Source: an uncultured Eubacterium sp.
GTDB taxonomy: Bacteria; Bacillota; Clostridia; Lachnospirales; Lachnospiraceae
Reading direction: 5' to 3'
Length of the DNA: 64,000 nt
Assembly (NCBI GenBank): GCA_904420085.1
Contig: CAJFUA010000072.1
Coordinates: 1 to 64,000, forward strand
In this document: one piece after another, positions 1-64,000 of the stretch
Position numbering within the stretch: the first letter of the stretch is position 1
How the letters are laid out: each line of letters begins with the position of its first letter
Program-made: the position numbers and the translations under genes
Notes under the pieces: model-generated
What the model was told of the DNA's origin: nothing
What the model saw: only the letters and a program-made list of their open reading frames with translations
Database searches by the model: none

Positions 1-819
1 AAATAACTCGTGGCGCATATCCTGATACAGTTTGGAGTATGTGTTTGGATAGCCACAGCTTTTAAAATGGGAAACCGCCTTTTTAAAAGCATTGTCGTTC
101 CGCCGACACGGGTCGTCGGCGCCGGAGATAAACATAACCGGAAGGGTCGGGTTTTTGCTTGTCCAGCCCAGTTTACTGTATACGGACTGGACCAGTCCCA
201 GTAAAGCATAATATCCGTTCAGTGTAAAAGGAACACCGCAGAGAGGGTCTTTATTAAATTCTTCTACAACATTTCTGTCCGAGGATAACCATGCATTGAC
301 AATTCCTTCTTTTGCAAAGGGTTTTTCAAAAGGACCATTTACCAAAGAGGCAATCATAGGACTTCGGTAATGCCAGCCCCGAAACAGTGCCAAAAAGCGA
401 ATCAGTTTTTTACCAAGTCCTGCCATCGGGTTATCGGAAGGAGAACCGCAGATAACGACTGCGTCCACCTCTCTGGAGTGTTTTTTCAGATATGCCCGGA
501 CAATTAAAGAACCCATGCTGTGTCCCACGAGAATAAAGGGAAGTTTCGGATATTCCCTTTTTAAAAACATTGTAAATTCCTGTACATCTTCAATTAATCC
601 TTTGTATCCCTTCTCTCCCACATAGCCCAAATCATCCGTAGTAAGAATATTTTCACCGTGTCCTTTCATGTCGGCGATGGCACAGATAAATCCCTTCTGA
701 TTAAAGTACCTCATGGTTTTTTCATATCGCTGCCTTTTTTCGCACATGCCATGAACAAACTCGATAACTCCAATAGGTTTTACACCATTTGGCGGATACG
801 TAATTGTACTAGGTCTCAT
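1..819 (-). CDS. alpha/beta hydrolase (lysophospholipase-like), C-terminus truncated by window edge
   Basis: Reverse-strand reading frame open to the window edge: MRPSTIVTYPPNGVKPIGVIEFVHGMCEKRQRYEKTM..ILVGHSMGSLIVRAYL (GHSMG nucleophile elbow); RBS-like GAGGGAGTGAG upstream. Not in ORF track because it is partial. Confidence 0.85.
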   Translation of the reverse strand, partial: MRPSTITYPPNGVKPIGVIEFVHGMCEKRQRYEKTMRYFNQKGFICAIADMKGHGENILTTDDLGYVGEKGYKGLIEDVQEFTMFLKREYPKLPFILVGHSMGSLIVRAYLKKHSREVDAVVICGSPSDNPMAGLGKKLIRFLALFRGWHYRSPMIASLVNGPFEKPFAKEGIVNAWLSSDRNVVEEFNKDPLCGVPFTLNGYYALLGLVQSVYSKLGWTSKNPTLPVMFISGADDPCRRNDNAFKKAVSHFKSCGYPNTYSKLYQDMRHELF

Positions 820-911
820 ACTTTTCTCACTCCCTCTGTTTCATTAACTGATCGTTTTATATTTTAGAAAATTTCTCCGAATTTCTTATCACATAAAAAT
901 TTTGCAGGAAA

Positions 912-2546
912 TTAATCATCAATATCCATGCCTTCTGTTGTGTAGACTGTTCTCTTTCTTGCCATTTCGTCGTTTTCAAGATATTCATCATAGGTTGTGA
1001 TTTTATCAATTAATTTACCGTTTACAATTTCCATAATCCGGTTGGCAGTGGTCTGAACTACCTGATGATCTCTGGAAGAGAATAGCAGCACGCCCGGGAA
1101 TTTTACCAGTCCGGTATTCAGCGCGGTAATACTTTCCATGTCCAAATGGTCGGTAGGTTCGTCAATGACCAAAACATTTGAACCGCTTATCATCAGTTTG
1201 GAAAGCATAACACGGACTTTCTCACCACCGGAGAGAACTCTCACTTTTTTCACACCGTCATCTCCGGCAAAAAGCATCCGTCCAAGGAAACCGCGGACAT
1301 AAGTAGCATCTTTGTTTTCCGAGTACTGTGTCAGCCAGTCTACAATCACATCATCACAGTCAAAATCTTTTGTATTATCTTTCGGGAAATAAGACTGGCT
1401 GGTAGTAATTCCCCATTTATAGTCGCCTTCATCCGGTTCCATCTGTCCCATCAGAATCTGGAATAAAGTGGTTTTGGCAAGACCGTTGGAGCCCACAAAA
1501 GCGACTTTGTCTTCACGTCCGATAGTAAAGGAAATATCGTCCAGTACTTTTACGCCGTCAATGGTCTTTGAGAGATGTTCTACCGTCAGAACTTCGTTTC
1601 CGATTTCTCTTGCAGGACGGAAGTCAATGTATGGATATTTACGGCTGGAAGGGCGGATGTCCTCCAACTCGATTTTTTCTAATGCACGTTTTCTGGAAGT
1701 AGCCTGTTTGGATTTTGAAGCATTGGCACTGAACCGCTGGATAAAGTCCTGTAACTCCTTAATTTTTTCTTCTTTCTTCCGGTTGGCTTCTTTCATCTGC
1801 TTGATGATTAACTGGCTGGATTCGTACCAGAAATCATAGTTTCCGGCATATAACTGAATTTTGGCATAATCAATATCTGCAATCTGCGTACATACTTTAT
1901 TTAAAAAGTATCTGTCATGAGATACTACAATTACGGTATTTTCAAAGTTAATTAGAAATTCTTCCAGCCATGCAATGGCGTCTAAATCCAGATGGTTGGT
2001 AGGCTCATCCAAAAGCAGAATATCCGGATTTCCAAAGAGAGCCTGTGCCAGAAGAACTTTGACTTTTAACGTGCCGTTTAAATCTTTCATAAGACTGTAG
2101 TGATAATCGGTTTCAACACCCAGACCGTTTAAGAGCGTGGCGGCGTCTGCCTCGGCATTCCAGCCGTCCATTTCTGCAAACTCTGCTTCCAGTTCGGAAG
2201 CGCGGATACCGTCTTCATCACTAAAATCTTCTTTCATATAAATGGCGTCTTTTTCTTTCATAATGTCATAAAGACGCTGATTTCCCATGATCACCGTATC
2301 CAGAACCGTATATTCATCATACTGGAAGTGATCCTGTTTTAAAAAGGACAGACGTTCTCCCGGAGTGATAATGACTTCACCGCTGGTCGGTTCGATTTCA
2401 CCGGTTAATATTTTAAGAAATGTGGATTTTCCGGCACCGTTTGCACCAATCAGTCCGTAGCAGTGTCCCGGAACAAATTTAATGTTTACATCTTCAAATA
2501 ATGCCTTTTTTCCAAATCGCAAAGAAATGTTACTTGTACTTATCAT
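912..2546 (-). CDS. ABC-F family ATP-binding protein with one degenerate composite ATP site
   Basis: Two NBDs in tandem, no TM segments, linker between; GANGAGKST, LLLDEPTNHLD and LSGGEKVRVM motifs. Confidence 0.93.
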   Translation of the reverse strand: MISTSNISLRFGKKALFEDVNIKFVPGHCYGLIGANGAGKSTFLKILTGEIEPTSGEVIITPGERLSFLKQDHFQYDEYTVLDTVIMGNQRLYDIMKEKDAIYMKEDFSDEDGIRASELEAEFAEMDGWNAEADAATLLNGLGVETDYHYSLMKDLNGTLKVKVLLAQALFGNPDILLLDEPTNHLDLDAIAWLEEFLINFENTVIVVSHDRYFLNKVCTQIADIDYAKIQLYAGNYDFWYESSQLIIKQMKEANRKKEEKIKELQDFIQRFSANASKSKQATSRKRALEKIELEDIRPSSRKYPYIDFRPAREIGNEVLTVEHLSKTIDGVKVLDDISFTIGREDKVAFVGSNGLAKTTLFQILMGQMEPDEGDYKWGITTSQSYFPKDNTKDFDCDDVIVDWLTQYSENKDATYVRGFLGRMLFAGDDGVKKVRVLSGGEKVRVMLSKLMISGSNVLVIDEPTDHLDMESITALNTGLVKFPGVLLFSSRDHQVVQTTANRIMEIVNGKLIDKITTYDEYLENDEMARKRTVYTTEGMDIDD

Positions 2547-2792
2547 TTCGAAATCTCCTTATTCTATAGTTTTGTCAGGGAACTGTCCCGTCATACATAC
2601 TATTTGCTCATCAAAGTATAGCAGTTTTTAAGCATGAAAGCAATCATACATATCAGGGAAGGTGGAAAAAAATACAGTTTTTTCAAAATAAAATTTAATT
2701 CAACGGATAAATATGATATGATTACAAATATGACAAAATAGAAAAAGGGGAATGAGTACAGGAGTAGTTATATGACCGGAAAGGAAAGACAG

Positions 2793-4625
2793 ATGAAGCA
2801 ATTAGAAAATATGAACGTATATCGGGGAAATCCATTGACAATGGGAGCCACAGTGGTGGGAGACAGAGTAAATTTTGCCATTACGGCGAAAGTGGGAAGC
2901 CGGTGCGAAGTGGTTTTGTATGAAAAGGGACAGGACAAAGAGGCATTTCGCATTCCGTTTGAAAATACCCAGGTGATAGGAAATGTCTATGCAATGAGCG
3001 TATCGGGACTGGATTATCATAAATATGATTATAACTTCTGCGTCAATGGAGAGATTACCGTGGACAGGTATGCCAAGTCATTATCGGGAAAGAAACAGTG
3101 GGCGGTGGAAAGCCAGAACATTAAGGCTGCCATTGTGGATGATACCTTTGACTGGCAGAATGATGCACCCCTGTGTATCCCTTTTGAAGATACCATACTT
3201 TACAGACTGCATGTGAGAGGATTTACAAAACACGTCAGCTCTAAAGTAAAGCATAAAGGAACTTATTTAGGAATTGTGGACAAGATTCCGTATTTGAAAT
3301 CCCTTGGCATTACCATGATTGAATTAATGCCTGCCTATGAATTTAACGAAATAAAGACAGAAAAGGCAACTTCCATGCGGGGACAGTTCAGCATTGAAAG
3401 TCCTACGCTCAACTACTGGGGGTACACGGATGGCTATACCTTTGCCCCAAAGGCAGCTTACGCATTTTCCAATGAAGCAGGCGGCGAGGTCAATGAGTTT
3501 AAGTATCTGGTAAGAGAACTTCACAAAAACGGAATTGAGATATCCATGGAATTTTTCTTTCCTCAGGGAACAAACCCGAAAGAAATTCTGGACTGCCTGC
3601 ATTACTGGGTAATGGAATACCACATTGACGGTATCCATGTAAACTGCGAAGAAGCGGTAATGCATATGATACAGACCGACAATCTGCTCTGCACCACAAA
3701 GATTTTCACCTATAGCTTTGCCGCAGATACGGACTTTTACCACAGCAGTTCTGAAATGAGAAACCTTGCCAATTTTAATGATGATTTTATGGTGGCCGCC
3801 AGAAAATTTATCAAGGGTGATGAGGATATGCTAAACACCATTTCTTATAAAGTAAAAGCCAATCCGGCAGGAGTGACAGTGGTCAATTATGTGGCAAATC
3901 ACAATACCTTTACACTGTATGACTCTGTGTCTTATGACAAGAAATACAATGAATTAAACGGCGAGAACAATCAGGACGGAGCTGTTTACAATTACAGTTG
4001 GAACTGCGGGGCAGAAGGAGATACAAGAAAAAGGAAGATTATGGATCTTCGCAAAAAGCAGATAAAAAATGCATTGTGCATGGTGCTTCTCAGTCAGGGA
4101 GTACCTATGATTTATGCAGGAGATGAAATGTGCAACTCTCAAAAAGGCAATAATAATCCTTACTGTCTGGACAATGAAATTTCATGGACCAACTGGAACA
4201 CAACTGCCATAGCCAGAGATGTGCTGGAGTTTACCAAAAGTCTTATCCGGTTTCGAAAAGAGCATAAAGTCTTACATTTAAGAGAAGAACCAAGACAGAT
4301 GGACTATTATTCTTACGGACTGCCGGATATGTCCTATCACGGAACAAAGGCATGGTATGCGGATTTCAGTCATTTTAACCGACATTTTTCCATGATGTAT
4401 TGTGGTAAATATGCAATGGAAGAGGCAGGAAAAGATGAGGCGGATTTGTATATTGCATATAATATGTATTGGGAGAAACAGCAGTTTGGCATACCGACTG
4501 CCAGAAATAAGAAAACATGGAAAGTGGCTTTTTCTACCAGCCCGGAGCAGGAGACAGGAGAAATCGATAAAACTGTCAAAGTGCCGGGAAGATGTGTGAC
4601 TGTTTTAATCAGCGAGGAGATATGA
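2793..4625 (+). CDS. GH13 / glycogen-debranching-like (CBM48 + alpha-amylase fold) protein, predicted catalytically inactive
   Basis: GlgX/pullulanase-like architecture (YRLHVRGFT, GITMIELMPAYEFNE, NYWGYTDGYTFAPKAAYA, LCMVLLSQGVPMIYAGDEM); catalytic residues substituted. ATG at 2793 follows a purine-rich RBS; 2772 is an alternative start. Confidence 0.85.
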   Translation: MKQLENMNVYRGNPLTMGATVVGDRVNFAITAKVGSRCEVVLYEKGQDKEAFRIPFENTQVIGNVYAMSVSGLDYHKYDYNFCVNGEITVDRYAKSLSGKKQWAVESQNIKAAIVDDTFDWQNDAPLCIPFEDTILYRLHVRGFTKHVSSKVKHKGTYLGIVDKIPYLKSLGITMIELMPAYEFNEIKTEKATSMRGQFSIESPTLNYWGYTDGYTFAPKAAYAFSNEAGGEVNEFKYLVRELHKNGIEISMEFFFPQGTNPKEILDCLHYWVMEYHIDGIHVNCEEAVMHMIQTDNLLCTTKIFTYSFAADTDFYHSSSEMRNLANFNDDFMVAARKFIKGDEDMLNTISYKVKANPAGVTVVNYVANHNTFTLYDSVSYDKKYNELNGENNQDGAVYNYSWNCGAEGDTRKRKIMDLRKKQIKNALCMVLLSQGVPMIYAGDEMCNSQKGNNNPYCLDNEISWTNWNTTAIARDVLEFTKSLIRFRKEHKVLHLREEPRQMDYYSYGLPDMSYHGTKAWYADFSHFNRHFSMMYCGKYAMEEAGKDEADLYIAYNMYWEKQQFGIPTARNKKTWKVAFSTSPEQETGEIDKTVKVPGRCVTVLISEEI

Positions 4626-4705
4626 TAAGATTAGGGAATCAGTATGCGGGAAAGTGCCATCTCTACGAAGTTTGAAGGTGAAAATAAAGGTGGGAAAAGA
4701 TAATT

Positions 4706-5485
4706 ATGTTACATGTATTGAATGAGAAAGGGATTGGAGCATTTATCAATTTAGAAAAATGGGGACTGAGCAGTTTCGTATTGAAAATCATTGCGGTGGT
4801 TACCATGGCGGCAGACCATTTGGGATTAATGTTTTTCAGCCATCATCATAGTCTTTATATTATCACGAGAGGAATCGGAAGAATCAGTTTTCCGATTTTT
4901 GCGTTTCTGCTTGTGGAAGGATTTTTTTATACCCATGACAGAAGAAAACACGGAATCCGGCTGGGGCTTTTCGCCCTGATTTCAGAGGTGCCTTACAATA
5001 TGATGTACGGCAGTTTCTTTGATTTGGGAAAACAGAATGTTCTTTTTACATTGTTTATCGGCTACATGATGATTTGGGCTCTTGACATTATTTCAAGATA
5101 TCAGATAAATTATTCTGAAAAATTATTAAACAGAATCGGTGCCACACGGCTTAACATGGTGTTGGAACTGTTTGTAATGCTGGCAGGCTTTGGTACGGCA
5201 TATTTTATAAAGAGTTCCTACTCTTATGCAGGGGTAATGCTTATCTTATGTTTTTATGTTTTCCGCAATCATCATATAGGTAGAGCCCTGTCCAATATGG
5301 TTTTTAATATGGGAATGTTTGGCTATGGTTTGCAATGGCTTGGGGCTTTTAGCATGATTCCCATTGCCTTTTATAATGAAAAACCCGGAAAATATCAGTG
5401 GAAATATTTCTTTTATGTATTTTATCCGGCGCACCTTTTAATACTGGTGGGACTAAAGATTATTTATCTCAGATATTTTTCCTGA
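4706..5485 (+). CDS. TraX family membrane protein (putative acyltransferase)
   Basis: Multi-TM; LKIIAVVTMAADHLG and RISFPIFAFLLVEGFFYT motifs typical of TraX. Confidence 0.85.
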   Translation: MLHVLNEKGIGAFINLEKWGLSSFVLKIIAVVTMAADHLGLMFFSHHHSLYIITRGIGRISFPIFAFLLVEGFFYTHDRRKHGIRLGLFALISEVPYNMMYGSFFDLGKQNVLFTLFIGYMMIWALDIISRYQINYSEKLLNRIGATRLNMVLELFVMLAGFGTAYFIKSSYSYAGVMLILCFYVFRNHHIGRALSNMVFNMGMFGYGLQWLGAFSMIPIAFYNEKPGKYQWKYFFYVFYPAHLLILVGLKIIYLRYFS

Positions 5486-5619
5486 ATATTGTCTGATAGA
5501 AGATGATTTTATAAAAAATTAACCCCTTTTTCTATAATTTGGTTCCTTTTTAACTTTTTTTGCTTTCTTTATACTTTTGAGTAGAGCTTTGAAACGAAAT
5601 CAAAAGTTAGGAGGGTAAT

Positions 5620-7530
5620 ATGATATCAAAGTTTATGAAAAAGGCAGCAGTTTTTGGACTTACCATGGCAATGATTATCTCATCCATGGCGGTAACGGTG
5701 ATTACCACACCTACAAGAGTGAAGGCGGCACCTACCACAAGTTCTACGTTAGTATGGAGTGATGAGTTTAACGGATCAAGCTTAGACACATCAAAGTGGG
5801 GATTTGAGACCGGAACAGGAGCAAGCGGATGGGGAAATAATGAGTTACAGTATTATACGGACCGGACGGATAATGCATATGTTGCAGACGGTGCGTTACA
5901 TATCAGAGCGAAAAAAGAGTCTTATGGCGGTAAAAACTATACATCTGCCAGATTAAATACAAACGGAAAATTTACATTCCAATACGGTTATGTGGAGGCT
6001 AGGCTAGCGCTTCCGTCCAATCAGGGTATCTGGCCTGCATTTTGGATGCTGGGTGCCAATATCGGCAGTGTAGGATGGCCGTCATGTGGCGAAATTGATA
6101 TTATGGAAGCCATCAATGCAGAAAATAAAACATATGCCACCTGTCATTGGAACTGTAACGGACATGCAGAATATGGACAGTCCAGTGGAACATTCGACAG
6201 AACACAATATCATACATACGGCTTGCAGTGGGATAGCCAGTATATCCGGATGTTTGTAGACGGAAATAAAATTTACGAAATGTATATTGAGAATAATGCA
6301 GGTGATACAGATGAATTTCACAAGCCGTTTTACCTTTTGCTGAATGTGGCAGTTGGAGGAAACTGGCCGGGATTTTCCGTTGATGACAGCGCTTTTCCAC
6401 AGGAAATGAAAGTAGATTATGTAAGAGTATATCAGGAGAATCCGTCATATAACAGTTCTTCTTCCGGTAATGTTGATACAAATACCGGAAATACCGGCAG
6501 CAGTACGGATAATAATACATCAACTCCTTCTGCCGGCATGGGAATGGAGTATGCAGGCTCAGACACTGCTACGGCATATGTCAACGATTCTTCATGGACA
6601 GATATACACTATTCTGTTAATGGTGGAGGACAGCAGAATGTGCGCATGACCCAAAACGGCGAAAAAGCCACATATACCATTCACGGATTAAATGCAGGGG
6701 ACAGTGTGAAATACTGGTTTACCCATTGTAATACATCAGGATATGTAAAAGATACGGAAAGTTACACTTACATACATAACGGAAGCAGTTCTTCGGGAGG
6801 TAATAATCAGGGAAGCGGAGGCTCCACGGATGTCAATACAGCTTCTGGAAATATTTTCATTTATCAGGATATAAATTACGGAGGACGTCAGGCTTCTTTA
6901 GGTGAAGGAGATTATAATCTTGCATCTCTTCAGTCAAAGGGATTTCAGAATGATGATTTATCATCCATAAAAGTTCCTTTTGGATATAAGGTAACCCTGT
7001 ACAAAGATGACAATTTCCAGGGAGAAACAAAAGTGATAACCAGTGATACAAACTGGATTGGAAGTGATTTTAATGACGTGGTTTCTTCTATTAAAGTAGA
7101 GAAGGCTCAGTATCTTATTAAGAACCGTCACAGCGGTCTGGTAATGGATGTGGCATGGGCCAGCATGGAAAACGGTGCCAATGTGCAGCAGTGCGAAATC
7201 AATGGAAATGATGCACAGAAGTGGTATATTACGCAGAACAGCGATTACAGTTATACTATCACAAGTGTATTGAATAATAAGGCTTTAGATGCAGCCGGAT
7301 GGTCAAAAGAGCCGGGCTCTAATGTGATTATGTGGGATAAAGGAGACAATCAGTCAAACCAGCAGTGGTGGATTACGGAAATTGGAGACGGATATTCATT
7401 TATCCTAAATAAAAACAGCGAATTGTCATTGGATGTAGAAAACTGGTCCACGGAGAACGGTGGAAATATTCAGCAGTACGGATATAATGCACAGGCAAAT
7501 CAGCAGTGGCAGTTTATTTTGGCAAATTAA
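5620..7530 (+). CDS. secreted GH16 family beta-glucanase with C-terminal carbohydrate-binding, beta/gamma-crystallin-like and ricin-type beta-trefoil domains
   Basis: Signal peptide; GEIDIMEAI GH16 active site; two YxxxxYGG / YxDxxFxG crystallin-like repeats; QxW-type repeats (QKWYI, QQWWI, QQWQF). Confidence 0.9.
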   Translation: MISKFMKKAAVFGLTMAMIISSMAVTVITTPTRVKAAPTTSSTLVWSDEFNGSSLDTSKWGFETGTGASGWGNNELQYYTDRTDNAYVADGALHIRAKKESYGGKNYTSARLNTNGKFTFQYGYVEARLALPSNQGIWPAFWMLGANIGSVGWPSCGEIDIMEAINAENKTYATCHWNCNGHAEYGQSSGTFDRTQYHTYGLQWDSQYIRMFVDGNKIYEMYIENNAGDTDEFHKPFYLLLNVAVGGNWPGFSVDDSAFPQEMKVDYVRVYQENPSYNSSSSGNVDTNTGNTGSSTDNNTSTPSAGMGMEYAGSDTATAYVNDSSWTDIHYSVNGGGQQNVRMTQNGEKATYTIHGLNAGDSVKYWFTHCNTSGYVKDTESYTYIHNGSSSSGGNNQGSGGSTDVNTASGNIFIYQDINYGGRQASLGEGDYNLASLQSKGFQNDDLSSIKVPFGYKVTLYKDDNFQGETKVITSDTNWIGSDFNDVVSSIKVEKAQYLIKNRHSGLVMDVAWASMENGANVQQCEINGNDAQKWYITQNSDYSYTITSVLNNKALDAAGWSKEPGSNVIMWDKGDNQSNQQWWITEIGDGYSFILNKNSELSLDVENWSTENGGNIQQYGYNAQANQQWQFILAN

Positions 7531-7610
7531 AGAAATAAGAGAATTTTGTGTAATCAAAATTTCAAAGAATTTTCTTATATTATGAAAAAGGAATATAAAA
7601 ATTCCCTAAA

Positions 7611-7646
7611 AAAACAACTATGGTCTTGCAAGACCATAGTTGTTTT
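7611..7646. terminator. bidirectional intrinsic terminator between the GH16 gene and luxS
   Basis: Perfect palindrome AAAACAACTATGGTCTTGCAAGACCATAGTTGTTTT flanked by A/T runs. Confidence 0.9.
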
Positions 7647-7653
7647 TTGTTTC

Positions 7654-8133
7654 TCATTTCGGATAGACAAGCCGGTCATCACTGATATTTGTCAATACTT
7701 CATCATAGTATTTTTTACTGATGTATTTTGCCATATTTAAGTTCATGTCCAGATAGTTACCGCAATCTCTGGCACAGGCTCCGGGAATATCTCCCTCAAA
7801 ATCTTTCATAAAGGAATACATATTTTTTATTAAAGGAAGAATATCTTTCGACTGATAATCGCCTGTAAGCACCAGATAAAAACCGGTACGACATCCCATA
7901 GGACCAAAATAGATGACTTTATCTTTGTACTCGCTGTCATTTCTTAAAAAGGTAGCGCCAAGATGTTCCAAAGTGTGAACTTCCGCCGTGTTCATTACAG
8001 GCTCAAAATTCGGTCTGGTCATTCGGATGTCAAAAGTTGTGACGGTCTGATCTCCTACCTTATCTTTTCTGGAAACATACAATCCGGGCAGTAATTTTAA
8101 ATGGTCAATTGTAAAACTTGTAATTTTCTCCAT
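7654..8133 (-). CDS. luxS: S-ribosylhomocysteine lyase LuxS
   Basis: EVHTLEHLGATFLRN zinc motif and GPMGCRTGFYLVL. Confidence 0.97.
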   Translation of the reverse strand: MEKITSFTIDHLKLLPGLYVSRKDKVGDQTVTTFDIRMTRPNFEPVMNTAEVHTLEHLGATFLRNDSEYKDKVIYFGPMGCRTGFYLVLTGDYQSKDILPLIKNMYSFMKDFEGDIPGACARDCGNYLDMNLNMAKYISKKYYDEVLTNISDDRLVYPK

Positions 8134-8508
8134 GATACACCTCCAAAAACTATAACTATCTTAACGAAAGAAGAAATAAAAATCAATGCTTCCATACAAA
8201 AAGAAGCACAAAAAAGGGAAGCACAAAAGGTTTCAAGCCTCTGTTCATTTGCATGGCAAAAAAGTATAATTTTTTTAGGTTTCGAATGTATTTTCAAAAC
8301 GATTACATGTAAATTTGATGGTTTGAGAAAAAATTATATGTAATCTATTCTGAATTGTCGTCAATTTTCTAGGGACTTACATTGAAAATCTGTAATTTGA
8401 GTAAGAGTGACGAAAACTTTTTACACCTCACATAAAACAAATGATGATTTCATATTGTAACTGTGTTAAAATAGGGCAATAGAATTATGGGAAAGTGCAG
8501 GAGAGAAA

Positions 8509-9594
8509 ATGAAAGATAACAAAATACAAACGGAAAAACGTCATCAAAGGCGTGTGCGGTACAAGGGAACCCATCCAAGAACCTTTGCAGAAAAATATAA
8601 GGAACATAATCCGGAGAAGTATAAAGAGACAATAGAGAAAGTCATCCGTAAGGGAAGTACTCCGGCAGGAATGCATATATCTATTATGGTAGATGAAATA
8701 TTGGATTTCCTTCAAATTAAACCGGGTCAGAAAGGACTGGATGCCACCCTCGGATATGGCGGCCATACAGTAAAAATGCTGGAACAGCTTCGGGGAGAAG
8801 GGCATATATACGGGCTGGATATTGATCCCATCGAGATAAAGAAGACCGAAAAAAGGCTGGCGGAAAAAGGATATGGAAATGATATTTTTACGGCAGTAAA
8901 TATAAATTTTAAAGATATTGATAAAGTGGCGGAAAAATATGGTCCCTTTGATTTTGTACTGGCAGATTTAGGTGTTTCTTCCATGCAGATAGATGATCCG
9001 AGGCGTGGATTCACATATAAACATGAAGGCCCGTTGGACTTAAGGTTAAATCCTAAGCAGGGAATATCGGCATCAGAGAGAATTCAAAACATTACTCAGG
9101 ATGAATTAGAGGGTATGTTCATAGAAAATTCAGACGAGCCTTATGCCTATGAAATTGCCAAGATGATTATGAAAGAACGCAGAAAGAAAAAAATAGAGAC
9201 CACATTGGAACTGAAAAATATTGTGGAAAAGGCAGTCCTGCAGTCCAAAGATGTAAAAAACATGTCAAACAGAGATAAAGATGAAACAGTGAAAAAAAGC
9301 TGCGCAAGGGTATTTCAGGCGCTTCGGATTGACGTAAATAATGAATTTGAGGTGCTATATGAATTTTTGGAAAAACTGCCAAGTGTTCTGGCACCGCAGG
9401 GTAAAGCAGTTATTTTAACCTTTCATTCCGGAGAGGACAGGTTAGTAAAAAAGTCTTTTAAATCACTTAAAAATGCAGGTGTGTATCAGGAAATTGCCCG
9501 TGATGTGATAAGACCGAAAAGGGAAGAATGCCATAGAAATCCAAGGGCAAAATCCACAAAAATGCGCTGGGCAGTAAAAAACTTAAAATTTTAG
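8509..9594 (+). CDS. RsmH/MraW-type methyltransferase paralogue with N-terminal extension
   Basis: DATLGYGGHTVKMLE, LADLGVSSMQIDDPRRGFTY..GPLDLRL, RVFQALRIDVNNE, LTFHSGEDRLVK; about 55-residue basic N-terminal extension; not in a dcw cluster. Confidence 0.88.
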   Translation: MKDNKIQTEKRHQRRVRYKGTHPRTFAEKYKEHNPEKYKETIEKVIRKGSTPAGMHISIMVDEILDFLQIKPGQKGLDATLGYGGHTVKMLEQLRGEGHIYGLDIDPIEIKKTEKRLAEKGYGNDIFTAVNINFKDIDKVAEKYGPFDFVLADLGVSSMQIDDPRRGFTYKHEGPLDLRLNPKQGISASERIQNITQDELEGMFIENSDEPYAYEIAKMIMKERRKKKIETTLELKNIVEKAVLQSKDVKNMSNRDKDETVKKSCARVFQALRIDVNNEFEVLYEFLEKLPSVLAPQGKAVILTFHSGEDRLVKKSFKSLKNAGVYQEIARDVIRPKREECHRNPRAKSTKMRWAVKNLKF

Positions 9595-9631
9595 TGCATG
9601 GAGAGAGAGAAAAACTGCAAAAAAATGAAGT

Positions 9632-9726
9632 GTGAGAATTATCAGTGAGAAGTGAGAATTTTCAAAGTGAAAATGTTCATAGGGTGAAAATGTTCAGGTG
9701 AAACATTTTCAGACGTAAATGTTCAG
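9632..9726. repeat. array of six degenerate 13-mers, consensus about GTGARAATKTTCA (dyad TGAA-N4-TTCA)
   Basis: GTGAGAATTATCA (9632), GTGAGAATTTTCA (9652), GTGAAAATGTTCA (9667), GTGAAAATGTTCA (9684), TGAAACATTTTCA (9699), CGTAAATGTTCA (9714). Confidence 0.75.
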
Positions 9727-9797
9727 AGTATTTTTTTGTACACTTTTTGGGGGAAAGGTGGTATGATGTAGAAGTATGTTCAAAAAGGAGGAAGATT

Positions 9798-10802
9798 ATG
9801 TTAGGAGATAAGAAAGTTTCGTATAGTGCCATGCAGTCTACAGGCACACTGACACTTGGAAATTATTTAGGAGCTCTGGATAACTGGCTGAAAATGCAGG
9901 AAGAATATGAGTGCTTTTATGCCATCGCAGATTTGCATTCTCTTACAATCAGACAAAATCCAACTGAGTTAAGACAGAGAGCCAGAGATTTATATATATT
10001 GTATGTGGCAGCAGGACTGGATCCGAAGAAAAACTGTATTTATTTCCAGTCTCATGTTTCAGCCCATGCAGAACTTGCATGGATTTTAAACTGCTTTACT
10101 TATATGGGTGAACTGAACAGAATGACCCAGTTTAAAGATAAGGCGGCAAAACATTCAGACAATATTAATGCAGGACTTTTTACATATCCGACGTTAATGG
10201 CTGCGGATATTTTACTGTATCAGGCAGATGTGGTTCCGGTAGGAGCCGACCAAAAACAGCATTTGGAAATTACCCGGGATATTGCAAATCGGTTTAACGG
10301 AATTTATGGAGATGTATTTACAATCCCTGAACCGTATATTGGGAAGGCGACTGCAAAAATTATGAGCCTTCAGGAGCCGACGAAAAAAATGTCTAAGTCG
10401 GATGAAAATCCGAATTCCTGTATTTTGCTTATGGATGATACAGATACCATTATCAGAAAATTTAAAAGAGCAGTTACAGATTCAGATATGGAAATCAGAT
10501 ATTCTGATGAAAAGCCGGGCATCCAGAACCTTATCAACATTTATTCATGTATTACCGGAAAAACAGTCAGCGAGATTGAGAATGAATTTGACGGAAAAGG
10601 ATATGGAGAATTTAAAATTGCCGTGGGAGAGACTGTGGCAGACAGATTGAAACCTCTTCAGGACAGATTTTATGAATTAAAGAAAGATAAGGAATATCTG
10701 AACGGAGTGATTAAAGAGAACGATGAAAAAGCGGCATATTTTGCCAATAAAACATTGCGCAAGGTTCAGAAGAAAGTGGGGCTGACAGAGAGAAATCGAT
10801 AG
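9798..10802 (+). CDS. trpS: tryptophan--tRNA ligase
   Basis: Class I aaRS motifs TGTLTLGNYLGAL and KKMSKSDENPNS; AAAGGAGGA RBS before ATG at 9798, so the track start at 9747 is probably too far upstream. Confidence 0.95.
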   Translation: MLGDKKVSYSAMQSTGTLTLGNYLGALDNWLKMQEEYECFYAIADLHSLTIRQNPTELRQRARDLYILYVAAGLDPKKNCIYFQSHVSAHAELAWILNCFTYMGELNRMTQFKDKAAKHSDNINAGLFTYPTLMAADILLYQADVVPVGADQKQHLEITRDIANRFNGIYGDVFTIPEPYIGKATAKIMSLQEPTKKMSKSDENPNSCILLMDDTDTIIRKFKRAVTDSDMEIRYSDEKPGIQNLINIYSCITGKTVSEIENEFDGKGYGEFKIAVGETVADRLKPLQDRFYELKKDKEYLNGVIKENDEKAAYFANKTLRKVQKKVGLTERNR

Positions 10803-10897
10803 TTTTTGATTTCTTTTTATAGATGCAGAATTTTTAATTTTTGACGGTGTGTGAATATTTCAAAAAATATACTCTTTTGTGAAAGGTAAAAAATAAG

Positions 10898-10959
10898 AAA
10901 AATCAGTTTGTCGTAATGGACACCCATGTGTCTGACGGTTACGATGAACTGATTTTTTT
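10898..10959. terminator. bidirectional terminator, trpS / Pr6Pr protein
   Basis: AAAAATCAGTTTGTCGTAA...TTACGATGAACTGATTTTTTT long hairpin. Confidence 0.8.
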
Positions 10960-11670
10960 GTCTGTTTTTTTCTGTAGTTTTTGAAAGATTCCCCGTTGAT
11001 TCAAGAAACTGTCGGTAAATACAATAATAAAATTAACTGCAAGGAAAATGCCTACCAGAAAAAGAATATACAGAAAACATTTTCCATAGCCGATACTTTC
11101 GTAGTTTAAAAAGAAATAAGGATATTTAGGAACATTGATAAATTCTTCCGGGGCATTACACTGGCATCGGGTAAAAAAGCATACAATATAAATAAACGGA
11201 AAAGCTAACCATGTAAGGATATGATTCCATCGGAACAGCCCTTTGGGCTGAAAAAACAGCCAGTCCAAAATAAACATGTAAGGAACTACGTAGTGTGCAA
11301 GAATACTTTCTACGGGAAGCCCTAAAGAAGTCATCGTATCATCCGGCAGTATAATCTTGTGTTCCGAAAAATGGTAGACAAGAAAGGTACATGTAATGGA
11401 TGCCAGCGCCATTCCCTTAAAATAAATGAGAAGTTTAGAGCGTGTATCTTTCCCGGTAAAATGCTTGACTAAAAGGACAATCATAAAAACAAGACAGAAA
11501 ATATTGCTCCACAGTGTAAAAAAACTAAATTCATGGACATTTACATTTCTGTCATTCAAATCAAAGTGTATAAAAATTCCGGTGGCACAAATGATGATAA
11601 ATGTGATTCTGTATACTAATTCGAATTTGTGTTTCATTTCTAAAATCATGCCTTTCAATCCTTTTTCCAT
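10939..11670 (-). CDS. Pr6Pr-family integral membrane protein
   Basis: Six predicted TM segments; FSFFTLWSNIFCLVFMI and HYVVPYMFILDWLFF. Confidence 0.8.
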   Translation of the reverse strand: MEKGLKGMILEMKHKFELVYRITFIIICATGIFIHFDLNDRNVNVHEFSFFTLWSNIFCLVFMIVLLVKHFTGKDTRSKLLIYFKGMALASITCTFLVYHFSEHKIILPDDTMTSLGLPVESILAHYVVPYMFILDWLFFQPKGLFRWNHILTWLAFPFIYIVCFFTRCQCNAPEEFINVPKYPYFFLNYESIGYGKCFLYILFLVGIFLAVNFIIVFTDSFLNQRGIFQKLQKKTDKKISSS

Positions 11671-11756
11671 ATTATTATTTCCAAAGAGAGTGATAAAATA
11701 GTTGTAAATATTTTCTTTAAAAAATCACATAAAATATATTGACAAAGCACAAACCA

Positions 11757-11778
11757 CAAGTTTTGGTGATAAAACTTG
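11757..11778. promoter_or_regulatory. operator-like inverted repeat overlapping a -35 box
   Basis: CAAGTTTT-ggtgat-AAAACTTG perfect 8-bp arms; overlaps TTGAAG at 11776. Confidence 0.55.
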
Positions 11779-11804
11779 AAGAAAAACCCTATATATTGTA
11801 TAAT
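11776..11804 (+). promoter_or_regulatory. sigma-A-type promoter for GNAT/phosphatase/topoisomerase genes
   Basis: TTGAAG-17 nt-TATAAT. Confidence 0.65.
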
Positions 11805-11862
11805 ATGTTAGTTAAAGTGGCTGGGTTCTGCCACAAAATATGAATGCAGACAGAGAAGACAG

Positions 11863-12279
11863 ATGATGTTTTTAAAAGATAACGAATTAGATACAAATAC
11901 ATACTTAAATTTACGAAAATCAGTGGCGTGGAAACCTCTTACCGAAGAACAGGCAGAGAAGGCCATAGCGGGCAGTCTGCTGACGGTGGTTGCTTATGAT
12001 GATGACATGCCGGTAGGTATGGGGCGCATTGTAGGAGACGGTGCGGTCATCTGCTATATACAGGATCTGATTGTGATTCCGGAGTATCAGGGAACCGGCG
12101 TAGGACAGGCGATTATGGAGAGCCTGATTGATTATGTAAAAGAAATCAGACTTCCTGACACCCAGATTATGCTGGATCTGATGTGTGCCACAGGCAGAGA
12201 GGATTTTTATAAAAAATATGGATTTATTGCCAGACCTACAGAAAAACTGGGACCTGGAATGATTATGTACATTAATTAA
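11863..12279 (+). CDS. GNAT family N-acetyltransferase
   Basis: VIPEYQGTGVGQAIMESLI acetyl-CoA binding motif. Confidence 0.92.
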   Translation: MMFLKDNELDTNTYLNLRKSVAWKPLTEEQAEKAIAGSLLTVVAYDDDMPVGMGRIVGDGAVICYIQDLIVIPEYQGTGVGQAIMESLIDYVKEIRLPDTQIMLDLMCATGREDFYKKYGFIARPTEKLGPGMIMYIN

Positions 12280-12290
12280 AGAGGTGAATC

Positions 12291-12992
12291 ATGAATATTT
12301 ATTTCATTCGGCACGGGAGACAGAACAGCAGGCTGTGTAATGTGAATGTGGAACTTTCCAAAGAAGGAAAGGAACAGGCACGGCTTGTGGGAGAAAGGCT
12401 GAAAACTTACAATATTGAAGCTGTTTATTCCAGTCATCTGACGCGGGCAAAAGAGACAGCGGATATCATCAATCAATATTTAGAAAAACCGAGAGTGATT
12501 GATGAAAGATGGCAGGAAGCCAATTTTGGCGGACTTACCGGGCTGACGAACGAAGTCATAAACCGGAAATACGGCAAGTTTCTGGAGAAGAGAGCGACCA
12601 TGACAGAGGATATTCCTTATCCTGATGGTGGGGAAAACTGCCGGATGGTATTTGAGCGTTCCTATGCGGCATTAAAAGAATTGGTAAAAGAACCTTATGA
12701 AAATGTGTGTGTCGTAACCCACGGAGGGGTATTGAGGGCACTGCTTACAGGACTGACAGGAGCAGATTATGCCAAATGGCTCACCTATGGCAGACAGATA
12801 GAAAATTGCAGTATTACCCATATTATGTATGATGAAACAATGGGAACATTTCATATAGAGCGGTTTAATGATTTTGCTCATTTTGAAGGAAAAGACTATC
12901 TGATGAGAAAACATTTTGGAAGTGGATTTTTTCAAATGAAAGCACAGCCGGAAACCGGCGGCGAAAACAATAAGAGTGGAGAGGGAAGATAA
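12291..12992 (+). CDS. histidine phosphatase (phosphoglycerate mutase-like)
   Basis: FIRHGRQ and VVTHGGVLRALL motifs. Confidence 0.92.
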   Translation: MNIYFIRHGRQNSRLCNVNVELSKEGKEQARLVGERLKTYNIEAVYSSHLTRAKETADIINQYLEKPRVIDERWQEANFGGLTGLTNEVINRKYGKFLEKRATMTEDIPYPDGGENCRMVFERSYAALKELVKEPYENVCVVTHGGVLRALLTGLTGADYAKWLTYGRQIENCSITHIMYDETMGTFHIERFNDFAHFEGKDYLMRKHFGSGFFQMKAQPETGGENNKSGEGR

Positions 12993-14899
12993 TGGCAAAT
13001 AAATACGACGGAAACAGTATTTCCGTATTGGAAGGATTAGAGCCGGTACGAAAGAGACCGGGTATGTATATTGGAAGTGTGGGAACAAAGGGTCTGAATC
13101 ATCTGATATATGAAATTGTGGACAATGCAGTGGATGAACATCTGGCAGGATACTGTTCTGAGATTATGGTCACGTTAGAGAAGGACGGTTCTGCCACCAT
13201 CAAAGATAACGGCAGAGGAATTCCTGTTGATTTGAATGAACAGACCGGACGTCCTGCGGTGGAGGTGGTGTTTACCACACTTCATGCCGGAGGTAAGTTT
13301 GGAGACGGGAATTATAAGATTTCAGGAGGTCTCCACGGAGTAGGTTCCTCCGTTGTAAACGCATTGTCTTTATGGCTGGAGGTCAATGTAAAGCGTGATG
13401 GTAAAATTTATAATCAGCGATATGAACAGGGAAAAATCTGTTACGATTTGAAAGTAGACGGTACATGCAGAAAGAATGATACAGGTACCACAGTCAGTTT
13501 CTTCCCGGATGGGGAAATTTTTGAGAAAACTTATTTTAAGGCGGATTCTATTAAGAGCAGGCTTCACGAAACGGCATATTTGAATCCGGAACTTACCATT
13601 ATATTTGAGAATAAGCGTGTGGGAGAAGAGGAAGAAGTGACATTCCACGAACCTGACGGCATCAGGGCGTTTATTGCAGATATGAATAAGGAAAAAGAGA
13701 AAGTTACGGATATTGTTTACTTTAAAAATGATATGGACGGTATCGAAATTGAAATAGCCTTTCAGTATATTAATGAATTTACGGAGAATATTTCAGGTTT
13801 CTGTAATAACATTTATACACAGGAAGGCGGAACCCATATAACAGGATTTAAGTCAGTTCTCACACAGACCATTAATCAGTATGCCCGAGAGTTGGGAACG
13901 CTGAAGGAAAAGGATGCGAATTTCACCGGGGCAGACGTAAGAAACGGTCTTGTGGCAGTGGTGGCATGTAAGCATCCTGACCCGAGATTCGAGGGACAGA
14001 CGAAGACAAAACTGGATAACCCGGATGCAGAAAAAGCAACAAAAAACATTGCCGGGGAGCAGTTGGTGCTGTTCTTTGACAAGAATCTGGAAACGTTGAA
14101 AAATGTAATCAGTTGTGCGGAAAAGTCGGCAAAGATTCGTAAATCTGAGGAAAAAGCAAAGACAAATATGCTGTCAAAAAGCAAATTTTCCATTGACAGT
14201 AACGGAAAACTGGCAAATTGTGAAAGCCGGAAACCACAGGAATGCGAAATTTTTATTGTAGAGGGTGATTCCGCCGGAGGTTCTGCAAAAACAGCCAGAG
14301 ACAGAAAGACTCAGGCGATTATGCCGATTCGAGGAAAAATATTAAATGTGGAAAAAGCCTCCATGGATAAGGTTCTGGCAAACGCAGAAATCAAAACAAT
14401 GATTAACGCCTTCGGCTGTGGATTTTCCGAAGGGTACGGCAACGACTTTGATATAGATAAATTAAAGTTTCACAAGATTATCATCATGACTGATGCAGAT
14501 GTGGACGGTTCCCATATTGATACATTGCTTTTAACCTTTTTCTATCGGTTTATGCCGGAACTGATTACCCACGGACATGTATATATTGCCACCCCGCCTT
14601 TATATAAAGTGGTGCCAAAACGGGGAGAGGGCGAATATTTATATGACGATAAGGCGTTGGAAAAATACAGAAAAACTCACAATGGTTTCACATTACAGCG
14701 TTATAAAGGACTTGGAGAGATGGATCCGGAACAGCTGTGGGAGACAACCCTTGACCCGGAAAGAAGAATCTTAAAACAGGTAGAAATCGAAGATGCACGT
14801 CTGGCTTCTGATGTGACCAGTATGCTGATGGGCAGCGAGGTTGCTCCAAGAAGAGAATTTATTTACAAACATGCAAAAGATGCAGATTTAGATATTTAA
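12992..14899 (+). CDS. type IIA DNA topoisomerase subunit B (ParE/GyrB-type)
   Basis: YIGSVGTKGLNHLIYEIVDNAVDEHLAGYC, EGDSAGGSAK, TDADVDGSHI. Confidence 0.92.
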   Translation: MANKYDGNSISVLEGLEPVRKRPGMYIGSVGTKGLNHLIYEIVDNAVDEHLAGYCSEIMVTLEKDGSATIKDNGRGIPVDLNEQTGRPAVEVVFTTLHAGGKFGDGNYKISGGLHGVGSSVVNALSLWLEVNVKRDGKIYNQRYEQGKICYDLKVDGTCRKNDTGTTVSFFPDGEIFEKTYFKADSIKSRLHETAYLNPELTIIFENKRVGEEEEVTFHEPDGIRAFIADMNKEKEKVTDIVYFKNDMDGIEIEIAFQYINEFTENISGFCNNIYTQEGGTHITGFKSVLTQTINQYARELGTLKEKDANFTGADVRNGLVAVVACKHPDPRFEGQTKTKLDNPDAEKATKNIAGEQLVLFFDKNLETLKNVISCAEKSAKIRKSEEKAKTNMLSKSKFSIDSNGKLANCESRKPQECEIFIVEGDSAGGSAKTARDRKTQAIMPIRGKILNVEKASMDKVLANAEIKTMINAFGCGFSEGYGNDFDIDKLKFHKIIIMTDADVDGSHIDTLLLTFFYRFMPELITHGHVYIATPPLYKVVPKRGEGEYLYDDKALEKYRKTHNGFTLQRYKGLGEMDPEQLWETTLDPERRILKQVEIEDARLASDVTSMLMGSEVAPRREFIYKHAKDADLDI

Positions 14900-14909
14900 G
14901 GAGGGGAAA

Positions 14910-17303
14910 ATGGCAGAGCAGATTATAAAAACAGAATATTCTGAAGTAATGCAGAAAAGCTATATAGATTACGCTATGAGCGTTATTTGCGCCAGAGCCC
15001 TTCCGGATGCAAGGGACGGACTGAAACCGGTGCAGAGACGTGTTTTATATGCCATGGATCAGTTGAACCTGGATCATGATAAACCACATCGTAAATCAGC
15101 CCGTATCGTAGGTGATACCATGGGTAAATATCATCCTCACGGTGACAGTTCCATTTATGAGACTTTGGTGGGACTGGCTCAGGAATTTAAAAAAGGCATG
15201 GCTCTGGTGGATGGGCATGGAAACTTCGGATCCATTGAAGGAGACGGAGCTGCCGCCATGCGTTATACGGAAGCAAAACTGCAAAAGTTTACAGAGGATG
15301 TATACCTTGCGGATTTAAACAAAGACGTGGTAGATTTTGTGCCCAACTTTGATGAGACAGAAAAGGAACCGCAGGTGCTTCCGGTAAGAGTGCCGAACCT
15401 GCTGGTAAACGGTGCGGAAGGTATTGCAGTAGGTATGACGACCAATATTCCACCACACAATCTGGGTGAAGTAATTGATGCCGTCATTGCCTATATGGAG
15501 AAAAACAGTATTACCACAGAAGAGCTATTAAAGATTGTCCATGGCCCGGATTTTCCAACAGGCGGTATCGTGGCAAATAAATCCGAGTTATTAAATATCT
15601 ACGAAACCGGCTCAGGAAAAATCAAACTTCGGGGGAAACTGGAGTTTGAGAAAGGAAAAGGTCGGGAAAAGGACAAACTGGTTATTACGGAGATTCCGTA
15701 TACCATGATTGGAACAGGTATCAGTAAGTTTATTTCAGATGTTATCGACTTGGTTGAGACGAAGAAGACCGGTGATATTGTAGATATTTCCAACGCATCC
15801 AACAAGGACGGTATCCGAATTGTTTTGGAGTTGAAAAAAGGAGCGGATGTTGAAAAACTGAAAAACATGCTCTACAAGAAAACAAAGTTGGAGGATACGT
15901 TCGGTGTAAATATGCTTGCCATTGCTGACGGAAGGCCGGAAGTGATGGGACTGAAAAAGACGATACAGTATCATGTGGAGTTCCAATACGAACTTGCCAC
16001 ACGGAAATATACCACATTGCTGAATAAGGCATTGGAGCAGAAAGAAGTAAAAGAAGGTCTGATAAAGGCAACAAACATCATTGATTTGATTATCGAGATT
16101 ATCAGAGGGTGCGAAAGCCAGAAGCAGGTAAAGGAATGTCTCGTACACGGAAAGACAGAAGGAATCCAATTTAAAAATCCGGAGTCAAGGATTCTGGCAG
16201 GAAACCTTTCCTTTACGGAGCGTCAGGCACAGGCGATTCTTGATTTAAGACTGGCAAAACTGATTGGTCTGGAAATTATGGCACTTCAGAAAGAGTATGA
16301 AGAACTGGTAAATCAGATTGCAGATTATGAGGAAATTCTTCATAGCAGACGTGCCATGATGCGGGCAATAAAAAAAGATTTGCAGTCCATTAAAAAAGAA
16401 TACGGCAGGGAGAGACGCACTGTAATCGAAGATGGAGAAGAAGCAGTGTATGACGAAAATGCTTTTGTGGAACAGGAAGTTGTGTTTGTTCAGGATAAAT
16501 TTGGATATGCAAAACTGTTAGAGCCGGCTGTGTTTGACAGAAATATTCAGTCGGTTACAAAAGATAACCGATATTACTTTAGCTGCATGAACACGGACAG
16601 TATCTGCATTTTTACCGACAATGGCAACGTTCATCAGATTAAGGTACAGAGTATACCGATGAAAAAAGTACGGGAAAAAGGTGTTCCAATTGACAACCTT
16701 GGCAATTACTCCAGCCAGGGAGAGAATATTGTGGCATTGATGTCCTTTGACCGGATAAAGAATAGAAAACTTCTGTTCACTACGAAAAATGGAATGATAA
16801 AACTGGTAGACGGCAGTGAGTTTGAGACAAACCGAAAGACCATGTCAGCTACAAAACTGGGCAAAGATGATGAGGTGGTGTCTGTATTGGTTACAAGAGT
16901 ATCTGAAAAAGAAACAGTACAGCCCGATATGGAAAGACCGGTTGTACTGTCCGGCGGCTCTGATGAGTTTGAACCGTTGGATTTCGAACAGATGGAATTT
17001 GGCCAGATGGATATGCTGGATCAGGAGCAGACGGATACGGAATTGCAGTATACAAGAGAGATACTGGTTCTTCAGACCAACGAAGGTATATTCTTGAGAT
17101 TTCCAATCAAAGAGGTGCCGGAAATGAAGAAAGCCACACTGGGCGTTAAGGGAATCAAATTAAATCCGGAAGATTTTGTTTCCAACGTTTACCTTCTTGA
17201 TATAGGTGATAATGAAGTGGTAGAATATAAAGGCAAAAAAATCGATCTTAGAAAATTAAAGATCGGCAAAAGAGGTACAAAAGGCGTTAAGGTAAGACGT
17301 TAA
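14910..17303 (+). CDS. type IIA DNA topoisomerase subunit A (ParC/GyrA-type, no GyrA box)
   Basis: [52 protein letters not shown] (catalytic Tyr); no QRRGGKG motif. Confidence 0.92.
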
Positions 17304-17312
17304 GGAGGATAC

Positions 17313-19442
17313 ATGAGCGTACAGAAGAAAATTTCAAGGCACATCATATCTGTAATGATGACCGTTGTCATGATGATCGGATTATGTGCAGGTTTTTCTA
17401 TACAGGAGATAAAAGCAGACAGTGCTTTCGAAACCAGCATCAGCGGGTTTCCGGACAGTTATAAGCCGTACTTAAGAGCGTTACATGCCAAATATCCTAA
17501 TTGGAAATTTGTTCCGTATAACACCGGAATTAAATTTTCGACAGCGGTAAATAACGAATCCAAGTATGACAGAAGTCTGATTGAAAATAGTTTCAGTAAG
17601 TTTTTAAAATCCACGGCAACCGGTGATTATAATTCGAAAACGGGAACTTATATTGCAAAAGATGGTGCAAGCTGGGTTACGGCATCTAAAAATGCGGTTG
17701 CATATTTTATGGATCCAAGAAATTTTCTGAATGAAAAACATATTTATATGTTTGAAAAATTGTCCTATGACGCTGCAAATCAGACGCAGGCAGGCGTGGA
17801 AGCTATCTTGGACAATACCTTTATGCATAATGTCAATATGGGGTATATCACGACCGGAGGCAAGTACAAAACAACAGACACAAAGTATTCAGCAAAAATA
17901 ATGGAGGCCGCACAGAAAAGTAAAGTAAGCGCCTATTATCTTGCGTCGAAAATTATTCAGGAAGTGGGCTCGGCAAAACATGCAAAATATGCGGGAATGG
18001 GAGCCGGTGGCAGTGTCAACGGCCAATATTCCAAAAAATATACCGGTATTTATAATTTTTATAATATTGGAGCCTACAGCAGCGCCGATCCGATTTCCAA
18101 CGGACTTAAGTGGGCCAGTTCAGGGACTACATATAACAGACCCTGGACAGGACCGGGAAAATCCATTATCGGAGGAGCATCTTATATTGGCGAAACATAT
18201 ATTAATTGCGGACAGGATACGGCATATTATCAGAGGTTCAATGTGAATAAAAACTCAACTTATGGTCTGTATCAGCATCAGTATATGACAAATATATATG
18301 GGGCAGCATCAGAAGCAGCTCTTACAAGTGATGCATATGATGAGATGGGAATTTCGAAACTGGCAAAAACTTTTGTGATTCCGGTGTATACAAGCATGCC
18401 TTCACAGACTGCCACAATTACACTGGGAAATAAAACAAAAACCGGTTCCGTGATTTCCAATGTAAATCTGAGGAAAGGTCCCAGCACGGAATACAACACT
18501 CTGACTACATTAAGCAAAGGTGATCAGGTAACGATATTGAAGGGTGTTGTAACGGATATGGATTTCTGTCTGACATGGCTGAACAATCCGTACTGGTATC
18601 AGATAAAGGTTACAAAAGACGGGAAGTCTTATACGGGATATGTATCGGCTTCTTATGTGACACAGAATAAAGAATTGGAATTGGTAAAAGGTTTAAAAAC
18701 GAAACTGGCTCTCACAAACAGTTCCAAGCAGACCGTTTACTATGTATCGGACAACCCGGGGGTGGCAACGGTGGATTCTTCCGGCAATGTAACAGGAGTG
18801 AAAGCCGGAACTACGACGATTCGGGCATACACGGCAGGCGGAAGTATGAGTTCCGTAACGGTGCAGATTAAGAAGTCTTATGTACCGGACAGACCGGTTG
18901 TTACCGCAAAGTCCAGAAATTATAATTCCATAAAAATCAGTTGGACCAAAGAAACCGGCATTTCCGGATATTATTTATATAAGAAAAATGCCGCAGGCAG
19001 ATATAAAATGATGGCAAAACTGAGCGGAACTACCTTTAGTTATATTGATAAAAAACTGACTACAGGAAAGTCTTACGGTTATAAAGTAAAAGCATACAGA
19101 ATTGTGAGTGGAAAGAAATATAAAAGCCAGAGGTCGAAGCCGGTCAGTGCAAAACCGGTTCCGGGGAAACCGAAAAAACCTGTGATTAAGAAAGGAAAGA
19201 ACAGCTTAAAGGTTTCATGGAATCAGGTAAAAGGCGCTAAAGGATATGTTGTATACAGGCGTACAGGAAAAAAGGGGAAGTACAGGAAAATTTCAACACG
19301 AAAGGGGAAAACTACGGTAACATTCAGAGACAAAAAAGTGGCGGCAGGAACAACATATTATTATAAGGTGGCTGCATACAGAAGGTCGATGAAAAAAAGA
19401 ATATATGGGAAAAAATCAACCGGGACTCATTTGGAGATTTAA
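17313..19442 (+). CDS. secreted N-acetylglucosaminidase-type cell wall hydrolase with SH3b, Big2-like and Fn3 domains
   Basis: Signal peptide; AYYLASKIIQEVG..YNFYNIGA glucosaminidase core; NLRKGPSTEYNTL SH3b; two Fn3-like repeats. Confidence 0.88.
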   Translation: MSVQKKISRHIISVMMTVVMMIGLCAGFSIQEIKADSAFETSISGFPDSYKPYLRALHAKYPNWKFVPYNTGIKFSTAVNNESKYDRSLIENSFSKFLKSTATGDYNSKTGTYIAKDGASWVTASKNAVAYFMDPRNFLNEKHIYMFEKLSYDAANQTQAGVEAILDNTFMHNVNMGYITTGGKYKTTDTKYSAKIMEAAQKSKVSAYYLASKIIQEVGSAKHAKYAGMGAGGSVNGQYSKKYTGIYNFYNIGAYSSADPISNGLKWASSGTTYNRPWTGPGKSIIGGASYIGETYINCGQDTAYYQRFNVNKNSTYGLYQHQYMTNIYGAASEAALTSDAYDEMGISKLAKTFVIPVYTSMPSQTATITLGNKTKTGSVISNVNLRKGPSTEYNTLTTLSKGDQVTILKGVVTDMDFCLTWLNNPYWYQIKVTKDGKSYTGYVSASYVTQNKELELVKGLKTKLALTNSSKQTVYYVSDNPGVATVDSSGNVTGVKAGTTTIRAYTAGGSMSSVTVQIKKSYVPDRPVVTAKSRNYNSIKISWTKETGISGYYLYKKNAAGRYKMMAKLSGTTFSYIDKKLTTGKSYGYKVKAYRIVSGKKYKSQRSKPVSAKPVPGKPKKPVIKKGKNSLKVSWNQVKGAKGYVVYRRTGKKGKYRKISTRKGKTTVTFRDKKVAAGTTYYYKVAAYRRSMKKRIYGKKSTGTHLEI

Positions 19443-19477
19443 GATGCTTTGTATGAGCAGAGGGTTTAGGAGACAAT

Positions 19478-20263
19478 ATGATTAATTTTATTGTATGTGG
19501 ATTAGAAGATATATTGATTCGTAAAGGGGTCAGGGAAATAGAAGACGATACGATAGACATGATTGCACAATTATTGGAAAATAATGTCAGATTTGCCGTG
19601 GCAACGGGATTGAATTATGATTCTGTGAAACCCTTATTTGGAAAAGTGCAAAACGCCATCATTTATATTTGTAATGATGGCGGCACGATTATTTATGAGG
19701 ATAAGGTTATCAGCAAAACAGACATAGACAGGCTGGTCTGTATGGATGTGATTGCAGAAATGGAGAAAGAACCTTTTGTAAATGACATTCGGTTAGTATT
19801 TTCTACAGAGAGGGAAGCGGTTGTTTCTGACGACAATCAGGAGATTATGAATGCTCTGAAGGAAGCAGGAATAACTGCCAGAACAGTAGAAAATTTAAGA
19901 ACGGTATATGGTGATGTAACGAAGATAACGCTCTGGTCTCGAAAAGGTTTTGACGAAAAAACATATGAGTACATATATACAAAATGGGCCGGAAAAGTAA
20001 ATGTGGACATTTCAAATCCAAATCAGGCATTTATTACCGGACCGTATGTAACCAAGGGAACGGCCATTGCGCTGGTTCAGCACGTATTTGATATTTCGGA
20101 AGAAGATACGGTGGTATTTGGTGCCGGTTACAGTGATATTTCCATGTTTGAACATGGTGTTTACAATTATGCCATGCAGTGGGCAGATACACAGGTTAAG
20201 CATGCGGCAAAGCATATTGCCGAAAACGTCAATACTATTTTGGAAGATGTTATGAGAATGTAA
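19478..20263 (+). CDS. HAD family hydrolase (Cof-like)
   Basis: HAD fold: FAVATGLNYDSVKPLF, DTVVFGAGYSDISMFEH. Confidence 0.8.
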   Translation: MINFIVCGLEDILIRKGVREIEDDTIDMIAQLLENNVRFAVATGLNYDSVKPLFGKVQNAIIYICNDGGTIIYEDKVISKTDIDRLVCMDVIAEMEKEPFVNDIRLVFSTEREAVVSDDNQEIMNALKEAGITARTVENLRTVYGDVTKITLWSRKGFDEKTYEYIYTKWAGKVNVDISNPNQAFITGPYVTKGTAIALVQHVFDISEEDTVVFGAGYSDISMFEHGVYNYAMQWADTQVKHAAKHIAENVNTILEDVMRM

Positions 20264-20275
20264 GTTGGAGGAGCT

Positions 20276-21304
20276 ATGAGGCGGAGAAACAGGAAAAAGA
20301 TAGCAGCATTAGGAATGATAGGAATCATGAGCATGGCTATGTTTACAGGATGTAAAGTAAAGAGCGATACACCGATTCTCGGGAAAATACTAGGTCTCAA
20401 CAGTGACGAGATATTTCAGATAGACAGCCTGACCTGCTCGGATGATGAATATAAAATGGTATTTATGAATTATGTAAATAAATACAAGAAAGACTTTGGG
20501 GGAAAAATAAACTGGGATGCCATGGCAGATGAAGAAACCACTTTGAGACAAGTGATTATGGAAAGAGTGAAAGAGGATATTACTGTCAAATATGCACTTT
20601 CCGCCATGGCAGAAACAGAAAGAGTGAAACTTGACAAAGATGACATGGATATAATTAACAGTGCCACGGATGAGTATTACCAGTCATTAAGCGATGAGGA
20701 AAAAGAATATCTGAATTCGGATATTGACGTTCCAGCCAAAGTATACAGTAATTATTATCTGGCAGATAAGGTGTACAACCAAGTCACGGAATCGGTTGGA
20801 GAAGATGTGAGTGAAGAAGATGCCAGAGTGATTCAGATACAGTATATTAAAATGTCTGTGGGTAAAAATTCAGAATCTGAAATTAAATCCCGGTTAAAGT
20901 CACTGGCAAAAGCGGTCAATGCCAATAAAAAAGATTTTGCACAGGAAGCAAAGCAGTTAAGCGAAGACAGTTCCATTGAAAGAACTATAAAGAAAAATGA
21001 GGCAAAGACAAAACTGGAGATAGAAGCTTTTAACGTAAGTAAAGGGAAAGTCAGCGAAGTAATACAGGATGGAAATGACTATTATCTGATTTACTGTATC
21101 GACAATTATTTAAAAGATGAAACAACAGCCAATAAAGAGGAAATGATAGAACAGCAGAAGGATGCCGTATTTAAGAAAGCATATGATGCGTTCCTCAAAG
21201 ATGTGGATTACGATTTTAATACTTCAGAATGGGAAGATATTGTACCAGAAGATGTGGAAGATATGGACAGCAGCAATTTCCTTGAAATTTATAATAATAT
21301 GTAG
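20276..21304 (+). CDS. lipoprotein, PrsA-like peptidylprolyl isomerase/foldase
   Basis: Lipobox MFTGC; SurA_N/rotamase-like ARVIQIQYIKMS, AKQLSEDSS. Confidence 0.75.
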   Translation: MRRRNRKKIAALGMIGIMSMAMFTGCKVKSDTPILGKILGLNSDEIFQIDSLTCSDDEYKMVFMNYVNKYKKDFGGKINWDAMADEETTLRQVIMERVKEDITVKYALSAMAETERVKLDKDDMDIINSATDEYYQSLSDEEKEYLNSDIDVPAKVYSNYYLADKVYNQVTESVGEDVSEEDARVIQIQYIKMSVGKNSESEIKSRLKSLAKAVNANKKDFAQEAKQLSEDSSIERTIKKNEAKTKLEIEAFNVSKGKVSEVIQDGNDYYLIYCIDNYLKDETTANKEEMIEQQKDAVFKKAYDAFLKDVDYDFNTSEWEDIVPEDVEDMDSSNFLEIYNNM

Positions 21305-21321
21305 CGAACAAGGAGGTATAT

Positions 21322-22244
21322 ATGTTTTCTTTGTTACTAGCAGCGCCTACTGGATGTTGTGTCTCTGGGCTGTGCCATACGGTTTGGGTGCAGGCGCAGT
21401 GGATGCCGCATTAAATAATTATGTTGCCCTTCATTATTCTTCCAGACAGATGAGCTGGCTGCATGCCTTTTGGGGAGTGGGCGTAACAATAAGCCCTTAT
21501 ATTATGAGTTTTTGCCTTTCAAGAGAATACGGATGGGAAAATGGATATCGCAGTGTGGCAGTGATTCAGACAGTGCTTGTAGTCATACTGGTGGTAACGC
21601 TTCCGCTGTGGAAAAAGGCGGGACAGAAAAGAGTAGAAACGGAGGAAGTGATTCCAAAAGTTCTAAGTATTCCTCAAATTTTGAAAATAAAAGGTGTACC
21701 TTTTGTTCTGATTGCCTTTTGGGTATATTGTGCATTGGAGTGGACTGCAGGATTGTGGGCAAGCAGTTATATGGTAGATTATCGGGGAGTAAGCGTGGAA
21801 ACAGCGGCAGGATTTGTGGCAGTTTACTATCTGGGAATTACCATAGGAAGAGTTCTGACCGGATTTGTTGCCGATAAGTTGGGAGACAAACAGATGATTC
21901 GAATCGGTATCCTGATTATGGCAGTGGGCGTCATGATGATTATACTTCCTTTTCACTCGACTATGCCGGCTCTTTTTGGTCTGATTACTATCGGACTGGG
22001 CTCAGCGCCGGTGTATCCGTGTATTATTCATGCTACGCCTTCTAATTTCGGCAGGGAAAATTCCCAGTCACTGGTAGGAATACAAATGGCATCAGCATAC
22101 ATAGGAACAACTTTTATGCCGCCGGTATTTGGATTGATTGCCCAGCATGTCAGTGTGGCAGTCTATCCGTTTTATCTAGGAATCCTTGTAATCATAATGT
22201 TTGCCATGACAGAGATTCTTAACAGGAAGGTCAAAGAAAAATAA
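21322..22244 (+). pseudogene. MFS transporter, 5' deletion with frameshift
   Basis: AGGAGGTATATATG at 21311-21324 is out of frame (MFSLLLAAPTGCC..) with the downstream MFS body YWMLCLWAVPYGLGAGAVDAALNNYVALHY..; first TM helices missing. Confidence 0.7.
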
Positions 22245-22276
22245 AACTTGCATCAGCCAATGCTGATGTAAGTTTT
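22243..22276. terminator. intrinsic terminator
   Basis: AAAACTTGCATCAGC-caat-GCTGATGTAAGTTTT. Confidence 0.9.
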
Positions 22277-22346
22277 ATTTTCTGAAACATTTTATAACAT
22301 CTTCTATATAAATTTTATTTTATTTCAAATATGTCGATATTATATA

Positions 22347-25010
22347 TTATTTCTTTTGTGGCTTTTTCGCGGATAGTATCAATGCTTTGATATTGTCTTG
22401 AAATACCAGTGCCAGAAACGCCAGCAGGCAGATGACACTGATTGCAATACCTGCTCCCAGACCTTGAGGGGTGTATTTAAAGGTTATTTCATGTTCTCCG
22501 GCTTCTACCAATACACCACTTAATGCGCCACCACAGATTGGGGTAATGGCTGATTTGTTTCCGTCAATGTAGACATCCCATCCTTTATCGTAAGGAATGG
22601 ATGTATACATAATTCCCTGTTCATCAGCGTTTACGGTACCGGTAATCTCTGTATCGCTGTGTTCGGAAACGGTATAAGGATTTGCGTTCAGCAGAGCAAA
22701 ATCTTCATTCCATGCTTCTGTGTCAAAAGCATAAGCATAGCAGGCAGAAATAGCCTGTCCGTCTCCGGCGGTAACGGTAATGGTAGAACCTGCGGTTACA
22801 TTTCCTAAATGGCAAATGTAATTCTGATTGGTGGAAGAAAAGGTTTTGGTTGTGCTTCCCGTAGCAGTACCATCGCTTCCTCCCACAATTTCGCCGTTTG
22901 TTACAGTGGCTGTAAGATTTTCGGCAGACGTCGTACAGTAGAAGTACACATCAAATACTTCCGGATTGTCGCCGGAAGAAGTGTTGTTATAAGCGGCGCT
23001 GAATGTTCCCACCGCAGATGATTTCAGTTGGTGGAAAATATTTTTGCCCCCGTCTACAGCGGTTCGGACAAAATTATTTTGGGTAACAAAAGGATCACCT
23101 GTTGTTCTGTCCCAGGCTCCGTCTGCGGATGTATTCATCATAAATCCCAGTGGAAGGGTATTGTTATATTTATATAAATTTAATGTACTCTGCCCGTTGG
23201 TCAACTGGTAGGTTTCCTGTCCGGCAAGCGTCATATTGTTCGGAAGAGAACAGGAACCGGTTGTATATTCATATCTGATGGAAAACAGGGCTGCAGTAAG
23301 AGGCGTATGTCCGTAATAGGAATAAGCGTTAAACGAAGTCTGTAATCCAATTGTATCATAATAATCCTGCATTGCGGCAGAAGCGACCGATGAAAACGTG
23401 GAGATGCTGTCATATCCGAAACGGGCGCCGTCATTTCTGGTTGCATGGGATTCGCCCTCCGTCCGATAGAAGTTTACACCTTCTGATTTTGCCATCTGTT
23501 CGGCGGTATCGTTTAATTTCTCATAGGCATTTACAGCCTCATAGTAACCGCTTCGGGATGAAGTGCTTGGAATGCCGGTAACGCACATATTTAGAGTAAG
23601 TTCACAAAATACCAGTAGTACAAGCGAATAGGTGAAAAATGCTTTCATATCTCGATATTTCCGGTAACAGAAAAACAGAAATACATATAATGCGATAAAG
23701 GCAACACTAATGTATATAATCTTAATCATGCTGGTATCAATGTCCAAGTCAGAGAAAAATTCGGCATCTTTAAACAGTTCTTCCAATACCAGAATCAGTC
23801 CCACGGAAGCGCTGGCAGAACCTATGATGTGTACCGGTTTGAATTCACGGATATGAAGAAATGCTTCATAAGCCATGGTTACAATCAGGAAAATGTATAA
23901 AAATGATTCCCTGCATGGAAGAGAATTTGGAAAATGCAGTCCGTGCCAGATGTAATTAGGAATATTAAAACTGAAACTTAACAGCATAATCACGGCAATG
24001 ACTGTTTTTCCGATACGCTCTTTTATGCTGATTTTTTTACATAACCAGAAGAGCGGAATTAAAATAAACACGGCAACCGTACAGTAAATATTCGGGTCGT
24101 GCGGGTATTTCAAATCAGCTACCGGAATACAGATGAGCGACCTGAAAATCATGTATAAAATGGAAAAGTATTTCTCCAGAGATTCAGGAAATGATGTATC
24201 CGCCGATTTTGTCATCAGCATATTATAATATTCCGGAAGGATGACACATGCAGCCAGACCTCCGCCTAAAACAGAGTAGATGGCAAAATCTTTAAATGCC
24301 AATAGTCTTGCTTTTAACTGCCCTATGTTGGAATCAAAATCTGAAACGCAAAGTAAATATATAAAATAAATAACGCTGTAAATACACAACATGATACCGA
24401 TATAGTAGTTGGAAAAGATACCTAATGCCAGTGCAATACAGTACATTTTATATCTTTTTTCATTGACCAGCCGTTCCAGACCAAGAATGATAAAAGGAAG
24501 CAGCCACATACAGTCAAGCCACATAATATTCCAACTGAATGCGGCGAAATATGCCGACAAAGCATAAAGCATACCAAAAATGACGGCATTGACATTTTTG
24601 CAATGAAATCTTTTGGTAAGATAATAGGTAGTGGCAAAACCGGAAAGTCCCATTTTCAGTACGATTGAGAAACTTACAAAGTCAGCCATATTTCCGGGCC
24701 AGATAATTGTAAGTAAATTTAACGGGCTTGCCAGATAGTAGGCAGCAATGGCTACAAAGTTCATACCGGCACCGATTTCCCAGGTATAAAAAAGACTTCC
24801 CTCACCACGTAATTTTTCCTGCAAAATTTCAAGGTATGGTGTGTACTGGTGATAGCAGTCGCTTCTAAGATACATCTGGTCGCCGAATGGAAACACGCCC
24901 TTAATCATGTATACCACGACCATCGAAATGACAGGCAGGATAAAAGCTAAAAGATAAAACTTGTTATCACTGCACCATGCTGAGAATGAAAAATTCTTAT
25001 TTTTCTTCAT
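22347..25010 (-). CDS. YfhO family membrane protein (glycosyltransferase-like)
   Basis: Multi-TM; DQMYLRSDCYHQYTPYLEIL; C-terminal MYTSIPYDKGWDVYIDG. Confidence 0.92.
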   Translation of the reverse strand: MKKNKNFSFSAWCSDNKFYLLAFILPVISMVVVYMIKGVFPFGDQMYLRSDCYHQYTPYLEILQEKLRGEGSLFYTWEIGAGMNFVAIAAYYLASPLNLLTIIWPGNMADFVSFSIVLKMGLSGFATTYYLTKRFHCKNVNAVIFGMLYALSAYFAAFSWNIMWLDCMWLLPFIILGLERLVNEKRYKMYCIALALGIFSNYYIGIMLCIYSVIYFIYLLCVSDFDSNIGQLKARLLAFKDFAIYSVLGGGLAACVILPEYYNMLMTKSADTSFPESLEKYFSILYMIFRSLICIPVADLKYPHDPNIYCTVAVFILIPLFWLCKKISIKERIGKTVIAVIMLLSFSFNIPNYIWHGLHFPNSLPCRESFLYIFLIVTMAYEAFLHIREFKPVHIIGSASASVGLILVLEELFKDAEFFSDLDIDTSMIKIIYISVAFIALYVFLFFCYRKYRDMKAFFTYSLVLLVFCELTLNMCVTGIPSTSSRSGYYEAVNAYEKLNDTAEQMAKSEGVNFYRTEGESHATRNDGARFGYDSISTFSSVASAAMQDYYDTIGLQTSFNAYSYYGHTPLTAALFSIRYEYTTGSCSLPNNMTLAGQETYQLTNGQSTLNLYKYNNTLPLGFMMNTSADGAWDRTTGDPFVTQNNFVRTAVDGGKNIFHQLKSSAVGTFSAAYNNTSSGDNPEVFDVYFYCTTSAENLTATVTNGEIVGGSDGTATGSTTKTFSSTNQNYICHLGNVTAGSTITVTAGDGQAISACYAYAFDTEAWNEDFALLNANPYTVSEHSDTEITGTVNADEQGIMYTSIPYDKGWDVYIDGNKSAITPICGGALSGVLVEAGEHEITFKYTPQGLGAGIAISVICLLAFLALVFQDNIKALILSAKKPQKK

Positions 25011-25486
25011 TTTTGAGTCCCCTTCCTCTGGTTAAAAATTAATAATTTGCTAAGAATATAGTTCAAAATAACCGTTAAAACCATTGCCAATACTTTTGCA
25101 ATATATGGGTTTCCATCTACAAGTTTTGAGATGAGCAATATGACTTCCGTCATAATCAATGTGAAAAAGCGTACATTGGCAAATTTTAAAAATTCCTGTA
25201 ATACATCCCAAAAACCATGGGTTTTACTTTTAAACACCCAAAGTTTGTTGGTAATGTAAGCAAAGACAGCCGCACAAATGGTGGAGATAATATTGGATAT
25301 TAACTCATCGCAGCCTATGGCTGTAAGGCTGGAAAAAATGGTATAATCCACAAGGGATGTTCCAATACCAAAAAATACGTAAGACATCATTTCGTAACTG
25401 ATGAGTCCGTAGATTAGTGTCCGTATATTGTTATTCGTGAAATGCCTTAACAAAAATTCCCGTATTCTGATAATCATATCCTTCAT
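25007..25486 (-). CDS. GtrA family protein
   Basis: 4-TM GtrA pattern: FFGIGTSLVDYTIF..AYITNKLWVFKS; 4-nt overlap with the YfhO gene. Confidence 0.9.
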   Translation of the reverse strand: MKDMIIRIREFLLRHFTNNNIRTLIYGLISYEMMSYVFFGIGTSLVDYTIFSSLTAIGCDELISNIISTICAAVFAYITNKLWVFKSKTHGFWDVLQEFLKFANVRFFTLIMTEVILLISKLVDGNPYIAKVLAMVLTVILNYILSKLLIFNQRKGTQK

Positions 25487-25958
25487 AATTTATCTCCTGA
25501 TTAGCGCTAAGCGTAGTGGAATTTTGCATCTAGCAAGTATAAATATAATTTGTACATATATTGAAGAAATTATAAATGTACATAATCTATATAATTTTAC
25601 TATAAAATGGAAATGGTGTAAAGAAAAGGTTATGGAGTAATTGTGTGTTAGTAGCAGGAACAATTGGCAAGGTTGCTAAGGTATCATAGAGCTGGGGTTA
25701 AAAGGTTATTGAGTGGTAATTGACGCAGCAATATTTCAGTCATCAACATCTATATTTAGGTAATATAGAAAATGAGAGTGAATTACATATTAATTTCTGT
25801 CATTTTTTGCTAAAAGACATTTAAAGATACCTATATAAAATAGGATAAGTATGATATATTAAAAGTAATATAATATAGCATATTCATGCGGGTACGCCAT
25901 ATTATGTTATTGTAATAAGTTTGTCGTATTAAACGACATGGAGGGAAAGGAGAAAAAT

Positions 25959-27533
25959 ATGAGAAAAAGTAAGTTGATTAGTTTATTTATGTGCATGGTG
26001 TTAATTATGGCTGTAAACGTGTATGCAAATGAGGATTCTGAAAAAAAACTGGAAAATGAATTATTGCTTGAACAGGATGATTTTGTATCACAAGAAGAAT
26101 ATGAAGAATATTTGGAAAAACATCCAGATGTAAAAGAACAGCAATATACTGAAACACCAGAAAATTCGTTAATAACTCGAGCAACACCAAATACTACGGG
26201 TTCTGCAACTGCATCGCATGTATATGATATTACAGGTTTACCATCACAAAATGCAATTCAAAAAACATATATTGCTACAGATTATGTTTATGTTGTACAA
26301 AGATCGGGAACAACATGGCAGAATACCGGCGCCGCCGAAAAAACCTTAGAGTCTAACGGATTTGTTTACAAGATTATTGGAACAGATGCAAGTGCAGGAA
26401 ATAAGCACATTGAAATAACAGATTATATTGGAAAAGAGGAACATATCGTATTTCCAAAAGAAATTGCCGGACTTCCGGTCAAGGCACTGACAACTGATTT
26501 TTCCTGTACTGCACCGATCAAATCCGTAACTATCACAGACAATATTGACTCTTATACAGGGCTGACAAAATGCGAGACATTGGAAGAAATTATTTTGGAC
26601 GACAGTTGTACCAGATTTACGGTAAAGGACGGAATTTTATACAGTAAGGACATGACGGTACTGCTTTGTTACCCTAGTGCGAAAAAGAATACGGAATATG
26701 TAGTTCCTGAAACGGTGACAGATGAATTGTATTCTTCTAATCTTTCCAATGCAAAAAATCTAAAAAAGATAACTTTTAATAAGATCATTCTGAGTTGTTT
26801 TGGTAATGATGTTGAAAGCGTGAAAATATCAGATGATATAAAAAAGATTCCTGAAAATGCATTTGCTTTCTGCAAAAAACTAAAAACAGTGGAAATGGGA
26901 AAAGGAATAACCCTGATTGCAAAGTCGGCTTTTCAATCGTGTACATCATTAAAAAGCATAAAATTTCCAAAAGGTTTACACACAATTATGGGAGATGCTT
27001 TTTCCGGATGTTCGAAACTGACAACGGTTAAGCTGCCGAGTACATTGCACAGGGTGGGAAATTTTGCTTTTGACGGAACGAAGATTAAAAAGGTAACAAT
27101 TCCAAAGAGTGTTGACAGTATTGGATATAATGCGTTTCCAAGGAAAACAAAATTAAATATGCCTTCGTATTTTAGAAAGACTGTTAATCCGTGGGCGAAA
27201 AAACAAATTTCTTATAGAGCTTATGTAACTACCAAATCAGGAAAGAAGATGCGGCGGTACCGTGCTTCTAAAGTTACGAAAATTACATCTAAACGCAATG
27301 TAAGATTAAAAAAGGGAAGCAAATACGCAATTAAAACCAGAGTTTTTGTTTCGGGAAAGAAAAAAGCAGGAGTTATGAAAAATGATATTTTGAAATTTTC
27401 ATCCTCCAATAGCAAAATAGTGAAAGTAACAGGTTCAGGAAAGATAAAAGCTCTGAAAAAAGGTAAGGCAACGATTACCGTATCTATGAGAACATCGTAT
27501 AAGAAGTACAAAGTTCGAATAAGAGTGAAGTAA
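25959..27533 (+). CDS. secreted BspA-type leucine-rich-repeat protein with C-terminal Ig-like (Big2) domain
   Basis: Signal peptide; LKTVEMGKGITLIAKSAFQSCTSLKSIKFPKGL LRR_5 repeats; SSNSKIVKVTGSGKIKALKKGKATIT; AAAGGAG RBS before ATG at 25959. Confidence 0.87.
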   Translation: MRKSKLISLFMCMVLIMAVNVYANEDSEKKLENELLLEQDDFVSQEEYEEYLEKHPDVKEQQYTETPENSLITRATPNTTGSATASHVYDITGLPSQNAIQKTYIATDYVYVVQRSGTTWQNTGAAEKTLESNGFVYKIIGTDASAGNKHIEITDYIGKEEHIVFPKEIAGLPVKALTTDFSCTAPIKSVTITDNIDSYTGLTKCETLEEIILDDSCTRFTVKDGILYSKDMTVLLCYPSAKKNTEYVVPETVTDELYSSNLSNAKNLKKITFNKIILSCFGNDVESVKISDDIKKIPENAFAFCKKLKTVEMGKGITLIAKSAFQSCTSLKSIKFPKGLHTIMGDAFSGCSKLTTVKLPSTLHRVGNFAFDGTKIKKVTIPKSVDSIGYNAFPRKTKLNMPSYFRKTVNPWAKKQISYRAYVTTKSGKKMRRYRASKVTKITSKRNVRLKKGSKYAIKTRVFVSGKKKAGVMKNDILKFSSSNSKIVKVTGSGKIKALKKGKATITVSMRTSYKKYKVRIRVK

Positions 27534-27542
27534 AAAATTTAC

Positions 27543-27583
27543 CCCCTCTTGGAAACTGCAAAAATGATAGTTTCTAAGAGGGG
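27543..27583 (+). terminator. intrinsic terminator
   Basis: CCCCTCTTGGAAACT...AGTTTCTAAGAGGGG. Confidence 0.85.
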
Positions 27584-27751
27584 ATTTCTTATTACGCTAT
27601 ATAACAATAATTGTAATGATAGATTTTTACTATACAAATTATATTCATATGCAAGTGCAAATTCTGCTTATGATAATACTTTTTCAACGTACAGTAATGC
27701 ATTGGCAGGGGGTTCATATGAGTGGTAAAGAGGATAGTGTGAAAAATAAAA

Positions 27752-27801
27752 ATTTTCATTGCTATTTGTGCCAGAGAAGAAAGGAATGAGTGATCGATAT
27801 G
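27752..27801 (+). repeat. leader repeat copy A (about 50 bp, near-identical to copy B before argJ)
   Basis: TTTTCATTGCTATTTGTGCCAGAGAAGAAAGGAATGAGTGATCGATATGA. Confidence 0.8.
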
Positions 27802-28755
27802 AAAAAGATATATTATATTCTAATAATAATGTTAATACTAAATTTTAACTTGCTTATACCGGCAAATATAAGTGGGAAAACGATACAGTCGGGGAATGTT
27901 TTAGAAATTTCAGAAGAAAATTTCCCGGATCAAGTATTAAGAGAAATATTAATGACAAAAGATAATAATAGCGATGGATATTTGTCAGATGAAGAAATAA
28001 AAACTATAAAATCTATTAAATTAGATAAAGTGTCGTTGCAAGATGAAGAAACCAGAAGGGGACGAAAACCAATGCTGACAAAGGAAGAAAAGGCGAAAAG
28101 GTATTGCAAGATAAACCTGAAAGGTATTGATAAATTAACATCATTGCAAAGTATAATCCTCGGAACCGGCTATTACAAAGGTTACGAACAAAAGATATAT
28201 AATTTTAAATTATTATATAAAATGCCAAAGCTTATTGGTTTGAAATTTATTGGTGATAGTGGTATAAGAAAATTACAACTTTACAAATTTCAAAAGTTGA
28301 AGAATTTAACGATTTACAGTGCAGATTTTGATTCGATAAATTTTGGTAAAAGGTCTAAAATTGAATATGTCAGTGTTATTATGTGTAATATAAAAAAAAG
28401 ACTCGATATATCACAATTAAAGAAACTAGAAGAAATCAAGATAGAGCATAGTGTAATTACTAATTTGAAGATGGGACGAAAAAACAAAAAACTTGAAACA
28501 TTCTACTTAAAAGCAGATTTAGATAATATAAAGAAATGCAAAATAAGAAAACTGGATTTTTCGGATATGAAAAATCTGAAAAGAGTAGAAATAAGAAGTT
28601 GGGGGAAATTAAAAAACATCAAGTTTAAAAATAATAATAAGCTTAATAAGGTAAAAATTGTTGCCTGCCCAAAACTTAAAAATATTAGAATTGTAAAGTG
28701 TAAAAAAGCAGAGAAAATTTCGAAACAAATTGGTCTGAAAAATACACTGTTATAA
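27799..28755 (+). CDS. secreted lysine-rich leucine-rich-repeat protein with EF-hand/dockerin-like loop
   Basis: Signal peptide; KDNNSDGYLSDEEI calcium-loop-like; LRR-like periodicity (LKNLTIYSADFDSINF, LKRVEIRSWGKLKNIKF). Confidence 0.7.
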   Translation: MKKIYYILIIMLILNFNLLIPANISGKTIQSGNVLEISEENFPDQVLREILMTKDNNSDGYLSDEEIKTIKSIKLDKVSLQDEETRRGRKPMLTKEEKAKRYCKINLKGIDKLTSLQSIILGTGYYKGYEQKIYNFKLLYKMPKLIGLKFIGDSGIRKLQLYKFQKLKNLTIYSADFDSINFGKRSKIEYVSVIMCNIKKRLDISQLKKLEEIKIEHSVITNLKMGRKNKKLETFYLKADLDNIKKCKIRKLDFSDMKNLKRVEIRSWGKLKNIKFKNNNKLNKVKIVACPKLKNIRIVKCKKAEKISKQIGLKNTLL

Positions 28756-28829
28756 AGTAATAATTGTATAAAGGATTAGCGAAGACTAATCATTTATAAA
28801 TGAGAGGCTGGCTTTAGATTAAAATGGAT

Positions 28830-28877
28830 AAAACAGGGTATTTTACAGTAAACTTTACCATAAAATACCCTGTTTTT
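28830..28877. terminator. intrinsic terminator, LRR gene / argG
   Basis: AAAACAGGGTATTTTA...TAAAATACCCTGTTTTT. Confidence 0.88.
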
Positions 28878-28909
28878 ATGTTTTACTTCAATTTTATCAT
28901 TGGAGCTTC

Positions 28910-30136
28910 TTATAATTTTTCAATTCCATTTTCCTTTTCCATCATAGCTCTGACTTTTAAAGGAAGTCCGAACAATGTGATAAATCCTTCTGCATCATGG
29001 TGGTCGTATAAATCACCGGTTGTAAAGGAGGCAAGGCTTTCACTGTATAAAGAATATGGAGAAGTAGTTCCGGCTTTGATAATGTTTCCTTTGTAAAGTT
29101 TAAATTTCACTTCACCGGTCACATATTCCTGTGTGGATTCAACAAATGCCTGAACAGCCTCGCGAAGTGGTGTAAACCATTTTCCTTCGTATACGATTTG
29201 GGCCAGTCTGTTGCCCATATCTTTTTTCACTTCCATGGTAGCTCTGTCCAGAACCAGTTCCTCTAACTGATCATGGGCTTCCATAAGAATTGTTCCACCC
29301 GGAGTTTCATAAACGCCGCGGGATTTCATTCCAACTACACGGTTTTCAACAATATCTACAATACCGATACCATGTTTTCCGCCAAGTCTGTTTAATTCAC
29401 GGATAATATCAGACACTTTCATTTCCTTGCCGTTGACGGACTTTGGAACACCCTTCTCAAAAGTCATGGTCACATATTCGCCTTCATCCGGCGCTTTTTC
29501 AGGAGAAACACCGAGAACTAAAAGATGATCGTAATTCGGCTCGTTGGCCGGGTCCTCCAGTTCCAGACCTTCATGGCTGATATGCCATAAGTTTCTGTCA
29601 CGGCTGTAGCTCTGATCTGCTGAGAATGGAAGGTCAATGCCATGTGCCTTACAGTATTCAATCTCGGACTCACGGCTGTCCATTGTCCACTTGTCATCTC
29701 TCCATGCTGCGATAATCTTAATATCCGGTGCAAGAGCCTTAATACCAAGTTCAAAACGAATCTGGTCGTTACCTTTTCCGGTAGCTCCATGACAGATGGC
29801 AGTAGCGCCTTCTTTTCTCGCAATTTCCACCAGCCTTTTTGCAATACCCGGTCTTGCCATGGAAGTACCAAGTAAATATTTATTCTCATACACTGCGCCT
29901 GCCTGAACACAAGGAACAATATAGTCATCACAAAACTCATCAGTAATATCTTCTATGTATAATTTGGAAGCACCGGAGTATTTTGCTCTCTCCTCAAGTC
30001 CGTCCAATTCCTCTTCCTGTCCGCAGTCAATGCAGCAGCAGATAACTTCATAATCATAGTTTTCCTTTAACCAAGGGATGATAGCAGTTGTATCAAGTCC
30101 GCCTGAATAAGCTAAAATAACTTTTTCCTTTGCCAT
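28910..30136 (-). CDS. argG: argininosuccinate synthase
   Basis: [51 protein letters not shown]. Confidence 0.97.
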
Positions 30137-30200
30137 TTTACATTTCCTCCATCAATATTTCTTCGTTATGAATCATCAACAGTTGATACTATACAACATA

Positions 30201-30420
30201 TATGCATAAAATGCAAGAAAAATTCAAATAAAATGTATAAATATACAAATATAGCCGTTAAAACTTGCATAATATGCAATAAAGATGTATAATTTGTAAC
30301 TGTTCCGTCATGTACATGGCTTTTGGTGTTTTCAGAGGCAGGTTTGTCCGTAAAATGAAAAGAAGATAAAATCACTTGTATTTTACGGTTAGTAATACTA
30401 AAATACACTTGTATATAAAT
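30201..30420. promoter_or_regulatory. cluster of putative ArgR (ARG-box) operators between argG and argC
   Basis: Dyads TATGCATAAAATGCAAG (30201), AATGTATAAATATACAAAT (30232), CTTGCATAATATGCAAT (30264), ATGTATAATTTGTAAC (30285), GTATTTTA..TAAAATAC (about 30378-30406). Confidence 0.7.
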
Positions 30421-30498
30421 AAGGAATATAAAGAAAAACAAATATTTGAATAAAAAATCAATATAAAAAGAAAGGTTAAAGACAGGTTTGGGAAGAAA

Positions 30499-31539
30499 AT
30501 GATAAAGGTCGGTATTATTGGAGCGACAGGATACGCCGGAGCAGAGATTGTCAGACTGATACAGCAGCACAAAGATTCGGAGGTGGTCTGGTTCGGCTCA
30601 AGAAGTTATGTGGATAAAAAATATTCGGACGTATTCAGAAATATGTTTGAAATTGTTGATGCAAAATGTCTTGATGATAATATGGAAGAACTGGCAGAAG
30701 CCGTAGATGTTATTTTTACGGCAACCCCTCAGGGGCTTTGCGGTTCTCTGGTGAATGAAGATATTTTAAAAAAAGTAAAAATCATTGATTTAAGTGCAGA
30801 TTTCAGAATCAAAGATGTGGTTACCTATGAAAAGTGGTACGGTATTGAGCATAAGAGTCCCCGGTTTATTAAAGAAGCCGTGTACGGTCTGTGTGAGATA
30901 AACAGAGATAAGGTAAAAGGGGCAAGACTGATTGCTAATCCTGGCTGTTACACCACATGCAGCATTCTGTCTGTTTACCCGATGGTAAAAGAAGGACTGA
31001 TTAATACGAAATCAATTATCGTAGATGCAAAATCAGGAACATCCGGTGCAGGACGTGGAGCAAAGGTGCCGAATCTTTTCTGTGAAGTCAATGAAAATAT
31101 AAAAGCATACGGGGTTACAACCCACCGGCATACACCGGAAATCGAGGAACAGTTGGGATATGCCGCCGGCGAGGAAGTGTTGATTAATTTTACACCCCAT
31201 CTGGTGCCGATGCAGCGGGGGATTTTGGTTACGGCATATGCAGACCTGAAAAAGAAAGTTACTTATGAAGAGGTCAAAGCCGTTTACGACAAATATTATG
31301 GAGAGGAATATTTTATCCGGGTATTAAATCAGGATGAAACACCGGAAACCCGCTGGGTGGAAGGCAGTAACTTTGTAGATATCAATTTCAAAATTGATGA
31401 GAGAACCAACCGCATCATTATGATGGGCGCTCTGGATAATCTGATCAAAGGAGCGGCAGGCCAGGCAGTGCAGAACATGAATATTCTGTTCGGATTGGAA
31501 GAAAAGGAAGGATTGGAACAGGTTCCAATGTTTCCGTAA
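30499..31539 (+). CDS. argC: N-acetyl-gamma-glutamyl-phosphate reductase
   Basis: VGIIGATGYAGAEIVRL; ANPGCYTTCSIL. Confidence 0.97.
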   Translation: MIKVGIIGATGYAGAEIVRLIQQHKDSEVVWFGSRSYVDKKYSDVFRNMFEIVDAKCLDDNMEELAEAVDVIFTATPQGLCGSLVNEDILKKVKIIDLSADFRIKDVVTYEKWYGIEHKSPRFIKEAVYGLCEINRDKVKGARLIANPGCYTTCSILSVYPMVKEGLINTKSIIVDAKSGTSGAGRGAKVPNLFCEVNENIKAYGVTTHRHTPEIEEQLGYAAGEEVLINFTPHLVPMQRGILVTAYADLKKKVTYEEVKAVYDKYYGEEYFIRVLNQDETPETRWVEGSNFVDINFKIDERTNRIIMMGALDNLIKGAAGQAVQNMNILFGLEEKEGLEQVPMFP

Positions 31540-31626
31540 AAATAAAATGTATAGCAAAGTGAAAAATAATGTGAGATGAATTAAGAAAAAGCGGGTAAAA
31601 AGTAAGGAAATAGGTTGAAAAAAATT

Positions 31627-31679
31627 TTTTCATTGTTATTTGTGCCTGAGAGGAAGAAAGGAATGATTGATTAATATGA
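31627..31679 (+). repeat. leader repeat copy B (argJ leader)
   Basis: TTTTCATTGTTATTTGTGCCTGAGAGGAAGAAAGGAATGATTGATTAATATGA, aligned to 27752-27801 with about 5 mismatches and one 3-nt gap. Confidence 0.8.
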
Positions 31680-32905
31680 GAAAAATACAAGGGGGAGTGA
31701 CAGCTCCTCAAGGATTTCAAGCGGCAGGATTACATGCCGGAATCAAAGGAAATAATACAGATAAAAAAGACATGGCAATGATTTACAGCCAGTCTCCGTG
31801 TGTGGCGGCAGGCACTTTTACTACCAATCAGGTAAAGGCGGCTCCGGTAAAATGGGATCAAAAAATTGTAGAGAACAGTCCCACGATACACGCTGTCATC
31901 TGTAACAGCGGTGTGGCAAATGCCTGCACAGGCGCAGAGGGAATGAAGTATTGTGAAGATATGGCAGATACGACGGCAGCAGCATTAAATATAGAAAAAA
32001 GTCAGGTATTGGTGGCATCTACAGGCGTCATCGGAGCGCAGCTTCCCATGGAGAAGATTACAAAGGGAATTGAAAACCTTGTGCCGGAGCTTAGTGAAGA
32101 TTTGGATGGAGGTCATGATGCGGCACTGGCAATTATGACTACGGACACTGTGCCAAAAGAAATCGCCTATGAAATAGAAATCGGAGGAAAAACATGTACC
32201 ATTGGCGGTATGTGCAAAGGTTCCGGCATGATTCATCCCAATATGTGCACCATGCTGGGATTTGTGACGACAGACATAGATATTTCTAAAGAATTATTAA
32301 CGGAAGCTTTAAAAGAAGATATTCAGGACACGTTCAATATGGTATCGGTAGACGGGGACACTTCAACCAACGATACGGTTTTACTGCTTTCTAACGGTCT
32401 TGCCGGAAATGAAAAAATAACAGAAAAAAATGAAGATTATTATAAATTCAAGGAAGCCCTTCATGCGATCAATGTCTTTTTGGCTAAGAAAATTGCAGGA
32501 GACGGGGAAGGAGCCACCGCTTTATTTGAAGTGAAGATTATTCATGCCCGGTCAAAAGAGCAGGCAGTCACTCTGGCAAAGTCTGTGGTAACTTCCAGTC
32601 TTACAAAAGCGGCCATTTACGGTCATGATGCAAATTGGGGAAGAATCCTTTGTGCACTGGGTTATTCACAGGCTGAATTTCATCCGGATATTGTGGATAT
32701 TTACTTTGAGAGCAAGGCAGGAAAAATTAAAATCGTAGAAAACGGAATGGCAGCGGATTACAGCGAGGAGAGAGCCACGGAAATATTATCGGAAGAAGAA
32801 GTGACGGCAGTCTGTGATATGAAAATGGGTACAGGCAGCGCCACGGCGTGGGGATGTGATCTGACCCATGAGTATGTAAGCATCAATGCAGATTACAGAA
32901 GTTAA
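31676..32905 (+). CDS. argJ: bifunctional glutamate N-acetyltransferase/N-acetylglutamate synthase
   Basis: GGVTAPQGFQAAGLHAGIK; AATTGVIG-like ASTGVIGAQLP; KGSGMIHPNMCTMLGF. Confidence 0.96.
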   Translation: MRKIQGGVTAPQGFQAAGLHAGIKGNNTDKKDMAMIYSQSPCVAAGTFTTNQVKAAPVKWDQKIVENSPTIHAVICNSGVANACTGAEGMKYCEDMADTTAAALNIEKSQVLVASTGVIGAQLPMEKITKGIENLVPELSEDLDGGHDAALAIMTTDTVPKEIAYEIEIGGKTCTIGGMCKGSGMIHPNMCTMLGFVTTDIDISKELLTEALKEDIQDTFNMVSVDGDTSTNDTVLLLSNGLAGNEKITEKNEDYYKFKEALHAINVFLAKKIAGDGEGATALFEVKIIHARSKEQAVTLAKSVVTSSLTKAAIYGHDANWGRILCALGYSQAEFHPDIVDIYFESKAGKIKIVENGMAADYSEERATEILSEEEVTAVCDMKMGTGSATAWGCDLTHEYVSINADYRS

Positions 32906-32968
32906 TTTATTGCATTTGCCCGAAAGTAAAACAGATAAGATTTATAAAAAAGGAAAGAGGAAGAAACC

Positions 32969-33889
32969 ATGTTAATGAAGGGACAACAGAATTTACATAT
33001 GGAAAAGTGGATAGAAAAAGGAGATGTGCTGATTGAGGCATTACCTTACATCCAACGGTTTAACAGAAAGATTATCGTGGTAAAGTATGGCGGAAGCGCC
33101 ATGCTGGACGAAGATTTTATGGAAAGTGTGATTCAGGATATTACCCTGCTGAAACTGGTAGGATTTAAGCCGATTATCGTACATGGTGGTGGAAAAGCCA
33201 TCAGCAGACATATTGACAGACTGGGAATGGATACGCAGTTTATCAACGGACTGCGGGTGACGGATGAGGAAACGTTAGATGCGGCGGAGATGGTACTGAA
33301 CAGTGTGAACAAAAAGCTGGTTCAGATTGTCCAGAAATTAGGCGTGCGTGCCATCGGAATCAGTGGCAAGGATGGTAATCTTTTGAAAGTGGAAAAGAAA
33401 CTCTCCGAAGGAGAAGATATCGGATATGTGGGAAAGGTTACGGAAGTAAACGCAGACATCCTGAAAGATCTGCTGGAAAAAGATTTTCTTCCTATTGTAT
33501 GTCCTATCGGACTGGATGAAGATTTTCATGGATACAACATTAATGCGGACGATGCAGCCAGTGCCATTGCAGAAGCTGTCAAGGCAGAGAAACTTGCATT
33601 TCTGACAGATACCGAGGGTGTGTATATGGACATAGAAGATACGGACTCGGTTATCTCTGAAATGACGGTGACGGAGGCACAGGAGCTTATTGACAAGGGG
33701 ATTATTGCAGGAGGCATGATTCCTAAAATTAAAAACTGTATGGATGCAATTAGAAACGGTGTGTCCCGGGTACATATTCTGGACGGACGTATTCCCCACA
33801 GTATTCTGCTGGAGATATTTACCAACAAAGGTATTGGAACAGCAATACTGGGAGATGAGCAGGAAAAATTTTACACACATATTAAATAA
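32969..33889 (+). CDS. argB: acetylglutamate kinase
   Basis: [29 protein letters not shown]. Confidence 0.97.
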
Positions 33890-33942
33890 AGTCAGAAAAG
33901 GTTTCATGACAGATAGGAATCAGCAGTAAATGGGAGGTTTTT

Positions 33943-35115
33943 ATGGAATATATGGAAAAGGCAGAGCAGTATCTGGTACACACTTACAACCGTTTTCCGG
34001 TAGTGACAGACCGGGCAGAAGGTGTTTATGTCTATGATGTAAACGGAAAGAAATATCTGGATTTCGCTTCAGGAATCGGCGTCTGTAGTCTTGGATATGG
34101 AAATGAAGAATATACAACGGCATTGAAAAAACAGGTGGACAAAATCATACACACTTCCAACCTGTTTTATAACACACCGGTTGTGCAGGCGGCGGAAAAA
34201 CTGGTGAAAGCATCGGGATTGAAAAAAGCCTTTTTTACAAACAGCGGTGCGGAGGCCATTGAAGGAGCAATGAAGATGGCAAAACGTTACGCATATGACA
34301 GGGACGGACATGCAGGGCATGAAATGATTGCCATGGAGCATTCGTTCCATGGAAGAACCATGGGAGCATTGGCGCTGACCGGAAATTCAAATTATCAAAA
34401 GCCGTTTGCTCCGATGATAGAGGGCGTTAAATTTGCAAAATTTAATGATCTGGACAGTGTAAAAGCACTGGTAAATGAGAATACCTGTGCCATTATTCTG
34501 GAACCGGTGCAGGGAGAAGGCGGTATCTATCCTGCCAAAAAAGAGTTTATGGAAGGAATCAGAAAAATTTGTGATGAACAGGATATTCTCATGATTTGTG
34601 ATGAAATCCAGTGTGGCATGGGAAGAACCGGAAAAATGTTTGCATTTCAGGATTATAACGTACTGCCGGACATTATTACCAGTGCGAAAGCCCTAGGATG
34701 CGGTATACCGGTAGGCGCTTTTGTGGCCGGTGAAAAATGCTGTGAATCTCTGGTTCCGGGCGACCATGGAACAACATATGGAGGAAATCCATTGGCAGCC
34801 ACGGCAGTCAGCACGGTCTTTGATTTGTTTGAAAAAAATCACATTTTAGAGAATGTGCATACGGTAGGCGCATATTTGGAGAAACAGTTGGAGCAACTGG
34901 TACAGGAATGTGGCAATGTCCTTGCAAGACGGGGAACAGGTTTGATGCAGGGACTGGTTTTGAAAGACCCGGTGGCAGAAATCATCCATAAGGCCATTGA
35001 GAAAGGGCTTCTGGTAATCTCAGCCGGAGGAAATGTATTAAGAATGCTGCCGCCGTTGATTATCAGTAAAGAAAACGTAGATGAAATGATGGGCATTCTG
35101 AGGGACATATTGTAA
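33943..35115 (+). CDS. argD: acetylornithine aminotransferase
   Basis: FFTNSGAEAIEGAMKMAKRY; EPVQGEGGIYPA; CDEIQCGMGRTGKMFAFQ. Confidence 0.96.
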   Translation: MEYMEKAEQYLVHTYNRFPVVTDRAEGVYVYDVNGKKYLDFASGIGVCSLGYGNEEYTTALKKQVDKIIHTSNLFYNTPVVQAAEKLVKASGLKKAFFTNSGAEAIEGAMKMAKRYAYDRDGHAGHEMIAMEHSFHGRTMGALALTGNSNYQKPFAPMIEGVKFAKFNDLDSVKALVNENTCAIILEPVQGEGGIYPAKKEFMEGIRKICDEQDILMICDEIQCGMGRTGKMFAFQDYNVLPDIITSAKALGCGIPVGAFVAGEKCCESLVPGDHGTTYGGNPLAATAVSTVFDLFEKNHILENVHTVGAYLEKQLEQLVQECGNVLARRGTGLMQGLVLKDPVAEIIHKAIEKGLLVISAGGNVLRMLPPLIISKENVDEMMGILRDIL

Positions 35116-35204
35116 ATATTAAGTAAAAAAGTAATCAAATAAGCATACGAACAAGCATACGAAAACTTTTTTCTCTAGTACAAATGTAAAAAGTATGTTA
35201 AAAT

Positions 35205-35221
35205 TTTACATAGACTTTACA
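35205..35221 (+). promoter_or_regulatory. putative Pho box
   Basis: TTTACA-N5-TTTACA direct repeat, about 70 bp upstream of the Na/Pi cotransporter start. Confidence 0.6.
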
Positions 35222-35291
35222 TTTGACTGATAAGGTGTGTTTTGGAAAGATAAAATTAAATAAAATACAAATGTATAGGAGAAATAAGCCG

Positions 35292-36942
35292 ATGTATGTT
35301 TTGATTACGGAATTACTTAGCGGACTGGCATTGTTTTTATTTGGAATGAAGTATATGAGTGACAGTCTGCAGCAGGCAGCAGGTGGTAAATTAAGAACAA
35401 TTTTGGACCGATGTACGAAGAATAAATATCTCGGAGTGATATCCGGCGCTTTGTTTACGGCATTTATTCAGTCATCCGGCGCCACCACGGTTATGGAAGT
35501 AGGTTTTGTAAATGCAGGTATTATGACTTTAGAGCAGTCCGTAGGACTGACTTTTGGTGCCAATATCGGTACAACCATTACATCACAGTTAGTTTCTTTG
35601 AAATTAACAGCAGTAGCGCCATTTATTATTTTTATCGGTGCAGCCATATTGTCTTTTTGCAATAAGCCGATGTTAAAAAAAAGTGGCTGCCGTCATTTTT
35701 GGTTTCGGCGCACTGTTTTTAGGAATTAACTTTATGACTGATGCACTACAGGAAATCAGAACCATACCGGAACTGATGCAGTTATTCAGCTACCTGACAA
35801 ACCCGGTTATTGCAGTCTTGGTGGGATTGATTCTGACAGTGATTGTACAGAGTTCTTCCGTGACAGTCAGCGTGCTGGTGTTGTTGGCCGGTTCCAATAT
35901 TATTGTAAATCCTGCAACTGGTGGAACGGATTATCTGGCATGTCTGTTTTTCATCCTGGGAGCCAATATCGGTTCCTGTACACCGGCAGTGATGGCAGCG
36001 CTGAATGCCAACAGAAATGCCAAGAGAACAGCCTTTATCCATGTGATGTTTAATGTGGTGGGGCTGGTTGTAATTAGTATTATTCTTATATTTGCCGCAA
36101 GGCCGATGATAGATTTGATTGATGCAGTCAGCAGTACGGATAAGAGATTTGTTGCCAATGCAGATACGATTTTTAAAATATTCCAGTGCATAATTCTTTT
36201 GCCGTGTTCCAATCTGCTGATACAGTTGTCCAAGAAAGTGATTCATGCCAAAGGTTATGAAGAACAGTCAGATACAGAGATGGTCCTGAAATATATTGAC
36301 AAGTCCGGTGTGACAACACCTACCACTGTTGTTGTGGAAGTGGTTCAGGAAATTAAAAGAATGTCAGAGATGGTAGAATTGAATTTAAAAGAGGCATCGG
36401 ATGCTCTTATACATAAGAAATATGAATATTCAGATGAAGTATATAAGCGGGAAAAATATATAGATTTTTTAAGTCGCGAAATTACGGAATATATGGTAGA
36501 ATCCAACAGATACGGTTTACCACTTAAGGACAGAGAACGTATAGGCGGTTTATTTCATGTAATCATTGATGTAGAAAGAATCGGTGATCATGCAGTGAAT
36601 ATTATGGACGATGCGCTGAAAGAGAAAAATAAATCCATAGGATTTTCCACAGAAGGTCAAAAGGACATGACGAAGATGTACGAAAAAGTAATAGAGATTT
36701 TTGAAAAATCCATTCAGGCATTTACCACTGAGGATATTTCAGGATTTGGTGAAATCAACAAATTGGAGGATGTTATCGACCAGATGAAGATAGACTGTCA
36801 GGAAGGCCATGTAAAACGTATGGCAGAGGGCAAGTGTTCCATTGAGTCAGGTCTGATATTTACAGACTTGGTAATTGGATATGAAAGAATTGCCGATCAT
36901 GCAGTAAATATTGCATATTCTATCTTGCCGGAAAGTAACTAA
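35292..36942 (+). pseudogene. Na/Pi cotransporter (NptA-like, with PhoU domain), reading frame broken at A8 tract (35292..35729 and 35683..36942)
   Basis: N-half LSGLALFLFGMKYMSDSLQQAAGGKL..QSSGATT, C-half MAAVIFGFGALFLGINFMTDAL..VQSSSVTVSVLV + PhoU-like; frames join if 8 A's become 7 at about 35674-35682. Confidence 0.75.
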
Positions 36943-36945
36943 TAG

Positions 36946-36974
36946 CAAAGGGTATGGTAGCGTCATGCCCTTTT
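36946..36974 (+). terminator. hairpin between the Na/Pi cotransporter and PhoB-like gene (terminator/attenuator)
   Basis: CAAAGGGTATG...CATGCCCTTTT. Confidence 0.6.
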
Positions 36975-36993
36975 CATATATTTAGGAGAAAAG

Positions 36994-37677
36994 ATGCAGA
37001 ATATATACATTGTAGAGGACGATAAAAATATTGCAGAAATTGAAGAGTTTGCCTTGAAAAATGCAGGATATGAGGTCTGTACGTTTGCCAATGCAAAGGA
37101 CTTTGAGAAAAGGATTCAGTATCAGTATCCCGATTTGATTATCATGGATATTATGCTTCCAGACAGAGACGGATTGTCTTTGTTAAAGGATATCAGAAGC
37201 CATAGTGAAACGGCTTCCATTCCGGTCATTATGGTAACTGCCAAATCATCAGAGATGGATAAGGTAAAAGGACTTGATCAGGGAGCGGATGATTATATGA
37301 CAAAACCTTTTGGGGTTATGGAGCTGATTTCCCGCGTAAAAGCCATGCTTCGAAGAGCCAATTTATCGGTGGACACCAAGTTTGAGTTTGACGGCATTAT
37401 ACTGGATGAGGCAAAACATCTGGTGACAGTAAATGAAACGGAGTGTGAACTGACGTTTAAAGAGTTTGAGTTGTTGAAATACTTAATGCAAAATGCAGGA
37501 ATTGTTCTTCAAAGATATAAGATTCTTGACAGAGTCTGGGGAATGGATTATGAGGGAGAATCGAGAACGTTGGATATGCATATTAAAACACTAAGAAAAA
37601 AACTGGGTGATAAAGGAGCTTTGATTCAGACAGTAAGAAATGTAGGGTACACAATGAATTATAGAAAGGTAAAATAA
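36994..37677 (+). CDS. OmpR/PhoB-family response regulator
   Basis: Receiver DLIIMDIMLPDRDG..VTAKSSEMDKVKGLDQGADDYMTKPF plus winged helix. Confidence 0.93.
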   Translation: MQNIYIVEDDKNIAEIEEFALKNAGYEVCTFANAKDFEKRIQYQYPDLIIMDIMLPDRDGLSLLKDIRSHSETASIPVIMVTAKSSEMDKVKGLDQGADDYMTKPFGVMELISRVKAMLRRANLSVDTKFEFDGIILDEAKHLVTVNETECELTFKEFELLKYLMQNAGIVLQRYKILDRVWGMDYEGESRTLDMHIKTLRKKLGDKGALIQTVRNVGYTMNYRKVK

Positions 37678-39006
37678 ATGAAAAAGAAATTATATATAAG
37701 AATGTCGGTCATTTCTATTATTGTTATGCTACTTTCCATATTTGTGACGGTGGGCATTCTTTATGGCCAGTTTATTCAACAGATTATGGAAGACTTAAAA
37801 ACCAATGTCCGCATATTAAAGTCCACAGAGGCTGTTTTGGAATATGTAGAAAAGAATTACGACCCGAATATTGATAATCTGCGCATTACGGTAATTGATG
37901 CTGACGGCAATGTAAAGTATGACAGTAATGTAGACAGTAAAAAGATGGAGAATCATAAAAACAGGGAGGAGGTAGCGGAAGCACTGGAAAACGGTTCGGG
38001 ACAGGCAATCCGCAAATCTGATACATTAGATAAAAATACTTATTATTATGCAGAAAGACTGGAAAATGGCCAGGTGCTTCGTGCAGGAAAAGAAGCAGGC
38101 AGCCTGTGGCAGTTCGGCATGAAGATTCTGCCGACGATGATTATGGAACTATTGCTGGCAGTGATGGTGTGTATTATAGCAGCCAAATATCTTTCCAAAA
38201 AACTGGTGGAACCAATTGAACTTCTGGCACAGAATCTTGACAATGATGTGCAGATGGAAACTTACAGTGAGATTCAGCCCTTTCTTGATAAGATTCATAG
38301 TCAGCATAAAGACTTGAAAAAGAGTACGAAGATGCGTCAGGAGTTTACCGCAAATGTTTCCCACGAACTGAAAACACCCCTTGCCTCCATATCCGGATAT
38401 GCAGAATTGATTGAGACAGGTATGGCAAAAGAGGAAGACATAAAACGTTTTGCCGGTGAAATTCATAAAAGTTCAAACCGTCTTTTGTCATTAATCAATG
38501 ACATAATTGAACTGTCGGAACTGGATGTGATGGATGGGGAGAAATCTACCAGTCCGGTCGATCTTTCTCTGGAGGCAGAAAACTGTGTGGAGATGTTAAA
38601 AATGAATGCGAAAAAGCACGGTGTCAGCATTTCCATGGCAGAGAAAGAACAGTCCTGTGTCATACAGGCAGACAGGGATATGATTCAGGAGGTTATTTAC
38701 AATCTTTGTGATAATGCCATCAGATACAATAAAGAAGACGGACATGTACAAGTATCCGTGAAAAAGAACAAGGACAATATTACGCTGGAAGTAAAAGACG
38801 ACGGTATTGGCATTCCAAAGAAAGACCAGGAGAGAATTTTTGAAAGGTTTTACAGAGTGGATAAGGCAAGATCCAAAAAGACAGGCGGAACCGGACTGGG
38901 GCTTGCCATTGTAAAACATATTGCGGAACAGCATGATGCGGAAATCAGGCTGGTAAGCAATGTGGGAGAGGGAACAACAATCTCTATCATATTTTCTGAA
39001 AAATAA
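37678..39006 (+). CDS. sensor histidine kinase (PhoR-like)
   Basis: NVSHELKTPLASISGYAELIETG; DDGIGIPKKDQERIFERFYRVDKARSKKTGGTGLGLAIVKH. Confidence 0.94.
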   Translation: MKKKLYIRMSVISIIVMLLSIFVTVGILYGQFIQQIMEDLKTNVRILKSTEAVLEYVEKNYDPNIDNLRITVIDADGNVKYDSNVDSKKMENHKNREEVAEALENGSGQAIRKSDTLDKNTYYYAERLENGQVLRAGKEAGSLWQFGMKILPTMIMELLLAVMVCIIAAKYLSKKLVEPIELLAQNLDNDVQMETYSEIQPFLDKIHSQHKDLKKSTKMRQEFTANVSHELKTPLASISGYAELIETGMAKEEDIKRFAGEIHKSSNRLLSLINDIIELSELDVMDGEKSTSPVDLSLEAENCVEMLKMNAKKHGVSISMAEKEQSCVIQADRDMIQEVIYNLCDNAIRYNKEDGHVQVSVKKNKDNITLEVKDDGIGIPKKDQERIFERFYRVDKARSKKTGGTGLGLAIVKHIAEQHDAEIRLVSNVGEGTTISIIFSEK

Positions 39007-39066
39007 TTGCATAAATAGAAAATATTTGTAAATTCTAAAATAATAAGATTATTTTAGGAGGCGCAT

Positions 39067-39495
39067 ATGTGGGGATTTATTATCGCGCTGATATCAGGCG
39101 CATTAATGAGTGTACAGGGTGTTTTTAACACAGGAGTTACAAAAGGCAGTAGTTTATGGGCAGCCAATTCGTGGGTGCAGCTGACTGCCTTTTTTGTTTG
39201 CGTAATTGCATGGTTTGTGACGGGCAGACAAAATATTACGGGAATGTTTCATATAGAGAACAAATACATGCTTTTGGGAGGTGTTATCGGAGCCTTTATA
39301 ACACTGACGGTAATTAAAAGTATGGATGCTTTAGGTCCGGCAGAAGCAGTACTTCTCATTGTCATATCACAGATTATTGTAGCTTATTTAATAGAGGTTT
39401 TCGGACTTTTCGGCGTGGAAAAAGCAGCGTTTGAGTGGAAAAAAGTGATCGGTGCACTGGTTGCCATTGTAGGTATTTTCATTTTTCATAAGTAA
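39067..39495 (+). CDS. DMT family transporter (YdcZ/DUF606-like)
   Basis: GALMSVQGVFNTGVTKGSSLWAANSWVQLTAF; 4-5 TM. Confidence 0.85.
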   Translation: MWGFIIALISGALMSVQGVFNTGVTKGSSLWAANSWVQLTAFFVCVIAWFVTGRQNITGMFHIENKYMLLGGVIGAFITLTVIKSMDALGPAEAVLLIVISQIIVAYLIEVFGLFGVEKAAFEWKKVIGALVAIVGIFIFHK

Positions 39496-39594
39496 AAATA
39501 TTTCAATTTTGTTAAAAAAGGCTGTTGATAAGTGGAAATGAATCTTGTACAATGAAAGTATTCATTCACAGGGGAAACTCCGCAAGGAGGTTGA

Positions 39595-40230
39595 ATGATA
39601 AAAATAGCAAATAAAATAACAGTGATTATGTTGCTGTGCATTTTTCTGACAGCATGTAAAGAGGAGACAGATGTGTCTTTATCTGACGATACATCTGTCT
39701 CTTCATTGGAGCAAATAAAAGATACTCAGCAGCAGAGCCAAGAGGTTCAGGAGATTGTGGTATATGTAAACGGAGCCGTGAAAAATCCGGGAGTTTATAC
39801 ATTAAAACAGGGCAGCAGGATTTATCAGGCCGTTGCGATGGCAGGAGGCATGACCGATAAGGCAAAGAAAGACAGCATTAACCTTGCTGAAACGGCAGCA
39901 GACGCTCAGAATATCCATATCATGACGAAAAAAGAGTATCAAAAGTATTATGATAGAAATGAAGATATATCGGCAGACGATCAGGAGAATTACGGTGGTA
40001 CAATGAAAACCGGGCAGAAAAATGAGGATAATATATCCCTGATAAATATTAATACGGATAATCAGGAACAGTTAATGACACTGCCGGGAATCGGGGAATC
40101 CAAAGCTGCAGCTATTATCACATACAGGGAGGAAAACGGACGGTTTTCTTCCAAGGAGGATATAAAGAACGTTTCTGGTATAGGTGAAGCAACTTATGCC
40201 AATCTGAAGGATTTAATTACCGTAGGGTAG
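39595..40230 (+). CDS. comEA: ComEA-like SLBB + helix-hairpin-helix DNA-binding lipoprotein
   Basis: Lipobox FLTAC; YVNGAVKNPGVYTL SLBB; ININTDNQEQLMTLPGIGESKAAAIITYREENGRF HhH. Confidence 0.88.
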   Translation: MIKIANKITVIMLLCIFLTACKEETDVSLSDDTSVSSLEQIKDTQQQSQEVQEIVVYVNGAVKNPGVYTLKQGSRIYQAVAMAGGMTDKAKKDSINLAETAADAQNIHIMTKKEYQKYYDRNEDISADDQENYGGTMKTGQKNEDNISLININTDNQEQLMTLPGIGESKAAAIITYREENGRFSSKEDIKNVSGIGEATYANLKDLITVG

Positions 40231-40242
40231 AAAGGAAATAGA

Positions 40243-40929
40243 ATGAAGGCTTTAGTAGTAGATGACGAGAAATTAATTGTAAAAGGATTAAAATTCAGTT
40301 TAGAGCAGGAAGGCTATGAAGTGGATTGCGCATATGACGGACAGGAAGCCGTGGAGAAAGCAAAAGAAAAAGAATACGATATTATGCTGTTGGATCTGAT
40401 GCTTCCGATTTATAACGGCTATGAAGTCTGCCAACAGATTCGGGAATTTTCAGATGTACCGATTGTGATGCTCACGGCAAAGGGCGAGGACATGGATAAA
40501 ATTCTGGGATTGGAATATGGCGCAGATGATTATATTACAAAGCCTTTTAACATTCTTGAAGTAAAGGCGAGGATTAAAGCCATTGTGCGAAGAAACAGAA
40601 GAAAAGCGGTTGTCACGCCGGCTGCACCGAAGATTATTACTTCCGGTAAAATGAAACTGGACATTGAAGCAAAGCGTTTATACATAAACGAAAATGAAAT
40701 AAAATTAACAGTAAAAGAGTTTGATATTTTAAAACTGCTGGCAGAGAATCCGGGAAAGATCTATTCAAGAGAACAGCTTCTTACTTTAATCTGGGGTTCT
40801 AAATATCCCGGAGATGCAAGAACGGTGGATGTAAACGTAAGAAGATTGAGGGAAAAAATAGAAGAAAACCCTGCCAAACCGGAGTATGTTCATACAAAAT
40901 GGGGTATGGGTTATTATTTTCAGGGATAG
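40243..40929 (+). CDS. OmpR-family response regulator
   Basis: DIMLLDLMLPIYNGYEVC; winged helix with ARTVDVNVRRLREKIE. Confidence 0.94.
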   Translation: MKALVVDDEKLIVKGLKFSLEQEGYEVDCAYDGQEAVEKAKEKEYDIMLLDLMLPIYNGYEVCQQIREFSDVPIVMLTAKGEDMDKILGLEYGADDYITKPFNILEVKARIKAIVRRNRRKAVVTPAAPKIITSGKMKLDIEAKRLYINENEIKLTVKEFDILKLLAENPGKIYSREQLLTLIWGSKYPGDARTVDVNVRRLREKIEENPAKPEYVHTKWGMGYYFQG

Positions 40930-40936
40930 ATAATAA

Positions 40937-42394
40937 ATGAAAAAAAGTCAAATTAAGATGTTAAGTTTTATAAAAAGTTTTCGTTTCAGAGCGTTTTTTA
41001 TTGTGGCGCTTCTTGTGATTGTACCTGTATTGACCAGTAGTAGTTTCATATATCATATGTCTGTAGACGCATATATTGATAAAAAAATTGACCGTTTCAA
41101 AGTCAATAATACCATGCTGAAGAACAGTATCGTCAGCGAAGGATATTTGGATGAAAATAACGACTCACAGGTGGTTGAAACCCAGATAGCCCAGCTGTCC
41201 GGGGAATATAACTGTAGAATACAGATTATAAACAGTCAGTATGTTGTGGTCAGTGATACAGAAACCGGTGAGACAGGTAAAACCAGTATTTCAGAGAATG
41301 TCATTCGGAGTATTGACGGAGAGAATGTCTTTATAGAAAATAAAGATGAATATTATGTAGAATTTGCGGAACCGCTTGTGATTGCAGATCCCACATCGGA
41401 CAATAATAAGAATTCTAATATTATAGGAGCGGTCTATATACACTATTCTATGGAGGACGTGATTTCTTATAAGGATACACTGGAGCGCTATGTGATTATT
41501 GCAGATATACTGTTGATTATATTTGCCTTTGTGGCAGCATGGCTATGTTCCGTATTGTTTAACAGACCTATTAAAAAAATGCATCAGTCTATCAGAAGAA
41601 TTACGTTGGGACAGACAGAAAATGAAAAACACGGCAAAGAAACTTTAGAGGTGACAGAAATCAGTGAGGAGTTTAGCAGACTGGTGGAAAAAATGAAAAC
41701 ACAGGACAAATCCCGTCAGGAGTTTGTCTCCAATGTTTCCCACGAGTTGAAAACACCACTGACATCCATGAAGGTATTGGCAGAATCGCTGATTGGTAAT
41801 CAGGGAGTTCCGGAAGAACTGTATCAGGAGTTTCTGCAGGATATCTGTAAGGAAATAGACAGGGAAAATGAAATCATCACCGATCTGCTTGATTTGGTAA
41901 AAATGGAAAAGACAGATGTGGAGATTAATATTTCCTCAGTAAACATTAACGAAATATTAGAAACTGTGTTAAAGAGATTAAAACCGATTGCGGAAAGCAA
42001 GAATATTGAATTGGTGTTTGAAAGTTTCCGACCGGTCATTGCAGATGTAGACGAATTAAAATTTGCCAGCGTGGCGACCAATTTAGTTGAAAATGCAATT
42101 AAATATAATAACACGGATGGAACTGTCACTGTCTCGTTAAATTCTGACCACCAGTATTTTTATTTAAAAGTTATTGATACGGGAATCGGAATCGCAGAGG
42201 AAGATCAGGAGCATGTATTTGAGAGATTTTTCCGGGTAGATAAAGCGAGAGCCCGACAGACAGGTGGTACGGGACTGGGACTTGCCATTACAAAGGACAT
42301 TGTATTAAAACATCATGGCTCCATTAAAATCCATAGTAAAGAAGGAGAGGGAACTACATTTATTGTTAGAATTCCATTGAAGTATATCGCTTAA
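40937..42394 (+). CDS. sensor histidine kinase with HAMP domain
   Basis: NVSHELKTPLTSMKVLAESL; HVFERFFRVDKARARQTGGTGLGLAITKD. Confidence 0.94.
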   Translation: MKKSQIKMLSFIKSFRFRAFFIVALLVIVPVLTSSSFIYHMSVDAYIDKKIDRFKVNNTMLKNSIVSEGYLDENNDSQVVETQIAQLSGEYNCRIQIINSQYVVVSDTETGETGKTSISENVIRSIDGENVFIENKDEYYVEFAEPLVIADPTSDNNKNSNIIGAVYIHYSMEDVISYKDTLERYVIIADILLIIFAFVAAWLCSVLFNRPIKKMHQSIRRITLGQTENEKHGKETLEVTEISEEFSRLVEKMKTQDKSRQEFVSNVSHELKTPLTSMKVLAESLIGNQGVPEELYQEFLQDICKEIDRENEIITDLLDLVKMEKTDVEINISSVNINEILETVLKRLKPIAESKNIELVFESFRPVIADVDELKFASVATNLVENAIKYNNTDGTVTVSLNSDHQYFYLKVIDTGIGIAEEDQEHVFERFFRVDKARARQTGGTGLGLAITKDIVLKHHGSIKIHSKEGEGTTFIVRIPLKYIA

Positions 42395-42409
42395 AAGAAG
42401 GTTACGCTT

Positions 42410-43327
42410 ATGAAAAAAGGACGATTGTTTTTGAATATGGTCATTTGCATATTGCTGCTTATCTGTTGTGTAGGTTGTAAAAGCGGAGATGTTGATGAAC
42501 AGTCGGATATGAATGTTTACTATGTATCAGAGGACAGTGTGAAGTTGGTCACTCAGCCATACAATACGCAGAATACGGAGAAGGAAAAACTGGTAAATGA
42601 GCTGCTTGACAGACTGACAACAGCCGGAGAAGGAACGAATAAAAGCGCAATCCCAAAAGAAGTGGCTGTATTGGGCTACAGTGTGGTAGACAGAATCGCT
42701 AAGATAGATTTTGACGAAAAATATTACGAGATGAATTCGAAACGGGAATTGCTTTGCAGGGCTGCGGTCGTGCTTACACTGATGCAGATTGATGGTTTGG
42801 AATATGTAACATTTACAATCAACGGGCATCCTTGCGTAGAAAAAAACGGAGAATATCTCAATGCAATGAACGAACTGGATTTTGTATCAGACATAGGCAA
42901 TAAGAAAGTAAAGGCAGTTGCGGATTTCACCTTATATTTTTCCAATGAAAATGGAACGGCACTGAAAGAATATAAGTTAAAAAATACGGCATATGGAGAT
43001 AAAACCAAGGAACAGTTTATTATCAATCAGTTAATAGAAGGTCCGCAGCAGGAAGGATATTATAAAATTATCTCCCCAAGAGTGAAATTATTAAGTGTTG
43101 TAACGGCAAATAATATTTGTTATGTGGATTTTGATGAGAACTTTTTGACGGAACAAAGTCCCGTATCGGCGAAGATGGTTATCTATTCCATTGTAAATTC
43201 ATTGTTGGAGTTAGACGGGATACACCGGGTGCAGTTGAGTGTGAAAGGGGAAACCTCTGTGGAATATGGCAATATTTCACTTTCCCATCCGTTTATGAGA
43301 AACTTGGATATTGTAGAAATTAAATAA
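42410..43327 (+). CDS. lipoprotein with two GerMN domains
   Basis: Lipobox CCVGC; duplicated GerMN pattern (LVNELLDRL..AKIDFDEKY; FIINQLIEGP..CYVDFDENF). Confidence 0.88.
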   Translation: MKKGRLFLNMVICILLLICCVGCKSGDVDEQSDMNVYYVSEDSVKLVTQPYNTQNTEKEKLVNELLDRLTTAGEGTNKSAIPKEVAVLGYSVVDRIAKIDFDEKYYEMNSKRELLCRAAVVLTLMQIDGLEYVTFTINGHPCVEKNGEYLNAMNELDFVSDIGNKKVKAVADFTLYFSNENGTALKEYKLKNTAYGDKTKEQFIINQLIEGPQQEGYYKIISPRVKLLSVVTANNICYVDFDENFLTEQSPVSAKMVIYSIVNSLLELDGIHRVQLSVKGETSVEYGNISLSHPFMRNLDIVEIK

Positions 43328-43338
43328 GGAGAACAGTT

Positions 43339-45765
43339 ATAAAAAGACCAATTTTTATTTCGTTTTTGGCTTTTGTATTTGGAGAGTTTATAGCTGTGCA
43401 GAATTTATGGTGGCTGTTCATTATGATCATCATAGGATTATCTGTAATAAAAATCATCACAAAACAACAGGTGACTGTATTTGTGGTGATTTTTTTGTTT
43501 TGCTTTTTAGGATTTCTTATTACTGATTATGAAATACAAATCAGGGATAAGGCATATGGCTGTGAAGAAAAACAGGTGGAGGTGACGGGGCGAATCAGCA
43601 AAATTGTTAAAAATCAGTATGGGTTTTATGTTTATTTACAAAATGTTTACCTGGAACAGATGAAATTGCGCCAGATGATTGTGGAGACAGAAAATGCAGA
43701 GGGTTTAAAAATAGGAAACAGAATAAAGGTTTCCGGTAGAATAAAGCAGTTTGCCACTGCCAGAAACAGAGGGAATTTTGACAGCAGAAAGTATTATATG
43801 TCTTTGGGTATTTATTTGAAAATTTCCGCAAAAGAGATTGAAATTATAAACAGTGATTATGATGGAATCAGACATTGTCTTGCAAAATTAAAGAACAGCA
43901 TGGAAAAAAAACTCAATCAAATCTGTAACGGTCATCACAAAGGCATTCTCAAAGTATTGGAAGGAAAAAATGCAATTTATGAGGGGATTCTTCTGGGGGA
44001 TAAATCAGATATGGATACAGAAATCAAAGAGTTATATTCTCTGTCAGGAATTTCTCACGTCCTTGCAATCAGCGGACTGCATATCAGCATTATTGGAATG
44101 TGTGTGTACAGACTGCTCCGAAAGAGGTGTTCCTTTGGAACAGGGGCATTTTTCTCCGTGACAGTGGTGGTCGGGTTTGGACTGCTGTCAGGGATGGCAA
44201 TCGCCAGTATTCGTGCCATTGTCATGTTTGGATTAAAACTGCTGGGAGAAGTGTTAGGAAGAAATTATGACTATGTGACCGCCATATCACTGGCGGGTTT
44301 CATGATTCTTCTGGGGAATCCGTTCGTTATCTATAACGCAGGGTTTCAAATGTCCTTTGTGGCAATCATAAGCATTGTCATTGTGTGGAAAAAGATAATG
44401 TACATTTTGCAGTTGAAGGCAGGAGATAAAATAAAAAAGTCTATATTATTTAGTCTGACAATCAGTATCTGTATGAATCCCATTGTGGCATATCATTATT
44501 TTACACTGCCTACTTATTCCTTCCTGCTCAATATGCTGGTTGTACCTCTGATGAGTGTCGTGGTAATTTCAGGTGCATCGGGCATTGGAATTTCCTATTT
44601 TGGAACAGGTGTCGGAAGCATAGTTCTGATGCCGGGATGTCTTGTGTTAGAACTATATAAAAAACTTTGTAATATATCTTTGAAACTTCCTTTTGCCAGT
44701 GTCATTGTAGGTCAGCCTCATTTGGCTGCCCTGTATATATATTATTTGTTTCTATTTGTTGCTTTGCTCTGGTTGGAACACAAAAGAAGGGACAGTTTAA
44801 AGAAAAAGAGGCAACAGATGGATGAAATACCACAAGAAGGAATTATGGTTGCACAATATTGTGAGAAGCAAAAGGATAAAAAAGGTGAGAAAAAGTTTTG
44901 GATTTTTCTGCTGGTGTTGACATTACTGTTGGAAATGATTTTGTATGGATATTATCCAATAGAAAGATATTTTTCAGACAGGGCTGTGCTGACAGTAACT
45001 ATGCTGGATGTGGGGCAGGGAGACGGAATGGTCATCCGAACGCCGGATAACAGGGTAATTACTATAGACGGTGGCAGTACATCCGTGGATTTGGTGGGAA
45101 AGTACCGCATGATGCCTTTTCTGAAATCCCAGTGTGTCAGAGAAATTGAGTATGCAGTTATGACTCATGCAGACAGCGACCATATCAGCGGACTGCTGGA
45201 ACTGATGAAAGAATCAGACAAAAATGGAGTTAAGATAAAAAATCTGGTACTTCCGGCGACTCCCTTGAAGGATGAAGCATATGATCAAATGATTCAGACA
45301 GCAGGGAAACATCATATTCTGGTGAGGTATATCACAAAGGGAGATTACATGCAGTTTGGAGAAGTGAAGTTTCAATGTATTCATCCGGGTACAGAAATAA
45401 TATCTGAGGACAGAAATGATTACTCCACGGTATTGAAAATGACATATAAAAAATTTTCTATGCTTTTTACCGGAGATATTTCATCAACACAGGAGCAGGA
45501 GGTAGCAGAGGATTTGAAGCAATGTACCATATTGAAAGTGGCGCATCACGGTTCAAAATATTCTTCCTGTGATGATTTTCTGCAGGAATTAAAACCAAGG
45601 TACAGTCTGATTTCCGTGGGCGAAAAAAATCTGTACGGACATCCCCATCAGGACACGATTCAAAGATTGGAAGCAAGTGGAAGTATTGTGTTGCGGACAG
45701 ATGAATCGGGAGAGATTACAGTAAAATCTGAGGGAGAAAATATGGTGATTGAAAAAACAAGATAG
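43339..45765 (+). CDS. comEC: ComEC/Rec2 family competence protein; likely AUA (or UUG at 43366) start
   Basis: GLSGISHVLAISGLHISIIG-type competence domain (SLSGISHVLAISGLHI); MBL domain VTMLDVGQGDGMVIRTPD, HADSDHISGL; in-frame ATA-AAA-AGA-CCA after AAGGAGA. Confidence 0.9.
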   Translation: MKRPIFISFLAFVFGEFIAVQNLWWLFIMIIIGLSVIKIITKQQVTVFVVIFLFCFLGFLITDYEIQIRDKAYGCEEKQVEVTGRISKIVKNQYGFYVYLQNVYLEQMKLRQMIVETENAEGLKIGNRIKVSGRIKQFATARNRGNFDSRKYYMSLGIYLKISAKEIEIINSDYDGIRHCLAKLKNSMEKKLNQICNGHHKGILKVLEGKNAIYEGILLGDKSDMDTEIKELYSLSGISHVLAISGLHISIIGMCVYRLLRKRCSFGTGAFFSVTVVVGFGLLSGMAIASIRAIVMFGLKLLGEVLGRNYDYVTAISLAGFMILLGNPFVIYNAGFQMSFVAIISIVIVWKKIMYILQLKAGDKIKKSILFSLTISICMNPIVAYHYFTLPTYSFLLNMLVVPLMSVVVISGASGIGISYFGTGVGSIVLMPGCLVLELYKKLCNISLKLPFASVIVGQPHLAALYIYYLFLFVALLWLEHKRRDSLKKKRQQMDEIPQEGIMVAQYCEKQKDKKGEKKFWIFLLVLTLLLEMILYGYYPIERYFSDRAVLTVTMLDVGQGDGMVIRTPDNRVITIDGGSTSVDLVGKYRMMPFLKSQCVREIEYAVMTHADSDHISGLLELMKESDKNGVKIKNLVLPATPLKDEAYDQMIQTAGKHHILVRYITKGDYMQFGEVKFQCIHPGTEIISEDRNDYSTVLKMTYKKFSMLFTGDISSTQEQEVAEDLKQCTILKVAHHGSKYSSCDDFLQELKPRYSLISVGEKNLYGHPHQDTIQRLEASGSIVLRTDESGEITVKSEGENMVIEKTR

Positions 45766-45833
45766 AATTTCATGCTAGAATGTGTTATGATGCAAACGAA
45801 GAAAAACAGTGTGTGAATGATTCGAGGTAAACA

Positions 45834-46814
45834 ATGAAAACACTTGCGGCAGATATAAAATCAGGAAATTTTAAAAAGGTGTATTTGATTTGTGGAGAAG
45901 AAGAGTATCTCAAATTAAATTACAAAAATCAGTTCATCAGAGCCGTGGCAGGTGATGATACGATGAATCTGGGAATATATGAAGGAAAGAACTTTGACGT
46001 GAATGAAGTGATTGATACGGCGGAAACTTTTCCATTCTTTGCGGAGCGCAGGCTGATTGTCATGGAAGATACCGGACTGTTCAAGAGTGGCGGGGAGGAA
46101 CTGGCTGAATACATGGGCAAAATTCCGGACAGTACCATCTTTTTGTTTGTGGAGCAGAATGTGGACAAACGAAGCAAAATGTATAAGGCTGTGAAAGCCA
46201 ATGGTTACATTTGCGAGATTAACAGGCAGACAGAAAAAGATTTGTCCCTATGGGCGGCCAGAATTTTTGCCAAAGACGGTAAAAAAATCACCAATGCAGA
46301 TATGTCTTATCTGATTGCAAACGTTGGAACGGACATGGAAGTATTGTCTAAAGAAATAGAAAAACTGATTAGTTATGATTTGAATAAAGAGATTATATCA
46401 AAAGAAGATATTGATGCCGTCTGTGTGAAACAGTTGAATGTCCGGATATTTGACATGGTAGATGCCATATCCGTTAAAAATCAGAAAAAGACATTGGATT
46501 GTTATTATGAACTGATTGCAGAAAAAGAACCGCCTATGCGTATTCTTTTTATGGTGGCGAGACAGTTTCACCTGATACTGCAGGCAAAAGATTTATCGGC
46601 AAGGGGCATGAGCAAGGATCAGATAGCCCAAACCATGGGCGTGCAGGGATTTATTGCCACAAAAAGCATCCGTCAAAGCAGAAATTTTTCTGTCGCTGAA
46701 TTAAAATCAGCGTTGGCAGAAAGCGTGCAGACGGAAGAGATGATTAAAAAAGGAATGCTGGATGAAAATATCGGAGTGGAGATGCTTTTAATAAAATACA
46801 GCCGCGCAGCGTAA
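45834..46814 (+). CDS. holA: DNA polymerase III subunit delta
   Basis: VYLICGEEEYLKLNYKNQF; ILFMVARQFHLILQAK. Confidence 0.9.
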   Translation: MKTLAADIKSGNFKKVYLICGEEEYLKLNYKNQFIRAVAGDDTMNLGIYEGKNFDVNEVIDTAETFPFFAERRLIVMEDTGLFKSGGEELAEYMGKIPDSTIFLFVEQNVDKRSKMYKAVKANGYICEINRQTEKDLSLWAARIFAKDGKKITNADMSYLIANVGTDMEVLSKEIEKLISYDLNKEIISKEDIDAVCVKQLNVRIFDMVDAISVKNQKKTLDCYYELIAEKEPPMRILFMVARQFHLILQAKDLSARGMSKDQIAQTMGVQGFIATKSIRQSRNFSVAELKSALAESVQTEEMIKKGMLDENIGVEMLLIKYSRAA

Positions 46815-46898
46815 ACAATCACTTGGATGAAAAGATTTTCATTGAAGAGGAAATATATTTTGTGCAGGAACAATATTGCCTGCCGGATTTTTACATAC

Positions 46899-46934
46899 AA
46901 AAAGAAGCTATAGAAAAACTACAGCTTCTTTTTA
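46899..46934. terminator. intrinsic terminator between holA and rpsT
   Basis: AAAAAGAAGCTATAG..CTACAGCTTCTTTTT. Confidence 0.8.
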
Positions 46935-46953
46935 TGTTACAGTTTCATAGGAA

Positions 46954-47217
46954 CTATGCTACTGTGTTTACTAATTTTGTTAATCTGGATACTTTTCTGG
47001 CAACGTTGTTCTTGTGGTAAATACCCTTAGAACCAGCCATTGTGATAGCCTTTGTAGCTGCCTGTAAAGCTTCCGTAGCAGCAGCTTTGTCGTTTGCTGC
47101 AACAGCTGCTTCCACTTTCTTAATAGATGTCTTAACAGCTGATTTGATCGCTTTGTTTCTTTCGTACTTTGTCTGATTAACTAAAATTCTTTTCTTTGCT
47201 GACTTAATGTTAGCCAT
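46954..47217 (-). CDS. rpsT: 30S ribosomal protein S20
   Basis: MANIKSAKKRILVNQTKYERNKAIKSAVKT; track ORF start (47514) is too far upstream. Confidence 0.97.
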   Translation of the reverse strand: MANIKSAKKRILVNQTKYERNKAIKSAVKTSIKKVEAAVAANDKAAATEALQAATKAITMAGSKGIYHKNNVARKVSRLTKLVNTVA

Positions 47218-47412
47218 TTTTCTTACCTCCGCGAAAAATAAAAAATTTGATTTCCGTTGAGAGAGATTGGAAATCTGTTTCACAATCTGCGTCCCTTGGA
47301 ATATGCGGACTAAGACGCAGACATCAAAAGGTATTTTAGTAAAAATGAGAGATATTGTCAATACTAATTTAGAGAAAAAACAGTTATAGGGAGAATATAG
47401 AGGATAAAAGAT

Positions 47413-48327
47413 ATGGAACAGGAAAATAAAATGAAAAATATTCACACGGACTTGGCCTTGGAAGAGCGGGAACGATTTGAGCGCAATGTAGAAATTCAGG
47501 GTGTGGAAATACAAAACAGTTTTGATAAGAATATCAATATGAATACCACCATAGTGGACATTGTCAATGAAGCGGGTGCGAAAGCCATGGGAAAACCGGT
47601 AGGCAGTTATATTACAATGGAATCCAGAATTTTAAAAGCTCCAAAGGAACGGGAAAGGAAAAGTATTGCAAAGGAACTTTCCAACCATTTAAGAGAAATT
47701 ACCAAAAAAGATTCCGTAAAATCGGTTCTGATTGTAGGATTGGGAAATAAACTGGCCACGCCTGATGCATTAGGTCCGAAAACCGTGGAGGAGATACTGC
47801 CGGGGAAAAATGTTTACTGCATTGCGCCCGGCGTACTGGCGCAGACCGGTATGGAAACCTTTGACATTATCAAAGGAATTGTGAAAGAAGTAGAGCCGGA
47901 TATTGTGATTGCCATTGATTCTTTGGCGGCCAGAAACGTGCGAAGAATTACCACGACCATACAGATTACGGACACGGGCATTACTCCGGGAGCAGGTATC
48001 GGAAATCAGAGAAAAGGGTTAAACCAAAAAAGTCTTGGCAAAAAAGTTATTGCCATTGGCGTGCCTATGGTTGTAAGTGGTGCAACCATAGTGAATGATA
48101 CAATGGAAAATCTGATTGGTATCTTATCAAAGACAAATAATCACTCCGTTGCCAATCTCTTTAAAGATTATACGCGGGAAGAAAAATATCAGTTGTTTGA
48201 AGAACTGTTATCAGAGGAGACGGAGCAGATGTTTGTAACTCCCAAGGATGTAGATGAAATTGTTGAAAATTTGAGTACAACGATTGCTCACGGTCTCAAT
48301 GAATTTTGCAGACAGGCATTGTTCTAA
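47413..48327 (+). CDS. gpr: GPR endopeptidase (germination protease)
   Basis: HTDLALEERERFERN; VLIVGLGNKLATPDALGP; VIAIDSLAARNVRRITTTIQITDTGI. Confidence 0.97.
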   Translation: MEQENKMKNIHTDLALEERERFERNVEIQGVEIQNSFDKNINMNTTIVDIVNEAGAKAMGKPVGSYITMESRILKAPKERERKSIAKELSNHLREITKKDSVKSVLIVGLGNKLATPDALGPKTVEEILPGKNVYCIAPGVLAQTGMETFDIIKGIVKEVEPDIVIAIDSLAARNVRRITTTIQITDTGITPGAGIGNQRKGLNQKSLGKKVIAIGVPMVVSGATIVNDTMENLIGILSKTNNHSVANLFKDYTREEKYQLFEELLSEETEQMFVTPKDVDEIVENLSTTIAHGLNEFCRQALF

Positions 48328-48380
48328 TATATCCATGTCCCACATATATTATATAAGTGGGACAAAGGTGAGGTGTTTGG

Positions 48381-49670
48381 GTGCAAAGAGGAGTGAGAAG
48401 AAATACAAATAGAATCATGTTTCCGGAAGTGAGGATTTCCCAGTCACTGATTCAAAATATCATGAAAGGGGTTATTATTATTCTATGCCTGTATATTGCA
48501 GTAAAATGCGTCAATCTGATGACTGCAGATAAGGCAAAAGAAGTAGGGGTTCAGGTGGTAAGCGACACTTCAAAAATGCTGGCGAAAGAGATTGTGGAGA
48601 ATGGAAGTGTTATGAGCCGTTACATGCTGTATGTGGAAAATCATGCTTCTATGACGGAAGCGGCAAAAAAAGAGGTACTGGATCAAATCGTGTCCGAGTA
48701 CATCAGCCACAGCGAATATACTTATGATACAAGTGACCCGGGATATTCTCAGGTAATTAATCTCATATATGAAAATGCGGGGCATCAGCAGGAAGAACCG
48801 ACCACCGTACCGGAAGAAACCACAAAAAAGAAAGAAGAAAAATCTGTGAAAACAGCAGCCAATGTGATTGTTCCTATGCCGAAAGTACAGGGAAAACTAT
48901 ATACGGCGGACAATATTGGAAGTTTTGACAGCGTTATCAATAAATTTTATATTATTACAGCAGCCACCACCATCAAAGAAAGTGATATGCCTGTTAAGGC
49001 GGCAATGAATGAGGAATTTAAAATCAAAGGAAACAACAAAAAGCCACAGATTCTTATTTATCATACCCATTCCCAAGAGGACTTCAGCAACAGCAGTGGA
49101 GATGATTCCACTACAATTATCGGCGTTGGGGAGCGTCTGACAAAAATATTGGAAGATCAGTTCGGATACAATGTGATTCATGATAAATCGGAATATGATC
49201 TGGTAGACGGTAAACTGGACAGAAATGAGGCATACGATCAGTCCAGAGAAGGAGTTAAGAAAATATTGGAGAAATATCCGTCCATCAGTTTGATTTTGGA
49301 TATCCACAGAGATGGCGTCAATGAGGGAACAAGGCTGGTTACGGAGGTAAACGGGAAAAGTACGGCACAGGTCATGTTTTTTAATGGAATGTCACGGTTT
49401 AAAACTACAGGAGATATAGACTATCTGTATAATCCTTATCTGTATGAAAATCTGGCACTGTCACTGCAGATGAAAGTCAATGCCGAGGCGTATTATCCGG
49501 GATTTGCCAGACACAATTATGTCAATGCCTATAAATACAATCTGGATTTATGCAAACAGTCCATGCTGATAGAAGTAGGAGCCCAGACCAATACCTATCA
49601 GGAGGCAAGAAATGCGGCAGAACCATTGGCAAGACTCATTGATATCGTCATGGGGAAAAAGAAAAAATAA
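48381..49670 (+). CDS. spoIIP: stage II sporulation protein P
   Basis: ILIYHTHSQEDF; SLILDIHRDGVNEG; LLIEVGAQTNTYQEARNAAEPLARLI; GTG start. Confidence 0.93.
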   Translation: MQRGVRRNTNRIMFPEVRISQSLIQNIMKGVIIILCLYIAVKCVNLMTADKAKEVGVQVVSDTSKMLAKEIVENGSVMSRYMLYVENHASMTEAAKKEVLDQIVSEYISHSEYTYDTSDPGYSQVINLIYENAGHQQEEPTTVPEETTKKKEEKSVKTAANVIVPMPKVQGKLYTADNIGSFDSVINKFYIITAATTIKESDMPVKAAMNEEFKIKGNNKKPQILIYHTHSQEDFSNSSGDDSTTIIGVGERLTKILEDQFGYNVIHDKSEYDLVDGKLDRNEAYDQSREGVKKILEKYPSISLILDIHRDGVNEGTRLVTEVNGKSTAQVMFFNGMSRFKTTGDIDYLYNPYLYENLALSLQMKVNAEAYYPGFARHNYVNAYKYNLDLCKQSMLIEVGAQTNTYQEARNAAEPLARLIDIVMGKKKK

Positions 49671-49684
49671 ACCCATTGAAACAC

Positions 49685-49948
49685 TGCATCGCAGTGATAA
49701 AGGGCGTATCTGTCTCTCTGATAACTTCATAACTTAAATATTTGTAAATATGAAAAGAGGTTGTCAATCTGAAAGCACCGACTTCATCTTCACCGAATCT
49801 TTGATAGATTCGCTTCAGTGAAGTCTTAAAATCTGATTTTGTGAATCAGATTTTAACTTTCATTGACAATCTCGTTTCATATACAAATAAATTAAGTTCT
49901 TCAATATTATCAGAGAGACAGATACGCCCCTTTATCACCATCGATGCA
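49685..49948. repeat. 264-bp nested inverted-repeat element (MITE-like or structured RNA) with two internal hairpins
   Basis: Arms TGCATCG(..)GTGATAAAGGGCGTATCTGTCTCTCTGATAA / TTATCAGAGAGACAGATACGCCCCTTTATCAC(..)CGATGCA, pairing continues inward to about 49775/49857; internal hairpins 49780-49825 and 49826-49856. Confidence 0.85.
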
Positions 49949-49962
49949 CGATTCCGGTGGAA

Positions 49963-50394
49963 TTATTTGCTTCCGGTAGAACCGAATCCGCCGGTTCCCC
50001 GCACGGTGTCAGACAGTTCGTCCACCTCCTCAAAATCTACTTTCAAAAACGGTGCAATCACTATCTGGGCAATCCGCTCATTGGGCTCTACCACTCTGGC
50101 TTCCGATGCATGATTGTAGAGAGCCACCGTGATTTCACCCCGGTAGTCTGCATCCACAACACCTACCTTGTTAGCCGGAGCCAGTCCCTTTTTACAGGAA
50201 AGACCGCTTCTGGCATAGACAAATCCTGCATATCCCATCGGTATTTCCATGGCAATGCCGGTTCCGATAAATGCCGTTTCGCCCGGCTGGAGGGTGATTG
50301 GTTCGTCAATGCATGCATATAAATCAGCTCCGGCAGCATATTGGGAACCATAAGTCGGTATGGTTGCTTTTTTATTTAATTTCTTAATATTCAT
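49963..50394 (-). CDS. dut: dUTP diphosphatase
   Basis: AGADLYACIDE; YARSGLSCKKGLAPANKVGVVDADYRGEI; RGTGGFGSTG. Confidence 0.96.
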   Translation of the reverse strand: MNIKKLNKKATIPTYGSQYAAGADLYACIDEPITLQPGETAFIGTGIAMEIPMGYAGFVYARSGLSCKKGLAPANKVGVVDADYRGEITVALYNHASEARVVEPNERIAQIVIAPFLKVDFEEVDELSDTVRGTGGFGSTGSK

Positions 50395-50419
50395 TTGTAT
50401 GTTTCTCCTTTCCATTCGT

Positions 50420-50956
50420 TTATAACTGTTTTTCCCACAAAACAATTTTTCCACTTTCCAAAGTTTCTGGTATTTTAATCAGCCGTTGGTTTTCTGAACC
50501 CCGAAAAACAAGACTTGGATTTTTCAGAGCCTCAATAAAAGGTCCATCCACCAGCACATCAATATATGACAGCAGTTCCCGGGTCTCTTCCCAGTTTTTG
50601 TACATATGCGCCATTACGTCTTTTTCAAACTCATATCCGGTAAAGCACCAGATAGTTTTATCAGGATAAATCTCTTTGATCTTTCTGGCAAGTGGAAGAA
50701 GCCCCTGCTGATTGACTCTTTCTAACGGCTCGCCGCCCAAAAAAGTTACACCGGCATAGGCGCCGAAACTTAGCGTGTCAATAATGTAATCAATGGTTTC
50801 CTCATTAAAAACTTTTCCATAATTGAAATCCCATGCTTCTTCATTAAAGCAGCCCGGGCATCGGTGATGACATCCGCTGACAAACAGGGAGACCCGGATG
50901 CCGGGACCGTTGGCTACATCATATGTTTTAATCTCTGCATAATTCAATCCATCCAC
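50420..50956 (-). CDS. nrdG: anaerobic ribonucleoside-triphosphate reductase activating protein
   Basis: GPGIRVSLFVSGCHHRCPGCFNEEAWDF radical-SAM CxxxxxCxxC-type motif. Confidence 0.93.
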   Translation of the reverse strand: MDGLNYAEIKTYDVANGPGIRVSLFVSGCHHRCPGCFNEEAWDFNYGKVFNEETIDYIIDTLSFGAYAGVTFLGGEPLERVNQQGLLPLARKIKEIYPDKTIWCFTGYEFEKDVMAHMYKNWEETRELLSYIDVLVDGPFIEALKNPSLVFRGSENQRLIKIPETLESGKIVLWEKQL

Positions 50957-50967
50957 CTCCCATTGGT

Positions 50968-52116
50968 TTACGCAAAACGCTTCACAGCCTGACTGACTAC
51001 ATCTGCCACATTCGGGTTAAATGCTTCCGGCAGAATATTTTCCTCGCTTAATTCATCTTCCGGTACAAGGGAAGCGATGGCAAGGGCGGCAGCCAACTTC
51101 ATTTCTTCAGTAATCTGCGTAGCACGACCTTCCAGAGCACCCTTAAAAATACCCGGAAATGCCACCACATTGTTTACCTGATTTGGAAAATCAGACCGTC
51201 CGGTTCCCACCACTCTGGCGCCGGCAGATTTCGCCACATCCGGCATGATTTCAGGAACAGGATTTGCCATGGCAAATATAATGGCATCCTGATTCATGGT
51301 CTGAACCATCTGGGCGGTCACCATATTTGGAGCAGATACACCGATGAAAATATCGGCGCCTTGCAATGCGTCAGCCAATTGACCGTTCATGCCTGAAAGA
51401 TTTGTAACCTCAGCCATCTCTTTCTGTGCCCAGTTTAAATCTTTTATATCCTTCGAGAGGATTCCATATAATCCGCAGATTGTAACATCTTTAAAACCGT
51501 AATTGAGAAGGAGTTTGCAGATGGCAATACCGGCAGAGCCGTCGCCGTTGATGACCACTTTGCAGTTTTCTTTTTTCTTTTCCACAACTTTCAGGGCATT
51601 GATAATACCGGCAAGAACAACGATGGCTGTACCGTGCTGGTCATCATGAAATACCGGAATATTCAGTTTCTCTTTTAGTCTGCTTTCTATTTCAAAACAT
51701 CTTGGAGCGGATATATCTTCCAGATTAATGCCGCCGAATCCCGGGGCGATCCGTACCACCGTATCAATAATTTCCTCCGTATCCTGTGTGTCCAGACAGA
51801 TAGGAACGGCATTGACGCCGCCGAACTCCTTAAAAAGTACGGCCTTGCCTTCCATGACAGGCATGGCAGCCTCCGGTCCGATATTTCCGAGCCCCAGAAC
51901 GGCACTGCCGTCTGATACTACAGCTACCGTGTTGGCTTTCCATGTATATTTATAAACATCATCCCGGTTTGCCGCAATTTTTCTGCAAGGCTCCGCAACG
52001 CCGGGGGTGTAAGCCAGAGATAAATCTTCCCGTGATTTCACATGACATTTTGCCTCAGTGCTTAATTTTCCCACCAATTCTTCATGTAATTTCAAAGCTT
52101 TTTCGTCTGTTGTCAT
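50968..52116 (-). CDS. NAD(P)-dependent malic enzyme
   Basis: SLAYTPGVAEPCR; SDGSAVLGLGNIGPEAAMPVMEGKAVLFKEF; DDQHGTAIV. Confidence 0.95.
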   Translation of the reverse strand: MTTDEKALKLHEELVGKLSTEAKCHVKSREDLSLAYTPGVAEPCRKIAANRDDVYKYTWKANTVAVVSDGSAVLGLGNIGPEAAMPVMEGKAVLFKEFGGVNAVPICLDTQDTEEIIDTVVRIAPGFGGINLEDISAPRCFEIESRLKEKLNIPVFHDDQHGTAIVVLAGIINALKVVEKKKENCKVVINGDGSAGIAICKLLLNYGFKDVTICGLYGILSKDIKDLNWAQKEMAEVTNLSGMNGQLADALQGADIFIGVSAPNMVTAQMVQTMNQDAIIFAMANPVPEIMPDVAKSAGARVVGTGRSDFPNQVNNVVAFPGIFKGALEGRATQITEEMKLAAALAIASLVPEDELSEENILPEAFNPNVADVVSQAVKRFA

Positions 52117-52367
52117 TTTAATCCTCCATTCATCCCGTTAGATTTAGGTCTGCTAAAACGGAAACAGTCATGAATCCATTTGCCGCAACCTAAGATAGAA
52201 CTGTTACTTAGTATAACATAGTTTAAAAATTAACACTATGATTTTTTCTTATCCTGTGTTAAAATATGGTATCGAAACAGATTCTATGCATTCCAGAGGG
52301 AAATCCCCTATAAATCCATGTAGAATAAATAATTATAAATAAAAGAAAGAACTTGGGAAGGAGTTTT

Positions 52368-53807
52368 ATGAAGGAAAAATTACAATCATTGCCGGTAGGT
52401 GAGTTGAGAGAAATTGCAAAAGCAAACGGAATCAAGTCGGTGACAACATTGCGGAAACAGCAGTTGATCGATATGATTTTGGAAGTGACAGAAAGAAAAG
52501 AAAACCAGGAAGAACAGGAAAATCCCCATGCCAGGGAAGCGTTAGAACAGGAGCAGAAGAATTCTCAAGACAGGGAACAACCGGCGGAGGAATCGAAAAG
52601 CCATAATGATATGAAACGCAGGCGCAGACATCATAGTGAAAATGTGGAACATAAGGATGAGGTGCCTCAGGAGAACGGAATTGCCAGAACCGGTATTTTG
52701 GAAGTGATGCCGGATGGATTTGGATTTATCCGGTGTGACAACTATCTGCCGGGAGATGACGACGTGTATGTATCTCCGTCTCAGATAAAAAGATTCCGAT
52801 TAAAAACCGGGGATTTTGTTACCGGAAGAGTGAGGGAAAAGAGAGAAAACGAAAAGTTCGGCGCATTATATTATGTAGATAAGGTCAACGGTGAATCTCT
52901 GGATAAGGTGCTGAACCGTCCTAATTTCGAAGAACTGACACCGATTTTTCCAAATGAGAGACTGCATCTGGAGACGGACGGTCATAGTACGGCAATGCGG
53001 ATTGTGGATTTGGTAAGCCCTATCGGAAAAGGACAGCGTGGTATGATTGTTTCGCCACCGAAGGCCGGAAAGACCACACTGCTGAAAGAGACTGCCAAGG
53101 CGGTTCTCAAAAATAATCCGGAAATGGAAATGATTATTCTGTTAATTGATGAAAGACCAGAGGAAGTGACGGACATTAAAGAGGCAATTCAAGGAGATAA
53201 TGTAGAAGTCATTTATTCCACCTTTGATGAACTGCCGGAGCATCACAAGCGGGTTTCGGAAATGGTAATTGAGAGAGCCAAAAGACTGGTAGAACATGGC
53301 AGGGATGTAATTATTCTTCTGGACAGTATTACCCGTCTGGCAAGAGCTTACAATATGACAGTTCCTCCTAGCGGACGAACTCTGTCCGGCGGATTGGATC
53401 CGGCAGCCCTGCACATGCCGAAAAGACTGTTCGGTGCGGCAAGAAATATGAGAGAGGGCGGAAGCCTGACAGTTCTTGCTACTGCTTTGGTAAATACCGG
53501 AAGTAAAATGGATGATGTGGTCTACGAAGAATTTAAAGGAACCGGAAATATGGAACTGGTTCTTGACAGAAAATTGTCAGAGAGAAGAATCTTTCCTGCC
53601 ATTGATATTACGCAGTCCGGTACCAGAAGAGAGGACCTGTTGTTAAATGCAGATGAACTGGGCGCTTCCTATATTATAAGAAAAGAAATGAACGGAATGC
53701 GGAAGGAAGATGCAGTAGAGCAGATACTGAATCTTTTCTCGAGAACAAAAAGCAATCAGGAATTTATCGCAAAAGTAGGCAGAATCAGGTCAAATTATAA
53801 TCAGTAA
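52368..53807 (+). CDS. rho: transcription termination factor Rho
   Basis: [49 protein letters not shown]. Confidence 0.97.
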
Positions 53808-53872
53808 CAGGCAAGTGTCGAATGGACCGAAAAGACTGTCAAAAATTGGAGAAAAATAAAAAAATAAAGTGC

Positions 53873-53901
53873 TTGCCATCGTATTATATCTGTGTTATAC
53901 T
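53873..53901 (+). promoter_or_regulatory. sigma-A promoter of rpmE
   Basis: TTGCCA-17 nt-TATACT; a small ATTGGC-gtt-GCCAAT hairpin lies in the leader (53926-53940). Confidence 0.75.
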
Positions 53902-53971
53902 ATCAAGGCTATTGAGTGAAGACGGATTGGCGTTGCCAATAAGCATAAAAAAAATTAAAGAGGTGAATGTA

Positions 53972-54172
53972 ATGAGAGAAGGAATCCATCCAGATTACCA
54001 TGAAGCAACCGTTACATGTAACTGTGGTAACACATTCGTAACAGGTTCAACAAAAAAAGATATTCATGTTGAAATTTGTTCAGCATGTCATCCATTCTAC
54101 ACAGGACAGCAGAAAGCTGTTGCAGCACGTGGTAGAATTGATAAGTTTAATAAGAAATATGGTATCAAATAA
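53972..54172 (+). CDS. rpmE: 50S ribosomal protein L31
   Basis: [45 protein letters not shown] at 53972. Confidence 0.97.
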
Positions 54173-54186
54173 TTTTTGAGGATAAC

Positions 54187-54210
54187 AGGTTGGGAAGAGA
54201 TTCTCAACCT
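54187..54210 (+). terminator. intrinsic terminator after rpmE
   Basis: AGGTTGGGAA-GAGA-TTCTCAACCT followed by ATTTT. Confidence 0.75.
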
Positions 54211-54387
54211 ATTTTCGATTTATAAGTAATTATGGAACCAACGTACCTATGTCATATGTGCGAGAACTCCCGTGTACACAGGCGGAGGATTTTGAATATT
54301 CAGATGAGGTTTCACAAAAGATAGTGTCAGGTGACTTATGAAAAAAGAGCTGGAAGAAAACGGCTCACAAAAGGTAAAGGATAAAAG

Positions 54388-55440
54388 ATGAAAAAGAATA
54401 AACTTTGTTCTTCCGGAATCGGCGGTCAGGCGGTCATGGAAGGAATTATGATGAGAAATAAGGAACGTTACGCTGTGGCAGTGAGAAAGTCAGACGGTTC
54501 CGTTGTTGTAGATACGCAGGAGTATAAGGGAATTACAGCCAAGTGCAAATTCTTTCAGGTTCCGTTTATCAGAGGAATATTCAGTTTTATCGATTCACTG
54601 ATTTTGGGAATTAAGACACTGACTTTTTCCGCAAAATTTTTTGATGACGAGGCAGATTATTCTGAGGAACCGGATAAATTTGAGCAGTGGTTACTGACAA
54701 AATTCGGTGACAGGGCAGAAAAGGTGATTATGGGATTTACCGTGGCACTTTCCGTAGTGATTGCCATAGGTCTGTTTATGGTACTGCCTCTGTTTATTGC
54801 AGACATTATGGAGCGGTATGTTTCGTGGGTTACTCCCGGACATGTACCGGTTATTGAAGGGATTGTAAAGATTATTTTGTTTATCGCATATCTGTTGCTA
54901 ATTTCGCTGATGGATGATATTAAGAGAACTTTTATGTACCATGGTGCAGAGCATAAATGTATCAACTGTATTGAAAACGGACATGTGCTGACGGTTGATA
55001 ATGTAAGAAAAAGTTCCCGTTATCATAAGCGCTGTGGCACAAGTTTTATGTTGATTGTTCTGATTATCAGTATCATTCTGTTTATTCTGATCAGGACGGA
55101 TATTACGTGGCTGAAATATGGGATTCGGATACTGCTGGTGCCGGTGATTGCAGGAATTTCTTATGAATTTATAAAAAAAGCAGGTTCCAGCGAAAACAAA
55201 ATTATTCATGCGCTCAGTATGCCGGGAATGTGGATGCAGAAAATTACCACAAAAGAACCGACAGATGATATGATTGAAGTGGCAATCGAGGCGGTGGAAG
55301 CTGTCTTTGACTGGGAACAGTATTTGGAAGATAATGGTATAAAAAGAACAGTAAAAAAATCTATTCCATTAGATAAGCAGCCACTGCCAAAGGAATATAA
55401 AAAAGACAGAGAAGGTTCAGGATATAATTGGAAGTTTTAG
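54388..55440 (+). CDS. DUF1385 domain-containing membrane protein
   Basis: GGQAVMEGIMMRNKERYAVAVR; FMYHGAEHKCINCIE. Confidence 0.93.
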   Translation: MKKNKLCSSGIGGQAVMEGIMMRNKERYAVAVRKSDGSVVVDTQEYKGITAKCKFFQVPFIRGIFSFIDSLILGIKTLTFSAKFFDDEADYSEEPDKFEQWLLTKFGDRAEKVIMGFTVALSVVIAIGLFMVLPLFIADIMERYVSWVTPGHVPVIEGIVKIILFIAYLLLISLMDDIKRTFMYHGAEHKCINCIENGHVLTVDNVRKSSRYHKRCGTSFMLIVLIISIILFILIRTDITWLKYGIRILLVPVIAGISYEFIKKAGSSENKIIHALSMPGMWMQKITTKEPTDDMIEVAIEAVEAVFDWEQYLEDNGIKRTVKKSIPLDKQPLPKEYKKDREGSGYNWKF

Positions 55441-56285
55441 TAAAAGATGTTGTATCAGAGGGAGCGGAACAGTTAAAGCAGGCGGGTATAGCCGATTATC
55501 AGACAGACAGCTGGCTGCTGGCGGAAGAGATTCTGGGTGTCCGCAGACAGGATATATGGCTGATTCCTAATCAAAGTGTTGACATAACGTTGGTGCAAAA
55601 GTATGAGGAAGCGGTAAAAAGACGTGCCACCCATGTTCCCCTTCAGCATATTACAGGGCATCAGCCTTTTATGGATTTTGATTTTATGGTCAACCGGGAT
55701 GTGCTGATTCCCAGATCGGAGACGGAACTGCTGGTGGAGCAGGTAGTTTCCTATATTCAAAGCAATTTTCCGGACAAAAATAAAACGGTAAAAGTATTGG
55801 ACATGTGCACCGGCTCCGGCTGTATTGCCATATCCGTGGACAAAATGTGTGACAATGCAAAAGTCCGCGCTGTGGATATTTCAGAAAAAGCATTGCAGGT
55901 GGCAAGAGAAAACAACATAAAGAATCAGGCAAATGTAACATTTATACAAAGCGATTTGTTTGAAAATGTAACAGATAAATTTGATGTTATCGTTTCCAAT
56001 CCGCCTTATATTCCTACAGAAGCGTTGCAGACGCTGATGGAAGAAGTGAGGGACTATGACCCCCCTCTGGCACTGGATGGTAGTGAGGACGGATTGAAAT
56101 TTTACAGAATCATCAGTGAAAAAGCAGAAGAGTTCTTAAATCATCATGGCAGACTATTTTTGGAAATAGGTCATGACCAAGGGAAAAGCGTTCCGGAGTT
56201 ATTGCGGGAAAATGGTTTTTCCAAGATTCAGGTTCTGAAAGATTTATCAGGTAACGACCGTATGGTAATTGCCGGAAAGGAATAA
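55428..56285 (+). CDS. prmC: peptide chain release factor N(5)-glutamine methyltransferase
   Basis: [22 protein letters not shown] (NPPY). Confidence 0.96.
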
Positions 56286-56287
56286 AA

Positions 56288-57358
56288 ATGTTTGACAAGT
56301 TAGACGGAATATTAGAAAGATATAACGAAATTATGGAGCAGTTAAATGATCCCAACGTTGTGGGCGATCAGGAGAATTTCAGAAAATTAATGAAAGAACA
56401 AAGTGATCTGGCTCCGATTGTGGAATTGTATAAAAAGTATAAGGATGCAAAACAGACCATTGAAGACAGTTTATTTATTCTGGAAGAAGAGTCTGATGAG
56501 GAAATGAAAGAACTGGCAAAAGAGGAAATGAATGAGGCGAAAGCTTCCATTCCGAAGATGGAAGAGGAGTTGAAAATTCTTCTTTTACCGAAAGATGAAA
56601 ATGATGACAAGAACGTTGTTGTGGAAATCAGAGGCGGTGCCGGCGGTGACGAGGCGGCGCTGTTTGCGGCAGAACTTTACAGAATGTACTGCATGTATGC
56701 AGAGACGCAAAAGTGGAAGACGGAAATGATTTCCCTCAATGAAAACGGTCTGGGCGGCTTTAAGGAAGTGGTGTTTATGATTAACGGTCAGGGAGCTTAC
56801 TCCAGATTAAAGTATGAGAGCGGCGTACACCGTGTACAGCGTATTCCGGTTACAGAATCCGGCGGACGTATCCACACGTCTACAGCTACGGTTGCCATTA
56901 TGCCGGAAGCAGAAGAAGTGGATGTGGAGATTGATATGAATGATTGTCGTTTTGATGTGTTCCGTGCATCAGGAAACGGCGGACAGTGTGTCAATACCAC
57001 GGACTCGGCAGTAAGACTGACACATATTCCTACGGGAATCGTGATTTCCTGTCAGGATGAGAAGTCACAGTTAAAGAACAAGGATAAGGCATTAAAGGTT
57101 CTTCGTGCAAGACTCTATGAACTGGAATGTCAGAAGAAACAGGATGCAGAGTCAGAGGCGAGACGCAGCCAGATAGGTACGGGAGACCGTTCAGAAAAAA
57201 TCAGAACATACAACTTTCCACAGGGACGTGTGACGGATCATCGGATTAAGTTTACTACCCATCGGTTGGAAAATGTGATGAACGGTGATTTGGATGAAAT
57301 CATTGACAACTGTGTTGCGGCAGACCAGGCAGCGAAACTGGCGCAGGTGGAAGAGTAA
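56288..57358 (+). CDS. prfA: peptide chain release factor 1
   Basis: [38 protein letters not shown] (GGQ). Confidence 0.97.
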
Positions 57359-57379
57359 GTAAATATAAAGGCAAGAAAG

Positions 57380-57404
57380 AGCTCTGCAAAAGCAGAGTTT
57401 TTTC
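57380..57404 (+). terminator. intrinsic terminator after prfA
   Basis: CTCTGC-aaaa-GCAGAG-TTTTTT. Confidence 0.85.
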
Positions 57405-57467
57405 TTTACTCTGCATTAATTTTTTGATATACTTGTTTATAATTGTGGGATTAGGAGATATCATGCA

Positions 57468-58196
57468 ATGAAAGGCATTACCGATATACATAATCACATC
57501 TTATTTCAGGTAGATGACGGTTCAGACTCTATAGAAACTTCTGTAGACATATTGAAAAAAGAATATGAGCAGGGGGTTGAGAACGTGATTCTGACGCCTC
57601 ATTTTCACTGGGGAGAGTGTATGCCTGAAAGGAATCTGATTCAAACAAATTTTGAAATGCTTCAAACAGTCGTAAAGAAGGAAATTCCGGATATGAATCT
57701 GTTTTTGGGCAATGAAATTATGGCATGTAACGACATGGTAGAACTGTTGAATCAGGGCAGAGTAAACACACTGGCAGGAACAAGGTTTGTGTTGGTGGAA
57801 TTTTATCCCACCGTACAGTATCAGGTAATGTTAAAACACATCAGCAATTTGTTCAATGGAGGCTATACGCCGATTATCGCACATTGTGAAAGATATGCAT
57901 GCCTGCATGCACCGATTAAAAAGATTAACGAAAAGAATATTCGGCATCTTATAGAAATGGGGGTGTACTTACAGGTAAATGCAGTCAGTGTTTTTGAAAG
58001 AGAAAGCAAATTTGTAGAAAAACTGATTGATAATGATTACTTACATTTGGTTGCCACAGATGCCCATAGTCTGGGGCAACGGAGCGTATATTGGAGACAG
58101 TGTATCAGCCATTTAAGGAAAAAATATAATGAAGATTATTTAAAATGGCTGCTGGTAGATAATCCAAAAAAAATATTGTCAGGGCAGTACATATAA
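57468..58196 (+). CDS. CpsB/CapC-type PHP tyrosine-protein phosphatase
   Basis: DIHNHILFQVDDGSDSIETS; IIAHCERY; ATDAHSLGQR. Confidence 0.93.
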   Translation: MKGITDIHNHILFQVDDGSDSIETSVDILKKEYEQGVENVILTPHFHWGECMPERNLIQTNFEMLQTVVKKEIPDMNLFLGNEIMACNDMVELLNQGRVNTLAGTRFVLVEFYPTVQYQVMLKHISNLFNGGYTPIIAHCERYACLHAPIKKINEKNIRHLIEMGVYLQVNAVSVFERESKFVEKLIDNDYLHLVATDAHSLGQRSVYWRQCISHLRKKYNEDYLKWLLVDNPKKILSGQYI

Positions 58197-58219
58197 TTTG
58201 AAAGGATCAAAAGATTAAA

Positions 58220-59023
58220 ATGGATAACGAAAATATTAAAAACGAGATAGAGATAGATTTACGGGGATTGTTTACTGCGGTTATGAACCGGCTGGCCATC
58301 ATTATTCTGGTTGGTATATTAGTGGCAGGCGTGGCATTTGTGTACACTCAGTATTTTGTTGACGAACAGTATGTAGCAAGAACAAAGGTCTATATTCTGA
58401 ATAAGCAGGATGAAAATCAACAGTATTTAACATCTCAGGATTTGGCACTTGCTACTTATCTGGCGAAGGATTATGAGAGCCTTCTTACAACAGATCCGGT
58501 TTTGGAGGAAGTAAAAAAGGAATTGAATCTGGAACAGAGTACCACAGATATTGCGTCAATGATTTCTGTGGAAGTAGAAGAAGATACCCGACTGATGAAT
58601 ATTTCTGTTACCAGTACAGACCCGAAACTTGCAAAAAAGATAGCGGATAAAGTCAGAGAAGTAGCCAATGAGAGATTAAAAGAAATTATGGATGGTCTGG
58701 AACCGGTCAGATCCGTAGACGAGGCAAAACTTCCTGCTTCTCCAAGTTATCCAAACGTTGAAAAAAATACAATGATAGGCTTTATCATTGGTTTCGGAGT
58801 AGCATTGCTGGTAGTTATCATTTTGTATATTTTGGATGATACTATTAAAAATCCGGATGATATTGAAAAGTATCTTGGAGTCAGTGTTTTAGGTGCCATT
58901 CCATTAAAGAGTGAGGATACTTTCAGTGGAGATTATGGTTACGGAAAACAGGAAAAAACAAAAAAGCAGAAAGTAAAAGAAAGTAAAAAGAAGAAAGCAG
59001 TTTCTGTTCAGGATAAGGAGTAA
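58220..59023 (+). CDS. Wzz/CpsC-type chain length determinant protein
   Basis: N- and C-terminal TM helices; AKLPASPSYPNVEKNTMIGFIIGF. Confidence 0.92.
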   Translation: MDNENIKNEIEIDLRGLFTAVMNRLAIIILVGILVAGVAFVYTQYFVDEQYVARTKVYILNKQDENQQYLTSQDLALATYLAKDYESLLTTDPVLEEVKKELNLEQSTTDIASMISVEVEEDTRLMNISVTSTDPKLAKKIADKVREVANERLKEIMDGLEPVRSVDEAKLPASPSYPNVEKNTMIGFIIGFGVALLVVIILYILDDTIKNPDDIEKYLGVSVLGAIPLKSEDTFSGDYGYGKQEKTKKQKVKESKKKKAVSVQDKE

Positions 59024-59027
59024 CATC

Positions 59028-59744
59028 ATGCTATTAAATGTAAATTTAGATAAAATTTCCGATTTGGATTTTAAGACCAAAGAAGCATATAAGACACTAA
59101 GAACAAATGTGCAGTTTTGTGGAGATGATGTGAAAATCATATCTATTACCAGTTGTGTTCCGAACGAAGGAAAATCCATGGTTGCTTTTAATCTTGCCGT
59201 TTCCATTGCCGAGACGGGAAAGAAAGTTTTGTTTATTGATGCGGATTTAAGAAAGTCTGTTTTAATTGGCAGATATAAGATTAATAAGGCAATTAAAGGT
59301 CTGACCCAGTATTTATCAGGTGTGGAAGAATTGGATAGTGTAAAATATACCACCAATATTCAGGGGCTTGATATGATTTTGTCAGGGCCGGTACCACCAA
59401 ATCCGGCGGAGTTATTAAACAATGAGAAGTTTACAGAATTAGTGAACAGAACCAGAAAAGAGTATGATTATGTAATCATTGATACGCCGCCAATTGGGCA
59501 GGTAATTGATCCTGCCATCGTGGCACAGCAGACAGATGGCGTGATATTCCTGGTGGCACAGGCAAATGTCAGTTATAAGTATGCCCAGAAGCAGATTGAG
59601 CAGTTAAAAAAGTCAGGCTGTAGAATTCTGGGGGCGGTATTAAATAAAGTGGATCCTGAAGAGAAGGGAAGTTACTACGGCGGATATTATGGCAAATACT
59701 ATAAAACAAAATATGGGTATGGCTATGATAAATATTATAAATAA
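59028..59744 (+). CDS. CpsD/CapB family tyrosine-protein kinase with Tyr-rich tail
   Basis: SCVPNEGKSMVAFNLA Walker A; VLFIDADLRKS; tail GSYYGGYYGKYYKTKYGYGYDKYYK. Confidence 0.94.
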   Translation: MLLNVNLDKISDLDFKTKEAYKTLRTNVQFCGDDVKIISITSCVPNEGKSMVAFNLAVSIAETGKKVLFIDADLRKSVLIGRYKINKAIKGLTQYLSGVEELDSVKYTTNIQGLDMILSGPVPPNPAELLNNEKFTELVNRTRKEYDYVIIDTPPIGQVIDPAIVAQQTDGVIFLVAQANVSYKYAQKQIEQLKKSGCRILGAVLNKVDPEEKGSYYGGYYGKYYKTKYGYGYDKYYK

Positions 59745-59750
59745 GATTGT

Positions 59751-59786
59751 AATAACACCTATGAACGTTGTGACATAGGTGTTATT
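59751..59786. terminator. 13-bp perfect hairpin between cpsD and NTase gene, without oligo-U tract (attenuator/processing site?)
   Basis: AATAACACCTATG-aacgttgtga-CATAGGTGTTATT. Confidence 0.6.
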
Positions 59787-59808
59787 GACTTATAGGAGAA
59801 CAGTAGCG

Positions 59809-60996
59809 ATGAACCGGACAGAACAGATATATATACAATTGATATCGAACAGTATAAAGGATGAACATAAACCAATAGACTGGACTGGATTTGATGAAAA
59901 ACAACTGGTTTTGTTGAGTAAACTTCATAAAAATGTAGGCTTGGTTTATGGAGCTTTATCGAGACAGAAAAATGCACCACAGAATATCCTGCATTTATTT
60001 GAAAAAGGATTTTATACGGAAATGATGAATTATTCCAAAAAATTTACTACGTTTCAAATGGTTCTGAAGGCACTGAACGAAAGCGGGATAAAACATATTA
60101 TTGTAAAAGGGATGTCTTATGCCAAATGTTACAGACAAACAGAATTTCGAACCATGTCAGATATGGATTTGATTGTTTCTCCGGAAAAAATACAAAAAGC
60201 ACATGATATACTGAATGAGCTGGGTGGAAAATTAGATTATGAGGGCAGCAATGAAAAAGTCCGCTGTTACCGGATAAATAACACAGCTGTTGAAATTCAT
60301 ACAAGTATCGGATATGCCCAATATTTTAACAGGCATTATGATTATGAAAAATATTTCCAAAAAGCAATTCAGGAAAGTATCTGCACAAATGCGTATACTT
60401 ATGAGTTTTCACCTTATTATAAAATCGTCTATGCAGTATTCCATATGGCAAAGCATCTGTATGAGAGCGGGTGTGGCGTACGCATGCTGACTGATTTTGC
60501 AGTGTTGCTTGATTATTATCGGGCAGAATTGAATATGAAAAGATTACATATAGATTTGAATAAGATGGGGCTGTTCAGATTTGTCTCCGGACTGTCAGCT
60601 ATTTGCAGAAAGTGGTTTCAGATTGAGATAGAGGATTGGGGAGAAACGTTCGAACAGTTGGAACAGGTGGAAAACTATATTTTGTCAGGAGATGTTTTCG
60701 GCCATCGAAATACATTGAAAGATATGAGCCAGATTAAAAAACAGAAAGGAAACAATTCTGTACTAAAAGCATGGAAATGGGCATTTCCTTCCTATCGCCA
60801 TATGAAAGAACACAGTAATTGGTTTAAGGATAAACCGGCCATTCTCTTACCGGCTGCATATGCGGAACGTTTTCTAAGAAATGCAAAAGAGCGTGGCGGG
60901 ATGGTTCACTGGATAAAGAATCTGAAACAGGGCAGACAAGAAAAGGAAGTGCAGAATATTATAATCAGTATAATGGGATTGACCAATGAACAATGA
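59809..60996 (+). CDS. nucleotidyltransferase family protein (NTP_transf_5-like)
   Basis: GIKHIIVKGMSYAKCYRQTEFRTMSDMDLIVSPE; AGGAGA RBS before ATG at 59809. Confidence 0.82.
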   Translation: MNRTEQIYIQLISNSIKDEHKPIDWTGFDEKQLVLLSKLHKNVGLVYGALSRQKNAPQNILHLFEKGFYTEMMNYSKKFTTFQMVLKALNESGIKHIIVKGMSYAKCYRQTEFRTMSDMDLIVSPEKIQKAHDILNELGGKLDYEGSNEKVRCYRINNTAVEIHTSIGYAQYFNRHYDYEKYFQKAIQESICTNAYTYEFSPYYKIVYAVFHMAKHLYESGCGVRMLTDFAVLLDYYRAELNMKRLHIDLNKMGLFRFVSGLSAICRKWFQIEIEDWGETFEQLEQVENYILSGDVFGHRNTLKDMSQIKKQKGNNSVLKAWKWAFPSYRHMKEHSNWFKDKPAILLPAAYAERFLRNAKERGGMVHWIKNLKQGRQEKEVQNIIISIMGLTNEQ

Positions 60997-61735
60997 TAAA
61001 AAGCTTACAATTGTAAAGGAAAGATACGATATTGCAGGGCTTAAAATTCTTATGACAACTTATCATAAAACAACAATGGAAAGAGCACTGCCATATCGAG
61101 CAAAAAAAGAATGGAAAGAAGAAGAGGCAGATGGTGTAATCGATTTTGGGCAGGCGTTTTATGAGGATATTTATCAGAATCATATGCCCTATTCCAATTA
61201 TACAACCATAGAATATATGTATACCGGAAGTCTTTTCCACAGGTTTTTGTTGAAGTATAATGGATGTATGTTACATTCTTCTGCTGTGGTGGTGGATGGC
61301 TATGCCTATCTGTTTTCCGCAAACAGTGGCACGGGAAAATCTACGCATACCCGGTTGTGGATGGAACATTTTGGCGACAGGGCGTTTATTATCAATGATG
61401 ATAAACCGTCGTTAAGACTGGAAGAAGGAGAATGGTATGTGTACGGTACTCCATGGAGCGGGAAACATAATATCAATGTAAATACCAGAGCAAAACTGGG
61501 AGCCATTGTTTTTCTTGAGAGAGCAGAGACAAACAGCATAAAGCCTTTGGATGTACAAATGGCGATTCCCCTGTTTTTTAACCAGACCGTCCGCTTATTG
61601 AAAACGGCTGAAAAAATGGATATGGTACTGGAGAAAATGGAGCAGATATTGACGCAAAATCCGATATATAAAATGGGGTGCACGATTAGTGATGAAGCAG
61701 TAACAATGGCGTATGACACAATAAGGAGAGTATAG
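60986..61735 (+). CDS. HPr kinase-like protein
   Basis: LHSSAVVVDGYAYLFSANSGTGKSTHTRLW P-loop; IINDDKPSLRLEEGEWYVYGTPWSGK. Confidence 0.8.
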   Translation: MNNDKKLTIVKERYDIAGLKILMTTYHKTTMERALPYRAKKEWKEEEADGVIDFGQAFYEDIYQNHMPYSNYTTIEYMYTGSLFHRFLLKYNGCMLHSSAVVVDGYAYLFSANSGTGKSTHTRLWMEHFGDRAFIINDDKPSLRLEEGEWYVYGTPWSGKHNINVNTRAKLGAIVFLERAETNSIKPLDVQMAIPLFFNQTVRLLKTAEKMDMVLEKMEQILTQNPIYKMGCTISDEAVTMAYDTIRRV

Positions 61736-61999
61736 ATGAAAATTAAAGAAGGTTTTATATTAAGAAATGTAGCGGGCAGTTATGTGGTTGTTCCTATCGG
61801 TGAGGCAACCTTGGATTTTAATGGGATGATGAGTCTGAATGAGACAGGAGCATTTTTATTTGGAAAGTTAATTGAAGGTACAGACAAGGAACAACTGATA
61901 GAAGATTTAATGTCGGAGTACGCTGTGGATAAAGAGTTGGCTGCAAAGGATGTAGAGGACTTTATCCAAAAGGTTGAAAGAGAGGATTTGTTTGAATAA
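61736..61999 (+). CDS. PqqD family (RRE-like) peptide-binding protein
   Basis: 88-codon ORF, FILRNVAGSYVVVPIGEATLDFNGMMSLNETGAFLFGKLIEG. Confidence 0.85.
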   Translation: MKIKEGFILRNVAGSYVVVPIGEATLDFNGMMSLNETGAFLFGKLIEGTDKEQLIEDLMSEYAVDKELAAKDVEDFIQKVEREDLFE

Positions 62000-62468
62000 G
62001 TTAGTTTCTATTGAAGAAATTGTTCCTATTATGAAAGAACAGATGGCGGAAGGCGGGAAGGTGAGTTTTACCCCAAAAGGAAACAGTATGCTTCCTCTCT
62101 TTCGCAGTGACAGGGATGTGGTAACCTTGTCACCCCCCCGGTTCCCGTTAAAAAAATACAGCATTGTCTTTTATCAGAGAAAAAACGGACAGTATGTACT
62201 CCACAGGCTGGTCGGGAAAAAAGAATCCGGTTATATTATGCGGGGAGATAACCAATATCAAAATGAGTATGGCATTATGGAAGAACAGATTATTGCGGTA
62301 GTCTCAGAATTTGTAAGAAATGGGAAAAGTCATTATATAACGGATAAGGGATACCGGTGGTATTGCATTTTTTGGAGCAGGACAATGTATCTGCGAAAGA
62401 TGTATAAAATCCTGCGGCATATGGCAGGCAGAATGAAGCGAAAAATATCGGGATATAAAAGCAGATAG
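61992..62468 (+). CDS. S24/S26 family (signal-peptidase-like) peptidase
   Basis: VSFTPKGNSMLPLFRSDRDVVTLSP (GxSMxP) and VLHRLVG motifs; overlaps the PqqD gene; probable TTG start at 61992. Confidence 0.78.
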   Translation: MNKLVSIEEIVPIMKEQMAEGGKVSFTPKGNSMLPLFRSDRDVVTLSPPRFPLKKYSIVFYQRKNGQYVLHRLVGKKESGYIMRGDNQYQNEYGIMEEQIIAVVSEFVRNGKSHYITDKGYRWYCIFWSRTMYLRKMYKILRHMAGRMKRKISGYKSR

Positions 62469-62506
62469 AGAAAGATGAAATACAAATAAGGAAGAAAGAA
62501 TGAAAC

Positions 62507-64000
62507 ATGAAAAATTCAGCGGGTTTAAGATGGATTATTAAAAACAGCAAAAAAGAAATTCCCCATATTATTATTTTGAGTATTTCGAATATTGTACTGG
62601 CTCTGGTAAGCACCGGGCTTGCGTTGGTGAGTAAGTATGCCATTGATGCGGCACAGAAGGCGGCAGGAGCAGCCAGTCGCCAGGAGTTTGTGCATTACCG
62701 TAATCTGATTATTATGTTTGGCATGGTAATACTGCTTATTATCATTGGCAGATTACTGCTTAGAATTTATGCACAGAGTCTTACCATAAAGGTACAGGCA
62801 CGTCTGGAAATGGCCATGCGTACCGGACTTTTTCAGAAAATTCTGGCAAAAAAATATGAAGAAATTAATGTCTTTCACAGTGGAGAATTAATGAATCGGA
62901 TGACCAGCGATATCAAAATTGTGACCGAGGGAATTACAGGAATCGTTCCAAATCTTCTGTATTTTATTGCACAGTTTGTGGGAGCTTTTGTAGTACTGAT
63001 GATTTTTGACTGGAAATTTACCATGGTATTTATTATCGGGGGGGTACTGATATCTTCTGTGACATTACTGTTTCGGAGCAAATTGAAAAGCCTGCATAAA
63101 GAAGTACAGGAGACCGACGGAAAGGTCCGTTCGTTCTTTCAGGAAGCCATTGAAAGTATACTGGTGGTAAAGACCTTCGGAATTGAAAAAAAGTTTCAGG
63201 AAAAAGGCGACCGGCTCCAACAGGTGAATTACAATGCAAAAATGAAACGCAGACGCATCAGCATCTGTGCAAATGCAGGATTTTCTTTTGTCTTTAACGG
63301 AGGATATCTGCTGGCGCTTGTGTGGTGTGCTTTAAAAGTCTGCACAAATGCCATGACCTACGGAACTTTAACAGCGGTATTGCAGTTGATTTCCCAGATA
63401 CAGACTCCCTTTGTGAATATTACAAAAGTCGTGCCTCAGTACTATGCCGTTTTAGCTTCAGCAGAGCGGATTATGGAGATAGAAGAAGTAAAAGAAGAAG
63501 AGAAAACCGGGAATCTGATATCCGCCGGACAGTTTTATCAGGATTTTTCTCATGGAGCGTTTGAAAATATTTCTTTTAATTATGGCAGGGAAAGTGTTCT
63601 GGAGGAAGGAAATGTTTCCTTTGATAAAGGAGATTTTGTTGCAATCCGGGGAATTTCCGGTATTGGAAAAAGTACCCTTATGAAAATGCTCTTAGGTGTG
63701 TTCAACCCCCAAAAAGGTTCTATCCGGCTGTACAGAAAAGATGGCACATATGTGGAGGCAGGCGCTGATACAAGGGGATTATTTTCTTATGTTCCTCAGG
63801 GAAATTATCTTTTCAGCGGCACGTTAAGAGAAAACATCCTGTTGATCTGCCCTGATGCAACAGAGGAAGAAATCAATAAAGCTTTGGAGATCAGTGACAT
63901 GAAAGACTTTGTCCGGACTCTGCCGGAAGGACTTGATACGGTAATTGGCGAAAAAGGTCTGGGTATTTCAGAAGGACAGGCACAAAGACTCGCCATTGCC
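62507..64000 (+). CDS. ABC transporter ATP-binding protein/permease, C-terminus truncated by window edge
   Basis: MKNSAGLRWIIKNSKKEIPHIIILSISNIVLALVSTGL..; Walker A GISGIGKSTLMKMLLG; signature-like ISEGQAQRLAIA; open to the window edge, so absent from ORF track. Confidence 0.9.
   Translation, partial: MKNSAGLRWIIKNSKKEIPHIIILSISNIVLALVSTGLALVSKYAIDAAQKAAGAASRQEFVHYRNLIIMFGMVILLIIIGRLLLRIYAQSLTIKVQARLEMAMRTGLFQKILAKKYEEINVFHSGELMNRMTSDIKIVTEGITGIVPNLLYFIAQFVGAFVVLMIFDWKFTMVFIIGGVLISSVTLLFRSKLKSLHKEVQETDGKVRSFFQEAIESILVVKTFGIEKKFQEKGDRLQQVNYNAKMKRRRISICANAGFSFVFNGGYLLALVWCALKVCTNAMTYGTLTAVLQLISQIQTPFVNITKVVPQYYAVLASAERIMEIEEVKEEEKTGNLISAGQFYQDFSHGAFENISFNYGRESVLEEGNVSFDKGDFVAIRGISGIGKSTLMKMLLGVFNPQKGSIRLYRKDGTYVEAGADTRGLFSYVPQGNYLFSGTLRENILLICPDATEEEINKALEISDMKDFVRTLPEGLDTVIGEKGLGISEGQAQRLAIA

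Follow-up and report, generated by a model that had tools for sequence, protein, structure and literature searches.

Homologues of glycogen enzymes that a lineage keeps without their normal catalytic role are already known, and GlgD, a regulatory paralogue of the ADP-glucose pyrophosphorylase GlgC, is one of them. Among debranching enzymes the closest described case is ISA2, a non-catalytic isoamylase paralogue (GH13_11) of plants and green algae that is retained across green plants and alters polyglucan structure without catalysis (PMC12510319). The activities proposed for ISA2 complexes on the polymer are masking, recruitment and nucleation (PMC12510319). ISA2 has lost the catalytic nucleophile, is anciently fixed and under selection, and contains a CBM48 domain, a barrel and a C-terminal sandwich (PMC12510319). 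The plant β-amylase pseudoenzymes BAM9 and BAM4 are likewise inactive amylase homologues, which regulate polyglucan breakdown (PMC8774843), but they belong to an unrelated, plastid enzyme family.

Here we describe a comparable protein encoded in the window, a stretch of 64,000 nucleotides from an uncultured Eubacterium sp. of the Lachnospiraceae (Table 1). It is almost certainly a GlgX-like pseudoenzyme of this family without debranching activity, as judged from its sequence and those of its relatives. We propose, with a probability of about 60%, that it is a non-catalytic α-glucan-binding protein of glycogen metabolism derived from an isoamylase/GlgX-type debranching enzyme; from the sequence we infer both the glucan binding and the role in glycogen metabolism. 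The reading frame is open to the stop codon that ends at 4625, as the first-pass annotation had it, but its start at 2793 (610 aa) is one of two candidates: an upstream ATG at 2772 would give 617 aa, and a ribosome-binding-like stretch is found at both. No signal peptide was apparent in the protein sequence, and we infer a cytosolic location.

Table 1. Predicted pseudoenzyme gene, its domains and motifs, and adjacent genes in the window
Feature	Position	Strand	Basis
Gene for an ABC-F ATPase, transcribed divergently from the pseudoenzyme gene across a 225-bp intergenic region	912-2546	-	Window
GlgX/isoamylase-like predicted pseudoenzyme, no catalytic triad	2772..4625	+	ORF, family profiles, PDB relatives, alignment, AlphaFold model
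CBM48 domain, residues 24-101	2841..3074	+	PF02922, 24.9 bits (cut-off 22.4)
N-terminal half of GH13 barrel, residues 157-261	3240..3554	+	PF00128, 41.8 bits
Conserved sugar-contact residues W216 and Y218 (equivalent to W222/Y224 of S. venezuelae GlgX)	3417..3425	+	99% and 96% in 82 members
Degenerate region I, residues 256-267, then ~44-residue deletion before region II	3537..3572	+	D261->E260, H266->Q265
Degenerate region II DGIHVNCEE, residues 286-294; N291 at nucleophile position (codon 3642-3644); then 12-14 residue deletion	3627..3653	+	Alignment
Degenerate region III KIFTYSFAAD, residues 310-319; Y314 at acid/base position (codon 3711-3713)	3699..3728	+	Alignment
Degenerate region IV NYVANHNTF, residues 372-380; N378 at stabiliser position (codon 3903-3905); H377 retained	3885..3911	+	Alignment
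Most conserved block, residues 391-480 (NGENNxDG...WNCGxEG...GDE...GNNNxYCxDN), with E398, N462 and Y464	3942..4211	+	Conservation 0.66-0.80 per 30-residue block
TraX-family membrane protein, directly downstream of the pseudoenzyme gene	4706-5485	+	PF05857

The GH13/GlgX-like scaffold recognised in the first-pass annotation was borne out by family profiles, an AlphaFold model (pLDDT 85.7, pTM 0.88) and Foldseek. With a CBM48 domain, a (β/α)8 barrel and a C-terminal β-sandwich, the protein has the GH13_11 fold (PF02922, PF00128, model and Foldseek). The top PDB matches of the model were rice ISA1-ISA2, Arabidopsis ISA1, TreX and GlgX (TM ~0.8), and among proteins of solved structure its closest relatives include no other types than these: plant isoamylase 1, Chlamydomonas ISA1, TreX and GlgX. 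ISA2 structures are thus among the matches, yet ISA1 and TreX match better. The extra N-terminal β-sandwich of ISA2 is absent; CBM48 starts at residue 24, so there is no room for such a domain. With GlgX, TreX and isoamylase (GH13_11) the protein shares fold, domain order, the WNCGxEG and GNNNxYC blocks, and the contact residues W216, Y218, E398, N462 and Y464. It differs from them in lacking the triad and active-site loops, in falling on a separate side of the tree, and in its score against the GlgX model TIGR02100, which at 319.9 bits is about half the curated cut-off of 640.9.

Alignment with about 60 relatives placed N291, Y314 and N378 at the positions of the E. coli GlgX triad D336/E371/D443. 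The remaining classical residues fared little better: R334 is replaced by H289 and the region I residues D261 and H266 by E260 and Q265, leaving H442 (H377) as the sole one kept, so that six of the seven GH13 active-site residues are lost. The absence of the whole triad had been claimed before, and the motifs cited for it are all in the ORF, ISMEFFFPQG at residues 257-266, MIYAGDEM at residues 446-453 and the others as in Table 1. The substitutions are real, but the change goes beyond them, because two loop deletions had been overlooked. Regions I and II are separated by 32 residues, against 76 in genuine GlgX (~44 deleted), and regions II and III by 20, against 32-34 (12-14 deleted), so the intact regions I-IV with their loops that characterise GH13_11 are not present. 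The triad positions were assigned by sequence alignment, and the AlphaFold model and Foldseek matches, which confirm the GlgX/isoamylase fold, speak to the fold only. Taking the confident model and its ISA1/ISA2, TreX and GlgX matches together with the trimmed spacings, the loops predicted to frame the catalytic pocket are lost while the fold is kept: the pocket has been dismantled on a standing barrel.

This state is a trait of a Lachnospiraceae protein family, which, like the recognisable CBM48 domain, had escaped the first-pass annotation. Among 102 classified members, 76 retain none of the triad residues, 25 retain one, one retains two and none retains all three, whereas all seven active-site residues are present in 22 of 22 genuine GlgX proteins in the same comparison. 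Such a pattern is neither chance nor a sequencing fault. Like ISA2, the family has lost the nucleophile and kept the fold; about 1% of members (L114, which lacks the other two triad residues) still have Asp at the D336 position, and L167 has kept the triad Glu together with the second Asp. The spacings defined by the deletions vary by only one or two residues across all classified relatives. Proteins of a short sub-clade (L109-L116, L121, L148, L166, L170 and L179) have about 560-590 aa, with one frame of 614 aa, and their region III is cut back further (e.g. TKIMHH).

In the S. venezuelae GlgX-acarbose structure, the -1 sugar is contacted by W222, Y224, H271, D342, E378, W380 and H449, and sugars beyond it by R212, E470, N534 and Y536 (PMC9530166). 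We mapped these contacts onto the pseudoenzyme through E. coli GlgX numbering, with exact agreement of the spacings. Across 82 members the equivalents of W222, Y224, E470, N534 and Y536 are kept in 94-100% (E398 in 99%, N462 in 100%, Y464 in 94%), whereas those of H271, D342 and E378 are kept in just 0-6%. The equivalents of D450 (20%), W380 (29%) and H449 (66%) are partly kept, and Arg212 has a conserved counterpart in none of the 82. Conservation reaches 90% in only 99 of the 617 columns. The outer residues predicted to grip glucan are therefore kept while the catalytic ones drift, and this retention is the main support for the view that the pseudoenzyme most likely still grips branched α-glucan, in line with the glycan binding suggested earlier; part of the conservation could be due to a structural role. 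Where S. venezuelae GlgX has Glu470, 99% of the pseudoenzymes also have Glu, whereas 15 of the 22 genuine GlgX proteins in the alignment (of which L089-L108 are from Lachnospiraceae) have Trp. A role in sensing cyclic-di-GMP, by analogy with the S. venezuelae protein, was considered and set aside on the published absence of the binding residues from TreX and E. coli GlgX (PMC9530166).

We suggest that a debranching enzyme which lost its nucleophile, acid/base, stabiliser and pocket-framing loops, and kept CBM48, barrel and outer glucan-contacting residues, would grip branched α-glucan and, by analogy with ISA2 in plants, act on glycogen by binding. It may hold chains, shield or present branch points, or dock enzymes of synthesis or breakdown (GlgA, GlgB, GlgP or a debranching enzyme). 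Against the glycogen-binding reading stand the lack of a glg operon context in 58 loci and the unconserved Arg212 counterpart.

The distribution of the pseudoenzyme was surveyed by searching one genome from each of 250 Lachnospiraceae genera at a match threshold of E <= 1e-40. The search matched 202 genera, six of which carry genuine GlgX only, leaving the pseudoenzyme in 196 of 250 (78%). The 16 genomes with the weakest matches (1e-85 to 1e-40) were read individually and stronger matches in part; ten of the 16 have the pseudoenzyme, five have only genuine GlgX, and the sixth (G048) has a GlgX fragment. No working triad was found among the most divergent matches in 30 genomes. Beyond the family, a sample of about 390 genomes from its order and class yielded no pseudoenzyme (searches of 116 genomes of the order, some of them Lachnospiraceae, and 291 of the class). 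Three matches outside the family were rejected: they are C-terminal matches in frames of 703-744 aa, and a reading of two of them, L156 and L157, showed genuine GlgX whose motifs are intact. A phylum-wide TIGR02100 search is blind to the pseudoenzyme, since it failed to pick up even the genome from which the window comes, and informs on genuine GlgX only. Within the family, TIGR02100 detected genuine GlgX in 77 of 250 genera (78 with the G048 fragment; about 31%), type I pullulanase occurs in 56 and the glycogen synthase gene glgA in 242. Since glgA is nearly universal, its co-occurrence with the pseudoenzyme is uninformative.

These counts bear on whether the protein, like ISA2, is an obligate partner of a genuine debranching enzyme (GlgX or PulA), whose specificity or stability it would adjust within a hetero-oligomer of the two. 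Plant ISA1/ISA2 provides a precedent (PMC3787081), and the pseudoenzyme is commoner in genomes with GlgX (72 of 78) than in the others (124 of 172 in which GlgX was not found; Fisher p = 2e-4, shared ancestry ignored). In one case, L160 (3807-9738), genes for genuine GlgX, ABC-F, pseudo-GlgX and TraX form a head-to-tail, operon-like run, the only such arrangement seen and outside the 58 neighbourhoods described below, and in L161 the GlgX and pseudoenzyme genes are about 1.6 kb apart. Against this stand the 124 genera that have the pseudoenzyme without genuine GlgX, the window's own kind among them, and the scarcity of type I pullulanase, which together exclude an obligate GlgX partnership for most members. 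We therefore regard the partner reading as unlikely; such a partnership could exist in a minority of genera and cannot be the general role. The window's own genome carries glgA, glgB, glgC and glgD, but searches of it for GlgX and type I pullulanase gave no match; further GH13 enzymes are present, so some α-1,6 cleavage by them is possible.

The gene neighbourhood raises a second alternative, that the scaffold was co-opted for a task other than glycogen metabolism, such as sensing a small molecule or glycan together with its neighbours ABC-F, TraX, DUF5662 or a phosphatase-like protein. No homologue of glgA/B/C/D/P/X lies within about 5-6 kb of the pseudoenzyme gene in the 58 neighbourhoods, and the commonest context combines TraX or DUF5662 downstream with an upstream ABC-F gene that is either divergent or co-directional. 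The linkage is recurrent and tight: ABC-F is upstream in about 30 and co-directional TraX downstream in 20 of these loci, and the genes often overlap or lie 0-40 bp apart. However, the neighbours change between clades, as in housekeeping synteny, the alternatives being GluRS/PcrA, a periplasmic-binding-protein gene and a phosphatase-like gene, and the kept glucan contacts favour an α-glucan ligand. Recruitment away from glycogen thus appears improbable. In the ten short sub-clade loci with flanks (L109-L116, L121 and L148) the gene immediately upstream encodes a periplasmic sugar-binding-protein-like product (PF13407), and in other clades a different ABC-F, of 600 aa, is upstream and co-directional. 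Elsewhere in the window are a secreted-looking GH16 β-glucanase with CBM56, crystallin-like and ricin-lectin domains (5620-7530, plus strand) and a 243-aa membrane-protein-like ORF with no Pfam match (10939-11670, minus strand).

That the protein is an enzyme with an active site rebuilt from non-triad residues, acting on α-glucan or another substrate, seems to us very improbable. Several polar residues are strongly conserved (D286, D384, E398, D402, K310, R344, K348 and D350), and the two triad residues of L167 could be read in the same direction. Most of the conserved polar residues are, however, common to genuine GlgX and hence likely structural or binding, and positions 291, 314 and 378 vary freely (over N/V/L/K, Y/T/E/H and N/D/T), which is unexpected for a new catalytic centre. 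The conservation of N/N/Y in orthologues, proposed earlier as a check, thus does not hold for the identities themselves, although the complete triad is missing from all 102.

An unrooted tree, built by a quick method from the sequences of 64 pseudoenzymes and 25 proteins of the genuine GlgX type, has one branch with 100% SH-aLRT support that parts the pseudoenzymes from all genuine GlgX, including those of E. coli and a spirochaete. Recent decay of a resident GlgX was rejected as an origin, because Lachnospiraceae GlgX groups with the E. coli and spirochaete proteins, apart from the pseudoenzyme. The loss of the triad in all 102 members and the near-constant deletion lengths make a single old origin of the family likely, and an isoamylase/GlgX-type debranching enzyme is the best explanation for its ancestor. 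Close relatives differ by dN of 0.06-0.17 and dS from 1.2 to saturated, and dN/dS is 0.02-0.07 where dS can be estimated, indicating strong purifying selection. Intact, conserved frames (open in about 100 members), purifying selection and family-wide triad loss strongly support the earlier proposal of a pseudoenzyme maintained by selection. A decaying pseudogene or assembly artefact, which the fragmented assembly (156 contigs, 7.68% contamination) and one in-frame stop in a few relatives might suggest, is refuted by more than 100 relatives in the same state, with fixed deletion lengths and low dN/dS.

The non-catalytic, α-glucan-binding protein proposed here differs from ISA2 in its two active-site loop deletions, its independent origin and the usual lack of an active isoamylase partner. 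GlgD, also kept by the lineage without a normal catalytic role and present in the same genome, has another fold, serves another step and is encoded next to its active partner GlgC. Non-catalytic isoamylases were already known in plants; what is new is the bacterial family in Lachnospiraceae, of which we found no description in the open literature searched (subscription papers and preprints were outside its scope). More tentatively, it may be a family-defining bacterial pseudo-isoamylase that structures glycogen by binding alone, an independently evolved counterpart of ISA2 that mostly occurs without GlgX and that reconstructions of gut microbiomes have tallied among the debranching enzymes.

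Butyrivibrio hungatei has glgX1 (726 aa) and glgX2 (648 aa), both annotated as glycogen debranching enzymes (PMC5716241), and by its size glgX2 may be this pseudoenzyme. GlgX can be called permissively, as in a BLASTP survey with a cut-off of 20% identity (PMC10395257). With the pseudoenzyme in ~78% of genera and genuine GlgX in ~31%, low-identity calling likely overcounts debranching, and this capacity is probably over-annotated in Lachnospiraceae, where databases score the pseudoenzyme as a debranching enzyme. Glycogen storage has been proposed as a core gut trait, and Lachnospiraceae rank as a dominant family of the gut. The pseudoenzyme would also offer a bacterial system, free of the complexity of plant starch, for testing the effect of a dead debranching enzyme on a branched glucan.

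Follow-up and report, generated by a model that had tools for sequence, protein, structure and literature searches.

Integron attC sites are recognised by their conserved fold, with a free stem sequence and asymmetric extrahelical bases at fixed spacing. The terminal repeat of the parvovirus AAV is a T-shaped hairpin with a long stem and two small hairpins at its tip. In RNA that is selected for its fold, G.U pairs are usually far more frequent than A.C mismatches, which is a general expectation and not a computed yardstick. Among palindromic repeats, Efa-1 is reported to consist of two hairpins side by side and ERIC to form one long stem-loop (PMC3733652, PMC2267715). Hairpins are created and maintained by template switching between their arms, according to extracts of three further papers (PMC8794818, PMC8604942, PMC7202029). 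The locus analysed here lies in a stretch of 64,000 nucleotides from an uncultured Eubacterium sp., referred to as the window. It carries one imperfect palindrome that fills the gap between a convergent spoIIP-like gene and dut. No description of the T-hairpin family, to which this element was assigned, was found by title or opening lines in journals accessible without subscription.

The nested inverted repeat had the structure proposed in the initial annotation, in which the outer arms continue into an inner stem and the centre carries two hairpins, and the perfect 13-bp stem with its ttgtg loop was exact (Table 1). The spacings of about 15 bp between the arms (49685-49948) and both genes were also correct. 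In agreement with the same annotation, no transposase was detected inside the element and no target-site duplication was evident in its flanks. The element also contained no open reading frame. Its description as a plain 264-bp unit had to be replaced by that of a conserved inner unit nested in a locus-specific outer stem. The plus-strand RNA fold of positions 49670-49965 had a free energy of -133.8 kcal/mol, compared with -53.7 +/- 4.9 for shuffled sequences (z -16.5). The minus-strand fold of the element reached -141.6 kcal/mol (z -14.8). A unique or chance palindrome was ruled out by the fold z-score together with the many further copies. No second inverted repeat in the 64-kb window approached the element in size. 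Two short palindromes, nearly perfect and centred on a single nucleotide, were observed at 28830-28876 (23 bp at 91%) and 35181-35225 (22 bp at 82%). A terminator-like site, a stem followed by a T run, was not found in 49600-50050. A simple intrinsic terminator, with a G+C-rich stem and then a U run, was ruled out because this interval is devoid of a T run. Rfam contained no significant match to the window element (best E 0.22, under the gathering score) and no family matching 17 copies of the T-hairpin family. Orthologues of dut with the same ending were present in 20 genomes of the genus. Together with a gpr-like gene, spoIIP hints at a spore former among the Clostridia.

Table 1. Parts of the element and neighbouring genes, in positions of the window.
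Feature	Position	Strand	Remark
spoIIP-like gene, upstream convergent neighbour	48381..49670	+	putative name, from gene context
Outer stem, 5' arm (TGCATCG...CTGATAA)	49685..49724	+	locus-specific sequence
Conserved inner unit, common to all copies (model R1 positions 1-190)	49723..49908	+	E 3.4e-37, 173.8 bits
Box stem, 5' arm (AACTTCATAACTTAAATATTTGTAAATAT), fixed 2-nt AA bulge	49723..49751	+	sequence kept within genus
Middle stem, 5' arm	49752..49775	+	sequence differs among copies; length and 2-nt bulge constant
Three-way junction strand CACC(G)	49776..49779	+	near-invariant over genera
Apical hairpin H1, 46 nt, conserved internal loop	49780..49825	+	
Apical hairpin H2, 31 nt, perfect 13-bp stem	49826..49856	+	
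Middle stem, 3' arm	49857..49878	+	
Box stem, 3' arm (ATATACAAATAAATTAAGTTCTTCAATATT), matching asymmetric loop	49879..49908	+	
Outer stem, 3' arm	49907..49948	+	26 nt at 96% complementarity inside ~40-bp stem
dut (dUTPase), convergent neighbour	49963..50454	-	

The element folds into a hairpin of about 300 bases. The conserved shape consisted of a long palindromic stem, with fixed bulges at fixed spacing, and a T end formed by a three-way junction and two small hairpins. From the tip outwards, the junction (CACCG / CTT / AG) carrying H1 and H2 was followed by a middle stem of about 22-28 bp, interrupted by a fixed 2-nt bulge. Next came the box stem, in which an AA bulge lay opposite an asymmetric loop, and finally a locus-specific outer stem of at least 25 bp. 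Wherever the junction could be resolved, in 33 copies, H1 measured 42-51 nt, and in nearly all of these 45-50 nt. H2 was mostly 27-31 nt long. A DNA search with the region ~49720-49911 identified six further copies in the same genome, at unrelated loci and with 71-85% identity, which gives a total of seven. The outer arms had nothing elsewhere in this genome beyond 15-bp chance matches. In the aligned copies, conserved modules (the box stem and the two-hairpin core) alternated with locus-specific stems that were paired in every copy. In three other species of the genus, G012, G013 and G019, the DNA search found 6, 15 and 1 copies, and 41 further genomes from other genera and families yielded nothing convincing. 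In the single-contig genome G019, a full copy and a fragment lay about 1.6 kb apart (C1 ~1334058-1335878; L016, L164, L171), possibly as the remnant of a two-hairpin composite. An origin as a phage or plasmid element was rejected, as the inner unit had no blastn match in either collection, a test limited by stem divergence.

Twenty non-redundant inner units were combined in alignment A1. It supported 61 pairs, and 46 of these had changed on both sides. Paired cells made up 94.7%. The covariation score was 0.521, compared with 0.175 for shuffled partners, a control that is inflated by kinship, and 0.08-0.105 for slid partners, a control that is not; the structure was derived from A1 itself, which favours the unslid score, though hardly fivefold. 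The stem sequence is free and the pairing is retained. A covariance model built from A1 listed 38 places in G013 and 13 in G012, with a few single copies entered on both strands or as fragments. About 50 copies were present in other species of the genus. In a family sample of 298 genera, the model matched 11, the own genus and 10 others, with E values from 5e-19 to 3e-7 outside the genus. The copies of other genera had unrelated stem sequences, often rich in G+C, and retained the sequence of the junction, the dimensions of both apical hairpins and the bulge spacing. Over the genera, about 22-29 bp separated the junction from an AA bulge or an A.A mismatch, and another 7-9 bp led to a 1-versus-2-nt loop. 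Unpaired H1 motifs, CATTCxCC opposite CTCAG, recurred by eye. We take these copies as homologues that have more in common than a shared taste for long hairpins. L189, L194 and, in the own genus, L166 are the weakest and less certain members of the family.

Wobble pairs were rare. In the arm alignments, the core strand had 20 G.U and 42 A.C, so that the other strand was preferred by no more than 2:1. In the folds, G.U accounted for about 3-4% of pairs, and the two strands had 76 versus 92 in the own genus and 77 versus 52 in other genera. Neither the alignments nor the folds contained an excess of wobble pairs over A.C on one transcribed strand. Few and strand-even wobble pairs fit complementarity that is strict at the DNA level or two strands that matter equally. 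This favours complementarity at the DNA level, either through a function of the folded DNA or through template switching from arm to arm, or through a combination of the two; a one-stranded non-coding RNA was disfavoured by the wobble symmetry. The initial annotation had taken preserved pairing as a hint at RNA-level constraint, a reading weakened by a wobble share of 3-4% that is about equal on both strands. Template switching would change both sides of a pair at once. Since it would also remove bulges, the fixed bulges and junction may point to added selection on the folded form. Covariation is commonly read as proof of functional RNA. The T-hairpin family, with strong covariation and hardly any wobble, provides a test case for compensation via DNA template switching rather than RNA selection.

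In the own genus, 12 of the 13 sites with both neighbours readable were situated between convergent genes, mostly a few bases from both stops. Several G013 units completed the stop codon with their first bases. In relatives lacking the element, the corresponding place was often taken by an ordinary terminator hairpin. In other genera, the neighbouring genes occurred in all orientations, and thus no strict convergent rule holds for the whole family. At L023 and L031 (G012, G013), the 3' coding ends of the convergent neighbours were partly inverse complements and encoded a similar amphipathic C-terminus; the palindrome therefore seems to extend into both genes there. The nearest relative with the spoIIP/dut locus was G022, with a dut 92% identical, and its gap comprised 14 bp without a palindrome. 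The gap between a HIT-type and a MurG-like gene (putative names) held the element in the same orientation in G000, G012 and G013 and was nearly empty in G022, with 13 bp. Comparisons within this orthologous trio each showed 10-16 pairs changed on both sides versus 6-13 changed on one side. Pairing was thus kept through vertical descent as the sequence diverged. That three species retained a syntenic copy suggests selection by the host in addition to selfish spread. The initial annotation had set dispersed copies, indicating a MITE, against syntenic covarying copies, indicating an RNA, and both were found. At L135, an 86-bp plain hairpin in G012 corresponded to a 310-bp T-hairpin in G013, and the two shared their end motif and junction. 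T-cores therefore enter or leave palindromes at a fixed place. At L136, G022 had a plain hairpin of about 140 bp.

Whole units with sharp ends were found in two genomes. G013 contained four composites of about 1.1 kb at unrelated sites, each with two T-hairpins and AAATTYCGGTTTGT-type inverted ends, and single-hairpin units of about 310 bp with the same type of ends. Five units of about 348 bp in G299 were 89-95% alike; their flanks were unrelated, and their ends, GTTACTGTTCACAGCC, were perfect or nearly so. Three of the five had flanking repeats of 6-8 bp, identified by eye (GAGAATAG, TCTCATT, GGATAG). In G013, TA stood on both sides in 6 of the 13 units whose flanks were read. Such units, bounded by sharp inverted ends, occupy unrelated sites in members of two genera, which shows that the family is mobile. 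The outer stems in the window's own genome share nothing with each other, and whole-unit movement is not apparent there; that the window copy moved as a whole unit is inferred from the palindrome-free 14-bp gap of G022. Of the MITE/REP-like assignment in the initial annotation, the MITE part was supported by the seven unrelated loci in this genome and the whole-unit mobility in relatives, and a REP in the strict sense, dependent on Y1/RAYT, was not.

Candidate mobilisers were sought by protein domain and by shared ends. PF01797 (Y1) was present in G013 and absent from G000, G012 and G019, of which G000 and G012 are incomplete assemblies; a Y1/RAYT-dependent REP was rejected, as the domain was missing in three carriers. 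The TA flanks had raised the idea of an IS630-type MITE. This was rejected because PF13358 (DDE_3/IS630) was absent from all eight carriers searched, in partly incomplete assemblies. No longer element with the same ends as the family units was found in G013, G299 or G092. An autonomous parent sharing these ends was rejected, as none lay near the solo ends (G013, G092) or among the G299 derivatives. Several other repeats were observed alongside the units. G299 held many plain hairpins of 53-90 bp with the ends GTTACTGTTCACAGCC and without T-core (L215, L216, L222, L227), which may have arisen by internal deletion or represent the ancestral form. Hairpins were nested in two G013 copies, L029 (C2 ~286135-286454) and L030 (C4 ~166700-167000), where a palindromic element of about 160 bp, unrelated to the T-hairpin, was located within the H1 loop. 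A second repeat family, TTACATATAT...ATATATGTAA palindromes in tandem-like arrays, filled intergenic gaps in G013 (L134 ~660-900) and G022 (L091, L088).

On balance, the sequence comparisons favour reading the window element as a copy of a dispersed, non-coding, MITE-like family that conserves its fold, would be mobilised via the folded form and would have a passive 3'-end role. A factor encoded elsewhere would recognise hairpin DNA or a cruciform through the box bulges and the T-tip and mobilise the element, and recognition of the folded form would be the most likely mechanism of mobility. Arm-to-arm template switching, with or without selection on the fold, might keep the stems complementary during drift. 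The absence of Y1 and DDE_3/IS630 transposases from most or all of the carriers searched counts against this reading. So does the variation between genera, since ends and flanking repeats differ, TA-like in G013 and 6-8 bp in G299, and one enzyme would not account for both. Nested insertion is a possible but less probable account. The inner unit of about 190 bp would enter the loops of pre-existing palindromes such as terminators, the outer stem would be older host sequence, and growth would resemble a Russian doll. The seven inner-unit copies of the own genome, each within an unrelated outer palindrome, fit this course, as do the plain hairpins at L135 and L136 and the foreign palindromic element in the H1 loop of two G013 copies. 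However, the closest empty spoIIP/dut site has no palindrome, the outer ends travel together with the core in G013 and G299, and the plain hairpins are equally explicable as internal deletions, as suggested by the numerous short derivatives in G299.

It is rather unlikely that the main explanation is a structured RNA, or a device for 3' ends, selected by the host. The element would be transcribed from one or both convergent genes and block read-through, antisense clash or 3' exonucleases; pairing would be under selection, and mobility would concern its origin only. The lack of a U run, the missing enrichment of G.U on one strand, the neighbours in all orientations in other genera and the failure of Rfam to supply a family all speak against it, and three empty G022 sites are gaps of 13-14 bp without a terminator, so that the function is dispensable there. 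What it would explain is the very strong covariation, the copy retained at a syntenic place in three species, the position of nearly all own-genus copies exactly between convergent stops and the frequent terminator hairpin of element-free relatives. The alternative of a structured RNA or bidirectional termination in the initial annotation thus gained from the covarying syntenic copy and lost from the rare, strand-even wobble. An attC-like or rolling-hairpin-like substrate is an improbable explanation; here a tyrosine recombinase or an HUH nuclease would cut and join a folded single strand marked by extrahelical bases. The conserved shape with free stem sequence, the strand-asymmetric bulges at fixed spacing and the near absence of wobble resemble such a substrate, but a Y1 HUH transposase is absent from G000, G012 and G019, and the G299 ends with flanking repeats suit a cut-and-paste transposase better.

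The MITE-like family is real, dispersed, structure-conserved and non-coding, and it is unusual since the fold is kept and not the sequence. It is best read as a new MITE-like family of hairpin elements that conserve their structure. The own-genus copies fill tail-to-tail gaps from stop to stop, which makes a bidirectional 3'-end role probable, and they would probably serve as passive structures for both mRNAs. It is doubtful that the family represents a new shape-defined mobile class, a T-shaped giant DNA hairpin with a fold recognised through bulges at helical spacing, spreading in one family with genus-specific borrowed ends and arm-to-arm copying. An interspersed element conserved by fold would be missed by sequence-similarity scans of other genera, and its location exactly between convergent stops bears on the making of 3' ends in compact genomes.

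Compared with described systems, the T-hairpin family shares with MITEs the short, non-coding and dispersed units, inverted ends, sharp boundaries at unrelated sites and flanking repeats at some copies. It differs in that a parent transposase was not found, the structured centre is conserved while the ends differ per genus, and the stem sequence is almost free. REP/REPIN, ERIC, Efa-1 and bcr1 are likewise intergenic palindromic repeats with a preferred 3'-end location (PMC3733652, PMC2267715). The 20-40-bp palindrome with a GTAG or CGTC tag that marks a REP was not found in the units of about 260-400 bp, and the copies had no such conserved tag. Unlike REP, the T-hairpin is about ten times longer, has a three-way junction and occurs without Y1/RAYT in three carriers, and unlike REP/REPIN its fold is common to several genera without identity of stem sequence. 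The maintenance of hairpins by template switching, as described in extracts of PMC8794818, PMC8604942 and PMC7202029, matches the family in the copying of arm onto arm and in double-sided changes without wobble intermediates, but alone leaves the conserved bulges, junction and hairpin lengths over genera unexplained. The likeness to the AAV terminal repeat would be one of shape alone, as the T-hairpin has neither a sequence link nor a virus and is interspersed in bacterial chromosomes. Integron attC sites may be compared in their conserved fold, free stem sequence and similarly spaced extrahelical bases, whereas the T-hairpin is four to five times longer, occurs without a visible cassette array and ends in a T-shaped tip.
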